Below, piece by piece: positions 1 to 48,672 of a stretch of DNA of 48,672 nucleotides. Made by a program: the position numbers and the translations under genes. This stretch comes from Chlorobiota bacterium (GTDB lineage: Bacteria; Bacteroidota; Bacteroidia; Bacteroidales; F082), in contig JAUXDH010000004.1 in NCBI GenBank assembly GCA_030618545.1, positions 1-48,672 of the forward strand, read 5' to 3'. The notes below the pieces were generated by a model. The model worked only from the letters and a program-made list of their open reading frames with translations, did no database searches and had not been told where the DNA came from. How positions within the stretch are numbered: position 1 is the first letter of the stretch; each line of letters begins with the position of its first letter.

Positions 1-92
1 CGAATCTGCGACCATCCCGACATTTCGTCGGGACATGCTAGCCAACTGCACCACACCCCGCTCCGTCCGCCGAAGCCTTGGCGTAGGCGGAC
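1..92 (-). repeat. Truncated tRNA-like sequence plus imperfect-palindrome hairpin, copy 1 (may continue left of window)
   Basis: Reverse complement of 1-60 reads CGGGGTGTGGTGCAGTTGGCTAGCATGTCCCGACGAAATGTCGGGATGGTCGCAGATTCG: tRNA-like 5' acceptor strand, D-arm (GTGC-AGTTGGCTA-GCAT) and T-arm start, with a palindrome in the anticodon-arm position. Followed by GTCCGCC-GAA-GCC-TT-GGC-GTA-GGCGGAC at 65-92. Confidence 0.75.
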
Positions 93-132
93 ATAAATAA
101 TAGATTAACTTAACTCAATAATTAAAAGAACT

Positions 133-224
133 CGAATCTGCGACCATCCCGACATTTCGTCGGGACATGCTAGCCAACTGCACCACACCCCGCTCCGTCC
201 GCCGAAGCTTTAGCGTAGGCGGAT
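133..224 (-). repeat. Truncated tRNA-like sequence plus imperfect-palindrome hairpin, copy 2
   Basis: Nearly identical to 1-92 at a 132-bp period. The matching acceptor 3' strand (CACCCCG) is absent from the following sequence, so it is not an intact tRNA gene. Confidence 0.8.
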
Positions 225-292
225 CTTTTCTCTCTTCAGGGAAAGCATTGGTGGAACACACTCGCAACTTTCACCTGATATTATTCTATTGG

Positions 293-320
293 GATCGCCT
301 ATGCCAAGGCTTCGGCGATC
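293..320. repeat. Third member of the hairpin family (inverse orientation)
   Basis: GATCGCC-TAT-GCC-AA-GGC-TTC-GGCGATC: same 7+3+3 bp architecture as 65-92 and 197-223. Confidence 0.6.
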
Positions 321-339
321 GGGGCAAAATTAATACAAT

Positions 340-753
340 TTACTGAGATTTCTTCTCCATTTCTTCTAAGACATCCAGTATGTTCTGATATTTAATGCAT
401 AACGTCAGTTCTTTCCTGGCTAACCTTGCAAGGCGCTCAAATTTCGGATACAACTCTGGCTTTCTCCTGTATTTGATATTCGCCATTGCACTGATCTGTG
501 AGAATGTCATGTTGGTTGCTCTCTCCTGGCTTTTAAGATACTTGTCCTCCGGACTTTGTGCGCTTTCGTATTTCTTTAACTCATATTTGCACGTTATATA
601 CGCCAGCGCATTGGCATCCGCTTCCATTATCTCCTGAGCATGTTTCTCACTCTTTTTGTTTGATTGAGCCTGAATACTCAGAAATCCTGCCAGCAAAAAC
701 GCCAGTATCACAATTGAAAATCTGAAGTTGATTTTTGACCGGTGTATCATCAA
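340..753 (-). CDS. Hypothetical exported protein
   Basis: 137-aa ORF with N-terminal signal-like hydrophobic segment (FSIVILAFLLAGFLSIQAQ). Confidence 0.6.
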   Translation of the reverse strand: MMIHRSKINFRFSIVILAFLLAGFLSIQAQSNKKSEKHAQEIMEADANALAYITCKYELKKYESAQSPEDKYLKSQERATNMTFSQISAMANIKYRRKPELYPKFERLARLARKELTLCIKYQNILDVLEEMEKKSQ

Positions 754-928
754 TTAAATTTTTCGCAAAAGTATAACTATTTGCTGTCTTCAATGTTTCT
801 TTGCTTTGTATTAATCATTCAGACAGAATGTCACACAGGCGATTTGAAAAACAGGTATTTTTGAGAATGGCATTCAATTTGACAACAAAGACCCAAACAT
901 TGAATATTGTACGCAAAAACTTAAAGAA

Positions 929-1870
929 ATGGAAAAAACCAAATGTCTTATAATTGGTTCCGGACCTGCTGGATTTACTGCAGCAATTTATGCCGCCCGC
1001 GCTGATCTGAGTCCCATAATGTATGAAGGCTTGCAGCCTGGAGGCCAGTTGACAACTACCACCGAGGTGGATAATTTCCCCGGTTATCCGGATGGAATTG
1101 ATGGGCCGACCATGATGGAAGACCTGAAAAAACAGGCTTCACGCTTTGGTACGGATGTCAGATGGGGAATGATAACCGAAGTTGATACAACTAACCGCCC
1201 ATTCAGGGTAAAGGCAGATGATGGCAAAGAAATTGAAGCCGAAACCATTATCATCGCAACAGGTGCGACTGCAAAGTATCTTGGACTGGAATCAGAAGAA
1301 AGGTTTAAAGGTGGTGGTGTTTCCGCCTGTGCAACCTGTGATGGTTTCTTCTACAAAGGAAAAGATGTTGCCGTAATAGGTGGGGGAGATACCGCAGCCG
1401 AAGAAGCTACCTACCTGGCTAATATGTGCAACAAAGTTTACCTCGTTCACCGCAGGGATGAATTGCGGGCATCCAAAGCCATGCAGAAAAGAGTTTTCAA
1501 CACGCCAAATATTGAAGTCCTCTGGAATCACGAAGTGAAGGAAATAGTTGGCGTAGAAGAAGGATTCAACAAAGCATTGAATGGAGTAATTCTGGTTAAC
1601 AATAAAACCAATGAAGAAAATAAGATTGATGTGGAAGGTTACTTCGTGGCACTTGGGCACACACCCAATACGGAACTGTTTAACGACAAGCTGAACATGG
1701 ATGAAACCGGGTACCTAATCACTGGACCTGACTCCACAGCTACAAGCATTCCGGGAGTTTTTGCTGCCGGCGATGTTCAGGATAAGATCTTCCGCCAGGC
1801 CATTACTGCTGCGGGTACAGGTTGTATGGCTGCGCTGGAATCGGAAAGATTCCTTGGAGAACAAATCTAG
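929..1870 (+). CDS. trxB: Thioredoxin-disulfide reductase
   Basis: GSGPAGFTAAIYAARA FAD motif, CATC active site (SACATCDGFFYKGKDV), GGGDTAAEEA NADPH motif. Confidence 0.96.
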   Translation: MEKTKCLIIGSGPAGFTAAIYAARADLSPIMYEGLQPGGQLTTTTEVDNFPGYPDGIDGPTMMEDLKKQASRFGTDVRWGMITEVDTTNRPFRVKADDGKEIEAETIIIATGATAKYLGLESEERFKGGGVSACATCDGFFYKGKDVAVIGGGDTAAEEATYLANMCNKVYLVHRRDELRASKAMQKRVFNTPNIEVLWNHEVKEIVGVEEGFNKALNGVILVNNKTNEENKIDVEGYFVALGHTPNTELFNDKLNMDETGYLITGPDSTATSIPGVFAAGDVQDKIFRQAITAAGTGCMAALESERFLGEQI

Positions 1871-2028
1871 TGTTAAGTCAAGCATATTAAGTCGCTTTTG
1901 AACATCACCCCTGTCCATTAATAGAATTGACCTAACCTGATTAATTCATAAACTTCATTGTCTTAGGTCTTAGGTCTTCTGTCTAAGGTCTCTCAGATCA
2001 TTTTTATAATAACATTGGTATAAAACAT

Positions 2029-2080
2029 TAAGAAAAGCTGTCACGCCCATATCATGGGTAAGGCAGCTTTTCTTATTTTT
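2029..2080 (+). terminator. Long two-tier hairpin, terminator or attenuator candidate
   Basis: TAAGAAAAGCTGTC ... GGCAGCTTTTCTTA (12 perfect bp plus G-U and C-G extension), 3x3 internal loop, inner CCCAT-ATC-ATGGG, then TTTTT. Confidence 0.6.
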
Positions 2081-2099
2081 GGATATTAAATTCTCTGGT

Positions 2100-3023
2100 A
2101 TGGCAATAGGCCCCCGTGAACGGAAAATAATCAATGCATCCCTGATCGCCATTATTGGTAATGCAATCCTTTCAATCCTGAAAATTACGGTTGGGCTTAT
2201 CTCAGGCAGCCTTGCAGTTGTAGCTGACGGCATCGATTCAGCAAGCGACATCATCACTTCATTTATTACCTACTACACTGCACACATCATAGCCCGTCCG
2301 CCTGATAAAAAATATCCGTATGGCTATGCCAGGGCTGACACACTTGCCACCAAGATTCTGGCGTTCATCATTTTTTTCGCCGGTGCACAACTGGCTATCT
2401 CTTCTGTAAACCGACTTATTGATCCGGTTGAAGCCAGGATACCCGACGTCATAGCGGTGTATGTAGTCATCCTCTCCATGGTGGTTAAGTATGCATTGGC
2501 TTACTACCTCCGTAAGACCGGTAAATCTGTCAACAGCGCCATGCTCATCGCCAATGGCACAAATATGCTGAATGATGTCGTCATATCTTTTTCAGTATTG
2601 TTGGGACTGGTTTTGACATTCATATTTAAATTGCCTGTAATAGATAAGATAACTGCATTGGTAGTTAGCATTTATATCATGTATGTCGCCTTCAGGATTT
2701 TCGTTCAAACCACCAGGGAGATGCTTGACGGGGTTGAAGATGAGGCAATCTACAGGAAGATTATCGATTCGGCGAACAGTGTGGATGGCGCTTTTAACCC
2801 ACACCGGATCAGGGTACGAAAACTCTCCCATTTTATTATTATTGCAATGGATATTGAAGTGGATGGGAAGCAACCGCTTGATGATGCGCATAAAATTGCA
2901 GTTCATGTTGAAGAAAAAATCAAACTGGCAATTCCAAATGTTTACGACATTCTTGTCCATGTAGAACCCAGGGGAAACCTTGAACCCGACGAAGCGTTCG
3001 GTGTATCTGAGAAAAATATCTGA
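2100..3023 (+). CDS. Cation diffusion facilitator family transporter
   Basis: ADGIDSASDIITSF and multiple TM segments typical of CDF/ZT_dimer proteins; ATG at 2100 preferred over the TTG at 2079 in the ORF track. Confidence 0.88.
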   Translation: MAIGPRERKIINASLIAIIGNAILSILKITVGLISGSLAVVADGIDSASDIITSFITYYTAHIIARPPDKKYPYGYARADTLATKILAFIIFFAGAQLAISSVNRLIDPVEARIPDVIAVYVVILSMVVKYALAYYLRKTGKSVNSAMLIANGTNMLNDVVISFSVLLGLVLTFIFKLPVIDKITALVVSIYIMYVAFRIFVQTTREMLDGVEDEAIYRKIIDSANSVDGAFNPHRIRVRKLSHFIIIAMDIEVDGKQPLDDAHKIAVHVEEKIKLAIPNVYDILVHVEPRGNLEPDEAFGVSEKNI

Positions 3024-3090
3024 TTCATTTTATGCTATTTTGATCCGTTTTAAAAGAGCGCCATTATCAAAAGATAAACCGCCATATTTA

Positions 3091-3099
3091 TATATTTGC
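3091..3099 (+). promoter_or_regulatory. Bacteroidetes -7 element upstream of purL
   Basis: TATATTTGC matches TAnnTTTGc; about 30 bp before the purL ATG; -33 element weak. Confidence 0.45.
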
Positions 3100-3130
3100 A
3101 AGCAGCTAATCAGGCCAAATTCCAACGCTT

Positions 3131-6100
3131 ATGGTGTATTTCTATCATTCTGATAAAAACCTTTACATTGTTGTTCAGTCCAATCAGCTCATTATCGAAG
3201 AGGATCAACAAAAGCTAATATGGCTTTTCAACAATGCAAAGCATGAGAATACAGAAAAACTTGCAGGCTTTTTTATTGGACCACGAAGGGAGATGGTCAC
3301 ACCCTGGAGTACCAATGCCGTTGAGATAACCCAGAATATGGGCATCGATGGATTGATAAGGATAGAACAATTCACAAGGGTTCAAACAAAAGATGAATCC
3401 TACGATCCGATGCTGCAAAACCTTTACGAAAACATTGACCAGGAGATATTCACCATTCCTGCCCAACCTGAACAGGTAAGGCATATTGATGACATCCACA
3501 GATATAATAACAAAGAAGGACTGGCATTAAGTCCTGATGAGGTTGATTACCTGGAAAGCATCAGTGAGAAAATCGATAGAAAACTTACTGATTCGGAGAT
3601 TTATGGTTTCGCCCAGATCAATTCTGAGCATTGTCGTCACAAGATATTTAATGGCGCTTTTATCATCGATGGCAGAGAAAAACGGGAAAGCCTGTTTGCC
3701 CTTATTAAAAATACCTCTGCCAGAAATCCCAATTTCCTGGTATCGGCATACAAAGACAACGTGGCTTTTGTTGTGGGTCCGCAGATTGAACAATTCGCAC
3801 CGGCCACACAGGATAAGGCAGATTATTTTGAGATCAGGGAAATCGATTCTATTCTTTCACTAAAAGCCGAAACCCATAATTTTCCAACTACAGTGGAACC
3901 CTTTAACGGAGCTTCCACCGGAAGTGGGGGAGAGATTCGCGACCGGCTCGCAGGTGGTAAAGGGAGTATCCCCCTTGGAGGCACTGCTGTTTATATGACA
4001 TCTTACACCCGTCGTGATGAAAGCCGCCAATGGGAGAACAGGATCGATCCTCGCCGCTGGTTGTATCAAACACCGGAAGAGATATTGATTAAAGCTTCCA
4101 ACGGGGCTTCGGATTTTGGAAATAAGTTTGGCCAGCCATTGATAAATGGCAGTTTGCTGACCTTTGAGCACCAGGAAAATAGCAAGACCTATGGATATGA
4201 TAAGGTCATCATGCTTGCGGGTGGAGTGGGATATGCCAACAAAAAAGACGCACAAAAAGATACGCCCAAAAGGGGTGATATCATTGTTGTTCTTGGTGGT
4301 GATAATTACCGGATAGGTATGGGTGGTGGCGCAGTGTCATCGGTGGCCACAGGTGAATACGGCAATACCATTGAACTGAATGCCGTACAGCGTGCCAATC
4401 CTGAAATGCAGAAACGAGTTGCCAATGCCATAAGGGCTCTGACTGAAACAACTGATAATCCGGTCATTTCAATACACGACCATGGTGCAGGAGGACATTT
4501 GAACAGCCTTTCAGAATTGGTTGAAGAAACCGGGGCAGAAATTGATGTAAAGAAGCTTCCTCTGGGTGATCCCACGCTCTCTGTAAAAGAGATTCTTGGA
4601 AATGAATCACAGGAAAGAATGGGGCTCGTGATCAGGAAAAAAGATTATTCCTCATTGGAGAAAATAGCGAAAAGAGAACGCTCACCCATTTATAAAGTGG
4701 GAAAAGTTAAGGATGATCATCGGCTGAAGTTTAAAGAGAATAGAGACTCATGCCCGGTTGACCTGAAATTAGAATACCTGTTTGGAAAACCTCCGAAAAC
4801 TATCCTCAAAGATAAAACTCCTGACCAGAGGTTTCGGCAGGTGTCGTACAGGACAGGGATGTTTAAAGATTATCTGAATGATGTGCTCCAACTGGAAAGT
4901 GTTGCCTGTAAAGATTGGCTGACCAACAAGGTCGACCGTTCGGTGACCGGCAGGGTGGCCATGCAACAATGTTCAGGACCTTTGCAACTGCCATTGAATA
5001 ACCTGGGTGTGATGGCGCTCGATTTCCGGGGAAAGTCGGGCATTGCTACCGCGATGGGCCATGCACCGGTTGCCGGATTGATCAGCCCGAAATCCGGATC
5101 CAGAATAGCGGTTGCGGAATCATTGACAAACCTCGTTTGGGCCCCTCTCAAGGATAAGCTTCGGGGAGTTTCCCTCAGCGCGAACTGGATGTGGCCTGCA
5201 AAGAATGAAGGTGAAAATGCCCGGCTTTACAGCGCTGTAGAAGCTATCAGTGAATTTGCCATTAAATTAGGGATCAACATTCCTACCGGAAAAGATTCGC
5301 TGTCGATGGTTCAAAAATATCCTGATGGCAAGGTGGTTTATGCCCCCGGTACTGTAATTGTTTCTGCAGTTGGTGAAGTAACAGACCTCAGGAAAGTCGT
5401 TACACCGGTTATTAAAACCAAAGCGGGAACCAGGCTGATTCATATTGATTTTTCAAATTATCCCCTCCATCTTGGTGGCAGCAGCTTTGCTCAGACATTA
5501 AACCATGTAGGTCGTCATGCACCGGATTTACCGGATCCGGATTATTTAAAAAGGGCATTCAACACAATTCAATTGTTGGTTGATGAACAAAAAATCCTTG
5601 CAGGGCATGATATTTCATCCGGAGGTATGATCACCACATTGCTTGAAATGTGCTTTGCCAATTCTGACCATGGGATGAATCTGGATTTCACACAATACCG
5701 GGAAGATGATTTTATCAGATTGATGTTCAGCGAAAACCCCGGAGTTATTGTACAGGTAGAAGATACCGGATCAGTGACCAAACTATTGCTGAAAAACAAC
5801 CTGAATTTTCATGTGATTGGAAAAGTGATCGAGCCATATAAGATGGATATAAAAGAAAAAAATGGCCAGCATATATTGGATATCGGCAGGTTGAGGGATG
5901 TATGGTTTGAAACATCCTATATGTTTGACAGTATACAATCAGGAAAGGGGCATGCGCATTGCCGGCTGAAGAATTACAAGAAGCAATATCTGCATTACTA
6001 TTTCGATCATGATTTCAAAGGTCTGGCCGCAGCTTACGGTATTGAAATGAGCCGCAGAAAGCCAAGCGGTGTAAAGGCTGCTATTATACGAGAGAAAGGT

Positions 6101-6829
6101 GTCAATGGAGATCGTGAGATGGCTTATGCTATGCATCTTGCGGGATTCGATGTGAAGGATGTGCATATGACAGACCTGATCGCCGGAAGGGAAGACCTGT
6201 CGGATATCGGTTTCATTGTTTTTGTTGGAGGCTTTTCCAACTCAGATGTGCTTGGCAGCGCAAAAGGATGGGCCGGCGCTTTTCTTTATAATGAGAAAGC
6301 CAAAAAGGCTCTGGAAGATTTTTATGCCAGGGAGGACACTTTAAGTCTGGGTGTTTGCAATGGCTGCCAGTTGATGATTGAGCTTGGGCTTGTGTACCCC
6401 ACGCATCCCGAACAACCCAGGATGCTGCATAATGATTCGGGAAAGTTTGAATCTGCTTTTGTCAATGTGGACATTCATGAAAACAACTCGGTGATGCTGA
6501 AGAGCCTTGCCGGATCCAGGCTGGGAATATGGGTAGCACATGGCGAAGGAAAATTCAGCTTCCCCTGCTATCTCGACAAATACAACCTTGCCATCACCTA
6601 TAGCTATGATAATTATCCGGGTAATCCCAACGGATCCGACTGGGAGACGGCTGGAATCTGCTCAAACGATGGTCGCCACCTGGCGATGATGCCCCACCTT
6701 GAGAGATCATTCCTCCCATGGCAATGGCCCTACTATCCTGAAGACAGGCTGGAGGATGAAGTTACGCCCTGGATTGAAGCATTTGTCAATGCCAGGAAGT
6801 GGGTTGAGGAGAAGGTAATTGGTCATTAG
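3131..6829 (+). CDS. purL: Phosphoribosylformylglycinamidine synthase
   Basis: 1232-aa large-type FGAM synthase with ATP-grasp-like region (KAETHNFPTTVEPFNGASTGSGGEIRDR) and C-terminal glutamine amidotransferase (GVCNGCQLM). Confidence 0.96.
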   Translation: MVYFYHSDKNLYIVVQSNQLIIEEDQQKLIWLFNNAKHENTEKLAGFFIGPRREMVTPWSTNAVEITQNMGIDGLIRIEQFTRVQTKDESYDPMLQNLYENIDQEIFTIPAQPEQVRHIDDIHRYNNKEGLALSPDEVDYLESISEKIDRKLTDSEIYGFAQINSEHCRHKIFNGAFIIDGREKRESLFALIKNTSARNPNFLVSAYKDNVAFVVGPQIEQFAPATQDKADYFEIREIDSILSLKAETHNFPTTVEPFNGASTGSGGEIRDRLAGGKGSIPLGGTAVYMTSYTRRDESRQWENRIDPRRWLYQTPEEILIKASNGASDFGNKFGQPLINGSLLTFEHQENSKTYGYDKVIMLAGGVGYANKKDAQKDTPKRGDIIVVLGGDNYRIGMGGGAVSSVATGEYGNTIELNAVQRANPEMQKRVANAIRALTETTDNPVISIHDHGAGGHLNSLSELVEETGAEIDVKKLPLGDPTLSVKEILGNESQERMGLVIRKKDYSSLEKIAKRERSPIYKVGKVKDDHRLKFKENRDSCPVDLKLEYLFGKPPKTILKDKTPDQRFRQVSYRTGMFKDYLNDVLQLESVACKDWLTNKVDRSVTGRVAMQQCSGPLQLPLNNLGVMALDFRGKSGIATAMGHAPVAGLISPKSGSRIAVAESLTNLVWAPLKDKLRGVSLSANWMWPAKNEGENARLYSAVEAISEFAIKLGINIPTGKDSLSMVQKYPDGKVVYAPGTVIVSAVGEVTDLRKVVTPVIKTKAGTRLIHIDFSNYPLHLGGSSFAQTLNHVGRHAPDLPDPDYLKRAFNTIQLLVDEQKILAGHDISSGGMITTLLEMCFANSDHGMNLDFTQYREDDFIRLMFSENPGVIVQVEDTGSVTKLLLKNNLNFHVIGKVIEPYKMDIKEKNGQHILDIGRLRDVWFETSYMFDSIQSGKGHAHCRLKNYKKQYLHYYFDHDFKGLAAAYGIEMSRRKPSGVKAAIIREKGVNGDREMAYAMHLAGFDVKDVHMTDLIAGREDLSDIGFIVFVGGFSNSDVLGSAKGWAGAFLYNEKAKKALEDFYAREDTLSLGVCNGCQLMIELGLVYPTHPEQPRMLHNDSGKFESAFVNVDIHENNSVMLKSLAGSRLGIWVAHGEGKFSFPCYLDKYNLAITYSYDNYPGNPNGSDWETAGICSNDGRHLAMMPHLERSFLPWQWPYYPEDRLEDEVTPWIEAFVNARKWVEEKVIGH

Positions 6830-6959
6830 ATAATTGGTCATTGGATGATTGGTCATTGGTTAAACTCTCGACTGAGGACTGTTGACTGTTACCTGCTGAA
6901 AATCTCCTATCTTTGAACTCATAACCCATAACCTCTAACACTTAACAAAAACTCATTCC

Positions 6960-7412
6960 ATGAGCCTCGAAATACAGATCAATACCGATATCAGGCAGGC
7001 AATGCTGGCGAAAGACAGGAAAAAGCTGGATGCGTTAAGGGCCGTCAAAGCGGCCTTGCTTTTAGAAAAAACAGGTAAAGATGCCAGCGGCGGCGAAATA
7101 CCGGAAAGTGTCGAATTGAAAATGTTGCAAAAACTGGTTAAGCAACGCAAGGAATCGGCTGCAATTTACCGGGATAAGGACAGGATCGAAATGGCCGAGG
7201 AGGAAGAATACCAGGCAGCAATCATTGAGAAGTATTTACCCGAACAGATGTCGGAAGAAGAGATTGGGGCCGTTGTTACAAGAATCATCCAGGAAACCGG
7301 CGCCACTACCATGAAAGATATGGGCCGGGTGATGGGTATGGCTGCCAAAGAACTGGCAGGTAAAGCTGACAATAAAACTATTTCGGGTTTGGTAAGGCAG
7401 AAGCTTGGGTGA
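6960..7412 (+). CDS. GatB/YqeY domain-containing protein
   Basis: 150 aa, AMLAKDRKKLDALRAVKAAL ... EIGAVVTRIIQETGATTMKDMGRVMG typical of YqeY. Confidence 0.9.
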   Translation: MSLEIQINTDIRQAMLAKDRKKLDALRAVKAALLLEKTGKDASGGEIPESVELKMLQKLVKQRKESAAIYRDKDRIEMAEEEEYQAAIIEKYLPEQMSEEEIGAVVTRIIQETGATTMKDMGRVMGMAAKELAGKADNKTISGLVRQKLG

Positions 7413-7450
7413 AAAAAAACCGGCTGAATCCTCAACCGGTCTTTTATTTT
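7412..7450. terminator. Bidirectional terminator between yqeY and tsf
   Basis: A-run, ACCGGcTGA-ATCC-TCAaCCGGT stem, T-run; convergent genes. Confidence 0.7.
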
Positions 7451-7489
7451 ATATGCAGCAGGTATTAGAGCCTGCACAGTGGCAACTAA

Positions 7490-8317
7490 TTATGCCAATG
7501 CCAATCTCTTAAAGCTAACAACAGTAAGGTCTTTGTCGGCTTCCTTAAGATAGGCAGCTACGTTTTTCTTTCCATCCTTGATAAAGGCCTGGTTCAGCAG
7601 CGTACTTTCCTTGTAGAACTTATTTAATTTACCCATGGCAATCTTTTCGAGCAGTTCTTCAGGTTTGCCTTCCTGGCGCGCCTGTTCTTTGCCAATCTCG
7701 ATTTCACGTTCCACAACATCAGCGGGAACATCTTCTTTATTGAGGGCTACGGGTGACATTGCGGCAATCTGCATCACTACATCTTTGCCGAATTCAGCAA
7801 GGTTATCACCGGCTTTATTCAATCCTGCAATCGAAGCGATACGGTTGCCAGGGTGTACATAAGCGAAGGCTGATTCTGCTGCCACTGTTTCAAAACGACC
7901 AAGCTCGATCTTTTCACCAATAACACCTGTCTGGTCAAGGACTGTCTCTTCAACAGTGCGGCCATTCAATTTCATCGCTTTAAGCTCGTCAGCAGTTGTC
8001 GCTTTGTTCTCAACCGCGATATTCAGAAGTGAATCCACATAGTTGATAAAATCCTGGTTCTTTGCTACAAAATCTGTTTCGCAATTGATCATCAATACAG
8101 CAGCATAGGATTTGTCATTGTTGACTTTAGCAAGGATCACTCCCTCGGAGGCTGTCCTGTCTGCACGTTTTGCAGCTACTTTCTGTCCTTTTTTACGCAG
8201 AATATCAATGGCTTTTTCCACGTCTCCATCACTCTCTACCAATGCTTTTTTGCAATCCATCATTCCTGCACCGGTGATTTTCCTCAATTCGTTAACTTGT
8301 TGAGCTGTGATTTTCAT
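7490..8317 (-). CDS. tsf: Translation elongation factor Ts
   Basis: VNELRKITGAGMMDCKKALVESDGDVEKAIDILRKKG. Confidence 0.97.
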   Translation of the reverse strand: MKITAQQVNELRKITGAGMMDCKKALVESDGDVEKAIDILRKKGQKVAAKRADRTASEGVILAKVNNDKSYAAVLMINCETDFVAKNQDFINYVDSLLNIAVENKATTADELKAMKLNGRTVEETVLDQTGVIGEKIELGRFETVAAESAFAYVHPGNRIASIAGLNKAGDNLAEFGKDVVMQIAAMSPVALNKEDVPADVVEREIEIGKEQARQEGKPEELLEKIAMGKLNKFYKESTLLNQAFIKDGKKNVAAYLKEADKDLTVVSFKRLALA

Positions 8318-8343
8318 TATTTCTTATTTTATATATTATTTAC

Positions 8344-9246
8344 TTAACCTTTTTTTGAGATAGTTTTTCTTACTCTTTTAGGCTTTCCGGATCCTTCCGC
8401 CTTGTCGCGAAGCTTATGGATTTTAGGCTCATCTTTTTTCGCTTTTTCCGCGGCTTTATCATCAATCTCTTCTCCTATCTCAAGCGTTTCAGATTTAACT
8501 TTGATGGCCTTTTCTTCCTCTGCTTCTTTTTCTTCAATGGCCTGTTTCTCTCTGGCCGCGAGGCGTTCATTCAATCCTTCGGCGATAGCATTTGTCATTG
8601 TATTCACGATGAGGGCTATTGATTTGGAAGCATCGTCATTTGCCGGAATGGCAAAATCAATAAGATTGGGATCAGTGTTGGTATCCACCATCGCAAAAAT
8701 GGGAATATTGAGCTTACGCGCTTCAGCAACAGCAATCTTTTCTTTGTTGATGTCAACCACAAAAAGCGCTGCAGGAAGCCTGGTCATGTCAGCAATACTG
8801 CCGAGGTTCTTTTCCAGTTTGGCACGCTCACGGGTAACCTGCAGCCTTTCGCGTTTCGACAGGTTCTTGTAAGTATTCTGAGTCATCATCTTGTCGATGT
8901 TGCTCATCTTACGAACTGCTTTACGGATTGTCGCGAAGTTGGTAAGCATACCACCAGGCCAACGCTCAGTTACATAAGGCATATTTACCTTCTTAACTGC
9001 ATCGGCAACGAGTTCTTTCGCCTGCTTTTTAGTAGCGACGAACATTATCCTGCGGCCTGATTTAGTAATCTGTTTGATCGCTTTCTGAGCTTCTTCAAGT
9101 TTAGCCTGTGTTTTATACAGGTCAATAATATGAATGCCATTGCGCTCCATGAAAATATAAGGAGCCATAGCTGGATTCCACTTGCGTTTCAGGTGACCAA
9201 AATGTACACCTGCATCAAGCAAGTCTTCAAAACTAACTTTTGTCAT
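8344..9246 (-). CDS. rpsB: 30S ribosomal protein S2
   Basis: [35 protein letters not shown]; long charged C-terminal extension. Confidence 0.97.
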
Positions 9247-9282
9247 ATTGTTTTATATTAATTGTTTACATTCACTAAAATC

Positions 9283-9317
9283 AACCGTTAAATAGTCCTT
9301 GAGGAGTTAAAACGGTT
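9283..9317 (-). promoter_or_regulatory. Candidate rpsB leader hairpin
   Basis: Perfect 7-bp AACCGTT/AACGGTT stem with inner TCCT-TG-AGGA in the 107-bp rpsI-rpsB gap. Confidence 0.35.
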
Positions 9318-9353
9318 TGGATACTAAACTCATTCCGTTGTATGGGGAAACGA

Positions 9354-9740
9354 TTAACGTTTACTGAACTGGAATTTCTTACGTGCTTTCGGCTGACCGG
9401 GTTTCTTACGCTCTACCATCCTGGGGTCTCTTCTTAAAAGACCTTTTTCCTTGAGAACCGGACGGAACTCAGGATCAACCTTGATCAGGGCGCGTGAGAT
9501 CGCTAATCGCAATGCTTCTGCCTGTCCTGTAAATCCGCCGCCCGTCAGGTTTACCATGATATTGTATTTGCCCATGCTTTCAGTTAACTGAAGCGGCTGT
9601 TCTACAACATAATGCAAAATAGCTGTTGGAAAATATTCTTTGTAGTCGCGTTTATTGATAACAATCTTCCCGTCACCGTCTTTTACATAGATCCTGGCAA
9701 TCGCCTTCTTTCTTCTGCCGAGTGTGTTAACTACTTCCAT
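9354..9740 (-). CDS. rpsI: 30S ribosomal protein S9
   Basis: GRRKKAIARIYVKDGDGKIVINKRDYKEYF ... KKPGQPKARKKFQFSKR. Confidence 0.97.
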   Translation of the reverse strand: MEVVNTLGRRKKAIARIYVKDGDGKIVINKRDYKEYFPTAILHYVVEQPLQLTESMGKYNIMVNLTGGGFTGQAEALRLAISRALIKVDPEFRPVLKEKGLLRRDPRMVERKKPGQPKARKKFQFSKR

Positions 9741-9746
9741 GCTTTA

Positions 9747-10202
9747 TTATCTGATTGTATTTAAATTGATTTTCTTAGGTTTTTGGGCTTCATGTTTGTG
9801 CTCACTGCCCACATTAACATACAGGTTGCGGAACAACTGGCTACCCAGCCTGTTCTTTGGCAGCATCCCTTTAATGGCTTTTTCAACCATCGCCCCTGGT
9901 TTTTTTGCCATCAGCTCACGCGCTGTTGTTGATCGCTGCCCACCCGGATAACCTGAGTGGCGAATGTATTCTTTGGCATCCCACTTGTTGCCTGTTAACC
10001 TGATCTTTTCCGCATTGATAATGATCACGTTATCACCGCAATCCACGTGCGGGGTAAAGTTGGTTTTATGCTTTCCACGCAATAATTTTGCAGCTTCAGA
10101 AGCCAATCTTCCCAGAGTCTGGTTTTCCGCATCAATCAAAACCCAGTCCTTGTTTACCGTGTTTTTGTTAGCACTTACTGTTTTATAACTCAATGTATTC
10201 AT
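9747..10202 (-). CDS. rplM: 50S ribosomal protein L13
   Basis: [27 protein letters not shown]; start placed at internal Met ([13 protein letters not shown]) rather than the 10286 ORF start. Confidence 0.95.
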
Positions 10203-10254
10203 CCTATCTTCTTGTTTCTTAAGCTGTTTTACTCCCGGCCCTGAAAATCGGGGT

Positions 10255-10287
10255 GCAAAAATAGAAAGTATTTTTTGATTGACCAAA
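10255..10287 (-). promoter_or_regulatory. Bacteroidetes-type promoter for rplM-rpsI-rpsB-tsf
   Basis: Minus strand TTTG - 20 nt - TATTTTTGC (matches -33 TTTG / -7 TAnnTTTGc). Confidence 0.65.
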
Positions 10288-10356
10288 TTTGTTCACATTA
10301 AAAAGTCGATAATTGCCCGGAATGGATTAATTGTCAGAATCTCCTGCCCATTTTCA

Positions 10357-10364
10357 TATCTTTG
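10357..10364 (+). promoter_or_regulatory. -7 promoter element
   Basis: TATCTTTG with TTGT about 22 nt upstream, before the CDS at 10403. Confidence 0.45.
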
Positions 10365-10402
10365 TCCTCAATAAAAACAACTGTCAATAAAAACTGTTTA
10401 AG

Positions 10403-10849
10403 ATGAAAAACCTATCTGTCCTTATTCTTGTGGCTTTATGTCTGATTGTATTTGAGTTGCATAGCCAAACACTGACGAATGGATTAGAAATGAATTCACT
10501 CTACGTTGAGATGGATGGTAAAAAAACAATTGAAGCGCATGCTGCTACCCGGATGATCCTGCCTTATAACTCAACAAGTATCGTGCTTTACCAGGATGAC
10601 CAATATACGTACTGGGCAGAATTCACCTTTCGACAATGTGGAAAGAAGGCAAAGTTTAAAGGTAAAACTTATCTTGAATTGAGCAGCGGGGAAATCATTG
10701 ATGGAAAAAGCACCTCAATTAAACGGAAAATAGAAAAAGGCCATACCGACTGGATGGTCGGAGTTTTCGATGACTCATTTGATGTCAACAACAAAGATGA
10801 TCATGCCTTGAATGCCGGGTTTAAATATGCCATGCGTTTTACCAATTAG
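10403..10849 (+). CDS. Hypothetical secreted protein
   Basis: 148 aa with N-terminal signal peptide (LSVLILVALCLIVFELHSQ). Confidence 0.65.
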   Translation: MKNLSVLILVALCLIVFELHSQTLTNGLEMNSLYVEMDGKKTIEAHAATRMILPYNSTSIVLYQDDQYTYWAEFTFRQCGKKAKFKGKTYLELSSGEIIDGKSTSIKRKIEKGHTDWMVGVFDDSFDVNNKDDHALNAGFKYAMRFTN

Positions 10850-10912
10850 AAAACAATGAACACCGTTCAGGTTGTTTGCAAATATTTTATTGAATAGCGG
10901 ATAGGATCATAA

Positions 10913-11827
10913 ATGGCAACAATAAGGATCAGCAATATCACAAAGTATTTTGGCCGGCAAAAGGCATTGGATCATATCAACCTGGAAATTGACAGGGGAG
11001 ATGTAGTTGGCTTGCTCGGTCCCAATGGAGCCGGGAAATCCACCCTGATGAAGATTCTGACTTCCTTTATTCCGCCAACTTCAGGAACAGCAATTATAAA
11101 GGGATTTGACGTAGAAGAGGAGTCGCTGAAAATCAGGAAATACATCGGATACCTTCCCGAGAACAACCCTTTGTACATGGATATGTATGTAAAGGAATAT
11201 CTTTCTTTTGTGTTGAGGATTTATAAGCATCTCAGGAATAAAGATGCACTCGTTAAGGACACCATCGAACTCACAGGTCTTGGTCCGGAACAAACCAAAA
11301 AGATAGGGGAATTGTCAAAAGGTTACCGTCAACGTGTTGGACTCGCTCAGGCACTGATCCATGATCCTGAAATCCTGATCCTTGATGAGCCTACTTCGGG
11401 GCTTGACCCAAACCAACTTGTTGATATAAGGAAAATCATCTCTGACCTGGGAAAAGAAAAAACTGTGATCCTTTCCACCCACATCATGCAGGAAGTAGAA
11501 GCGATTTGCGGCAGGGTTGTTATTATTGACAATGGGAAGATCGTAGCTGATGACAAAACAACCAACCTTTCGAAAATGGGTGAGACTGGAAAACTTTTCA
11601 AGGTTGAATTCAAAGAGAGAATTGAAAAACAAAAACTGCTTAAACTTCCTTTTATTAACAAGGTGTCCGTTTCCGGTGACAGGGAATGGCTGATTGAATC
11701 AAAAAACAATAAAGACATCAGGCAGGATATTTTTCAATTTGCTGTTGTCAATAAATTAAACGTTCTTTCGCTATCTCAGGAAGAAAAAAACATGGAAGAT
11801 GTATTCAGGAGACTGACGAAGAAATAG
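10913..11827 (+). CDS. gldA: ABC transporter ATP-binding protein, GldA-like
   Basis: GLLGPNGAGKSTLMKILT, LSKGYRQRVGLAQALIHDPEILILDEPTSGLDPNQLVDIR; GldA-like sequence. Confidence 0.8.
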   Translation: MATIRISNITKYFGRQKALDHINLEIDRGDVVGLLGPNGAGKSTLMKILTSFIPPTSGTAIIKGFDVEEESLKIRKYIGYLPENNPLYMDMYVKEYLSFVLRIYKHLRNKDALVKDTIELTGLGPEQTKKIGELSKGYRQRVGLAQALIHDPEILILDEPTSGLDPNQLVDIRKIISDLGKEKTVILSTHIMQEVEAICGRVVIIDNGKIVADDKTTNLSKMGETGKLFKVEFKERIEKQKLLKLPFINKVSVSGDREWLIESKNNKDIRQDIFQFAVVNKLNVLSLSQEEKNMEDVFRRLTKK

Positions 11828-11898
11828 CTTTTTACACCGTACATCGTACAAACAGATTAACATCTTTTATATTAAAATCGAATATTCATAACTTTTTA

Positions 11899-11907
11899 TA
11901 CTTTTGC
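11899..11907 (+). promoter_or_regulatory. -7 promoter element upstream of metK leader
   Basis: TACTTTTGC matches TAnnTTTGc; predicts a leader of roughly 160 nt. Confidence 0.5.
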
Positions 11908-11925
11908 CCATCCATTTGAGGAATG

Positions 11926-11987
11926 GTTTTGTGGAAAGATTTGAATGATTGCAACCACATAAAAACAATGCTAAAACAAGATTTAGC
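11926..11987 (+). ncRNA. SAM-II-like riboswitch in metK 5' leader
   Basis: GTGG-AAAGATTTGAATGATTGCAA-CCAC-ATAAAAACAAT-GCTAAAACAAG matches the SAM-II core layout (P1, GATTT...ATTGCAA loop, P1', 11-nt spacer, GCTAAAA), upstream of a SAM synthetase gene. Confidence 0.68.
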
Positions 11988-12075
11988 CTGCCAATCAAAG
12001 CTTTTCTGCAAACAAGTTGATTGTTGACGAAATGTCATACACAATAGATTTTTAACAACAAATAAGAAATACATT

Positions 12076-13350
12076 ATGTCATATTTTTTCACATCCGAAT
12101 CAGTTTCTGAAGGACACCCCGACAAGATTGCCGACCAGATTTCTGATGCTGTACTGGATGAAATGCTCAGGCAGGATCCCAATTCCAAGGTAGCCTGCGA
12201 AACAATGGTTACCACCGGGCTGGCCATGCTTGCCGGTGAGATTAATTCAGATTCCTATGTTGATTTGCAGGATACTGTGAGACGTGTTATCAGAAAGATC
12301 GGTTATACCAAAGCTGAATACCGTTTTGACGCGGATTCCTGTTCGGTATTGTCTGCCTTGCACGAACAGTCATCTGATATCCGTCAGGGAGTTGACAGGC
12401 AGGAAGATGTTGAGCAGGGTGCCGGAGATCAGGGAATGATGTTTGGGTATGCTGTGAATGAAACAGCCAACTACATGCCACTCACAACAGAGTTGTCACA
12501 CGATTTATTGCGAGAGCTGGCTAACATCAGGAGAGAAGGCAAGGTAATGACTTACCTGCGTCCGGATTCAAAATCCCAGGTTACCCTGGAGTATGATGAT
12601 AACCACAACCCGTTGCGTATCGATACCATTGTTGTTTCAACACAACACGATGATTTTGAACCCGACGAAGCAAAAATGCAGGCTGCTATCAAAGCAGATG
12701 TTGAAAAATACCTGATTCCAGCCGTAAAGTCAAAATACACCGGCGATGTTCAGACATTGTTCAACGGGAAATACACACTTCATGTAAATCCAACAGGCAA
12801 ATTTGTAATTGGTGGCCCTCATGGTGATACAGGTTTAACCGGAAGGAAAATTATCGTTGATACCTATGGTGGTCATGGTGCTCACGGAGGAGGCGCCTTC
12901 TCAGGCAAAGATGCTTCAAAAGTGGACCGTTCCGCCGCTTATGCAGCCAGACATATTGCTAAAAACATGGTCGCAGCAGGAGTTGCTGATAGGATGCTCG
13001 TACAGGTAGCCTATGCCATCGGAGTTGCCGAGCCTGTTGGATTCTTTGTGAACACTTATGGAACAGCCCATGTGAAGGATGCATCAGGGACCGTATTGTC
13101 AGATAGCGAAATTGCCCGCAAAGCCAAAACAATGTTTGATTTGCGACCTTATCAGATCGTAAAAAGGTTTGGCTTGAAATATCCAATCTTTGAAGAAACA
13201 GCTTCTTACGGACATTTTGGAAGGAAATCATTTGAGAAAGAAGTAGTGTTGAAGAATAAAAACGGAAGCCCGGAAAAGAAAAAAGTATCGTTCTTCGCCT
13301 GGGAAAAACTTGATGAGGTTAATGAAATAAAAACTGCTTTCGGGCTATAG
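12076..13350 (+). CDS. metK: S-adenosylmethionine synthetase
   Basis: [46 protein letters not shown]. Confidence 0.97.
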
Positions 13351-13371
13351 ATACTGAAGTAGAAGGCATAA

Positions 13372-13405
13372 AAAAACCCGGCTTGAAAATCAAGACCGGG
13401 TTTTT
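13372..13405. terminator. Bidirectional terminator
   Basis: AAAAACCCGGcTTGA-aaa-TCAAgaCCGGGTTTTT between convergent genes. Confidence 0.85.
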
Positions 13406-13419
13406 AATGTCCATCCGTT

Positions 13420-14154
13420 TTATCGCTGAATGATCAATTTCTTTGTTTTGTACACATCACCATTGACGAGTACAGAGTAAAAATAAACACCGTTTTTCAA
13501 GTCAGCAATGTCCATTCTCATTTTGCCATCTCCACGGTGTAGTTCGGCTTCTTTCACAACGGCGCCAAGTACATTATATACGTTCACATATGCCTCATTA
13601 ACCTGTGGTGTAAGCTGGTAGTTGAGTGAAACAAAACCTGTAGCAGGGTTTGGATAAACTTCCGATATAAATCCGCCACGCATTGCCTCTTCAGCAATAC
13701 CTTCAGGTGATGCTTTGTATTTACACACTATCGAAACCCTTGTTTCAGGGTTGTCCATATTGTAGAAAGTATATTTCACTATTGAGGTTCCAACAAAAGT
13801 TTGAGGCGAATAATGTCCTGAAAACTCTTCAGGTTTGCTGGTTGAATCAGCTTTGATCAATATGTTTTTTGTAGAGGTGTCTACGGCCGGTGAATAACAA
13901 AGACCCCAGCAAAATAGACTGGTAGCACCATCAATCAGATAAAGTCTTTCCCTGAAAACCTTAAGATTCATTCCGTTGTCGGTGTTATTTGTAACCTGGG
14001 CATGGAAGAGAATCTCAAAATCTCCCGGATCTCCAACAACCATCACGGTGTCGCCCAATGCTTCGCCTTCCCATGATAACGTAAGTTCCTGGGCTTTTGA
14101 AAAGCTTATTAAAAGGAAGGAAGCAACAAAGAATAAGAGTAGTTTTTTCATCAT
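13420..14154 (-). CDS. T9SS type A sorting domain-containing secreted protein
   Basis: Signal peptide plus C-terminal Por-type domain (YPNPATGFVSLNYQL ... NGVYFYSVLVNGDVYKTKKLIIQR). Confidence 0.8.
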   Translation of the reverse strand: MMKKLLLFFVASFLLISFSKAQELTLSWEGEALGDTVMVVGDPGDFEILFHAQVTNNTDNGMNLKVFRERLYLIDGATSLFCWGLCYSPAVDTSTKNILIKADSTSKPEEFSGHYSPQTFVGTSIVKYTFYNMDNPETRVSIVCKYKASPEGIAEEAMRGGFISEVYPNPATGFVSLNYQLTPQVNEAYVNVYNVLGAVVKEAELHRGDGKMRMDIADLKNGVYFYSVLVNGDVYKTKKLIIQR

Positions 14155-14384
14155 ATCTGTTTTATAAATTTAACTTTTAATAATTCAAAAATTATTCCAA
14201 AAAACTGAGCGCACAAAGGTAATACATATTTACTTAAGTATTTGTTAATATCCATGAACAAAGTCAAGAGACAAGAAATGATGACTATCGAATGTGTAGA
14301 TTGCTGCCTGTCAAGTATTAATAACCTAACTAAAATAATGGTTGAAGTTACCTGATCTTTGCAGCAATGAGACTAAAGACCCGT

Positions 14385-14420
14385 CCATCCATACGGACTT
14401 CCTTCGGGCGTATGGACTCC
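14385..14420. repeat. Dispersed intergenic hairpin repeat, copy A
   Basis: CCATCCATACGGACTTCCTTCGGGCGTATGGACTCCC; similar copy at 26065-26101. Confidence 0.6.
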
Positions 14421-14680
14421 CTGCATTTGTACGGGCAGGCTTGAGGACTGTAGACTTTTTTGTGATTGACACTTGGGTCTTGACACTTGGTTCTTGCGTC
14501 TCAGGTCTAAGGTCCCAGACGGGCAGGCTTTCTGTCTAAGGTCTCCAGGCTCATTTTTATATTAACCTTGTATTACTCTTTACTGCTAAGGAATATCTTA
14601 ACGAAAAGTTAAAATAGCGACAGCAATGCCCTTTATTGATACTTTTGTAAAAAATCAGGAGAAATAAAATACTTTGAAAC

Positions 14681-16345
14681 ATGAAAAAAATTACACTTAT
14701 CTTGATGAGCTTACTGTTCATCAGCACCTTAGGATTTAGCCAATCCCAAAGAATGGTACTTGCCGAAGAATGCACAAGTTCTACGTGCTGGCCCTGTGGT
14801 CAGCAGAATCCTGCATTTGACGCATTATTGCAAGCCAACACTGACATTGTCACATCCCTCAAGTATCACGTTTGGTGGCCTGCACCAGGGAATGATCCGA
14901 TGTATCTCGACAATGTTGATGACAATACTGCCCGTACAAATTATTATGGGGTAAATAGTGTGCCTCGTGCCGTAATTGATGGCACCTTTTTTAATGGAGC
15001 GCCTGCAACGGTTTCCCAGGCCATGCTCAACCTTGCTGCTGCAGAACCAACCCCATTCGAAATCCAGCTCTCGCATGAGATATCAGCGGCGGAGGATATG
15101 ATTTATATAACTACCCTTATTGAAGCTACAGGCGAGGTGAGCACCTCACTCGTAGCTCATACGGCGGTAATTGAAAAACATATTGCATTTGCATCACCTC
15201 CGGGATCAAACGGGGAAAAAGACTTTTACAATGTGATGAAAAAAATGCTGCCGCATTCGGCAGGAACACAACTGCCCTCTGACTGGAATGTAGGTGATTA
15301 TGTGATCATCCAGAATTCCTGGGCGCTTGAAAATATCTATGATATGGATGAGTTAGGTGTTGTAGGATTTGTCCAAAAGGGATTGATAAAAGAGGTGCTT
15401 CAGGCTGGCAACAGCAGCACGGATCCTCTTTCTCCGGTTTATGAAAGTGACGCGGAATTAATGAACATCCTTAACGTGCCATCAAGCAATTGCAGCGGAA
15501 TGATGAGCCCTGTTCTTGAAATCAGAAATAATGGAAGCAATGAGCTCACTTCAGCCGTTATTGAGTATTCAGTTAATGGTGGCGAAACCCAAACTTACAA
15601 CTGGAGCGGAAGCCTTGAATTCCTGGAAACAGATGAGATCGTTCTTGGTGATATTACTTTTGACCTGTTGGATGAAAATGAATTTGATGTAGATGTCACC
15701 AGCATTAATGATGGAGATGATGATTATACAAACAATAACGCTGAAGTTATGGTGATAAACCGGGCGGCAAACGTGACAGACAATGTCGGTTTGTGGCTCC
15801 TGCTGGATGATTACCCGGAAGAAACAACCTGGGAGATTAAAAACTCAAATGATGAAGTTGTGCAATGGGGTGGTCCTTACGACGATCCTGGCGGACAGGT
15901 TTACGAGCCTGTTATTGTATCTTTAAGTGACTGTTACGAGTTCACAATTTTTGATTCAGGTGGCAACGGAACTGATTATTACGCCCTCGTTTATGGTAAC
16001 AATAAAGTTGCCTTTGAAGGTGGTGACTTCGGTTCGATGGAGAAAAATGAATTTGGTTATGACCTGGTAGGTATCGATGTTCCTGAGGCATATACCGATA
16101 TGCAGGTATTTCCCAATCCGGCTTCAGATATAGTTAATGTAAGCTTCTATCTACCGGAATCCTCGGAAGTAAACATAACAGTAATTGACATGGTTGGAAA
16201 ACAAGTATACAGCAATGAGATCGGAACCGAAGAATTTGGCCCAAGAGAATACCAGGTCAACACTTCGGAGCTACAATCAGGTATTTATTTTCTGCGTGTT
16301 AAAATCGGCAACGATACTTATGTGGAGAAAATTAGTATCCGATAG
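14681..16345 (+). CDS. Omp28-related outer membrane protein with T9SS sorting domain
   Basis: MVLAEECTSSTCWPCGQQNPAFDALLQ (Omp28-like CxxC region) and C-terminal FPNPASDIVNVSFYLP ... LQSGIYFLRVKIGNDTYVEKISIR. Confidence 0.8.
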   Translation: MKKITLILMSLLFISTLGFSQSQRMVLAEECTSSTCWPCGQQNPAFDALLQANTDIVTSLKYHVWWPAPGNDPMYLDNVDDNTARTNYYGVNSVPRAVIDGTFFNGAPATVSQAMLNLAAAEPTPFEIQLSHEISAAEDMIYITTLIEATGEVSTSLVAHTAVIEKHIAFASPPGSNGEKDFYNVMKKMLPHSAGTQLPSDWNVGDYVIIQNSWALENIYDMDELGVVGFVQKGLIKEVLQAGNSSTDPLSPVYESDAELMNILNVPSSNCSGMMSPVLEIRNNGSNELTSAVIEYSVNGGETQTYNWSGSLEFLETDEIVLGDITFDLLDENEFDVDVTSINDGDDDYTNNNAEVMVINRAANVTDNVGLWLLLDDYPEETTWEIKNSNDEVVQWGGPYDDPGGQVYEPVIVSLSDCYEFTIFDSGGNGTDYYALVYGNNKVAFEGGDFGSMEKNEFGYDLVGIDVPEAYTDMQVFPNPASDIVNVSFYLPESSEVNITVIDMVGKQVYSNEIGTEEFGPREYQVNTSELQSGIYFLRVKIGNDTYVEKISIR

Positions 16346-16365
16346 ACTCCTTATATAACAGGCAT

Positions 16366-16394
16366 AAAAAAAGGCGCTGTGATGCGCCTTTTTT
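16366..16394. terminator. Bidirectional terminator
   Basis: AAAAAAGGCGC-TGTGAT-GCGCCTTTTTT between convergent genes. Confidence 0.85.
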
Positions 16395-16409
16395 GTTGAT
16401 ATCTTGATA

Positions 16410-17105
16410 TTAGCCAAACCTGCTTATTTTTATAAGCGAATCCATATTCAGGATTTCAATGTTTTTCCCTTTGGTTTCGATCAGACTATCTTCTTTAAAT
16501 TCTTTCATAATCCGCAGGACACTCTCGATACTCAAACCTGTAAGGTCAGCCAGATCGTTTCTTGTAATCGGCAGGCAAAATTTGTCCGCTTTGAAAACCC
16601 TGGTCGACAGGCACAGCAACAACTCAGCTACCAACCCATGAGACTGTTTACGTGTAAGGCAGAAAAAACGGCCATAAACCTGCGCGGCATTTTCATTCTG
16701 GATGTTTATAATCTCGTAAGCGAACTTTGGGTTCCTTCTGATCAGGTTTTTAAAAACGTTCACATCTATCAGACTGGCTTCCGAATCTATATAAGGAGCA
16801 GCAGAATAAATAAATGCATTGTTGCCTTCGTAAATTGAGGAAAGTCCAATGAAATGATCAGGTGGAACAATCTTTAATACGAGGTCTTTGTTTCTTCCCT
16901 CGATATAAACTTTCACCAGTCCTTCGGTGAGGTAGATGACATGTGAAGCAAATGATCCCTGTTTTGCAATTCCTTCACCTTTTTTATATCTAATGTCAAC
17001 TGTATTCTTTGCCAGAATTTCCTTCTCCTCTTCGGTCAATGCATCGAAACATCCTGAATGCTTGTTTTCCACGATGCAACTTGCCGGTATTCCTAACTTA
17101 TCCAT
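16410..17105 (-). CDS. Crp/Fnr family transcriptional regulator
   Basis: cNMP-binding-like N-terminal domain and HTH (LPITRNDLADLTGLSIESVLRIMKEFKEDSLIETKGKNIEI). Confidence 0.88.
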   Translation of the reverse strand: MDKLGIPASCIVENKHSGCFDALTEEEKEILAKNTVDIRYKKGEGIAKQGSFASHVIYLTEGLVKVYIEGRNKDLVLKIVPPDHFIGLSSIYEGNNAFIYSAAPYIDSEASLIDVNVFKNLIRRNPKFAYEIINIQNENAAQVYGRFFCLTRKQSHGLVAELLLCLSTRVFKADKFCLPITRNDLADLTGLSIESVLRIMKEFKEDSLIETKGKNIEILNMDSLIKISRFG

Positions 17106-17236
17106 TTTCTGATATAAGGCAGCAAAGATATTAATTTAAAAAAACACCAGTGAGGCCAACTTTTTTTATGTCAAATTACAGTTTTTGATACTTCGCATTA
17201 CAGCAAACAGGTTTCATGCCGAATTACCTAACGGGA

Positions 17237-17244
17237 TACTTTTG
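17237..17244 (+). promoter_or_regulatory. -7 promoter element of rhodanese/porin locus
   Basis: TACTTTTG about 60 bp before the CDS at 17305; intergenic region divergent from the Crp/Fnr gene. Confidence 0.45.
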
Positions 17245-17304
17245 TTTACAAATTAACAGTGTTGAAAAACCATAATTTATTAATCTTATTTAAAGTTCAA
17301 AAAA

Positions 17305-18327
17305 ATGAAAAAATTATTTAGTTATTTCTTTATTGTATTGCTGGTACCGGCGATTATGTTTACAGGTTGTAAGGATGATACGGCCGATCCAACAACGAGT
17401 AATTATCAAACATTATCAACTTACATGGCCAGCAATGGCATGGACCTTCCTGATTTGTTGGCTTCACCTACCAAATGGGTAGTTGCACCTAATCTGATGG
17501 CTGATGGGGGTATTGTAGATGCAGAGAATGATTATACCATTCCCGGATACTATGTATTTGATATCAGGAGTTTAGAAGACTTCAAAAAAGGTCACATTAA
17601 AGGATCAATCAATGTTCCTCTTTTAAATGTAATTGACAAAGCCAATGAAGTTGGAAAAGACAAACCTATTCTGGTTGTATGTTATTCCGGTCAAACTGCA
17701 GGACGTGCTGTTATGGCTCTCCGTCTTTCCGGCTTTTCAAATGCTCAGGTTATGAAATTTGGATTCTCCTATTGGTCATCAGATTTTGACTTTGACAAAT
17801 GGTCAGGTAAAACTTTAAATGGTGCCGGCGACCAGGCTGTTGGAAACACTAACTGGAAAACAGATGCGTCTACTAATCTTCCAACAAATAACTATCCGGC
17901 ATGGACATCAAGTAATACTGACCCAGCTGCACTTCTGGCTGAACACGTTAATGCAATGCTTGCTATTACTAGCTGGGGAATTGCAGCAAATGTACCTCTC
18001 GATGATCCTGCGTCATACAATATTTATAACTACTGGAGTGAGGAAGACTATGTTGAATATGGTCATTACAAACAGGCTTATCAAATGTTGCCGATCAAAA
18101 TTGCTGATGATGTATTAACAGCATTCCCACAATCAGACGAATTCCTGGTTTATTGCTATACAGGACAAACATCGTCTTTTGCGGTAGCATGGTTACATGT
18201 ATTGGGATACAATGCAAAAAGCATTTTTTATGGAGTAAATAATCTTCAGTACACAGCACTTAAAGACGGTGGTTCGACTGTTTGGGTGCATTCACACGAT
18301 TATCCTTACGAAACAACGACGAAGTAA
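17305..18327 (+). CDS. Rhodanese-domain lipoprotein (two rhodanese domains)
   Basis: Lipobox-like FTGC; two catalytic-loop motifs, LVVCYSGQTAGRAV and LVYCYTGQTSSFAV. Confidence 0.85.
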   Translation: MKKLFSYFFIVLLVPAIMFTGCKDDTADPTTSNYQTLSTYMASNGMDLPDLLASPTKWVVAPNLMADGGIVDAENDYTIPGYYVFDIRSLEDFKKGHIKGSINVPLLNVIDKANEVGKDKPILVVCYSGQTAGRAVMALRLSGFSNAQVMKFGFSYWSSDFDFDKWSGKTLNGAGDQAVGNTNWKTDASTNLPTNNYPAWTSSNTDPAALLAEHVNAMLAITSWGIAANVPLDDPASYNIYNYWSEEDYVEYGHYKQAYQMLPIKIADDVLTAFPQSDEFLVYCYTGQTSSFAVAWLHVLGYNAKSIFYGVNNLQYTALKDGGSTVWVHSHDYPYETTTK

Positions 18328-18341
18328 ATCGTTTTTTCATT

Positions 18342-18388
18342 CCCGGTCAGTTCATCCGCCGGTTGGCGGATTGAGCTACCGGGTTTTT
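18342..18388 (+). terminator. Terminator after rhodanese lipoprotein
   Basis: CCCGGT ... ATCCGCC-GGTT-GGCGGAT ... ACCGGG followed by TTTTT. Confidence 0.75.
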
Positions 18389-18427
18389 ATTAACACCCGG
18401 ATTCTTTAATTAGTTAACATCAGAATC

Positions 18428-19591
18428 ATGACAAAGAAAATATTTTCATTTGGCTTACTTTTCATCTTTACCCTGTCTACATCCTATACTGCCTTCTCAC
18501 AAGGTTGTGTGGAAGCTACTTCAGATGAAGGGCCTCAACTGGTAGGGTACATTCAACCCGAGTATTCTTATTTCTTTTTTGGACAGGACGATAATGGTAA
18601 TGCCATCAAACCCAGCACATTTTATTTCAGGCGTGCGAGAATTGGCGTTGTCGGAAATATACCTTACGATATAAGTTACTACGTGATGGCTGAACTCAGT
18701 CCGCTGGCAACCGGTTATCCATATTTACTCGATGCGTTTATTACCTACGCGCCATTCGGTAAGTATGTCAAATTTTCATTTGGCCAGTTTAAGTCGCCAT
18801 TTGGATATGAGCTTGCTCAACCATGTTTTGGATTGCACACCATCAACAGGTCAATTGTTACGAGGCAACTTTCATCACCTTTCCGCGAGTTACAATTCAT
18901 GGTTCTGGGTGCTGTAGGGAAAGATCGAGACATCTTTACCTATAAGGTTTCAGTTATGAATGGAACAGGAATGAATGTCATGGACCAGTATGTTTGGGAT
19001 GGGGATACCAATACGATTGCCAATAACAATAAAGATATTGCTGCCCGGCTTACAGTTGCTCCATGGGAATGGTTGCAAATTGGCGGTGGAGCCAGAACCG
19101 GTTTGATTGGCATCAAAGATGAAGACGGCAGGTCACAAAGCCGCACCAGATACGGAGTTGATTTCAATTTCGAAAAATGGAATTTCCGTTTGCAGGGAGA
19201 ATACATCTGGGGAATCGATATTAGAAGCAAAGACGCTGTTGATGATGGTGGTGGTGGATGCGGAGGTAAAAAAGGCACCAGCGCCATTGAGTATGACGAG
19301 TTTAAAAAGAATGGTTTCTGGGTGCAGGCCATGTACATGACGCCTATCAGACTTGAACCGGTTATCAAATATGAGTATTTCGATCCTGATGGAGCGACAT
19401 ATTCTTATTACTTCGGACAGGTACATGATGGATTTGAACAAAGCATCTTTACATTCGGCCTGAACTATTTTCTTAACGACTGGACAAGGATACAGGTCAA
19501 TTACCTGTATGCCGCCGAGGGGAAAACAAATGGATTAGTCAATGAATATAGTAATGACATGTTGATGATCCAGGCCCAGATCAAGTTTTAA
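18428..19591 (+). CDS. Porin (phosphate-selective OprO/P-like)
   Basis: Signal peptide, FYFRRARIGVVGNIPYDISYYVMAEL, FGQFKSPFGYE, aromatic beta-strand pattern; contains an internal GGGGCGGKKG insert. Confidence 0.82.
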   Translation: MTKKIFSFGLLFIFTLSTSYTAFSQGCVEATSDEGPQLVGYIQPEYSYFFFGQDDNGNAIKPSTFYFRRARIGVVGNIPYDISYYVMAELSPLATGYPYLLDAFITYAPFGKYVKFSFGQFKSPFGYELAQPCFGLHTINRSIVTRQLSSPFRELQFMVLGAVGKDRDIFTYKVSVMNGTGMNVMDQYVWDGDTNTIANNNKDIAARLTVAPWEWLQIGGGARTGLIGIKDEDGRSQSRTRYGVDFNFEKWNFRLQGEYIWGIDIRSKDAVDDGGGGCGGKKGTSAIEYDEFKKNGFWVQAMYMTPIRLEPVIKYEYFDPDGATYSYYFGQVHDGFEQSIFTFGLNYFLNDWTRIQVNYLYAAEGKTNGLVNEYSNDMLMIQAQIKF

Positions 19592-19612
19592 TTAATGGAT
19601 TTAACTTAAAAA

Positions 19613-20509
19613 GTGAAAACAATGAAATATTTCATATTAGCGATTGTCGCGGTTTTTCTAACTGGGTCAGTTGTAGCACAGGGTGATATCATCGGTGCAA
19701 AGGATTTTGTAAAACTTACAAAAACAGATAAGAATCTCGTAATAATCGATGCGAGCAAAGCGGAAAGTTACAGCAAAGTGCATGTGAAGAATGCGGTTAA
19801 CATTCCACATGCCACACTCTATCAGGAATCGGAGATTGAAGGCCTGATCATGAAACCTGCTGAATTGGCAGCTATCTTTGGAGAAAAAGGTGTTGTTGAA
19901 TCCAAAACCATTGTGGTTTATGATGGCGGATCACAAAAATACTCTTCCAGGGTTTACTGGATATTAAAATATCTTGGGGCTCCAAATGTGAAGATTCTTC
20001 ACAAGGATATGGACGAATGGCGTGCTGCCAGACTTCCTGTAACCAAGATGCCTACGTCAGTGAAAAAGGGAACTTTCACACCAAAAGTAAACGATGCGAT
20101 AATCGCCGATATCGCTTATGTTAAAAGTGGGAAAGCTAAAATTATTGATGTAAGGGCATCTGATGAATATGATGGTTCTGCTGATAACAGTGATGGCCAC
20201 CTGCCTGGAGCAATCAACCTCAACCACAAGGAGCTCCTGACAGATACCGAAGCTTTCAAGTCTAAGGAAGATATGAAGAAGGTACTTGATAAGTATGGTA
20301 TTGACGCGAACACTCCAGTTGTAGCTTATTGCCGCACCAGTGTGAGAGCAGCGGTATTGTATGCTGCCTTAGTCAATGTAATGGGATACACCAAAGTAAA
20401 AGTTTACGATGGCGCCTATACAGAATGGGTAAGTCTGGGTAATGATCTTGCTGCAGGCTCATCAGTTTCTGTTAAGAAAAAATCCGGTGGTTCAGGAGGA
20501 GGTTGCTAA
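19613..20509 (+). CDS. Sulfurtransferase, tandem rhodanese (TST/MST-like), exported
   Basis: Signal peptide; two rhodanese domains, second with active-site CRTSVRA, first with Asp in place of Cys (VVYDGGSQ); C-terminus KKKSGGSGGGC. Confidence 0.88.
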   Translation: MKTMKYFILAIVAVFLTGSVVAQGDIIGAKDFVKLTKTDKNLVIIDASKAESYSKVHVKNAVNIPHATLYQESEIEGLIMKPAELAAIFGEKGVVESKTIVVYDGGSQKYSSRVYWILKYLGAPNVKILHKDMDEWRAARLPVTKMPTSVKKGTFTPKVNDAIIADIAYVKSGKAKIIDVRASDEYDGSADNSDGHLPGAINLNHKELLTDTEAFKSKEDMKKVLDKYGIDANTPVVAYCRTSVRAAVLYAALVNVMGYTKVKVYDGAYTEWVSLGNDLAAGSSVSVKKKSGGSGGGC

Positions 20510-20560
20510 CACCTTCTAACCTGCCACCTGTAGAATGCGTTAATACAAAAGTCTTGAAAT

Positions 20561-20848
20561 ATGCCCTGTGGTAAAGCACGTATAGTGAAGGAATCGGATA
20601 ACATCATGCAAGAAGAATTTGAGAAGATGACCAAAACAGAACAGGTTTGCCATCTTTTCAAAACGGGTGAAGAATTATTCATTCGTGATGAGACGGATTT
20701 TTCGATAATCCTCTATATGATTTCAGGGTTCTTTGTAGAAGTCTGGTACAGATATCCAGTTAAAAAGATAGAACAAATAAAGGTTATTTCACCGAAGCAG
20801 GTAATGTCTAATTACGAAAAGGAGATCAAGATCGATGGAATGTTTTAA
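20561..20848 (+). CDS. Small hypothetical protein
   Basis: 95-aa ORF between the sulfurtransferase and a terminator; an internal Met (MQEEFEKM) is an alternative start. Confidence 0.5.
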   Translation: MPCGKARIVKESDNIMQEEFEKMTKTEQVCHLFKTGEELFIRDETDFSIILYMISGFFVEVWYRYPVKKIEQIKVISPKQVMSNYEKEIKIDGMF

Positions 20849-20884
20849 ATAGAACAGCCATTTGTAATTTCATAGTGATAAGTG

Positions 20885-20911
20885 AACCACGCCTTAGTGC
20901 GTGGTTTTTTT
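20885..20911. terminator. Terminator
   Basis: AACCACGC-CTTAGT-GCGTGGTT plus T-run. Confidence 0.8.
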
Positions 20912-20927
20912 ATGATGAATAGTGTTA

Positions 20928-22940
20928 TTAAAAAAGGTTGTTGATCAGGTTGTCTTCCGCGATATTTGGAATCGTGACTTTCAAACCTGGTGTTTTGTCC
21001 ATCGCTCTCCGAATTGCCTCCATGGCGCCATCGTTTCTTGCCCAGTTGCGTCGGGCTATTCCATTATTCACATCCCAGAACAGCATTGAACGCAACCTGC
21101 GATCGGCTTCCTCACTACCATCCAGCAACATTCCAAATCCACCGTTGATCACTTCTCCCCAGCCAACTCCCCCGCCATTGTGCAGGGAAACCCAGGTGGC
21201 GCCACGAAATGCATCGCCTATTACATTCTGAACAGCCATATCAGCGGTAAAGCTGGATCCGTCATAAATATTTGAAGTTTCGCGAAAAGGTGAGTCAGTG
21301 CCCGAAACATCATGATGGTCCCTTCCCAGTACTATTGGCCCGGAAATCTTGCCATCCTGGATTGCTTTATTGAATGCTGCAGCGATCAAAATCCGTCCTT
21401 CAGCGTCTGCATAAAGGATCCGGGCCTGTGATCCAACTACCAGTTTGTTCTCCCGGGCTCCTCTTATCCATTTTATGTTATCCGCCATCTGGCTCTGTAT
21501 GGAATCAGGTGATTGTTGCATCAATTTGTCGAGAACCTCAGAAGCGATCTGGTCGGAGAGATCAAGGTCATCAGGATTTCCTGAGGCGCAAACCCAACGA
21601 AACGGGCCAAAACCATAATCAAAAAACATCGGCCCCATAATATCCTGCACATAGGAGGGGTACCTGAAATGTATACCGTCTTCAGCCATCACATCCGCTC
21701 CGGCGCGTGAAGCTTCAAGCAGGAAAGCGTTACCATAATCAAAGAAATAGGTGCCCTTTGCAGCATGTCTGTTGATTGCCGCCGCCTGTTGACGAAGCGA
21801 CTCCTGCACTTTTTCTTTGAATGCATCCGGTTCCTCAACCATCATCCTGTTTGATTCCCCGAAACTTACTCCTGCCGGATAATAGCCCCCAGCCCATGGA
21901 TTGTGGAGAGAAGTCTGATCAGAACCCAGATCCACATGAATGTTCTCTTCATCGAATTTTTCCCAAACATCAACAATATTGCCCTGGTAGGCAATGGAAA
22001 CAACTTCTTTGTGTGCTTTAGCAGTTTTCACCCGATCTGCCAATTTATCAGGATCGTCGATCAATTCATCCACCCATCCCTGTTGGTGACGCTTTTGTGC
22101 TGCCGCGGGATTGATCTCAGCAACAACAGATACCACTCCGGATATGTTTGCTGCTTTTGGTTGAGCGCCTGACATGCCGCCCAGTCCGGATGAAACAAAT
22201 AATTTGCCGCCAAAAGGATCTTCCCCTTCTTTCGCAACTTTTCTTGCCGCGTTCAGAATGGTGATGGTGGTACCATGAACGATACCTTGAGGCCCGATGT
22301 ACATATACGACCCGGCTGTCATCTGACCATATTGCGACACTCCCATGGCGTTCATCTTTTCCCAATCATCCTGGGAGGAATAATTCGGGATAACCATGCC
22401 ATTGGTCACAACTGCCCTGGGCGCTTCTTTATGAGAAGGAAACAATCCCATGGGGTGACCCGAGTACATGGCCAGCGTCTGTTGATCAGTCATTCCGGCA
22501 AGGTACTGCATGGTAAGAAGGTATTGCGCCCAGTTTTGAAATACTGCCCCGTTCCCTCCATATGTAATGAGCTCATGAGGATGTTGTGCAACGGCAGGGT
22601 CCAGGTTATTCTGGATCATCAGCATAATGGCAGCGGCCTGTTTCGATAGGTGAGGGTAATCCTCGATCGGCCTGGCATACATCTTATACTCAGGTCTGAA
22701 ACGGTACATGTAAATGCGTCCGAATTTTTCCAGTTCTTCAGCAAATTCAGGCGCCAGCACAGCATGATGCTTCTTGTCAAAATAACGCAAGGCATTCCTC
22801 AAAGCCAGTTTCTTTTCCGTCTTACTTAGAATATCTTTCCTTCTGGGTACATGGCTAACGGAGTGATCCATTGGTCTGGATTCCGGCAATAATTCCGGTA
22901 TTCCTTCAAGTATGGATTTCTTAAAATCTGCGGGTGTCAT
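20928..22940 (-). CDS. hutU: Urocanate hydratase
   Basis: 670 aa; LITYGGNGAVFQNWAQYLLTMQYLAGMTDQQTLAMYSGHPMGLFPS, VSSGLGGMSGAQPKA. Confidence 0.94.
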   Translation of the reverse strand: MTPADFKKSILEGIPELLPESRPMDHSVSHVPRRKDILSKTEKKLALRNALRYFDKKHHAVLAPEFAEELEKFGRIYMYRFRPEYKMYARPIEDYPHLSKQAAAIMLMIQNNLDPAVAQHPHELITYGGNGAVFQNWAQYLLTMQYLAGMTDQQTLAMYSGHPMGLFPSHKEAPRAVVTNGMVIPNYSSQDDWEKMNAMGVSQYGQMTAGSYMYIGPQGIVHGTTITILNAARKVAKEGEDPFGGKLFVSSGLGGMSGAQPKAANISGVVSVVAEINPAAAQKRHQQGWVDELIDDPDKLADRVKTAKAHKEVVSIAYQGNIVDVWEKFDEENIHVDLGSDQTSLHNPWAGGYYPAGVSFGESNRMMVEEPDAFKEKVQESLRQQAAAINRHAAKGTYFFDYGNAFLLEASRAGADVMAEDGIHFRYPSYVQDIMGPMFFDYGFGPFRWVCASGNPDDLDLSDQIASEVLDKLMQQSPDSIQSQMADNIKWIRGARENKLVVGSQARILYADAEGRILIAAAFNKAIQDGKISGPIVLGRDHHDVSGTDSPFRETSNIYDGSSFTADMAVQNVIGDAFRGATWVSLHNGGGVGWGEVINGGFGMLLDGSEEADRRLRSMLFWDVNNGIARRNWARNDGAMEAIRRAMDKTPGLKVTIPNIAEDNLINNLF

Positions 22941-22974
22941 TTTTAGGGATTTGTTGGCTGCAAAAGTAAAACTT

Positions 22975-23010
22975 ATTTGACCTAACAGGTCATGACCTGT
23001 TAGGTCAAAT
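22975..23010. repeat. Perfect 36-bp palindrome
   Basis: ATTTGACCTAACAGGTCATGACCTGTTAGGTCAAAT; every position pairs. Confidence 0.95.
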
Positions 23011-23610
23011 CCTCTCCCTGGAATGTTTCATGATATTGTATAGAAACTCTCTTGCCCTGAACAATTGGGCTTTTACAGTCCCCAGTGGAAGGTCAAGCTC
23101 CTGTACGATCTCATCGTAAGAATATTCCTTGAAATATCTTAATTCAATCAGCTTTTTGTAGTGTGGTTTTAAGCGGTGGACAACATCATGCATCATGTCA
23201 ATCTTTTGCTCTCTGATAAACTGCTCTTCAGGATCGAGACCGCCTGCAGGAATCTGGCTCGACAGATTGGTTGAATCATTATCAGGTTCAGGCGCTACTG
23301 CCAGTTCTCCCTTTCTCTTTTTCCGCATGAAATCAATGCAGTTGTTGGTAGCTATTTTAAACAACCAGGTACTGAACGCGTAGTCGGGCGCGTACTGGCT
23401 CAGGTTTTTAAAGGCTTTTCCGAATGCCTCAATAGTTAGGTCTTCCGCATCATGAGGACTCCCGGTCATTTTTAGCATCATAAAAAAAAGTGAATCCCTG
23501 TAGTGCGTTAACAGTTCTGCATAGGCCTGCTGATCTCCATCTTCCAATGCTCTCTGGATCAGCAAATAGTCGCGCTGTCCTTTTTTTGTTAGTTGTACAC
23601 TTATTTCCAT
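23005..23610 (-). CDS. RNA polymerase sigma factor, ECF type
   Basis: Region 2 (DAEDLTIEAFGKAFKNLSQYAPDYAFSTWLFKIATNNCIDFMRK) and region 4 (YDEIVQELDLPLGTVKAQLFRARE). Confidence 0.93.
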   Translation of the reverse strand: MEISVQLTKKGQRDYLLIQRALEDGDQQAYAELLTHYRDSLFFMMLKMTGSPHDAEDLTIEAFGKAFKNLSQYAPDYAFSTWLFKIATNNCIDFMRKKRKGELAVAPEPDNDSTNLSSQIPAGGLDPEEQFIREQKIDMMHDVVHRLKPHYKKLIELRYFKEYSYDEIVQELDLPLGTVKAQLFRAREFLYNIMKHSRERI

Positions 23611-24716
23611 TGAGCAGGTTTACGGAAGAGGCCAAACAGTGTAATTGATTGTATAATCAGCACATGCAACAATTCCCATAGTAGCGAAAATAGTAATAAT
23701 TGATCGTCTCTAAAATGGCGCAGTATTTTTTTATGAACAATGAATTGGGTTAGTAGCCTTAGTAAGAATAAACTAACCACCACAAGAGGGTAAATATTAA
23801 AAATAAGCAGGATGATCAATAGGGTATAAAAAATCAGTTGACTAAAGCTATACATACCCAGCAAAAATTTGAACCTGGTTTTATAATTTTTGCCGGTGCT
23901 GAGGTGTCGTCTTTTTTGGGTAAGCCAGGCGTCTAAAGATGTCACAGGTTCTGAATAGACGAAACTTTTCGCATCTAAACAGATCTTTGTGTTTTTTTTA
24001 TTAGCGGCCTGGTTGATGAAAAGGTCATCATCTCCTGAGGCTATCTTATAATGGGAAGTGAAACCTTTATTCCGAAAAAACATCGAACGCTTGTATGAAA
24101 GGTTTCTGCCCACGCCCATATAGGGCAATCCTTTCAAGGCATACGACAAGTATTGCATAGCCACTACAAAAGTATCATACCTGACAAGGAGATTGGTAAA
24201 TCCGGTTTTCTTTTTGTAAGGTCCGAAACCCAGGACAATTTCTGTGCCATCAGTGTACCTGCTAACCATTCCCGATATCCAGTCATTGCCATCCGGAATG
24301 CAATCCGCATCCGTCAATAAAAGAATTTCATTTGCCGCTGACTTAATTCCAAGCGAAAGAGGGAACTTCTTTCCGGTAAAAAAATTCAGTTCACGATCGA
24401 TATGGACTATCTTAAGCCTGGAATCCTTCTTGTTTATTTCTCTTAGGTAGTCAGCAGATTCATCATTAGAGGCATGATTCACAACAACTACCTCGAAATC
24501 GGGATAATCCTGTGAAAGGATAACCGGAAGGTTTTTGATCAGATGGTGATACTCATTACGCGCAGCTATTACAACTGAAACAGGTGGTTTTGCTTCAGGT
24601 TCATCCAACTTCTCTTTATAGAATGCTAACCCGCTGAAAAAAAACCAGTAGTACACCATTTGAATGAGAAATGAGATTCCAAAGAGAATGATAATAGAAA
24701 GTTCGACTGCTGTCAT
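23601..24716 (-). CDS. Glycosyltransferase family 2
   Basis: PPVSVVIAARNEYHHLIKNLPVIL, LLTDADCIP, QKRRH motif; start chosen at MTAVELSII. Confidence 0.9.
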   Translation of the reverse strand: MTAVELSIIILFGISFLIQMVYYWFFFSGLAFYKEKLDEPEAKPPVSVVIAARNEYHHLIKNLPVILSQDYPDFEVVVVNHASNDESADYLREINKKDSRLKIVHIDRELNFFTGKKFPLSLGIKSAANEILLLTDADCIPDGNDWISGMVSRYTDGTEIVLGFGPYKKKTGFTNLLVRYDTFVVAMQYLSYALKGLPYMGVGRNLSYKRSMFFRNKGFTSHYKIASGDDDLFINQAANKKNTKICLDAKSFVYSEPVTSLDAWLTQKRRHLSTGKNYKTRFKFLLGMYSFSQLIFYTLLIILLIFNIYPLVVVSLFLLRLLTQFIVHKKILRHFRDDQLLLFSLLWELLHVLIIQSITLFGLFRKPAQWK

Positions 24717-24847
24717 AAGACAGTGAAAAGATAAATGAAGTTTGTTTGACAAATGTAAACCAAACTATATGTTTATTGTCTTTATAGTGAATAAAAATTC
24801 ATTGCAGAAGGTATGATAGGCTTCGTTAAAATAAAAAGCTAAACACT

Positions 24848-24856
24848 TATCTTTGC
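24848..24856 (+). promoter_or_regulatory. -7 promoter element upstream of tgt
   Basis: TATCTTTGC, about 18 bp before the ATG. Confidence 0.5.
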
Positions 24857-24874
24857 GACATCTGTAGCCAGTTC

Positions 24875-26005
24875 ATGGAATTTAGTTTACAAAAAAAAGA
24901 TAACAATAGTAATGCGCGTGCCGGAACCTTATCCACAGATCACGGCATTATTGAAACACCCATCTTTATGCCTGTTGGAACGGCAGGATCAGTGAAAGGG
25001 GTTCATTTCAAAGAGTTAAAGGAAGATATCAACGCAGAAATAATTCTCGGAAATACCTATCACCTTTACTTACGACCGGGAGTTGATCTCCTTCATCATG
25101 CCGGCGGACTTCATCGGTTCATCGGCTGGGACAGGCCAATTCTTACTGACAGTGGAGGTTACCAGGTCTATTCGCTGTCTGATATCAGGAAGATGAAAGA
25201 GTCTGGTGTGACTTTCCAGTCTCATATCGACGGATCAAAACATAAGTTCACTCCTGAAGGGGTGATCGACATACAACGAAAAATCGGTGCGGACATCGTT
25301 ATGGCTTTTGATGAATGCACACCCTATCCCTGTGATTATGACTACGCCAGGAATTCAATGGATATTACGCATCGATGGTTACTTCGGTGCATTGATCGCT
25401 TCAGCCAAACGGAGCCCTTGTATGGCTATTCCCAAAGCCTGTTTCCAATTGTACAAGGCAGCACTTACAGGGACCTGCGGCAACGATCCGCGGAATTCAT
25501 TGCTTTGCAAAAAGCTGATGGCAATGCCATTGGCGGCCTGTCTGTTGGTGAGCCCCACGAGATCATGTACGAAATGACTGAACTTGTATGCGGAATACTA
25601 CCTGAAGAAAAACCACGATACCTGATGGGAGTGGGCACTCCTGCCAATATTCTGGAAAGTATTGCTCTGGGTATCGATATGTTTGATTGTGTGATGCCAA
25701 CAAGGAATGGACGAAACGGTATGCTTTTTACCAGCAATGGCATCCTCAATTTAAAAAATAAAAAGTGGGAAAATGATTTCAGCCCACTTGATACGGATGG
25801 GAATAGTTTTGTTGATAATCAATATTCGAAAGCATACCTGCGTCATCTTTTTGCATCAAAGGAAATGTTGGGAAGTATCATCGCGAGCATCCACAACCTG
25901 AACTTTTATCTGTGGTTGGTGAGGGAAGCACGAAGACATATTTTTGAAGGCGATTTTACAGAATGGAAAAAAGTGATGGTGGAAAGGGTGAGCAGGAGGA
26001 TGTAG
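24875..26005 (+). CDS. tgt: tRNA-guanine transglycosylase (queuine tRNA-ribosyltransferase)
   Basis: TPIFMPVGTAGSVKG, LTDSGGYQVYSL, GGLSVGEPHEIMYEM, MPTRNGRNG. Confidence 0.97.
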   Translation: MEFSLQKKDNNSNARAGTLSTDHGIIETPIFMPVGTAGSVKGVHFKELKEDINAEIILGNTYHLYLRPGVDLLHHAGGLHRFIGWDRPILTDSGGYQVYSLSDIRKMKESGVTFQSHIDGSKHKFTPEGVIDIQRKIGADIVMAFDECTPYPCDYDYARNSMDITHRWLLRCIDRFSQTEPLYGYSQSLFPIVQGSTYRDLRQRSAEFIALQKADGNAIGGLSVGEPHEIMYEMTELVCGILPEEKPRYLMGVGTPANILESIALGIDMFDCVMPTRNGRNGMLFTSNGILNLKNKKWENDFSPLDTDGNSFVDNQYSKAYLRHLFASKEMLGSIIASIHNLNFYLWLVREARRHIFEGDFTEWKKVMVERVSRRM

Positions 26006-26160
26006 ATTGGTGATTGGTGATTAGTCAATTGGTGATTAGTCATTGGTGATTAGTCATTGGTCATCCATCCATACGGACTTCCGGTGGTCGTACGGACTCC
26101 CTTCGGTCGATAGTCAATGGTCATTGGTGAAGAATGGAAAAATGGAAAAATGGAAGAGTG
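26006..26160. repeat. Intergenic degenerate short repeats
   Basis: Repeated (a)ttggtgattagtcattgg units flanking the hairpin copy B, then gaagaatggaaaaatgg purine-rich units. Confidence 0.7.
26065..26101. repeat. Dispersed intergenic hairpin repeat, copy B
   Basis: CCATCCATACGGACTTCCGGTGGTCGTACGGACTCCC, compare 14385-14420. Confidence 0.6.
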
Positions 26161-26211
26161 GAAGAATTGGAAGAATGGAAACGAAACAAATTGAAGAGGA
26201 ATCGTAAATTG

Positions 26212-26227
26212 CCCGATAGCTATCGGG
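26212..26227. repeat. Short perfect palindrome
   Basis: CCCGATAGCTATCGGG. Confidence 0.85.
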
Positions 26228-26361
26228 ATTAGCTCAGGGATAGGAATAAATTTTTTTGATACACCGGAATTGATCAACATGATGAAATTCAGAATTAAAA
26301 TAATCAGAAAAGGAGATGAATATCTGCTAACTCTTATCTTTAGCCTTTTATCTTTTATCTT

Positions 26362-27450
26362 GTGAATCCAATGAAGATCATCGATAAATATATCATCAGT
26401 AAATTCCTGGGGACTTTTTTTTACGCGATCTCCCTGCTGATACTTATTGTGATTGTCTTTGACATTTCAGAAAACCTGGACAGCTTTATTAAAAACGAAG
26501 CGCCTCTTAAAGCCATCCTGATTGACTACTACCTGAATTTTATTCCTTATTTCATTAACCTGTTCATCTATCTGTTCACCTTTATTTCGGTGATATTCTT
26601 CACTTCCAAACTGGCGAGTGACACTGAGATCATTGCCATCCTTAGCAGTGGGGTGAGTTTCAGGAGGCTGCTGCTGCCCTACTTTATATCTTCATTGATT
26701 CTCGCACTCCTGTCTTTTTACCTCGGGAATTTCCTCATCCCAAAAACAAACCAGACCAGGCGTATTTTCAAACATGCCTACATGGAAAAACTTACTAAGG
26801 ATAACGAACGAAATCTTCACATACAAATAGAGCCGGAAACTTTTGCTTATGTTGAAACTTACTCGAGCACACTGCAGTTAGGGTATAAATTTTCATTGGA
26901 AAAATATAACGGACAGGACATGGTTTACAAACTGCTTGCCGATCGAATTAATTGGGATACCGCAAATAATTTATGGACAATAAAGAACTATGTGATCCGC
27001 ACCATTGACAGCACCGGGCAACGAATAATCAAAGGTTCTGTCATGGACACCGCTATTTCTACTTTAAGGCCAACCGATTTGTATAAAATTAAGGAACGCT
27101 TTGAGGAAATGAATTACTACGATTTGAACGATTTTATCAATCGTGAAAAGGCAAAAGGTTCCATCGCTTATAAAAGATATGAGATTGAAAAGCATAAAAG
27201 GCTGGCCGGACCAGCAGCCATTATCATTCTTACTTTTATTGGAATGGCGCTTTCATCAAGGAAAGTTCGTGGTGGCATTGGGATGCACCTTGGTATTGGT
27301 ATAGCGCTAACTTTCTCATACATTTTCCTCATGCAGGTCTCAACAGTGTTTTCAGCTTTTGGTAACCTTTCCCCGGCAATCGCTGCATGGATCCCAAATA
27401 TGATCTATTTTATTATCGGTATTTATTTGCTGATAAAAGCACCGAAATAG
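26362..27450 (+). CDS. LptF/LptG family (YjgP/YjgQ) permease
   Basis: KIIDKYIISKFLGTFFYAISLLI, SGVSFRRLL, YEIEKHKRLAGPAAIIILTFIGMALSSRKVRGG. Confidence 0.93.
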   Translation: MNPMKIIDKYIISKFLGTFFYAISLLILIVIVFDISENLDSFIKNEAPLKAILIDYYLNFIPYFINLFIYLFTFISVIFFTSKLASDTEIIAILSSGVSFRRLLLPYFISSLILALLSFYLGNFLIPKTNQTRRIFKHAYMEKLTKDNERNLHIQIEPETFAYVETYSSTLQLGYKFSLEKYNGQDMVYKLLADRINWDTANNLWTIKNYVIRTIDSTGQRIIKGSVMDTAISTLRPTDLYKIKERFEEMNYYDLNDFINREKAKGSIAYKRYEIEKHKRLAGPAAIIILTFIGMALSSRKVRGGIGMHLGIGIALTFSYIFLMQVSTVFSAFGNLSPAIAAWIPNMIYFIIGIYLLIKAPK

Positions 27451-27623
27451 TTTTTGATTTAATGGGCCGCGGATGCGCTAATAAGATACTTATAAAACAC
27501 CCATAAAACTTTGCATTCATTGCGAATCCATTGCGATCCTTGCGGTTAAGCTTTTTCTTTATAAATTCCAGTCCATTAAAACAGGTCTCTGGTCTTGCTC
27601 CCTGTCTCTTGATTCTCAACCCT

Positions 27624-29273
27624 TCAATCCGGATTATCATGAAGGAACGAATTGTTCGATTGGATGTTGGGATTTTTCTTGCTGTCTTCTCCAAGTGTAT
27701 AGCGTGAAATGTTTGAATCGGTAGAAGGTTTTGATTCATCCAGTTCAACATTTCTTCTTTTAAATGCCGGAACACTTTCCAACTCTTCCTGGCTGTGGTC
27801 TGTATGAAGGTTTATGCTCAGTTCTTTCAGTTTCGAACTGCGGTCTTTTGAATTCCTTTCAGCCAGTTCATCTTCTGTAACATTGCTCTTTTTCTCCCTG
27901 GGAGTGAAAGAGGTTGAAACAGTGTGTCCTATTGCCAATCCTGGCTGACTGGTTTTGCCAAAGAATACGGGTTGTTCTTTTTTGGCCGGTGTGTCAATTT
28001 CGTTATCTGCTTTGTTCTCGTTTGTATCCTTTTCATCCTTTACCTCCTCAATCTTTACCTCATCGAGGGTGTGCACGATCTTTTCTTCAGGCTTTACAGC
28101 ATAGCCTTCTGGTTCTTCAAATGTTTCAGCCGCCTCTGTTATTTTGATAGTGGGCTTTTTTGTTTCTTCAGCTTCGTGCTTTTTGTGCAGTACCGGTTCA
28201 TACTTTATTGGCGTATCCTCCTTTTTTGGGATGTCCTTCTCTTTTAATCCTTCTTCAGGTTTTTCTTTCAGTACATGAATTATTTTAGGAGTTTTGTTTT
28301 TAGGCGCCGGTCGGGAATCAAATCCTGTAGCGATAATTGTAACGCTGATTTTTTTACCTAAAGACTCATCATTGCCATTACCCCAGATCACGTCGGCTTC
28401 ATGATCTCCACCACTTTCCTGATGGATGTAGTCAGTAATTTCAGTGATCTCATCCATGGTCAGGTCGTCGGTTCCGGTCATGATGTACAGGAGAATGTTT
28501 TGTGAACCCTTTATTTCATTGTCATTCAGCAATGGTGAACTCATGGCATCTTCAATGGCTCTCAATGCCCGACCTTCTCCTTCAGCCGTTGCGGAACCCA
28601 TAATTGCTTTTCCACTGTTCTGCATAACGGTTTTCACATCTTCAAAGTCCACATTCACGTAACCCGGTACAGTAATAATCTCTGCTATACCTTTGGCAGC
28701 AGAAGTAAGTACGTTATCAGCTCTTGCAAAAGCCTCGGATACAGAAAGGTCGCCGTAGACTTCGCGGAGTTTGTCATTGCAGATTACGATGAGTGAATCA
28801 ACGTGTTTTTTCATCTCAGTGATACCCACTTCCGCCTGTTGGCGTCTCCGCCTGCCTTCCCACAGGAAAGGAAGCGTGATGATGCCTACTGTGAGGATAC
28901 CGGCTTCTCTGGATATCTCGGCAATAATAGGCGCCGCACCTGTACCTGTTCCGCCACCCATGCCGGCTGTGATGAACACCATCTGGGTTTCATCACCCAA
29001 CGCTTCCTTTATTATATCTATGGATTCCGTTGCTGCAGATCGTCCTACTTCCGGTTTAGACCCTGCACCGAGAACACGGTTTCCGAGAGCTATTTTTACC
29101 GGAACCGGCGATGATTGCAGTGCCTGAACATCGGTGTTGCAGACTACAAATTCAACGCCCTGAATTCCCTGAGCATACATGTGGTTAACGGCATTGCTGC
29201 CACCCCCTCCAACGCCAATTACTTTAATATAGGCGGGTTGATGTTTTGGTTCAAAAGTTATCATATTGGTCAT
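27624..29273 (-). CDS. ftsZ: Cell division protein FtsZ
   Basis: GVGGGGSNAVNHM, GGGTGTGAAPIIAEISRE tubulin signature; long charged linker; C-terminal NSFLHDNPD. Confidence 0.98.
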   Translation of the reverse strand: MTNMITFEPKHQPAYIKVIGVGGGGSNAVNHMYAQGIQGVEFVVCNTDVQALQSSPVPVKIALGNRVLGAGSKPEVGRSAATESIDIIKEALGDETQMVFITAGMGGGTGTGAAPIIAEISREAGILTVGIITLPFLWEGRRRRQQAEVGITEMKKHVDSLIVICNDKLREVYGDLSVSEAFARADNVLTSAAKGIAEIITVPGYVNVDFEDVKTVMQNSGKAIMGSATAEGEGRALRAIEDAMSSPLLNDNEIKGSQNILLYIMTGTDDLTMDEITEITDYIHQESGGDHEADVIWGNGNDESLGKKISVTIIATGFDSRPAPKNKTPKIIHVLKEKPEEGLKEKDIPKKEDTPIKYEPVLHKKHEAEETKKPTIKITEAAETFEEPEGYAVKPEEKIVHTLDEVKIEEVKDEKDTNENKADNEIDTPAKKEQPVFFGKTSQPGLAIGHTVSTSFTPREKKSNVTEDELAERNSKDRSSKLKELSINLHTDHSQEELESVPAFKRRNVELDESKPSTDSNISRYTLGEDSKKNPNIQSNNSFLHDNPD

Positions 29274-29360
29274 ACTGGATGTGTTAAAAGTATGTTATTA
29301 ATAGTTGTTTCTATTTTAATATGTCTTAAATTTTCAACAAGAAATAGTTAATTCTTAATG

Positions 29361-30665
29361 CTATTCTTTAGTATCCCCTTTAAACCATTCTTCGAGCATG
29401 TCGAGAAACCGTTTTGATCCAAACATGGAAAGCCCTGTGCCGTTGCGTTTCTTTTTCTTTTTTTTGCCTCCTTTCACTTCCTTCTCAATAAGTTCTGCTT
29501 TTCGGCTTTCGTAGTCAGCACGGCGAATTCCTTCGATGACAAGTCCAATTCCTGTTGCGTACATCGGGCTTGCCATATCATCAGGAACATCAGGGGACAG
29601 GTGTTCATTGGGATGGCCAATCCTGGTATCCATCCCGGTAACAAACTGGGTAAGCTGCGCGATATGTTTAAGCTGCGCACCGCCGCCGGTAAGTACAATT
29701 CCTCCAATCAGTTTTTTCTCAAAACCTGAATTCTTGATTTCGAAATAGATTTGTTCGATGATCTCTTCCATCCTGGCCTGGATAATATTTGCCAGGTTTT
29801 TCAGTGTGATTTCTTTGGGATCGCGTCCGTGTAATCCCGGGATGGCCACAACTTCATCTTCCCTGTTCTCACTTGCAAGGGCCGATCCGAATTTTATTTT
29901 TAGTTCCTCCGCATGTTTTTTGATGATGCTGCAGCCCTCTTTTACATCTTCAGTGATCACGTCGCCGCCAAATGGAATTACTGCAGTGTGCCTGATAATC
30001 TCATCCTGGAAAATGGCAATATCCGTGGTGCCGCCGCCGATATCAACCAGCACTACACCCGCCTCTTTTTCTTCATCACTGAGGACAGCTTCCGAGGAAG
30101 CAATGGGTTCCAGGATAAGGTCTGCCATCGACAATCCTGCTTTTTCTATGCATTTCCAAATGTTTTTTGCCGCGGTGGTTTGTCCAACAATAATATGAAA
30201 GTTAGCCTCCAGGTTATTGCCAAGCATGCCCACAGGATCCCTGATTCCACTCTCACCGTCGATGATATATTCCTGAGGTATTACATCGATAATCTCTTCT
30301 CCCGGATCCATGCTCAGACCATACATGTTTTTGGTCAGTTTCTCAATTTCAACCTCGGAGATTTCCTGTTCCGAATCAGTACGAATGATATTACCCCTGT
30401 GCTGGTAGCTTTTGATGTGCTGACCGGCGATACCTACGTTTACCACCTGAATTTCGACACCTGATATTTCCTCGGCTGTTTCCACTGCCTTTTTTATGGA
30501 CCTGACGGTATTCTCAATATTCGCTACCACGCCACGCTTAACTCCAATGGATTCGGTTTTTCCGTAACCCATAGTCTCGATTTTTCCATACTCATTTTTG
30601 TGCCCAACAATGCAGGCGATCTTGGTGGTGCCTATGTCGAGGCCTACAATGATTTTTTCGTCCAT
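29361..30665 (-). CDS. ftsA: Cell division protein FtsA
   Basis: VGLDIGTTKIACIVG, VVLVDIGGGTTDIAIF, GGIVLTGGGAQLKHI. Confidence 0.97.
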   Translation of the reverse strand: MDEKIIVGLDIGTTKIACIVGHKNEYGKIETMGYGKTESIGVKRGVVANIENTVRSIKKAVETAEEISGVEIQVVNVGIAGQHIKSYQHRGNIIRTDSEQEISEVEIEKLTKNMYGLSMDPGEEIIDVIPQEYIIDGESGIRDPVGMLGNNLEANFHIIVGQTTAAKNIWKCIEKAGLSMADLILEPIASSEAVLSDEEKEAGVVLVDIGGGTTDIAIFQDEIIRHTAVIPFGGDVITEDVKEGCSIIKKHAEELKIKFGSALASENREDEVVAIPGLHGRDPKEITLKNLANIIQARMEEIIEQIYFEIKNSGFEKKLIGGIVLTGGGAQLKHIAQLTQFVTGMDTRIGHPNEHLSPDVPDDMASPMYATGIGLVIEGIRRADYESRKAELIEKEVKGGKKKKKKRNGTGLSMFGSKRFLDMLEEWFKGDTKE

Positions 30666-30684
30666 ATTAATCGTTCTTTTTCTG

Positions 30685-31455
30685 TTATTTTCTTGTACAA
30701 ACTACCTGATCCTTATATCTCAAATTGATGATGCCGTATTTGTCACCTCCTTCTCTGACAAAGGATTTTTTATACCACAACTCAAGTCTGTCCAGTTTAT
30801 CTTCCACGTTGTCAAGTGATCCCAATTGTATGATGTGATTGCCGACCTCGGGAATCAAATCGTATTCACCTTTGCTGTTCAGGTAAATCTGGCTGATCTG
30901 AGCATTCAGGAAATCACTTTGCCTGATAACTGATGTCAGATAAAAGAGCGCTGAAATCAGGTCGTCTTCCTCATCAGTAACCGGCATACCATTCTTCTGA
31001 TCAAATTCAATATTTATATAACCGCTCGCGATTGGCACAAGGGAAGAATAATTTTCATTTAGCGGGAATGGTTTGCCCTGATCATCCAGATAAAAACCAT
31101 TTCCATGCCTTGTGAAGATTCGTAAAAAAGGGCTTTTCTCTTCAACATTGATTACAAGGTCCTTGTCGATATTGATGAAAGCATCTGCCTGTTCAACAAA
31201 TGGGTTGCTTATGATCCGGAGCTCTATGTCCTTTATGCTTACCTCCCTTATTTGCCTGCTTGAAATGCTATCAGCTTCCTCAATAAGGTTTAAAATGTCA
31301 TCCTGTGAAAGAAAGCCCTGATCCGAATCCCTGATAATCCGAATGTTGATTTCACCAACCAGTTGCTTCGCGTTTTCAATGTAAATAAACCCCATCAATC
31401 CAAAGACCATGATGATGAAAAGTGAAAACAACGATATGTGAATAACACGTTTCAT
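30685..31455 (-). CDS. ftsQ: Cell division protein FtsQ
   Basis: Single N-terminal TM, POTRA/FtsQ-like region, between ftsA and murC; ATGA overlap with murC. Confidence 0.88.
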   Translation of the reverse strand: MKRVIHISLFSLFIIMVFGLMGFIYIENAKQLVGEINIRIIRDSDQGFLSQDDILNLIEEADSISSRQIREVSIKDIELRIISNPFVEQADAFINIDKDLVINVEEKSPFLRIFTRHGNGFYLDDQGKPFPLNENYSSLVPIASGYINIEFDQKNGMPVTDEEDDLISALFYLTSVIRQSDFLNAQISQIYLNSKGEYDLIPEVGNHIIQLGSLDNVEDKLDRLELWYKKSFVREGGDKYGIINLRYKDQVVCTRK

Positions 31456-32807
31456 TTATTGCTCAGTATTGATTCGATGTCGTCAGTCATTAATCCGATA
31501 TCTCCGGCGCCAAGTGTTATCAGTACCTCGACAGTTGATTTGTCCAGGTAGTAAAGCAATTCTTCTTTCGAAAGCAGAAGTTTATGCACGTTGCTGATCC
31601 TGTCAAGGATGATTTGAGAGGTGATGCCTTTCACGGGTTTTTCCCTGGCGGGATAAATATCCAACAAGATAATTTCATCCAATCCTTCGAGAGACCTGGC
31701 AAAATCCACTGCGTGATCCTTCGTCCGTGAAAACAGATGCGGCTGGAAAACTCCGGTAATTTTTTTGTCGGGATAAAGTTCTCTTGCTGCCTTTACCGTC
31801 GCTTCTATTTCCTCAGGATGATGGGCATAATCATCGATATAGACAGTATGCTCATTTTCAATTCGGAGGTCAAACCGCCTTTCTACCCCTTCGAAACTCT
31901 CGAGGCCTTGTTTTATTTTTTCGGGATCTACTGCCAGTTCTATGGCTATTGCTGCTGCTGCCAGGGCATTTTCAATATAATGCCGTCCGGGAATGACCAT
32001 CGAGATATCGTTGATTTGTAAAATGTTACTGACAAGGTCGAAATGAAATCTTCCTGATGTTATCCTGATATTTTCAGCCCGTATGTCTGAACCTTTGCCA
32101 AATCCGTAGCTGAATTTTCTATGAGTTGAAGAAGCAAAGATTTCAAGTTTGTCATTGTAAACCAAAAGGCCATTTTCACTGATCTTTTCGACAAATTGGA
32201 GGTAGTTTTTCTCCATTTCAGAAAAGTCACCGTATATGTCCAGGTGGTCCGCATCCATTGACGAAACAACTGCTACATCCGGGTTGATGCGGAGGAAAGA
32301 ACGGTCGAACTCGTCCGCCTCAACCAGCAACACATTTGTAGGATTGGATGCTATAAGATTTGAATCATAGTTTTTCATGATTCCACCCACGAATGCTGTC
32401 AGGTTGATACCGGCCTTATGCAACAGGTGAGAAGCAATGGCACAAATACTGGTTTTGCCGTGGGTTCCTGCAACTCCGATGGTAAAAAGTTCGCCGGTCA
32501 GTTGTCCGATAACTTCAGCTCTTTTCAGTATGGGCAGCTCCCTGTTTCTAAGGTGCTCCAATTCTTTATGCCCTGATGGAATTGCAGGAGTATAGATGAC
32601 AAAGTCGGTTTTAGGTGGGATCAGGTTTAGATCTGCTTCATAGTGAATTTTCATGCCTTCGCTCTCGAGCTGCCTTGTAAGTGGAGTAGGAGTGAGGTCG
32701 TAGCCGTGTATTTCCTTGCCCATTTTTAGGAAATAACGCGCCAGGGCACTCATGCCGATGCCGCCTATCCCAAGGAAATACATAGTATGTGCCTGAGATG
32801 CCTTCAT
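31452..32807 (-). CDS. murC: UDP-N-acetylmuramate--L-alanine ligase
   Basis: YFLGIGGIGMSALARYFL, GVAGTHGKTS, DDYAHHPEEI. Confidence 0.97.
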   Translation of the reverse strand: MKASQAHTMYFLGIGGIGMSALARYFLKMGKEIHGYDLTPTPLTRQLESEGMKIHYEADLNLIPPKTDFVIYTPAIPSGHKELEHLRNRELPILKRAEVIGQLTGELFTIGVAGTHGKTSICAIASHLLHKAGINLTAFVGGIMKNYDSNLIASNPTNVLLVEADEFDRSFLRINPDVAVVSSMDADHLDIYGDFSEMEKNYLQFVEKISENGLLVYNDKLEIFASSTHRKFSYGFGKGSDIRAENIRITSGRFHFDLVSNILQINDISMVIPGRHYIENALAAAAIAIELAVDPEKIKQGLESFEGVERRFDLRIENEHTVYIDDYAHHPEEIEATVKAARELYPDKKITGVFQPHLFSRTKDHAVDFARSLEGLDEIILLDIYPAREKPVKGITSQIILDRISNVHKLLLSKEELLYYLDKSTVEVLITLGAGDIGLMTDDIESILSNK

Positions 32808-32808
32808 G

Positions 32809-33924
32809 CTATTTTTCGATCAATTTCATGATTTCATCCACTATCTTTTCGGTTGCATCGGGGTGCTCAAACCGTTTCAGGTTCTGAACCATTACCAGTC
32901 TGTCTGATGTGTTCTTCATCATCCCGATCACTGAATCCGCAAGTTTATCATTCGCTTCACTTTCTTTAACCATCAGGGCGGCATGCCCTTTCACCAGTGT
33001 CAATGCATTCTTGGTTTGATGATCCTCGGCCGCAGAGGGCAGTGGAACAAAAATGGCTGGTTTCTTTACTGCAATGATTTCCGCTATGGCAATGGCTCCT
33101 GCTCTGGAGATGATCAGGTCGGAGGCAGCATAAGCCATGTCCATCCTGGTGATAAATTCATGCACCTTTACCCTGTCTTTAAACCCGCACTCAACAACTG
33201 CCTGTTTGGCCATATCAAATGTAAGCTTGCCTGTTTGCCAGATAATCTGCATTCCTGTACCCAATAAGTCATTCAGTTTTTCCGCTACAACTTCATTTAT
33301 CCTTTTTGCCCCCTGGCTGCCGCCGATGATAAGTAAAACAGGTTTGCCTGATTTCAACTGAAAGAAATCCAAAGCTTCCGTGTTGCTTACTTTCAAATCA
33401 AGAATTTCTTTTCTCACAGGACTGCCGGTAACAGTGATTTTCTTCCCGGGAAAATATTTGTCCATTCCATCATAGGCCACGCAAACCTTATCGACTGTTT
33501 TGCCCAGCATTTTATTGGTGATGCCAGGAAAGGAGTTTTGTTCGAGTATCAGTGTCGGCACTTTTTTTCTGGATGCCATATACAAAAGAGGACCGCTGGC
33601 ATATCCGCCGGTGCCTATTGCTGCATGCGCTTTGAATCTTTTAACAATCTTGCCGGCTTTGTTAAGGCTGTCGATTACCTTGAATGGAAAACTCAGATTC
33701 CTGAGATCAACTTTGCGCTGTAAGCCACTGATCCAAAGTCCCTGGATGGGGTAACCGGCCTGAGGAACTTTTTCCATTTCCATTTTTCCTTTGGCGCCAA
33801 CAAAAAGAATATTTACATCGTTTAGCCTTTGCTGCAAAGCGTTGGCTATGGCAACGGCGGGGAAAATATGTCCGCCGGTACCACCACCGCTAACCAGTAT
33901 GTTGTATTTCTCAGGCATTGGCAA
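32809..33924 (-). CDS. murG: UDP-N-acetylglucosamine--N-acetylmuramyl-(pentapeptide) pyrophosphoryl-undecaprenol N-acetylglucosamine transferase
   Basis: ILVSGGGTGGHIFPAVAIANAL, IGGSQGAKRINE, SRAGAIAIAEI. Confidence 0.97.
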   Translation of the reverse strand: MPMPEKYNILVSGGGTGGHIFPAVAIANALQQRLNDVNILFVGAKGKMEMEKVPQAGYPIQGLWISGLQRKVDLRNLSFPFKVIDSLNKAGKIVKRFKAHAAIGTGGYASGPLLYMASRKKVPTLILEQNSFPGITNKMLGKTVDKVCVAYDGMDKYFPGKKITVTGSPVRKEILDLKVSNTEALDFFQLKSGKPVLLIIGGSQGAKRINEVVAEKLNDLLGTGMQIIWQTGKLTFDMAKQAVVECGFKDRVKVHEFITRMDMAYAASDLIISRAGAIAIAEIIAVKKPAIFVPLPSAAEDHQTKNALTLVKGHAALMVKESEANDKLADSVIGMMKNTSDRLVMVQNLKRFEHPDATEKIVDEIMKLIEK

Positions 33925-35080
33925 TTTCGATGGCTTCGTTAACTTGTTCGCAATCTCTTTTATCCAACTCCTTACTTACACTTAGAATGATTCCAATAGC
34001 AAGGCTGGTAAACCAGATAGAAGTGCCACCCATGCTCACCAGCGGAAGTGTTTGACCCGTAACGGGCAGCAGGTTTACAGCAACTCCCATATTAATCATT
34101 GCCTGGAATACCAGGCTGAATGCAACCCCGATGGTCAGAAAAGACCCGAAGGTGCCCGGTGCCCTGGTAACTATGTTGACAGCCCTGAAAAGAAGTACGA
34201 GGTATAGAAGTACGACAACTACTCCTCCTATCAATCCATATTCTTCTACTATTATGGCAAAGATGAAATCCGAATAGGGGTGGGGAAGAAAGTTACGCTG
34301 GGTGCTATTGCCAGGCATCTTGCCTACTATTCCACCCGTAGCAATGGCGATCTTGGATTGCTCAACCTGGTAGTTGTCCTTGCTTTCACCATTCATGAAG
34401 TTTTCAATACGGTTTTTCCAGGTAACATATCTCCATTGCTTACCTTCGGGCATGTTGTGAAGGATCAGGATGACGATCGCCAGGATCGCAATGCCGATTC
34501 CTATCATCCCCATAATATACCTGATCCTCACCCTTCCGATAAAGATCAAGACCATACTGATTACGAATAACATGGCGGCAGTGGAGAAATTAGCAGGAAG
34601 TATAAGTCCTGTAATGATCAATACCGGAAGCATTATTGGTACAAATGCTGACCTGAAATCTTTTATCTGGTCCTGCTTTTTTGTCAATACTCTTGCCAGG
34701 TAAATAATCAGGGTAATCTTTGCAATGTCAGAAGTTTGAAATGTGAGGTTAAATGGCAGGCGGATCAGGCGGGTGGCTCTGTTAATATCAAGGCCAATAA
34801 AGTATGTAAGGATCAGCAAAGCAATGGCAAGATAAAGCGCGACCTGAAAAACCCTTGAGTAATAGGTGTATTTAGGCAAGTGGGCGAGGTACATCAACAG
34901 CAGACCAAATATCAGTATAATAACATGCTTGAGCATATAATATTCTGTGTTGCCGCCATGGTATTTGTAAGCCAGGGTTCCGGTTGAACTGTACACTGCA
35001 AGAAAAGATAGTAAAGTGAGCAGTAATACCACTGCCCAAATAATCCTGTCCCCTTTTATTTTACCTAATAGATGGTTCAT
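33911..35080 (-). CDS. ftsW: FtsW/RodA/SpoVE family cell-cycle protein
   Basis: Polytopic SEDS protein; position between murG and murD; FLPHPYSDFIFAIIVEEYGLIG. Confidence 0.95.
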   Translation of the reverse strand: MNHLLGKIKGDRIIWAVVLLLTLLSFLAVYSSTGTLAYKYHGGNTEYYMLKHVIILIFGLLLMYLAHLPKYTYYSRVFQVALYLAIALLILTYFIGLDINRATRLIRLPFNLTFQTSDIAKITLIIYLARVLTKKQDQIKDFRSAFVPIMLPVLIITGLILPANFSTAAMLFVISMVLIFIGRVRIRYIMGMIGIGIAILAIVILILHNMPEGKQWRYVTWKNRIENFMNGESKDNYQVEQSKIAIATGGIVGKMPGNSTQRNFLPHPYSDFIFAIIVEEYGLIGGVVVVLLYLVLLFRAVNIVTRAPGTFGSFLTIGVAFSLVFQAMINMGVAVNLLPVTGQTLPLVSMGGTSIWFTSLAIGIILSVSKELDKRDCEQVNEAIEIANA

Positions 35081-35082
35081 TT

Positions 35083-36429
35083 TTAAAGCATTTTAACTGC
35101 TTCAATGAATTGATTACCCCTGTCTTCGTAGCTCTCGAACAGGTCAAAACTCGCGCAGGCCGGTGAGAGCAGTACAGTGTCATTCTTTTTAGCAAGGTGA
35201 TAAGCTGCAGCTACTGCCTCTGTCGCGGAGGAAGCATCCACGATAGTAGAAACCAACGGACTGAAAGTTTCATGCAGTTTTTTGTTATCAATACCAAGGC
35301 AAACGATGGCTTTAACTTTATCTTTCACCAGGGGGAGAATGTGAGCATAGTCGTTCCCTTTGTCAATCCCTCCCGCGATCCAAACGATGGGCTGATCAAC
35401 ATATTCAAGGGCATACCAGGTAGAATTCGCATTAGTAGCTTTCGAGTCGTTGAGAAAAGTAATGCCATGTACGCTCGACACAAATTCCAGCCTGTGCGGG
35501 ATGTTATGGAAATCCGACAGGCTTTGCCTGATGCTCTCATTCCTGATTTCCATCAATCGTGTGGCAACACCTGCAGCCATTGAGTTGTACACATTGTGTT
35601 TCCCTTGTAATGCTAATTGTTCCAATGTCATTATCAATCGGTTTTTATTTGTATTTATAATTATTTCACCATCTCTAACGAATGCACCCCGGTCAAAATC
35701 CTGGTCTTTGAGACTGATCTGAAATTGCCGTGCTCTGACATTTCTTCTTCCCATTTCCTGTCTCAGCACAGCATCATCATAACTCCATATCAGTGCATCG
35801 TTTTCTGTTTGATTTTGAAGAATTCTGAATTTCGAAGCGACATATCGATTAAAACTATTCCCGTATCTGTCCAGGTGATCAGGAGTAATATTGAGCAATA
35901 CGGCGATATCGGCTTTAAAATCAAACATACCATCTAACTGGAAACTACTGATCTCCAAAACATAAACCGGATGATCTTTTTCAGCCACCTGCCAGGCATA
36001 ACTTTTGCCTACATTCCCTGCCAGCCCCACGTCCAATCCTGCATTCTTCAGGATGTGATGCGTCAGAAGGGTGGTTGTTGTTTTTCCGTTGCTGCCGGTG
36101 ATGCAAATTTTCTTTGCATTTGTGAACTTATCCGCAAACTCGATCTCCGAAATAACCGGAATACCTTTTTTTCGGACAGCCTGAATAAGTGGAATGGTTT
36201 CCGGAATCCCGGGACTTTTTACCACACATTCAGCCTGCAGTACACGGTCAGATGAATGCCCGTTTTCTTCAAAATCAATTTCAAACTGTTTAAGAACGCA
36301 TTTATACTTTACCCTTATCGGGCTGTTATCACTCAGAAAAACTTTGAAGCCTTTTACCTTCGAGAGGTAGGCTGCCCCAGTGCCGCTTTCTCCGCCACCC
36401 AAAACCACTATTTCTCCTTTTGCTGACAT
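35083..36429 (-). CDS. murD: UDP-N-acetylmuramoylalanine--D-glutamate ligase
   Basis: VLGGGESGTGAAYLSK, CITGSNGKTTTTLL, FLNDSKATN. Confidence 0.97.
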   Translation of the reverse strand: MSAKGEIVVLGGGESGTGAAYLSKVKGFKVFLSDNSPIRVKYKCVLKQFEIDFEENGHSSDRVLQAECVVKSPGIPETIPLIQAVRKKGIPVISEIEFADKFTNAKKICITGSNGKTTTTLLTHHILKNAGLDVGLAGNVGKSYAWQVAEKDHPVYVLEISSFQLDGMFDFKADIAVLLNITPDHLDRYGNSFNRYVASKFRILQNQTENDALIWSYDDAVLRQEMGRRNVRARQFQISLKDQDFDRGAFVRDGEIIINTNKNRLIMTLEQLALQGKHNVYNSMAAGVATRLMEIRNESIRQSLSDFHNIPHRLEFVSSVHGITFLNDSKATNANSTWYALEYVDQPIVWIAGGIDKGNDYAHILPLVKDKVKAIVCLGIDNKKLHETFSPLVSTIVDASSATEAVAAAYHLAKKNDTVLLSPACASFDLFESYEDRGNQFIEAVKML

Positions 36430-36445
36430 CTTCCTGCATTTTCAT

Positions 36446-37678
36446 TTACCTCAGCTTTAATGTTATAATGGTGAAAACCGAAAGCATGATCCCTACGATA
36501 AAGAAGCGCAATACGATCTTTGGTTCAGGATATCCCTTTTTCTGGTAGTGGTGATGAAGGGGTGACATCTTAAATATCCTCCTGCCTTCACCGAATTTCT
36601 TTTTTGTGTATTTGAAGTAGCTCACCTGGAGAATTACCGACAGGCTTTCTGCCAGGAAGATCCCACATAGAATAGGTATCAATAATTCTTTCCGGATAAT
36701 GATGGCAAACACTGCGATAATGCCGCCAAGAGACAGACTGCCTGTGTCTCCCATAAACACCTGAGCCGGATAGGTATTAAACCAGAGAAAGCCGACGGTA
36801 GCGCCAACAAATGCACTTATGTAAATGGTCAATTCACCCACTTCCGGCAGGTACATGATATTGAGGTAATCAGCAAAGATGATGTTACCGGAAACCCATG
36901 CCAGAACACCCAGCGTCAGGCCAATGATGGCACTAGTCCCCGTGGCAAGGCCGTCCATCCCATCTGTAAGGTTTGCCCCGTTCGATACAGCCATGATGAT
37001 AAAAATGACTACCGGAATGAATATGAGGAAAGCCCATTTCTCATAACCCGACCCCATCCATTTGAGAAGAATGGCATAATCAAATTCGTTGTTCTTTGAA
37101 AATGGAATGGTTGTTTTGAGTGATTGCTTTTTGTCGATACCGGCTGACATCTGTGGGTTATCCAAAGTGATCACAACCTCCTGATCTGCTATAGGCTGTT
37201 CACGAACAACTATCGACGGATTAAAATACATAACAAGGCCAACAACCAGTCCCAGTGCAAATTGACCTGCAATCTTGTATTTGCCGGGAAGTCCTCTTTT
37301 GTTTTTTCTGAAGACTTTGATGTAATCATCGATGAATCCGAGCATGCCCAGCCAGATTGTGGTAAACAGCATCAGGATGATGTAGATGTTGTCAAGTTTG
37401 GCGAACAGGAATGTTGGGATGATGATTGAGGCCAGTATGATAAGGCCACCCATAGTAGGTGTCCCCTGTTTTTCGATTTGCCCCTCCAGACCCAGGTCAC
37501 GGATTGTTTCACCAACCTGACGGCGGTTCAGGTAGTTGATCCATCGATTTCCAAACAGCAGGCTGATGATAAGAGAGGTGATCACAGCTCCTGCGGCCCT
37601 GAACGAAAGGTATTCAAATACACTTGCGCCGGGCAGTGCAAAAGTTTCTTCAAGGTATTTGAACAGATAGTATAACAT
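36446..37678 (-). CDS. mraY: Phospho-N-acetylmuramoyl-pentapeptide-transferase
   Basis: [58 protein letters not shown]. Confidence 0.97.
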
Positions 37679-37679
37679 A

Positions 37680-39140
37680 TCAGGTCAATTCAAATAATTC
37701 CGTTAGAATAAGTTTGTCATCGAAAGGGTATTTAACCCCTTTTATTTCCTGGTATTTTTCGTGACCTTTCCCGGCAACGAGAATCAGGTCATTGGGAGCT
37801 GCCAGATTAACCGCTGTTTTAATGGCTTCCTTCCTGTTAGTGATCACAAGTGTGCTGCTGGTTTTCGCAGGATCAATGCCCTTCTTCATATCTTCTATGA
37901 TCTGGTCAGGATGCTCCGACCTTGGATTATCAGATGTGAGAATGACCTTGTTGCTCATGGTTGTCGCAACTTTGGCCATCTTCGGTCGTTTGGTCTTATC
38001 TCTGTCACCGCCAGCTCCAACAACAGTGATCAATTGCTCATTATGGGTACGAAGACCGTTGATCGTTTTCAAAACATTTTCCAATGCATCGGGCGTGTGC
38101 GCGTAATCCACTATGGCTGTTATTCCTGAGGGAGAGCGCACAAGTTCAAATCTTCCTTCCGCACCTGTCAATGAACTGATATGTGTGAGTACATTGTTCT
38201 CATCCTGTCCCAGCAGCATGCTGCTGCCAAATACGGCCATCAGGTTATAGGCATTGAAATCACCGGACAGCAGGGAGTGTACTTCTTTGTTGTTGATGGT
38301 CATTTGCAAACCGGTGAAATGGTTTTCGATGACCCTGCCTTTAAAATCCGCCATACTTTTCAATCCATAAGTTGATTTTTTAGCATGCGAATTCTGTATC
38401 ATCACCTTGCCATTCTTGTCATCTGCATTTATCAAAGCAAAAGCGGTTTTGGGCAGGTTGTCAAAAAACTTCTTTTTTGCTTCCAGGTAGTTTTTAAAAG
38501 TCAGGTGATAGTCAAGGTGATCGTGGGTGATGTTAGTAAAGACACCTCCGCTGAATTTCAGGCCGGTGATCCTGTTCTGTTCAACTGCATGAGAACTCAC
38601 CTCCATAAAAGCAAACTCACAACCTTCATCAACCATTCTTCTCAACAGCGCGTTTACTTTCAGAGCGTCAGGTGTAGTGTGGGTGGCTTCAAGTGTCTCT
38701 GTATGCACCTTGCTGAGTATGGTTGACAGTAAGCCTGTTTTGTAGCCAAGTGATGTAAACAAGTTGTAAAGAAGAGTAACCGTTGTGGTTTTGCCATTGG
38801 TGCCGGTAATTCCAACAAGTTTGAGGTCTTCTGAAGGGTTGTCATAAAAATTTGCCGCGATATATCCCAGTGCGGCAGAAGCGTCTTTCACTTTTATATA
38901 GGTTACCTCTTCTATGGTTTCATCAGGAAACCTCATGCAGACAATCGCAATAGCTCCCGATTCGATCACCTTAGAAATGAATTGATGCCCATCCACCTGT
39001 GTGCCCGGAACAGCTACAAACAAACTTCCGGATACCGCTTCACGCGAATCAAAGACCACTTTGCTGACGGTCTTATCCATCGACCCTTTTATTTCAAGGA
39101 TTCCTGACCGGTACAATATGTCCTGAAGTGTTTTCATCAC
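37680..39140 (-). CDS. murE: UDP-N-acetylmuramoyl-L-alanyl-D-glutamate--2,6-diaminopimelate ligase
   Basis: [46 protein letters not shown]. Confidence 0.95.
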
Positions 39141-39143
39141 TGC

Positions 39144-41282
39144 TCAATAAGCCGCTAATTGTAAATTGATTTTCTGACCTTTTTTAATTTCTGACCCTGC
39201 TTTAACAGATTGTGCTTTCACCATCCCCCTGCCGCTCAACCGGGTTTTCATCCCCATATTTTCAAGAAGGAAAACAGCATCCCTTGCTTTCATGCCAAGG
39301 ACATCCGGCACCTTTTTTTCGTTGAATTCTGCAGACTCGAACATTAATTTTTCTTCAATCAGAATTGCTGAAGCCCATTGTACATCATGTAAATAGTCTG
39401 CAACGGGTATGTTCAATGCAGCATAAATGGTCTTTAGTTCAGGATAGGTTGCAGGGATATTCTTTTCCGGATGGTGAGGCGTTATGTTTTCATCCTGATC
39501 GCTAAACTCAAATGCCAGCATGGTGGAATACAATTTATCTGCAATTTCCTTGAATGCGGGCGCAGCGACAGAACCACCATAATACTTGCCACGTGTAGGT
39601 TTGTTGATGACAACAATACATGAGAACTTTGGCCTGTCGGCAGGGAAGTAGCCCACAAAAGAAGCATTGTACTCATTTTTGTATCCTCCTTTTCCGGCGA
39701 TTTTAGCTGTACCGGTTTTTCCAGCTATTTTATATGGGCTGTCTTTGAAGACGTTTCTTCCGGTTCCTCTTTCAATAACTCCTTCCAAAAGAGATTGGGC
39801 AAGATCAATGGTGTTTTCTGATGCAATTTTCTTGTTAATAACCTGAGGTTTAAACTTCTTTTTTGTACTGATTCCATCCCTGACTTCAGTAACAAACATC
39901 GGTTTCATCAGTTTCCCATCGTTAGCAACGGCATTGTAGAATGCCAGTGTCTGCAATGGAGTCAACTGTAACTCATAACCGAAAGAGAGTACTGTGAGAG
40001 ATGTACCCCACCATACCTGCTTGTTGGAAGGGTGCTTAATATACGGTTTGCCTTCACCCAGTATTTCTATTCCAAGAGGCTGGTTCAGAGACATGCTGTA
40101 GAGCCGGTCAATATATTTTTCAGGTTGGTGACCAAAGGCCCTGTCCATAACCTTTACCATTCCTACATTAGACGAGAACTCAAATACCTCTCGCACAGTT
40201 ACCCGGCCATTGCCAATTTTTTTAACATCCTGAACAGGGATGCCATTCATCATTATAAAGCCATTGCCGGTGATTACGCTGTCGGTGAGCCTTATGCCGC
40301 CGTCTTCCAGTGCCGCAATAATGTTGGGGAGCTTGAAGGTAGAACCTGGTTCAATGCTTTCGCCAATGGCATAATTGTAGATTTCTTTGTACTTATTATC
40401 GGATGAATCATACCTGAGGTTAGCAATTGCCCTTACACTGCCTGACTCCACTTCCATAATAACTGCACAGCCCTGGAATGCACCATGATTCATCATCTGA
40501 CGGAGTAAAGCATGTTCGGCAATGTCCTGGATATTTACATCGATGGTTGTAACGATATCAAGTCCATCTTTCGGATCTACCTCGTTTTCATCATGAATGG
40601 GGATCAAATCACCATTGTTGATGCGTCTCATCACCTGCTTTCCTTCTTTGCCTGTCAGGTATTCAGAATAGGCCCCCTCCAGTCCAACAAAGAGGTCAGC
40701 ATTTTTGATCTCATACCCAATGGTTCTCTGAGCCAGTTCCTTGAAAGGCATTTCACGGCGTGTGCTCTGAATAGCGATCAGTCCTCCACGGTATTTTCCT
40801 CTGCGCAGAATCGGCAATGTCCTGATCTCTTTTAACTGTTCATAGGTTACTTTCTTCCCAAGCAGGTGATACCGGTTCCCCTTTTTTCTTGCCTTGACCA
40901 GGTCGCTTTTGAAGCGGGATTGTGATTTGGTGTCGAGGACCTGAGACAAGCCTGCAGCAAGAGAATCTACATTCCTGTAAAAAAACTGATCAGAAATTAA
41001 TGTAGACGCCACGTCCATCCTGACCTCAAAAACGGGAACTGAAGTAGCCAGTAAACTCCCATCAGCAGCAAGGATATTGCCACGACTTGCTTCAAGGGTC
41101 ACCTCAATTATTTCCTGCGATTCTGCAATTGCCCGCAGTTTCGGCCCTTCTTTCACCTGGATAAAGATGATTTTACCAACGATAAGCAAACCAAAAATCA
41201 GCATGACGAAATACACCAGGTAAACCCTCCACAATATGTCTTTTTTAGCGTCTTTCACTTTATGCTTATTCTTCCGCCACAA
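39144..41282 (-). CDS. ftsI: Penicillin-binding protein (FtsI/PBP2-type transpeptidase) with PASTA domain
   Basis: SxxK-like EPGSTFKLPN, SSN, KTGTAKIAGKGG; C-terminal PASTA-like VPDVLGMKARDAVFLLENMG. Confidence 0.95.
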   Translation of the reverse strand: MWRKNKHKVKDAKKDILWRVYLVYFVMLIFGLLIVGKIIFIQVKEGPKLRAIAESQEIIEVTLEASRGNILAADGSLLATSVPVFEVRMDVASTLISDQFFYRNVDSLAAGLSQVLDTKSQSRFKSDLVKARKKGNRYHLLGKKVTYEQLKEIRTLPILRRGKYRGGLIAIQSTRREMPFKELAQRTIGYEIKNADLFVGLEGAYSEYLTGKEGKQVMRRINNGDLIPIHDENEVDPKDGLDIVTTIDVNIQDIAEHALLRQMMNHGAFQGCAVIMEVESGSVRAIANLRYDSSDNKYKEIYNYAIGESIEPGSTFKLPNIIAALEDGGIRLTDSVITGNGFIMMNGIPVQDVKKIGNGRVTVREVFEFSSNVGMVKVMDRAFGHQPEKYIDRLYSMSLNQPLGIEILGEGKPYIKHPSNKQVWWGTSLTVLSFGYELQLTPLQTLAFYNAVANDGKLMKPMFVTEVRDGISTKKKFKPQVINKKIASENTIDLAQSLLEGVIERGTGRNVFKDSPYKIAGKTGTAKIAGKGGYKNEYNASFVGYFPADRPKFSCIVVINKPTRGKYYGGSVAAPAFKEIADKLYSTMLAFEFSDQDENITPHHPEKNIPATYPELKTIYAALNIPVADYLHDVQWASAILIEEKLMFESAEFNEKKVPDVLGMKARDAVFLLENMGMKTRLSGRGMVKAQSVKAGSEIKKGQKINLQLAAY

Positions 41283-41643
41283 TGATTTTTATAGGATCCG
41301 TACTTTCTTTGATGCCTGATTTACCAAGCTTTTTGGCCAGTTGTGATTGTTTGGTTAATTCTGTAAGCTTTGATTTGGTAGTGATGTATTCGTACCTGCT
41401 CTCTTTCAATTCTTTTCTCAGGTGGTTGATCTTTCGTATTTTTCTTTCAGCATAGTAATTATTGGCGATGTAAATGAAAGCAAGGAAAGTGACGAATACC
41501 AGGTATGGAAAGAATTTGAAAGTACTTACTTTCAGTATTTCGCCTCCAAGAAATTCCTTAACGGCATTTCCAACCCTTTTGCCAGATCCGGATCTTTGTA
41601 CCCGTTTCCCTTGTTTCTTTATTTTTTTAGTGTTTTCGGTCAT
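41266..41643 (-). CDS. FtsL-like cell division protein
   Basis: Small single-TM coiled-coil protein in the ftsL position between rsmH and ftsI. Confidence 0.75.
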   Translation of the reverse strand: MTENTKKIKKQGKRVQRSGSGKRVGNAVKEFLGGEILKVSTFKFFPYLVFVTFLAFIYIANNYYAERKIRKINHLRKELKESRYEYITTKSKLTELTKQSQLAKKLGKSGIKESTDPIKIIVAEE

Positions 41644-41645
41644 GT

Positions 41646-42539
41646 TCAGATTTTTTCAGCAATTCTTAGTTTAGCGCTCCTGGCCCTGCTGTTACTTTTG
41701 ATTTCATCATCGTCAGGTACAATAGGCCTTGAGTTGATGGCTTTGAAATCAACAATGGGATTGCCATAGAAATCTTTTTGGAGATTACCTTCAAAATTGC
41801 CGGTCCTGATGAAGTTCTTTACCAGTCTGTCTTCAAGGGAATGATAAGATATGACGACCAATCTTCCTCCTTTAGCCAGGACTTCAAAAGATTGCTTCAA
41901 CAGTGACTTTAATGCTGAAAGCTCATCATTGACAGATATGCGTAAAGCCTGGAATACCAGGGCGAGGAATTTATTTTGTTTGTTAGCCGGAAAACATTTA
42001 GCAACAACTTCAGAAAGTTGGGCAGTAGATTTAATAGGTTGTTCCTCTCTTGCTGAAGATATGGCCCTGGCAACACAATGGCTGTTTTTAATTTCTCCGT
42101 ATTCCCTGAACAGGGTTTTAAGATCATTTTCGTCATAAGTGTTAACGATCTCGGCTGCAGTTATTGACTGGCTGCTGTTCATCCTCATGTCAAGATTTCC
42201 TTCAAATCGTGTGGAGAATCCACGGGAGGCAGTGTCAAACTGGTGGGAAGAAACACCCAGGTCTGCCAGTATACCATTAACCGGAATTGAATTATGAAAT
42301 CGCAAAAAGTTTTTTAAGTAACTGAAATTCTGGTTAATGAAGGTGAAGCGATCATCATCTATCACATTGTTCCCTGCTTCTGCATCCTGATCAAAGGCCA
42401 GTAATCTCCCGGAAGTCAACTGATCGAGGATGGCTCGCGAATGTCCGCCACCCCCAAATGTGGCATCTACATAGATGCCTTCAGGCCTGATGTCCAGCCC
42501 TTCTAACGACTGCTTAAGTAATACAGGTATGTGATACAT
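41646..42539 (-). CDS. rsmH: 16S rRNA (cytosine(1402)-N(4))-methyltransferase
   Basis: YHIPVLLKQSLEGLDIRPEGIYVDATFGGGGHSRAIL; start placed at MYHIPVLL. Confidence 0.96.
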   Translation of the reverse strand: MYHIPVLLKQSLEGLDIRPEGIYVDATFGGGGHSRAILDQLTSGRLLAFDQDAEAGNNVIDDDRFTFINQNFSYLKNFLRFHNSIPVNGILADLGVSSHQFDTASRGFSTRFEGNLDMRMNSSQSITAAEIVNTYDENDLKTLFREYGEIKNSHCVARAISSAREEQPIKSTAQLSEVVAKCFPANKQNKFLALVFQALRISVNDELSALKSLLKQSFEVLAKGGRLVVISYHSLEDRLVKNFIRTGNFEGNLQKDFYGNPIVDFKAINSRPIVPDDDEIKSNSRARSAKLRIAEKI

Positions 42540-42543
42540 TTGC

Positions 42544-43005
42544 TTAGCTCTCTGTGTCCAGTTCACCCATCACCTCTTCGGCAAGCTTAGCGAAGTCATC
42601 AGGATCGTAATCAACAGCATTCTCATACATTGATTTATCCCAGATCTCGAACCGGTTTACAACTGATGTAAGCACGATCTCTTTTGTGATTTCGCCATAT
42701 TTCACCAGGTCTTTTGGAATGAGCAACCTTCCGGTTCCATCCAACTCCACCGGCTTCACTCCAGCCATGAATTTGGTGACGAATTCCGCGTTTTTCCGAT
42801 TAAACATATTAAGCTTACTAACCATCCCGGATTCATTTTGCCAGTTCTGATGTGGAAAAAGCTCAAGGCATTTCTTAAAGATGCTTCGCTTAATGACAAA
42901 TCCCTGTTTTACAGCTTCCCCCATCTGATTCTTCAGGGATGCAGGAAACATCAAACGCCCTTTAGCGTCAACCTTACACTCATATGTCCCAAGGAAATTA
43001 ACCAT
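42544..43005 (-). CDS. mraZ: Division/cell wall cluster transcriptional repressor MraZ
   Basis: FLGTYECKVDAKGRLMFPASLKNQM, LDGTGRLLIPKDL SpoVT/AbrB-like repeats. Confidence 0.96.
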   Translation of the reverse strand: MVNFLGTYECKVDAKGRLMFPASLKNQMGEAVKQGFVIKRSIFKKCLELFPHQNWQNESGMVSKLNMFNRKNAEFVTKFMAGVKPVELDGTGRLLIPKDLVKYGEITKEIVLTSVVNRFEIWDKSMYENAVDYDPDDFAKLAEEVMGELDTES

Positions 43006-43027
43006 TAAAAATTGCGGAATAATGGCA

Positions 43028-43080
43028 TAAAAGTACTATATAATTACCACAAAAAGACATTATTTACCACCTTTTACCAC
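43028..43080 (-). promoter_or_regulatory. mraZ promoter with phased GTGGTAA boxes (probable MraZ operator)
   Basis: Minus strand GTGGTAAAAG GTGGTAAATA ATGTCTTTTT GTGGTAATTA: three boxes on a 10-bp grid (43074-43080, 43064-43070, 43044-43050), then TACTTTTA -7-like element. Confidence 0.7.
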
Positions 43081-43184
43081 ATTGTTAACAAAATGTTACG
43101 TTTTTAACACGATTTCTTTTCAAGCCATGCTTTGTAAAAAATTGAATTACAAAAGCTAAGTTCCTGAATTCATAACTCATTGGA

Positions 43185-43224
43185 ACTTATTAACATTGTT
43201 AAACCGGAGATTTTGTTAATAAGT
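43185..43224. repeat. 11-bp perfect inverted repeat with 18-nt spacer
   Basis: ACTTATTAACA ... TGTTAATAAGT in the mraZ-acyltransferase divergent region. Confidence 0.8.
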
Positions 43225-43257
43225 GCAATTAGCGGCTAAATGCTTTATCTTTGTTGG

Positions 43258-44169
43258 ATGACAGCGGAAAAACCTGTACAAATCAGTCCTGAAAAAGAGC
43301 CACAGAGAGACAGCCTTCTCGACGTGGAAAAGATGCTCGCGAACAAGAATCCATTGCTCAAAAAGATACTCCCCGGGTTTATCATTTCTTACCTGAAAAG
43401 AGTTTTACATCAGGATGAAATGAACGATTACATGATCAGGTTCGGTAATTTAACCGGTGTAGCATTTATCGATGCAGTGCTTGATGATATGAACACCAAT
43501 CTTGATCTGGTAGGAATAGAGAATATTCCTGTCAGGGATAAATGTATCATAGCTTCTAATCATCCGCTGGGTGGGCTGGATGGTATGGCGTTGATGTTAG
43601 CCGTTAGCAAAGTAAGAAAGGATATTGTTTTTCCCGTAAATGATATCCTGATGAATATCGGGAACCTTAAAGAACTATTTATCCCGATAAACAAACACGG
43701 CAGTAATGCGGAAAACATCAAAATAATCAATGACACTTTTGCTTCGGACAAGGTCGTCTGCTATTTTCCATTTGGTCTTGTATCCAGAAAAAGAAAAGGA
43801 GAGATCAAGGACCTGGAGTGGAAGACAACTTTTGTCACAAAAGCCAGAAGGTTTAAACGTGACATCATTCCCACACATATCAGCGGCAAAAACACCAACT
43901 TTTTCTATAACCTTTCAAACCTGAGAAAAAGACTGCGTATCAAAGCCAATATCGAAATGCTTTTCCTTGTAGATGAGTTATCCAAACAAAGGGATAAAAC
44001 ACTTGTCTTTACATTTGGAAAACCGGTGCCATACAGCTACTTTGATAAAAGATTCAGCATAGCGGAATGGGCGGAACTCATGCGGAGATATGTATATAAA
44101 ACGGGAGATGGCTACAATAAGTCTTTCATGGACTGGATTGAAAGTGAACAATCATCTTCAACTATTTAA
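43258..44169 (+). CDS. glsA: 1-acyl-glycerol-3-phosphate acyltransferase-like protein; probable glycine-lipid O-acyltransferase
   Basis: PlsC-type motif NHPLGGLDGMAL and FPFGLVSRK; adjacent to an OlsB-like N-acyltransferase; start at MTAEKPVQ. Confidence 0.7.
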   Translation: MTAEKPVQISPEKEPQRDSLLDVEKMLANKNPLLKKILPGFIISYLKRVLHQDEMNDYMIRFGNLTGVAFIDAVLDDMNTNLDLVGIENIPVRDKCIIASNHPLGGLDGMALMLAVSKVRKDIVFPVNDILMNIGNLKELFIPINKHGSNAENIKIINDTFASDKVVCYFPFGLVSRKRKGEIKDLEWKTTFVTKARRFKRDIIPTHISGKNTNFFYNLSNLRKRLRIKANIEMLFLVDELSKQRDKTLVFTFGKPVPYSYFDKRFSIAEWAELMRRYVYKTGDGYNKSFMDWIESEQSSSTI

Positions 44170-44209
44170 GGCTAATAATCTGCCTTGCAATACAGATGAG
44201 TTTCGTACG

Positions 44210-44243
44210 TTGGTATTTTAGAAAACAGTTTCATTATCTTTGC
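44210..44243 (+). promoter_or_regulatory. Promoter of OlsB/GlsB-like gene
   Basis: TTGG - 21 nt - TATCTTTGC. Confidence 0.5.
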
Positions 44244-44266
44244 AATTAAATAAAAACTTTACCAGC

Positions 44267-45217
44267 ATGGAAACCATTATTCCTCCGGTTGCAAAGAATT
44301 TACTGCTAAAGGAATTGAATGAAGATCGTTTTCTCAGAAACACTAATAATGTTAACAATGAGATCTATGTAGTTTCGGAGAATACCGCACCAAGTGTAAT
44401 GAGGGAAATTGGCCGATTACGTGAGATTACCTTCAGGGATGCAGGTGGAGGCACTGGTCTGGAGCTCGATCTGGATGAATTTGATGGAGGCGATCATCCT
44501 TTTTTACAGATGATACTTTGGGATCCGCGTGAAAAGGAAATTGTAGGCGGCTACCGATATATTCATTGTAAGGATTTGGAAGTAAATGATAAGTACGAAG
44601 TGCTTTCACCCACAGCAAGTTTGTTCAGGTATTCCAAGAGATTCATCAAAGAATACTTCCCTTTTACCATTGAGCTCGGCAGGTCTTTTGTACAGCCTAT
44701 GTATCAGCCCCACTACAATTTACGCAGGGGAATGTATGCTCTTGATAACCTTTGGGATGGAATCGCGGCACTATTGATTGAGAACGATGATGTGAAATTC
44801 CTGTTTGGGAAGGTAACCATGTATCCTGATTTTGACCGGCTGGCCCGTGACATGATCCTTTTCTTTATGCATAAATATTTCCCGGATCCCAAAGATCTGA
44901 TTACGCCACTCGTACACGTAGAACTCACTACCTCAGAAAAAGTATTGAATAGCATCTTTGCCGGTTACAATTACCAGGAAGATTATAAAATCCTTGTGAC
45001 GAAAGTGAGAAATCTCGGTGAAAATATTCCTCCTTTGTTCAATGCTTATATGAACCTTTCAGCCACCATGAAGACATTTGGAACGGCCCTTAACAAACAT
45101 TTCGGGCATGTGGAAGAAACAGGAATACTTGTGACGGTTGATGATATTTACGATATCAAAAAGGAAAGACATTTTGTAACCTATAAAGGAAAATCAGAAA
45201 AGAAATCTGATTCATAA
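44267..45217 (+). CDS. glsB: GNAT family (OlsB/hemolysin-like) N-acyltransferase; probable glycine-lipid N-acyltransferase
   Basis: LREITFRDAGGGTGLELDLDEFD, IVGGYRYI, FTIELGRSFVQPMYQ; start at METIIPPV. Confidence 0.72.
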   Translation: METIIPPVAKNLLLKELNEDRFLRNTNNVNNEIYVVSENTAPSVMREIGRLREITFRDAGGGTGLELDLDEFDGGDHPFLQMILWDPREKEIVGGYRYIHCKDLEVNDKYEVLSPTASLFRYSKRFIKEYFPFTIELGRSFVQPMYQPHYNLRRGMYALDNLWDGIAALLIENDDVKFLFGKVTMYPDFDRLARDMILFFMHKYFPDPKDLITPLVHVELTTSEKVLNSIFAGYNYQEDYKILVTKVRNLGENIPPLFNAYMNLSATMKTFGTALNKHFGHVEETGILVTVDDIYDIKKERHFVTYKGKSEKKSDS

Positions 45218-45237
45218 AATAGAATCGGTTTGCAGGG

Positions 45238-45852
45238 ATGAGAATTACCCAGTCGGAATATATTACCAGTTCGGTCAAAGTAAATCAATGCCCGGAACCT
45301 GACAAACCTGAATATGCCTTCATTGGCCGATCCAATGTGGGCAAATCTTCATTGATCAATATGCTTACAGGGAAGCGCAAACTTGCGAAAGTTTCCGGCA
45401 GTCCTGGTAAGACCATTACCATTAACCATTTTCTGATTGACAAATCCTGGTACCTGGTTGATCTTCCCGGTTACGGTTATGCGAAACGCTCAAAATCCGA
45501 ACGTGCCAAATGGCAGAAAATGATCAGGAGCTATCTGCTGCTTCGTCCCAATTTGATGAGTGTATTTCTTCTGATTGACATCAGACACGATCCGCAAAAG
45601 AATGACCTTGAATTTATGGAATGGCTGGCCGTATCACAAATCCCATTTACCATCCTCTTTACCAAGGCTGACAAATTGAATAGGGTAAATGGGGAGTCAA
45701 TGGTAAATGCTTACAAAAAGCGTTTATTGCAAAAGTGGGAAGAGCTTCCAAATATTATTGTTACTTCTTCGGTAAATGGTAATGGGAAAGAAGTATGGCT
45801 CAGTTATATTGATGAAACAAATTCAATATTTGAAGAGCCATCAGGATCGTAA
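45238..45852 (+). CDS. engB: Ribosome biogenesis GTP-binding protein YihA/YsxC/EngB
   Basis: AFIGRSNVGKSSLINMLTGKRKLAKVSGSPGKTITINHFLI, VDLPGYGYAK, TKADK. Confidence 0.96.
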   Translation: MRITQSEYITSSVKVNQCPEPDKPEYAFIGRSNVGKSSLINMLTGKRKLAKVSGSPGKTITINHFLIDKSWYLVDLPGYGYAKRSKSERAKWQKMIRSYLLLRPNLMSVFLLIDIRHDPQKNDLEFMEWLAVSQIPFTILFTKADKLNRVNGESMVNAYKKRLLQKWEELPNIIVTSSVNGNGKEVWLSYIDETNSIFEEPSGS

Positions 45853-45858
45853 AACTTA

Positions 45859-46185
45859 TTATTCCATCTCAATCATTACATAACCTTTCGAAATCATTTG
45901 ACCTTTCTTAACATGAATGGCTTTCACTTTTCCATCAAATGGAGCCAGGATAACATTCTGCATTTTCATAGCTTCAAGAATGAGCAACCGATCCCCTTCC
46001 TCTACTTTTCTGCCGCGTCTTACGTAGAGTTTTTTAATAGTTCCGGGAATAAATGCTACTATCTTGCTCGGATCGTGTGGCACATATGGCTTGCGATTCT
46101 GAAACTTCTTGTTTAAGGTAGTTTTGTACTTTACCCCTTCCAGTTCCAGCGTAACATATTTCCTTTTGTTGTTTTCTTCTGCCAT
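45859..46185 (-). CDS. Biotin/lipoyl-containing carrier protein
   Basis: ILEAMKMQNVILAPFDGKVKAIHVKKGQMI biotinylation motif. Confidence 0.92.
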   Translation of the reverse strand: MAEENNKRKYVTLELEGVKYKTTLNKKFQNRKPYVPHDPSKIVAFIPGTIKKLYVRRGRKVEEGDRLLILEAMKMQNVILAPFDGKVKAIHVKKGQMISKGYVMIEME

Positions 46186-46194
46186 GATAAGATC

Positions 46195-47742
46195 TTAAAA
46201 TGGTGGAACACCGTGCTTTTTGAAGGGGAGATTTATATTCTTTTGGTTGGAGATTTCCAGTGCATGGATTAACATTTTCCTCGATTCTTCGGGCTCTACA
46301 ACTGCGTCAATGTAGCCAAATGCAGCAGCTACGTATGGATTGGCATACTTGGCTTTGTATTCTTCCACTTTAAGTTTGCGCATCTCGTCAGGTTTTTCAG
46401 CGCTATTGATTTCTTTTCGGAAAATGATGTTGGCTGCGCCTTCAGGTCCCATCACAGCGATTTCTGCAAGAGGCCATGCAAAAACAAAATCAGCACGAAG
46501 GTGATGCGAGCACATGGCTATGTAACCACCGCCATATGCCTTTCTCAATATCAAGGTGATTTTTGGGACTGTCGCTTCAGAATAGGCATAAAGTATTTTC
46601 GCCCCATGACGGATCACACCGGCATGCTCCTGATCAACGCCGGGTAGATAACCCGGTAGATCTACCAGGGTAACCAAAGGGATACTAAATGCATCACAGA
46701 ATCTAATAAACCTTGCAGCTTTATCCGAAGAGTCCACATCAAGCACTCCCGCCAGCACCAGTGGCTGGTTAGCTACTATACCTACTGTATGCCCATCAAT
46801 CCTGGCAAAACCGATAACGATGTTCTGTGCAAAGAGTTCCTGAACTTCAAGAAAATCTGAATCATCGCATAAGGCTTTAATCACATCCCTTACATCGTAT
46901 GGTTCTTTTGGATCGTCGGGTACTATGTTTTCCAGTTTATATTGTCTCGTTTTAGGGGATTTTTTGGGAAAACGAGCAGCTTTTTGCGAATTATTCCAGG
47001 GTATGAAACTTGCCAGTTTTTTAATCTGATTGAAACATTCTTCCTCACTTTCTGCATAGAAGTGTGCATTACCTGTGATTTCACAATGTACCCTTGCACC
47101 ACCCAGCTCCTCCATGGAAATCTCTTCCCCGATAACAGTCTTAATGACTTCGGGACCGGTGATGAACATTTTCGAAATCTTGTCGACCACAAATACAAAA
47201 TCAGTGAGGGCCGGTGAATAAACAGCACCTCCGGCACAAGGGCCGAGAATTACAGAAATTTGCGGTATAACACCCGATGCCAGCGTGTTTCTGAAAAATA
47301 TTTCACCATAACCTGCCAGTGAGTTCACTCCTTCCTGTATCCTGGCACCGCCAGAATCGTTAATGCCGATCAATGGGATTTTCAGCTTGAGCGCGTGATC
47401 CATGATCTTGGTGATCTTTTTGGCATGCATCCAGCCCAGGGAACCTCCTGCAACGGTGAAATCCTGAGCGAATATGCAGACAGGATGACCATTGATAGTT
47501 CCTGTTCCTGTAAGTACCCCGTCGCCAGGAAGGTACTTTTTGTCCATGTCAAAGTCCTTTGCCGCATGTTCAACAAAGAGATCGTACTCGTGAAAAGTTT
47601 TAGGATCAAGTAAGGTAATGATCCGCTCGCGAGCAGTTAGCTTACCTATGGCTTTTTGCTTTTCAATAGCCTTTTCGCCGCCCCCTTTCAATGCACTGCG
47701 CATGCGTCTTCGAAGGTCGGATGACTTCTCTTTTAGGCCCAT
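46195..47742 (-). CDS. Acyl-CoA carboxylase carboxyltransferase subunit (propionyl-CoA carboxylase beta / methylmalonyl-CoA decarboxylase alpha)
   Basis: GKLTARERIITLLDPKTFHEYD, GINDSGGARIQEGV, GGAVYSPALTDF, AYGGGYIAMCS. Confidence 0.92.
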   Translation of the reverse strand: MGLKEKSSDLRRRMRSALKGGGEKAIEKQKAIGKLTARERIITLLDPKTFHEYDLFVEHAAKDFDMDKKYLPGDGVLTGTGTINGHPVCIFAQDFTVAGGSLGWMHAKKITKIMDHALKLKIPLIGINDSGGARIQEGVNSLAGYGEIFFRNTLASGVIPQISVILGPCAGGAVYSPALTDFVFVVDKISKMFITGPEVIKTVIGEEISMEELGGARVHCEITGNAHFYAESEEECFNQIKKLASFIPWNNSQKAARFPKKSPKTRQYKLENIVPDDPKEPYDVRDVIKALCDDSDFLEVQELFAQNIVIGFARIDGHTVGIVANQPLVLAGVLDVDSSDKAARFIRFCDAFSIPLVTLVDLPGYLPGVDQEHAGVIRHGAKILYAYSEATVPKITLILRKAYGGGYIAMCSHHLRADFVFAWPLAEIAVMGPEGAANIIFRKEINSAEKPDEMRKLKVEEYKAKYANPYVAAAFGYIDAVVEPEESRKMLIHALEISNQKNINLPFKKHGVPPF

Positions 47743-47929
47743 ATGTTCAGGAATTATATTTTCAAAAAGAAGAGATAAACTTCGTTTGATCGGTTCTCAA
47801 TTCAAACAAAAACTTACCTCGCTAACATACAAAAATACGCCAAAAACATCCAGATGCAAGAATTTATTTGCAAATTAGACAAATAAAAATCTAAAACGTC
47901 AACACCATCAATTACATAAACAACTGACT

Positions 47930-48112
47930 ATGAATGCTGAAGACATCAGGGAATATGCCATGTCGCTGAAAGAGGTTACCGAAGGATTTCCGTTTGATAA
48001 TGAAACACTGGTTTTCAAGGTTAATAACAAAATGTTTGCCCTCATGAGCCTTGACGGGCCACTGAGAATAAACCTGAAATCTTTTAATCCAATTGCCCTG
48101 GGCTGGAATTAA
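47930..48112 (+). pseudogene. Truncated MmcQ/YjbR family protein
   Basis: MNAEDIREYAMSLKEVTEGFPFDNETLVFKVNNKMFALMSLDGPLRINLK matches the N-terminal half of MmcQ/YjbR proteins; stops after SFNPIALGWN with no C-terminal half downstream. Confidence 0.6.
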
Positions 48113-48196
48113 TGTTAACAATCTGTTAAAAAATTAGCGGTTAATCATTTTCATCTTATTTTTAGGCAATTATTAATTAATCAAAACATCTTTCTT

Positions 48197-48672
48197 ATGA
48201 AACGTATTACACTTTTATTAGTGGCCTTATTGGCATCAGTTACCTTTGTTGTATCGCAAACAAGCTACAACATGTATGAAAACACTTACCTGATGGTTAA
48301 ATCAGATAAGTACAAAGAGTTTGGCGAAGCGATGACCAAACACAATGAAAAATACCATAGTGGTGGTGGTCCCTACCATGCTAATGTATGGTTGGTTGCA
48401 ACGGGTGATTATGTCGGTAGTTTTGTCTGGTCCATGGGGCCTTGCACCTTTACTCATCTCGATGCAAGACCTGATTCCAAAGAGCATACGGAAGACTGGA
48501 TCTACAATGTGATGCCAAATGTTCACAAGATCAAGGAAACAGGCTACTGGAAGAGAGACGATAAAATATCCTACCAGCCAGAAGATTCTTTATTTTCCAA
48601 ATTATTGATTTCAGTTTACGATATCGAAGATTGGCAATTATACAGGTTTAAAGAAATCGTGGGCAAAGTTGC
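48197..48672 (+). CDS. Hypothetical exported protein, incomplete at window end
   Basis: Open frame from ATG 48197 (MKRITLLLVALLASVTFVVSQTSYNMYENTYLMVKSDKYKEFGEAMTKHNEKYH...) to the last base; missing from the ORF track, presumably because it has no stop in the window. Confidence 0.7.
   Translation, partial: MKRITLLLVALLASVTFVVSQTSYNMYENTYLMVKSDKYKEFGEAMTKHNEKYHSGGGPYHANVWLVATGDYVGSFVWSMGPCTFTHLDARPDSKEHTEDWIYNVMPNVHKIKETGYWKRDDKISYQPEDSLFSKLLISVYDIEDWQLYRFKEIVGKV

Follow-up and report, generated by a model that had tools for sequence, protein, structure and literature searches.

Alphaproteobacterial SAM-II riboswitches (RF00521), described for metA and metZ, use a P1 helix and a pseudoknot to turn expression off in the presence of S-adenosylmethionine (SAM), and do so through intrinsic terminators or through sequestration of the Shine-Dalgarno (SD) sequence (PMC1273637, PMC9373788). 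Terminators are among the SAM-II outputs described to date (PMC1273637; PMC2258182), and one SAM-II that acts by SD sequestration governs an AUG located 74 nt downstream (PMC9373788). A related family, RF01726, was defined as "SAM-II long loops" from Bacteroidetes and marine sequences (Weinberg et al. 2010, PMC2864571); members in Bacteroides had already been pointed out in the first SAM-II paper (PMC1273637). In the open-access literature searched, we found no account of an expression platform for RF01726 or for Bacteroidota SAM-II, and an earlier description elsewhere is possible; in a transcriptome paper on B. thetaiotaomicron, the main text reports on TPP riboswitches, and neither metK nor "S-adenosyl-" appears in it. 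Riboswitch action on genes is little studied in this phylum, which makes little use of SD sequences; Bacteroidetes members lack such sequences and adjust initiation through structure and through adenines that precede the start (PMC6847099).

Here we describe the metK leader in a 48.7-kb stretch of DNA (the window) from a member of the Bacteroidota, in comparison with leaders from relatives. The locus agrees with published RF01726 in aptamer sequence, fold, and phylum, with metK as the downstream gene in all relatives examined; what the present analysis adds to the family as published (PMC2864571) is an anti-aptamer strand, which covaries with the aptamer and would disrupt it by pairing. While the aptamer class is shared with alphaproteobacterial SAM-II, canonical terminators are rare in the leaders compared here, and their expression platform targets the 5' half of the aptamer.

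Identity and distribution of the metK leader aptamer

A scan of the window with Rfam covariance models yielded RF01726 as the only model above its gathering score (44 bits), with a full-length match on the forward strand at 11925-11984 (68.1 bits, E 7e-13); genome-wide, this copy in the metK leader is the single SAM-II above cut-off. An earlier note on this DNA, whose quoted sequence elements all lie where it had placed them, had proposed a SAM-II-like riboswitch at this position, and the proposal is borne out by this match and by its retention upstream of metK across relatives. RF00521 (SAM_alpha), the SAM-II model that the note had named, reaches 17.1 of the 36 bits needed and thus falls below its cut-off, so that the type is long-loop RF01726. 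Alignment to RF01726 places the two strands of P1 at 11931-11934 (GTGG) and 11955-11958 (CCAC) and, together with the base profile, the start of the pseudoknot 3' strand at 11970-11975 (GCTAAA), which is invariant in the family; TTGCAA lies at 11949-11954. The conserved core GATTTG..TTGCAA..GCTAAA and P1 are kept in the metK leaders of relatives. The leader that holds the aptamer belongs to a SAM/methionine gene, namely metK (S-adenosylmethionine synthetase; 12076-13350, forward strand, AUG at 12076), which is identified by its open reading frame and by the metK homology of the relatives' loci and is predicted to be the regulated gene. Judged by its sequence, the leader contains a genuine SAM-II riboswitch aptamer, which, since RF01726 and its Bacteroides members had been described previously, is of an already known class; we infer that the segment 11925-11984 binds SAM.

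Upstream of the aptamer, a -7 promoter element of the TANNTTTG type (TACTTTTG) at 11899-11906 on the forward strand predicts a transcription start at approximately 11911-11913; no -33 TTG was seen at this promoter, and TTTG elements that resemble the -7 element of the window sit just 5' of P1 in relatives. The predicted transcript begins with a short hairpin (CCATT-TGAGG-AATGG, 11912-11926) that precedes P1, and several relatives carry a different hairpin at the same spot (e.g., CCGTTTTAAAAACGG in L023 and TTCGTTAAAAAACGAA in L037); the hairpin at 11912-11926 could stabilise the mRNA.

Of 149 genomes in the family to which the source genome belongs (hereafter, own family), 129 have an RF01726 match above cut-off, as do 49/61 relatives' genomes and 42/297 genomes sampled across the phylum, and metK lies downstream in every relative locus that could be oriented. 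When metK loci were instead fetched by protein homology, a simple pattern match identified a SAM-II-like core in approximately 47 of 80 leaders. Some genomes of one own-family genus (G131, contig C90, loci L135 and L136; G127) carry at least two SAM-II matches, with three, one of them partial, on one contig of G131.

Covariation between the aptamer and a downstream strand

The own-family leader 3' of the pseudoknot often reads TTTAGCCTGCCAATCA..CTTTCC, and CAATCA..CTTTCC approximates the reverse complement of the aptamer 5' half (GTGGAAAGATTTGATTG). In the window, the corresponding strand (11989-12011, forward strand, hereafter platform), which includes CAATCA, is predicted to form a duplex of -15.0 kcal/mol with the aptamer 5' half at 11929-11953 (z -2.5, p 0.015 versus shuffles). 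The duplex is better than that of 95% of shuffled platforms in 68 of 117 leaders, and minimum-energy folds contain at least 8 aptamer-platform pairs in 128 of 155. With p 0.015 and 8 pairs in its minimum-energy fold, the helix of the window is comparatively moderate, and a few members (L025, L105, and L216) show little aptamer-platform complementarity; neither pseudoknot nor ligand enters into these duplex and fold energies.

As the aptamer is largely invariant, we chose a swap test, in which the energy of each aptamer's duplex with its own platform is compared with the energies obtained when platforms are exchanged between species; selection on the pairing should make the own platform the best partner of each aptamer. 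The test considers duplexes and falls short of a full RNA covariation analysis. With a single leader from each family in the order of the source genome (n=18), a set in which relatedness is limited, own duplexes averaged -15.7 kcal/mol versus -13.2 kcal/mol for swapped ones, a difference reached in 0 of 20,000 permutations; in the remaining sets, relatedness is less limited. Extending the set to more families and genera from the class (n=25) likewise gave 0/20,000, as did the 45 usable loci among the approximately 47 core-bearing ones fetched by metK homology, all from beyond the window's own genus (z -6.2; partial species overlap with the first set is possible); the pooled set (n=70) gave z -8.5. 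A separate statistic, the longest contiguous Watson-Crick run across 34 distinct loop sequences, was matched in 26 of 50,000 permutations. Covariation can be read directly in individual loci, with TGAGTTGA/TCAACTCA in L104, GAGTAG/CTACTC in L065 and L205, TGACTGAT/ATCAGTCA in L093, and ACTGATTGCA/TGCAATCAGT in L192, and Flavobacterium is among the loci that bear the strand. The signal belongs to the 5' half of the aptamer, with a weak signal for the 3' half (z -1.9). The test was null within the family (z -0.6), where it is uninformative because the loops hardly vary. The helix supported by these data, which covaries at the level of both order and class, is incompatible with the aptamer fold, namely with P1 and the binding loop.

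A purine-rich aptamer 5' half pairs to some extent with any pyrimidine-rich leader, and many of the single-sequence p values are only approximately 0.05, as would be expected if the complementarity were incidental. We consider this explanation very improbable, however, as swapping platforms between species costs on average approximately 2.5 kcal/mol despite their similar composition, two differently assembled sets each gave 0/20,000 permutations, and the effect is gone when platforms are reversed or shuffled. Controls in which the aptamer 5' half was set against upstream sequence, the AUG region, or the coding start were likewise null.

Alternative pairings within the leader

The earlier note had proposed a switch by competition, in which the GCTAAA box pairs with TTTAGC (11982-11987), accompanied by a second hairpin between CAATCAA (11992-11998) and TTGATTG (12017-12023). 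The first pairing finds some support, as 28 of 83 own-family leaders, which are related to one another, have TTTAGC no more than 24 nt from GCTAAA, versus 0.56 expected from shuffles, and as the GCTAAA/TTTAGC hairpin is present, along with the 8 aptamer-platform pairs, in the minimum-energy fold of a longer RNA from the window. Outside the family, by contrast, TTTAGC is mostly absent (5 of 78 leaders), and because GCTAAA is invariant, covariation cannot speak for this pairing. The second hairpin exists as sequence but is unsupported as a conserved feature, since the platform did not covary with any sequence 3' of it as far as AUG+14; CAATCA instead covaries with an upstream element, inside the aptamer (TGATTG, 11946-11951), a pairing that the note had missed. 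It is thus unlikely that these two hairpins make up the main switch.

A proposed two-state switch and its output

We propose that metK is under feedback control by a two-state switch, in which a SAM-II long-loop aptamer is opposed by a dedicated anti-aptamer strand; comparison of leader sequences makes this very probable with regard to the architecture, a degree of confidence that does not extend to the output. When SAM is bound, P1 and the pseudoknot would form and 11989-12011 would be left single-stranded, with metK off; when SAM is scarce, 11989-12011 would pair with 11929-11953, which would dismantle P1 and the binding loop, with metK on. In the own family, UUUAGC or U-runs opposite GCUAAA may assist the on state. 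SAM binding and the off polarity are thus inferred parts of the proposal, as is any output. Two leaders (L132 and L160) have no platform, and their metK start codon is next to or within the pseudoknot (GCTAAAAATAATGGG and GCTAAAATGATG), an arrangement that fits a polarity in which SAM turns expression off, apparently via direct occlusion of the start codon.

Intrinsic terminators (i.e., a stem-loop and U-tract before the gene) are rare in the SAM-II leaders (7 of 161, versus 0.9 in shuffles), and that of the window is not among them. The scan is able to detect such terminators in these bacteria, as shown by own-family SAM-I leaders (L233, L235, and L237) that carry textbook examples before genes for sulfur-amino-acid enzymes. 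A different kind of intrinsic terminator would consist of the SAM-bound pseudoknot and a U-run directly after it. Own-family leaders do carry U-runs of 5-8 directly 3' of the pseudoknot (e.g., L010, L039, and L121), with at least 4 U in 60% of them versus 13% elsewhere in the leader and at least 5 U in 42% versus 5%. Outside the family, however, the frequencies for at least 4 U are 28% versus 22%, the window has just UUU at that place, the U-run is just as able to pair with the A-rich strand of the aptamer, and the anti-aptamer strand would emerge too late in transcription to stop termination of this kind, which together make this mechanism improbable.

Translation control ranks next among the outputs after the one favored below, and we regard it as a tentative possibility. 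Under this mechanism, the choice between anti-aptamer helix and free strand just 5' of the A/U-rich initiation region would alter ribosome loading on metK without an SD sequence. It is favored by the position of the platform, which ends a median of 33 nt before the AUG (interquartile range 28-40; 164 leaders), by the dependence of initiation on structure at the start codon in F. johnsoniae (PMC6847099), and by the location of the start codon in L132 and L160, adjacent to or within the pseudoknot. Against it, the predicted accessibility of the region -25 to +15 around the AUG is essentially equal in the two states (0.521 and 0.513), neither platform nor aptamer covaries with the AUG region, and the gap between strand and AUG in the window is 63 nt, with long insertions at this place in other leaders of the same genus. 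An apparent signal between platform and AUG region (z -4.2 and -5.5) was rejected, as overlapping stretches pair with themselves in short leaders and a test without overlap was null. No SD sequence is present in the metK leader. The unchanged predicted accessibility of the AUG is consistent with the earlier suggestion that the output could be something other than SD masking.

We consider the most likely output, at somewhat less than even confidence, to be loss of the transcript through Rho-dependent termination, or through another process that requires single-stranded RNA, at the exposed C-rich, G-poor strand, with RNA decay or termination at the pseudoknot and U-run accounting for what remains beside translation control. 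Rho favors C-rich, G-poor RNA, and Rho-dependent riboswitches are known in Proteobacteria (E. coli mgtA, ribB, and lysC). The C/G ratio of the platform strand is 3.0; because the strand is complementary to a G-rich partner, C-richness is expected in any case, and the ratio is thus indirect evidence for Rho. The likeness to mgtA, ribB, and lysC lies in the proposed logic, in which a C-rich single strand is exposed or hidden depending on the state of the ligand, while the aptamer class differs and the involvement of Rho here is putative. Taken as a whole, it is possible, though we would put it forward only as a tentative proposal, that SAM-II riboswitches of the Bacteroidota use a phylum-wide anti-aptamer platform, which shows a C-rich strand to, or hides it from, Rho or another single-strand-dependent factor, with neither SD masking nor an intrinsic terminator. 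Exposure of this type, if true, would be an output for which no description exists among SAM-II riboswitches.

The anti-aptamer strand, found by comparing approximately 160 relatives, offers a clue to how riboswitches may function where the usual signal for ribosome binding is missing. As a covarying strand whose pairing and the aptamer fold are mutually exclusive, it provides exact targets for mutation in tractable Bacteroidota that have a SAM-II metK leader, and its positions make the choice among translation, Rho, and decay directly testable.

Co-occurrence with SAM-I riboswitches

A 2007 survey reported no species with both SAM-I and SAM-II riboswitches (PMC2258182). Among the source genome and 60 relatives, 33 of 61 carry both above cut-off, as determined by comparing two scans by hand. 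The SAM-I (RF00162) riboswitches of these genomes have ligand, pathway, and bacteria in common with the SAM-II metK leaders, but their fold is unrelated, and several in the own family have textbook terminators whereas nearly all SAM-II leaders have none. With SAM-I on other methionine genes, one cell would split SAM control between two unrelated aptamers. In the source genome, a SAM-I riboswitch (G000:C152:692-806, L229; 70.1 bits) is located before a metH-like gene.
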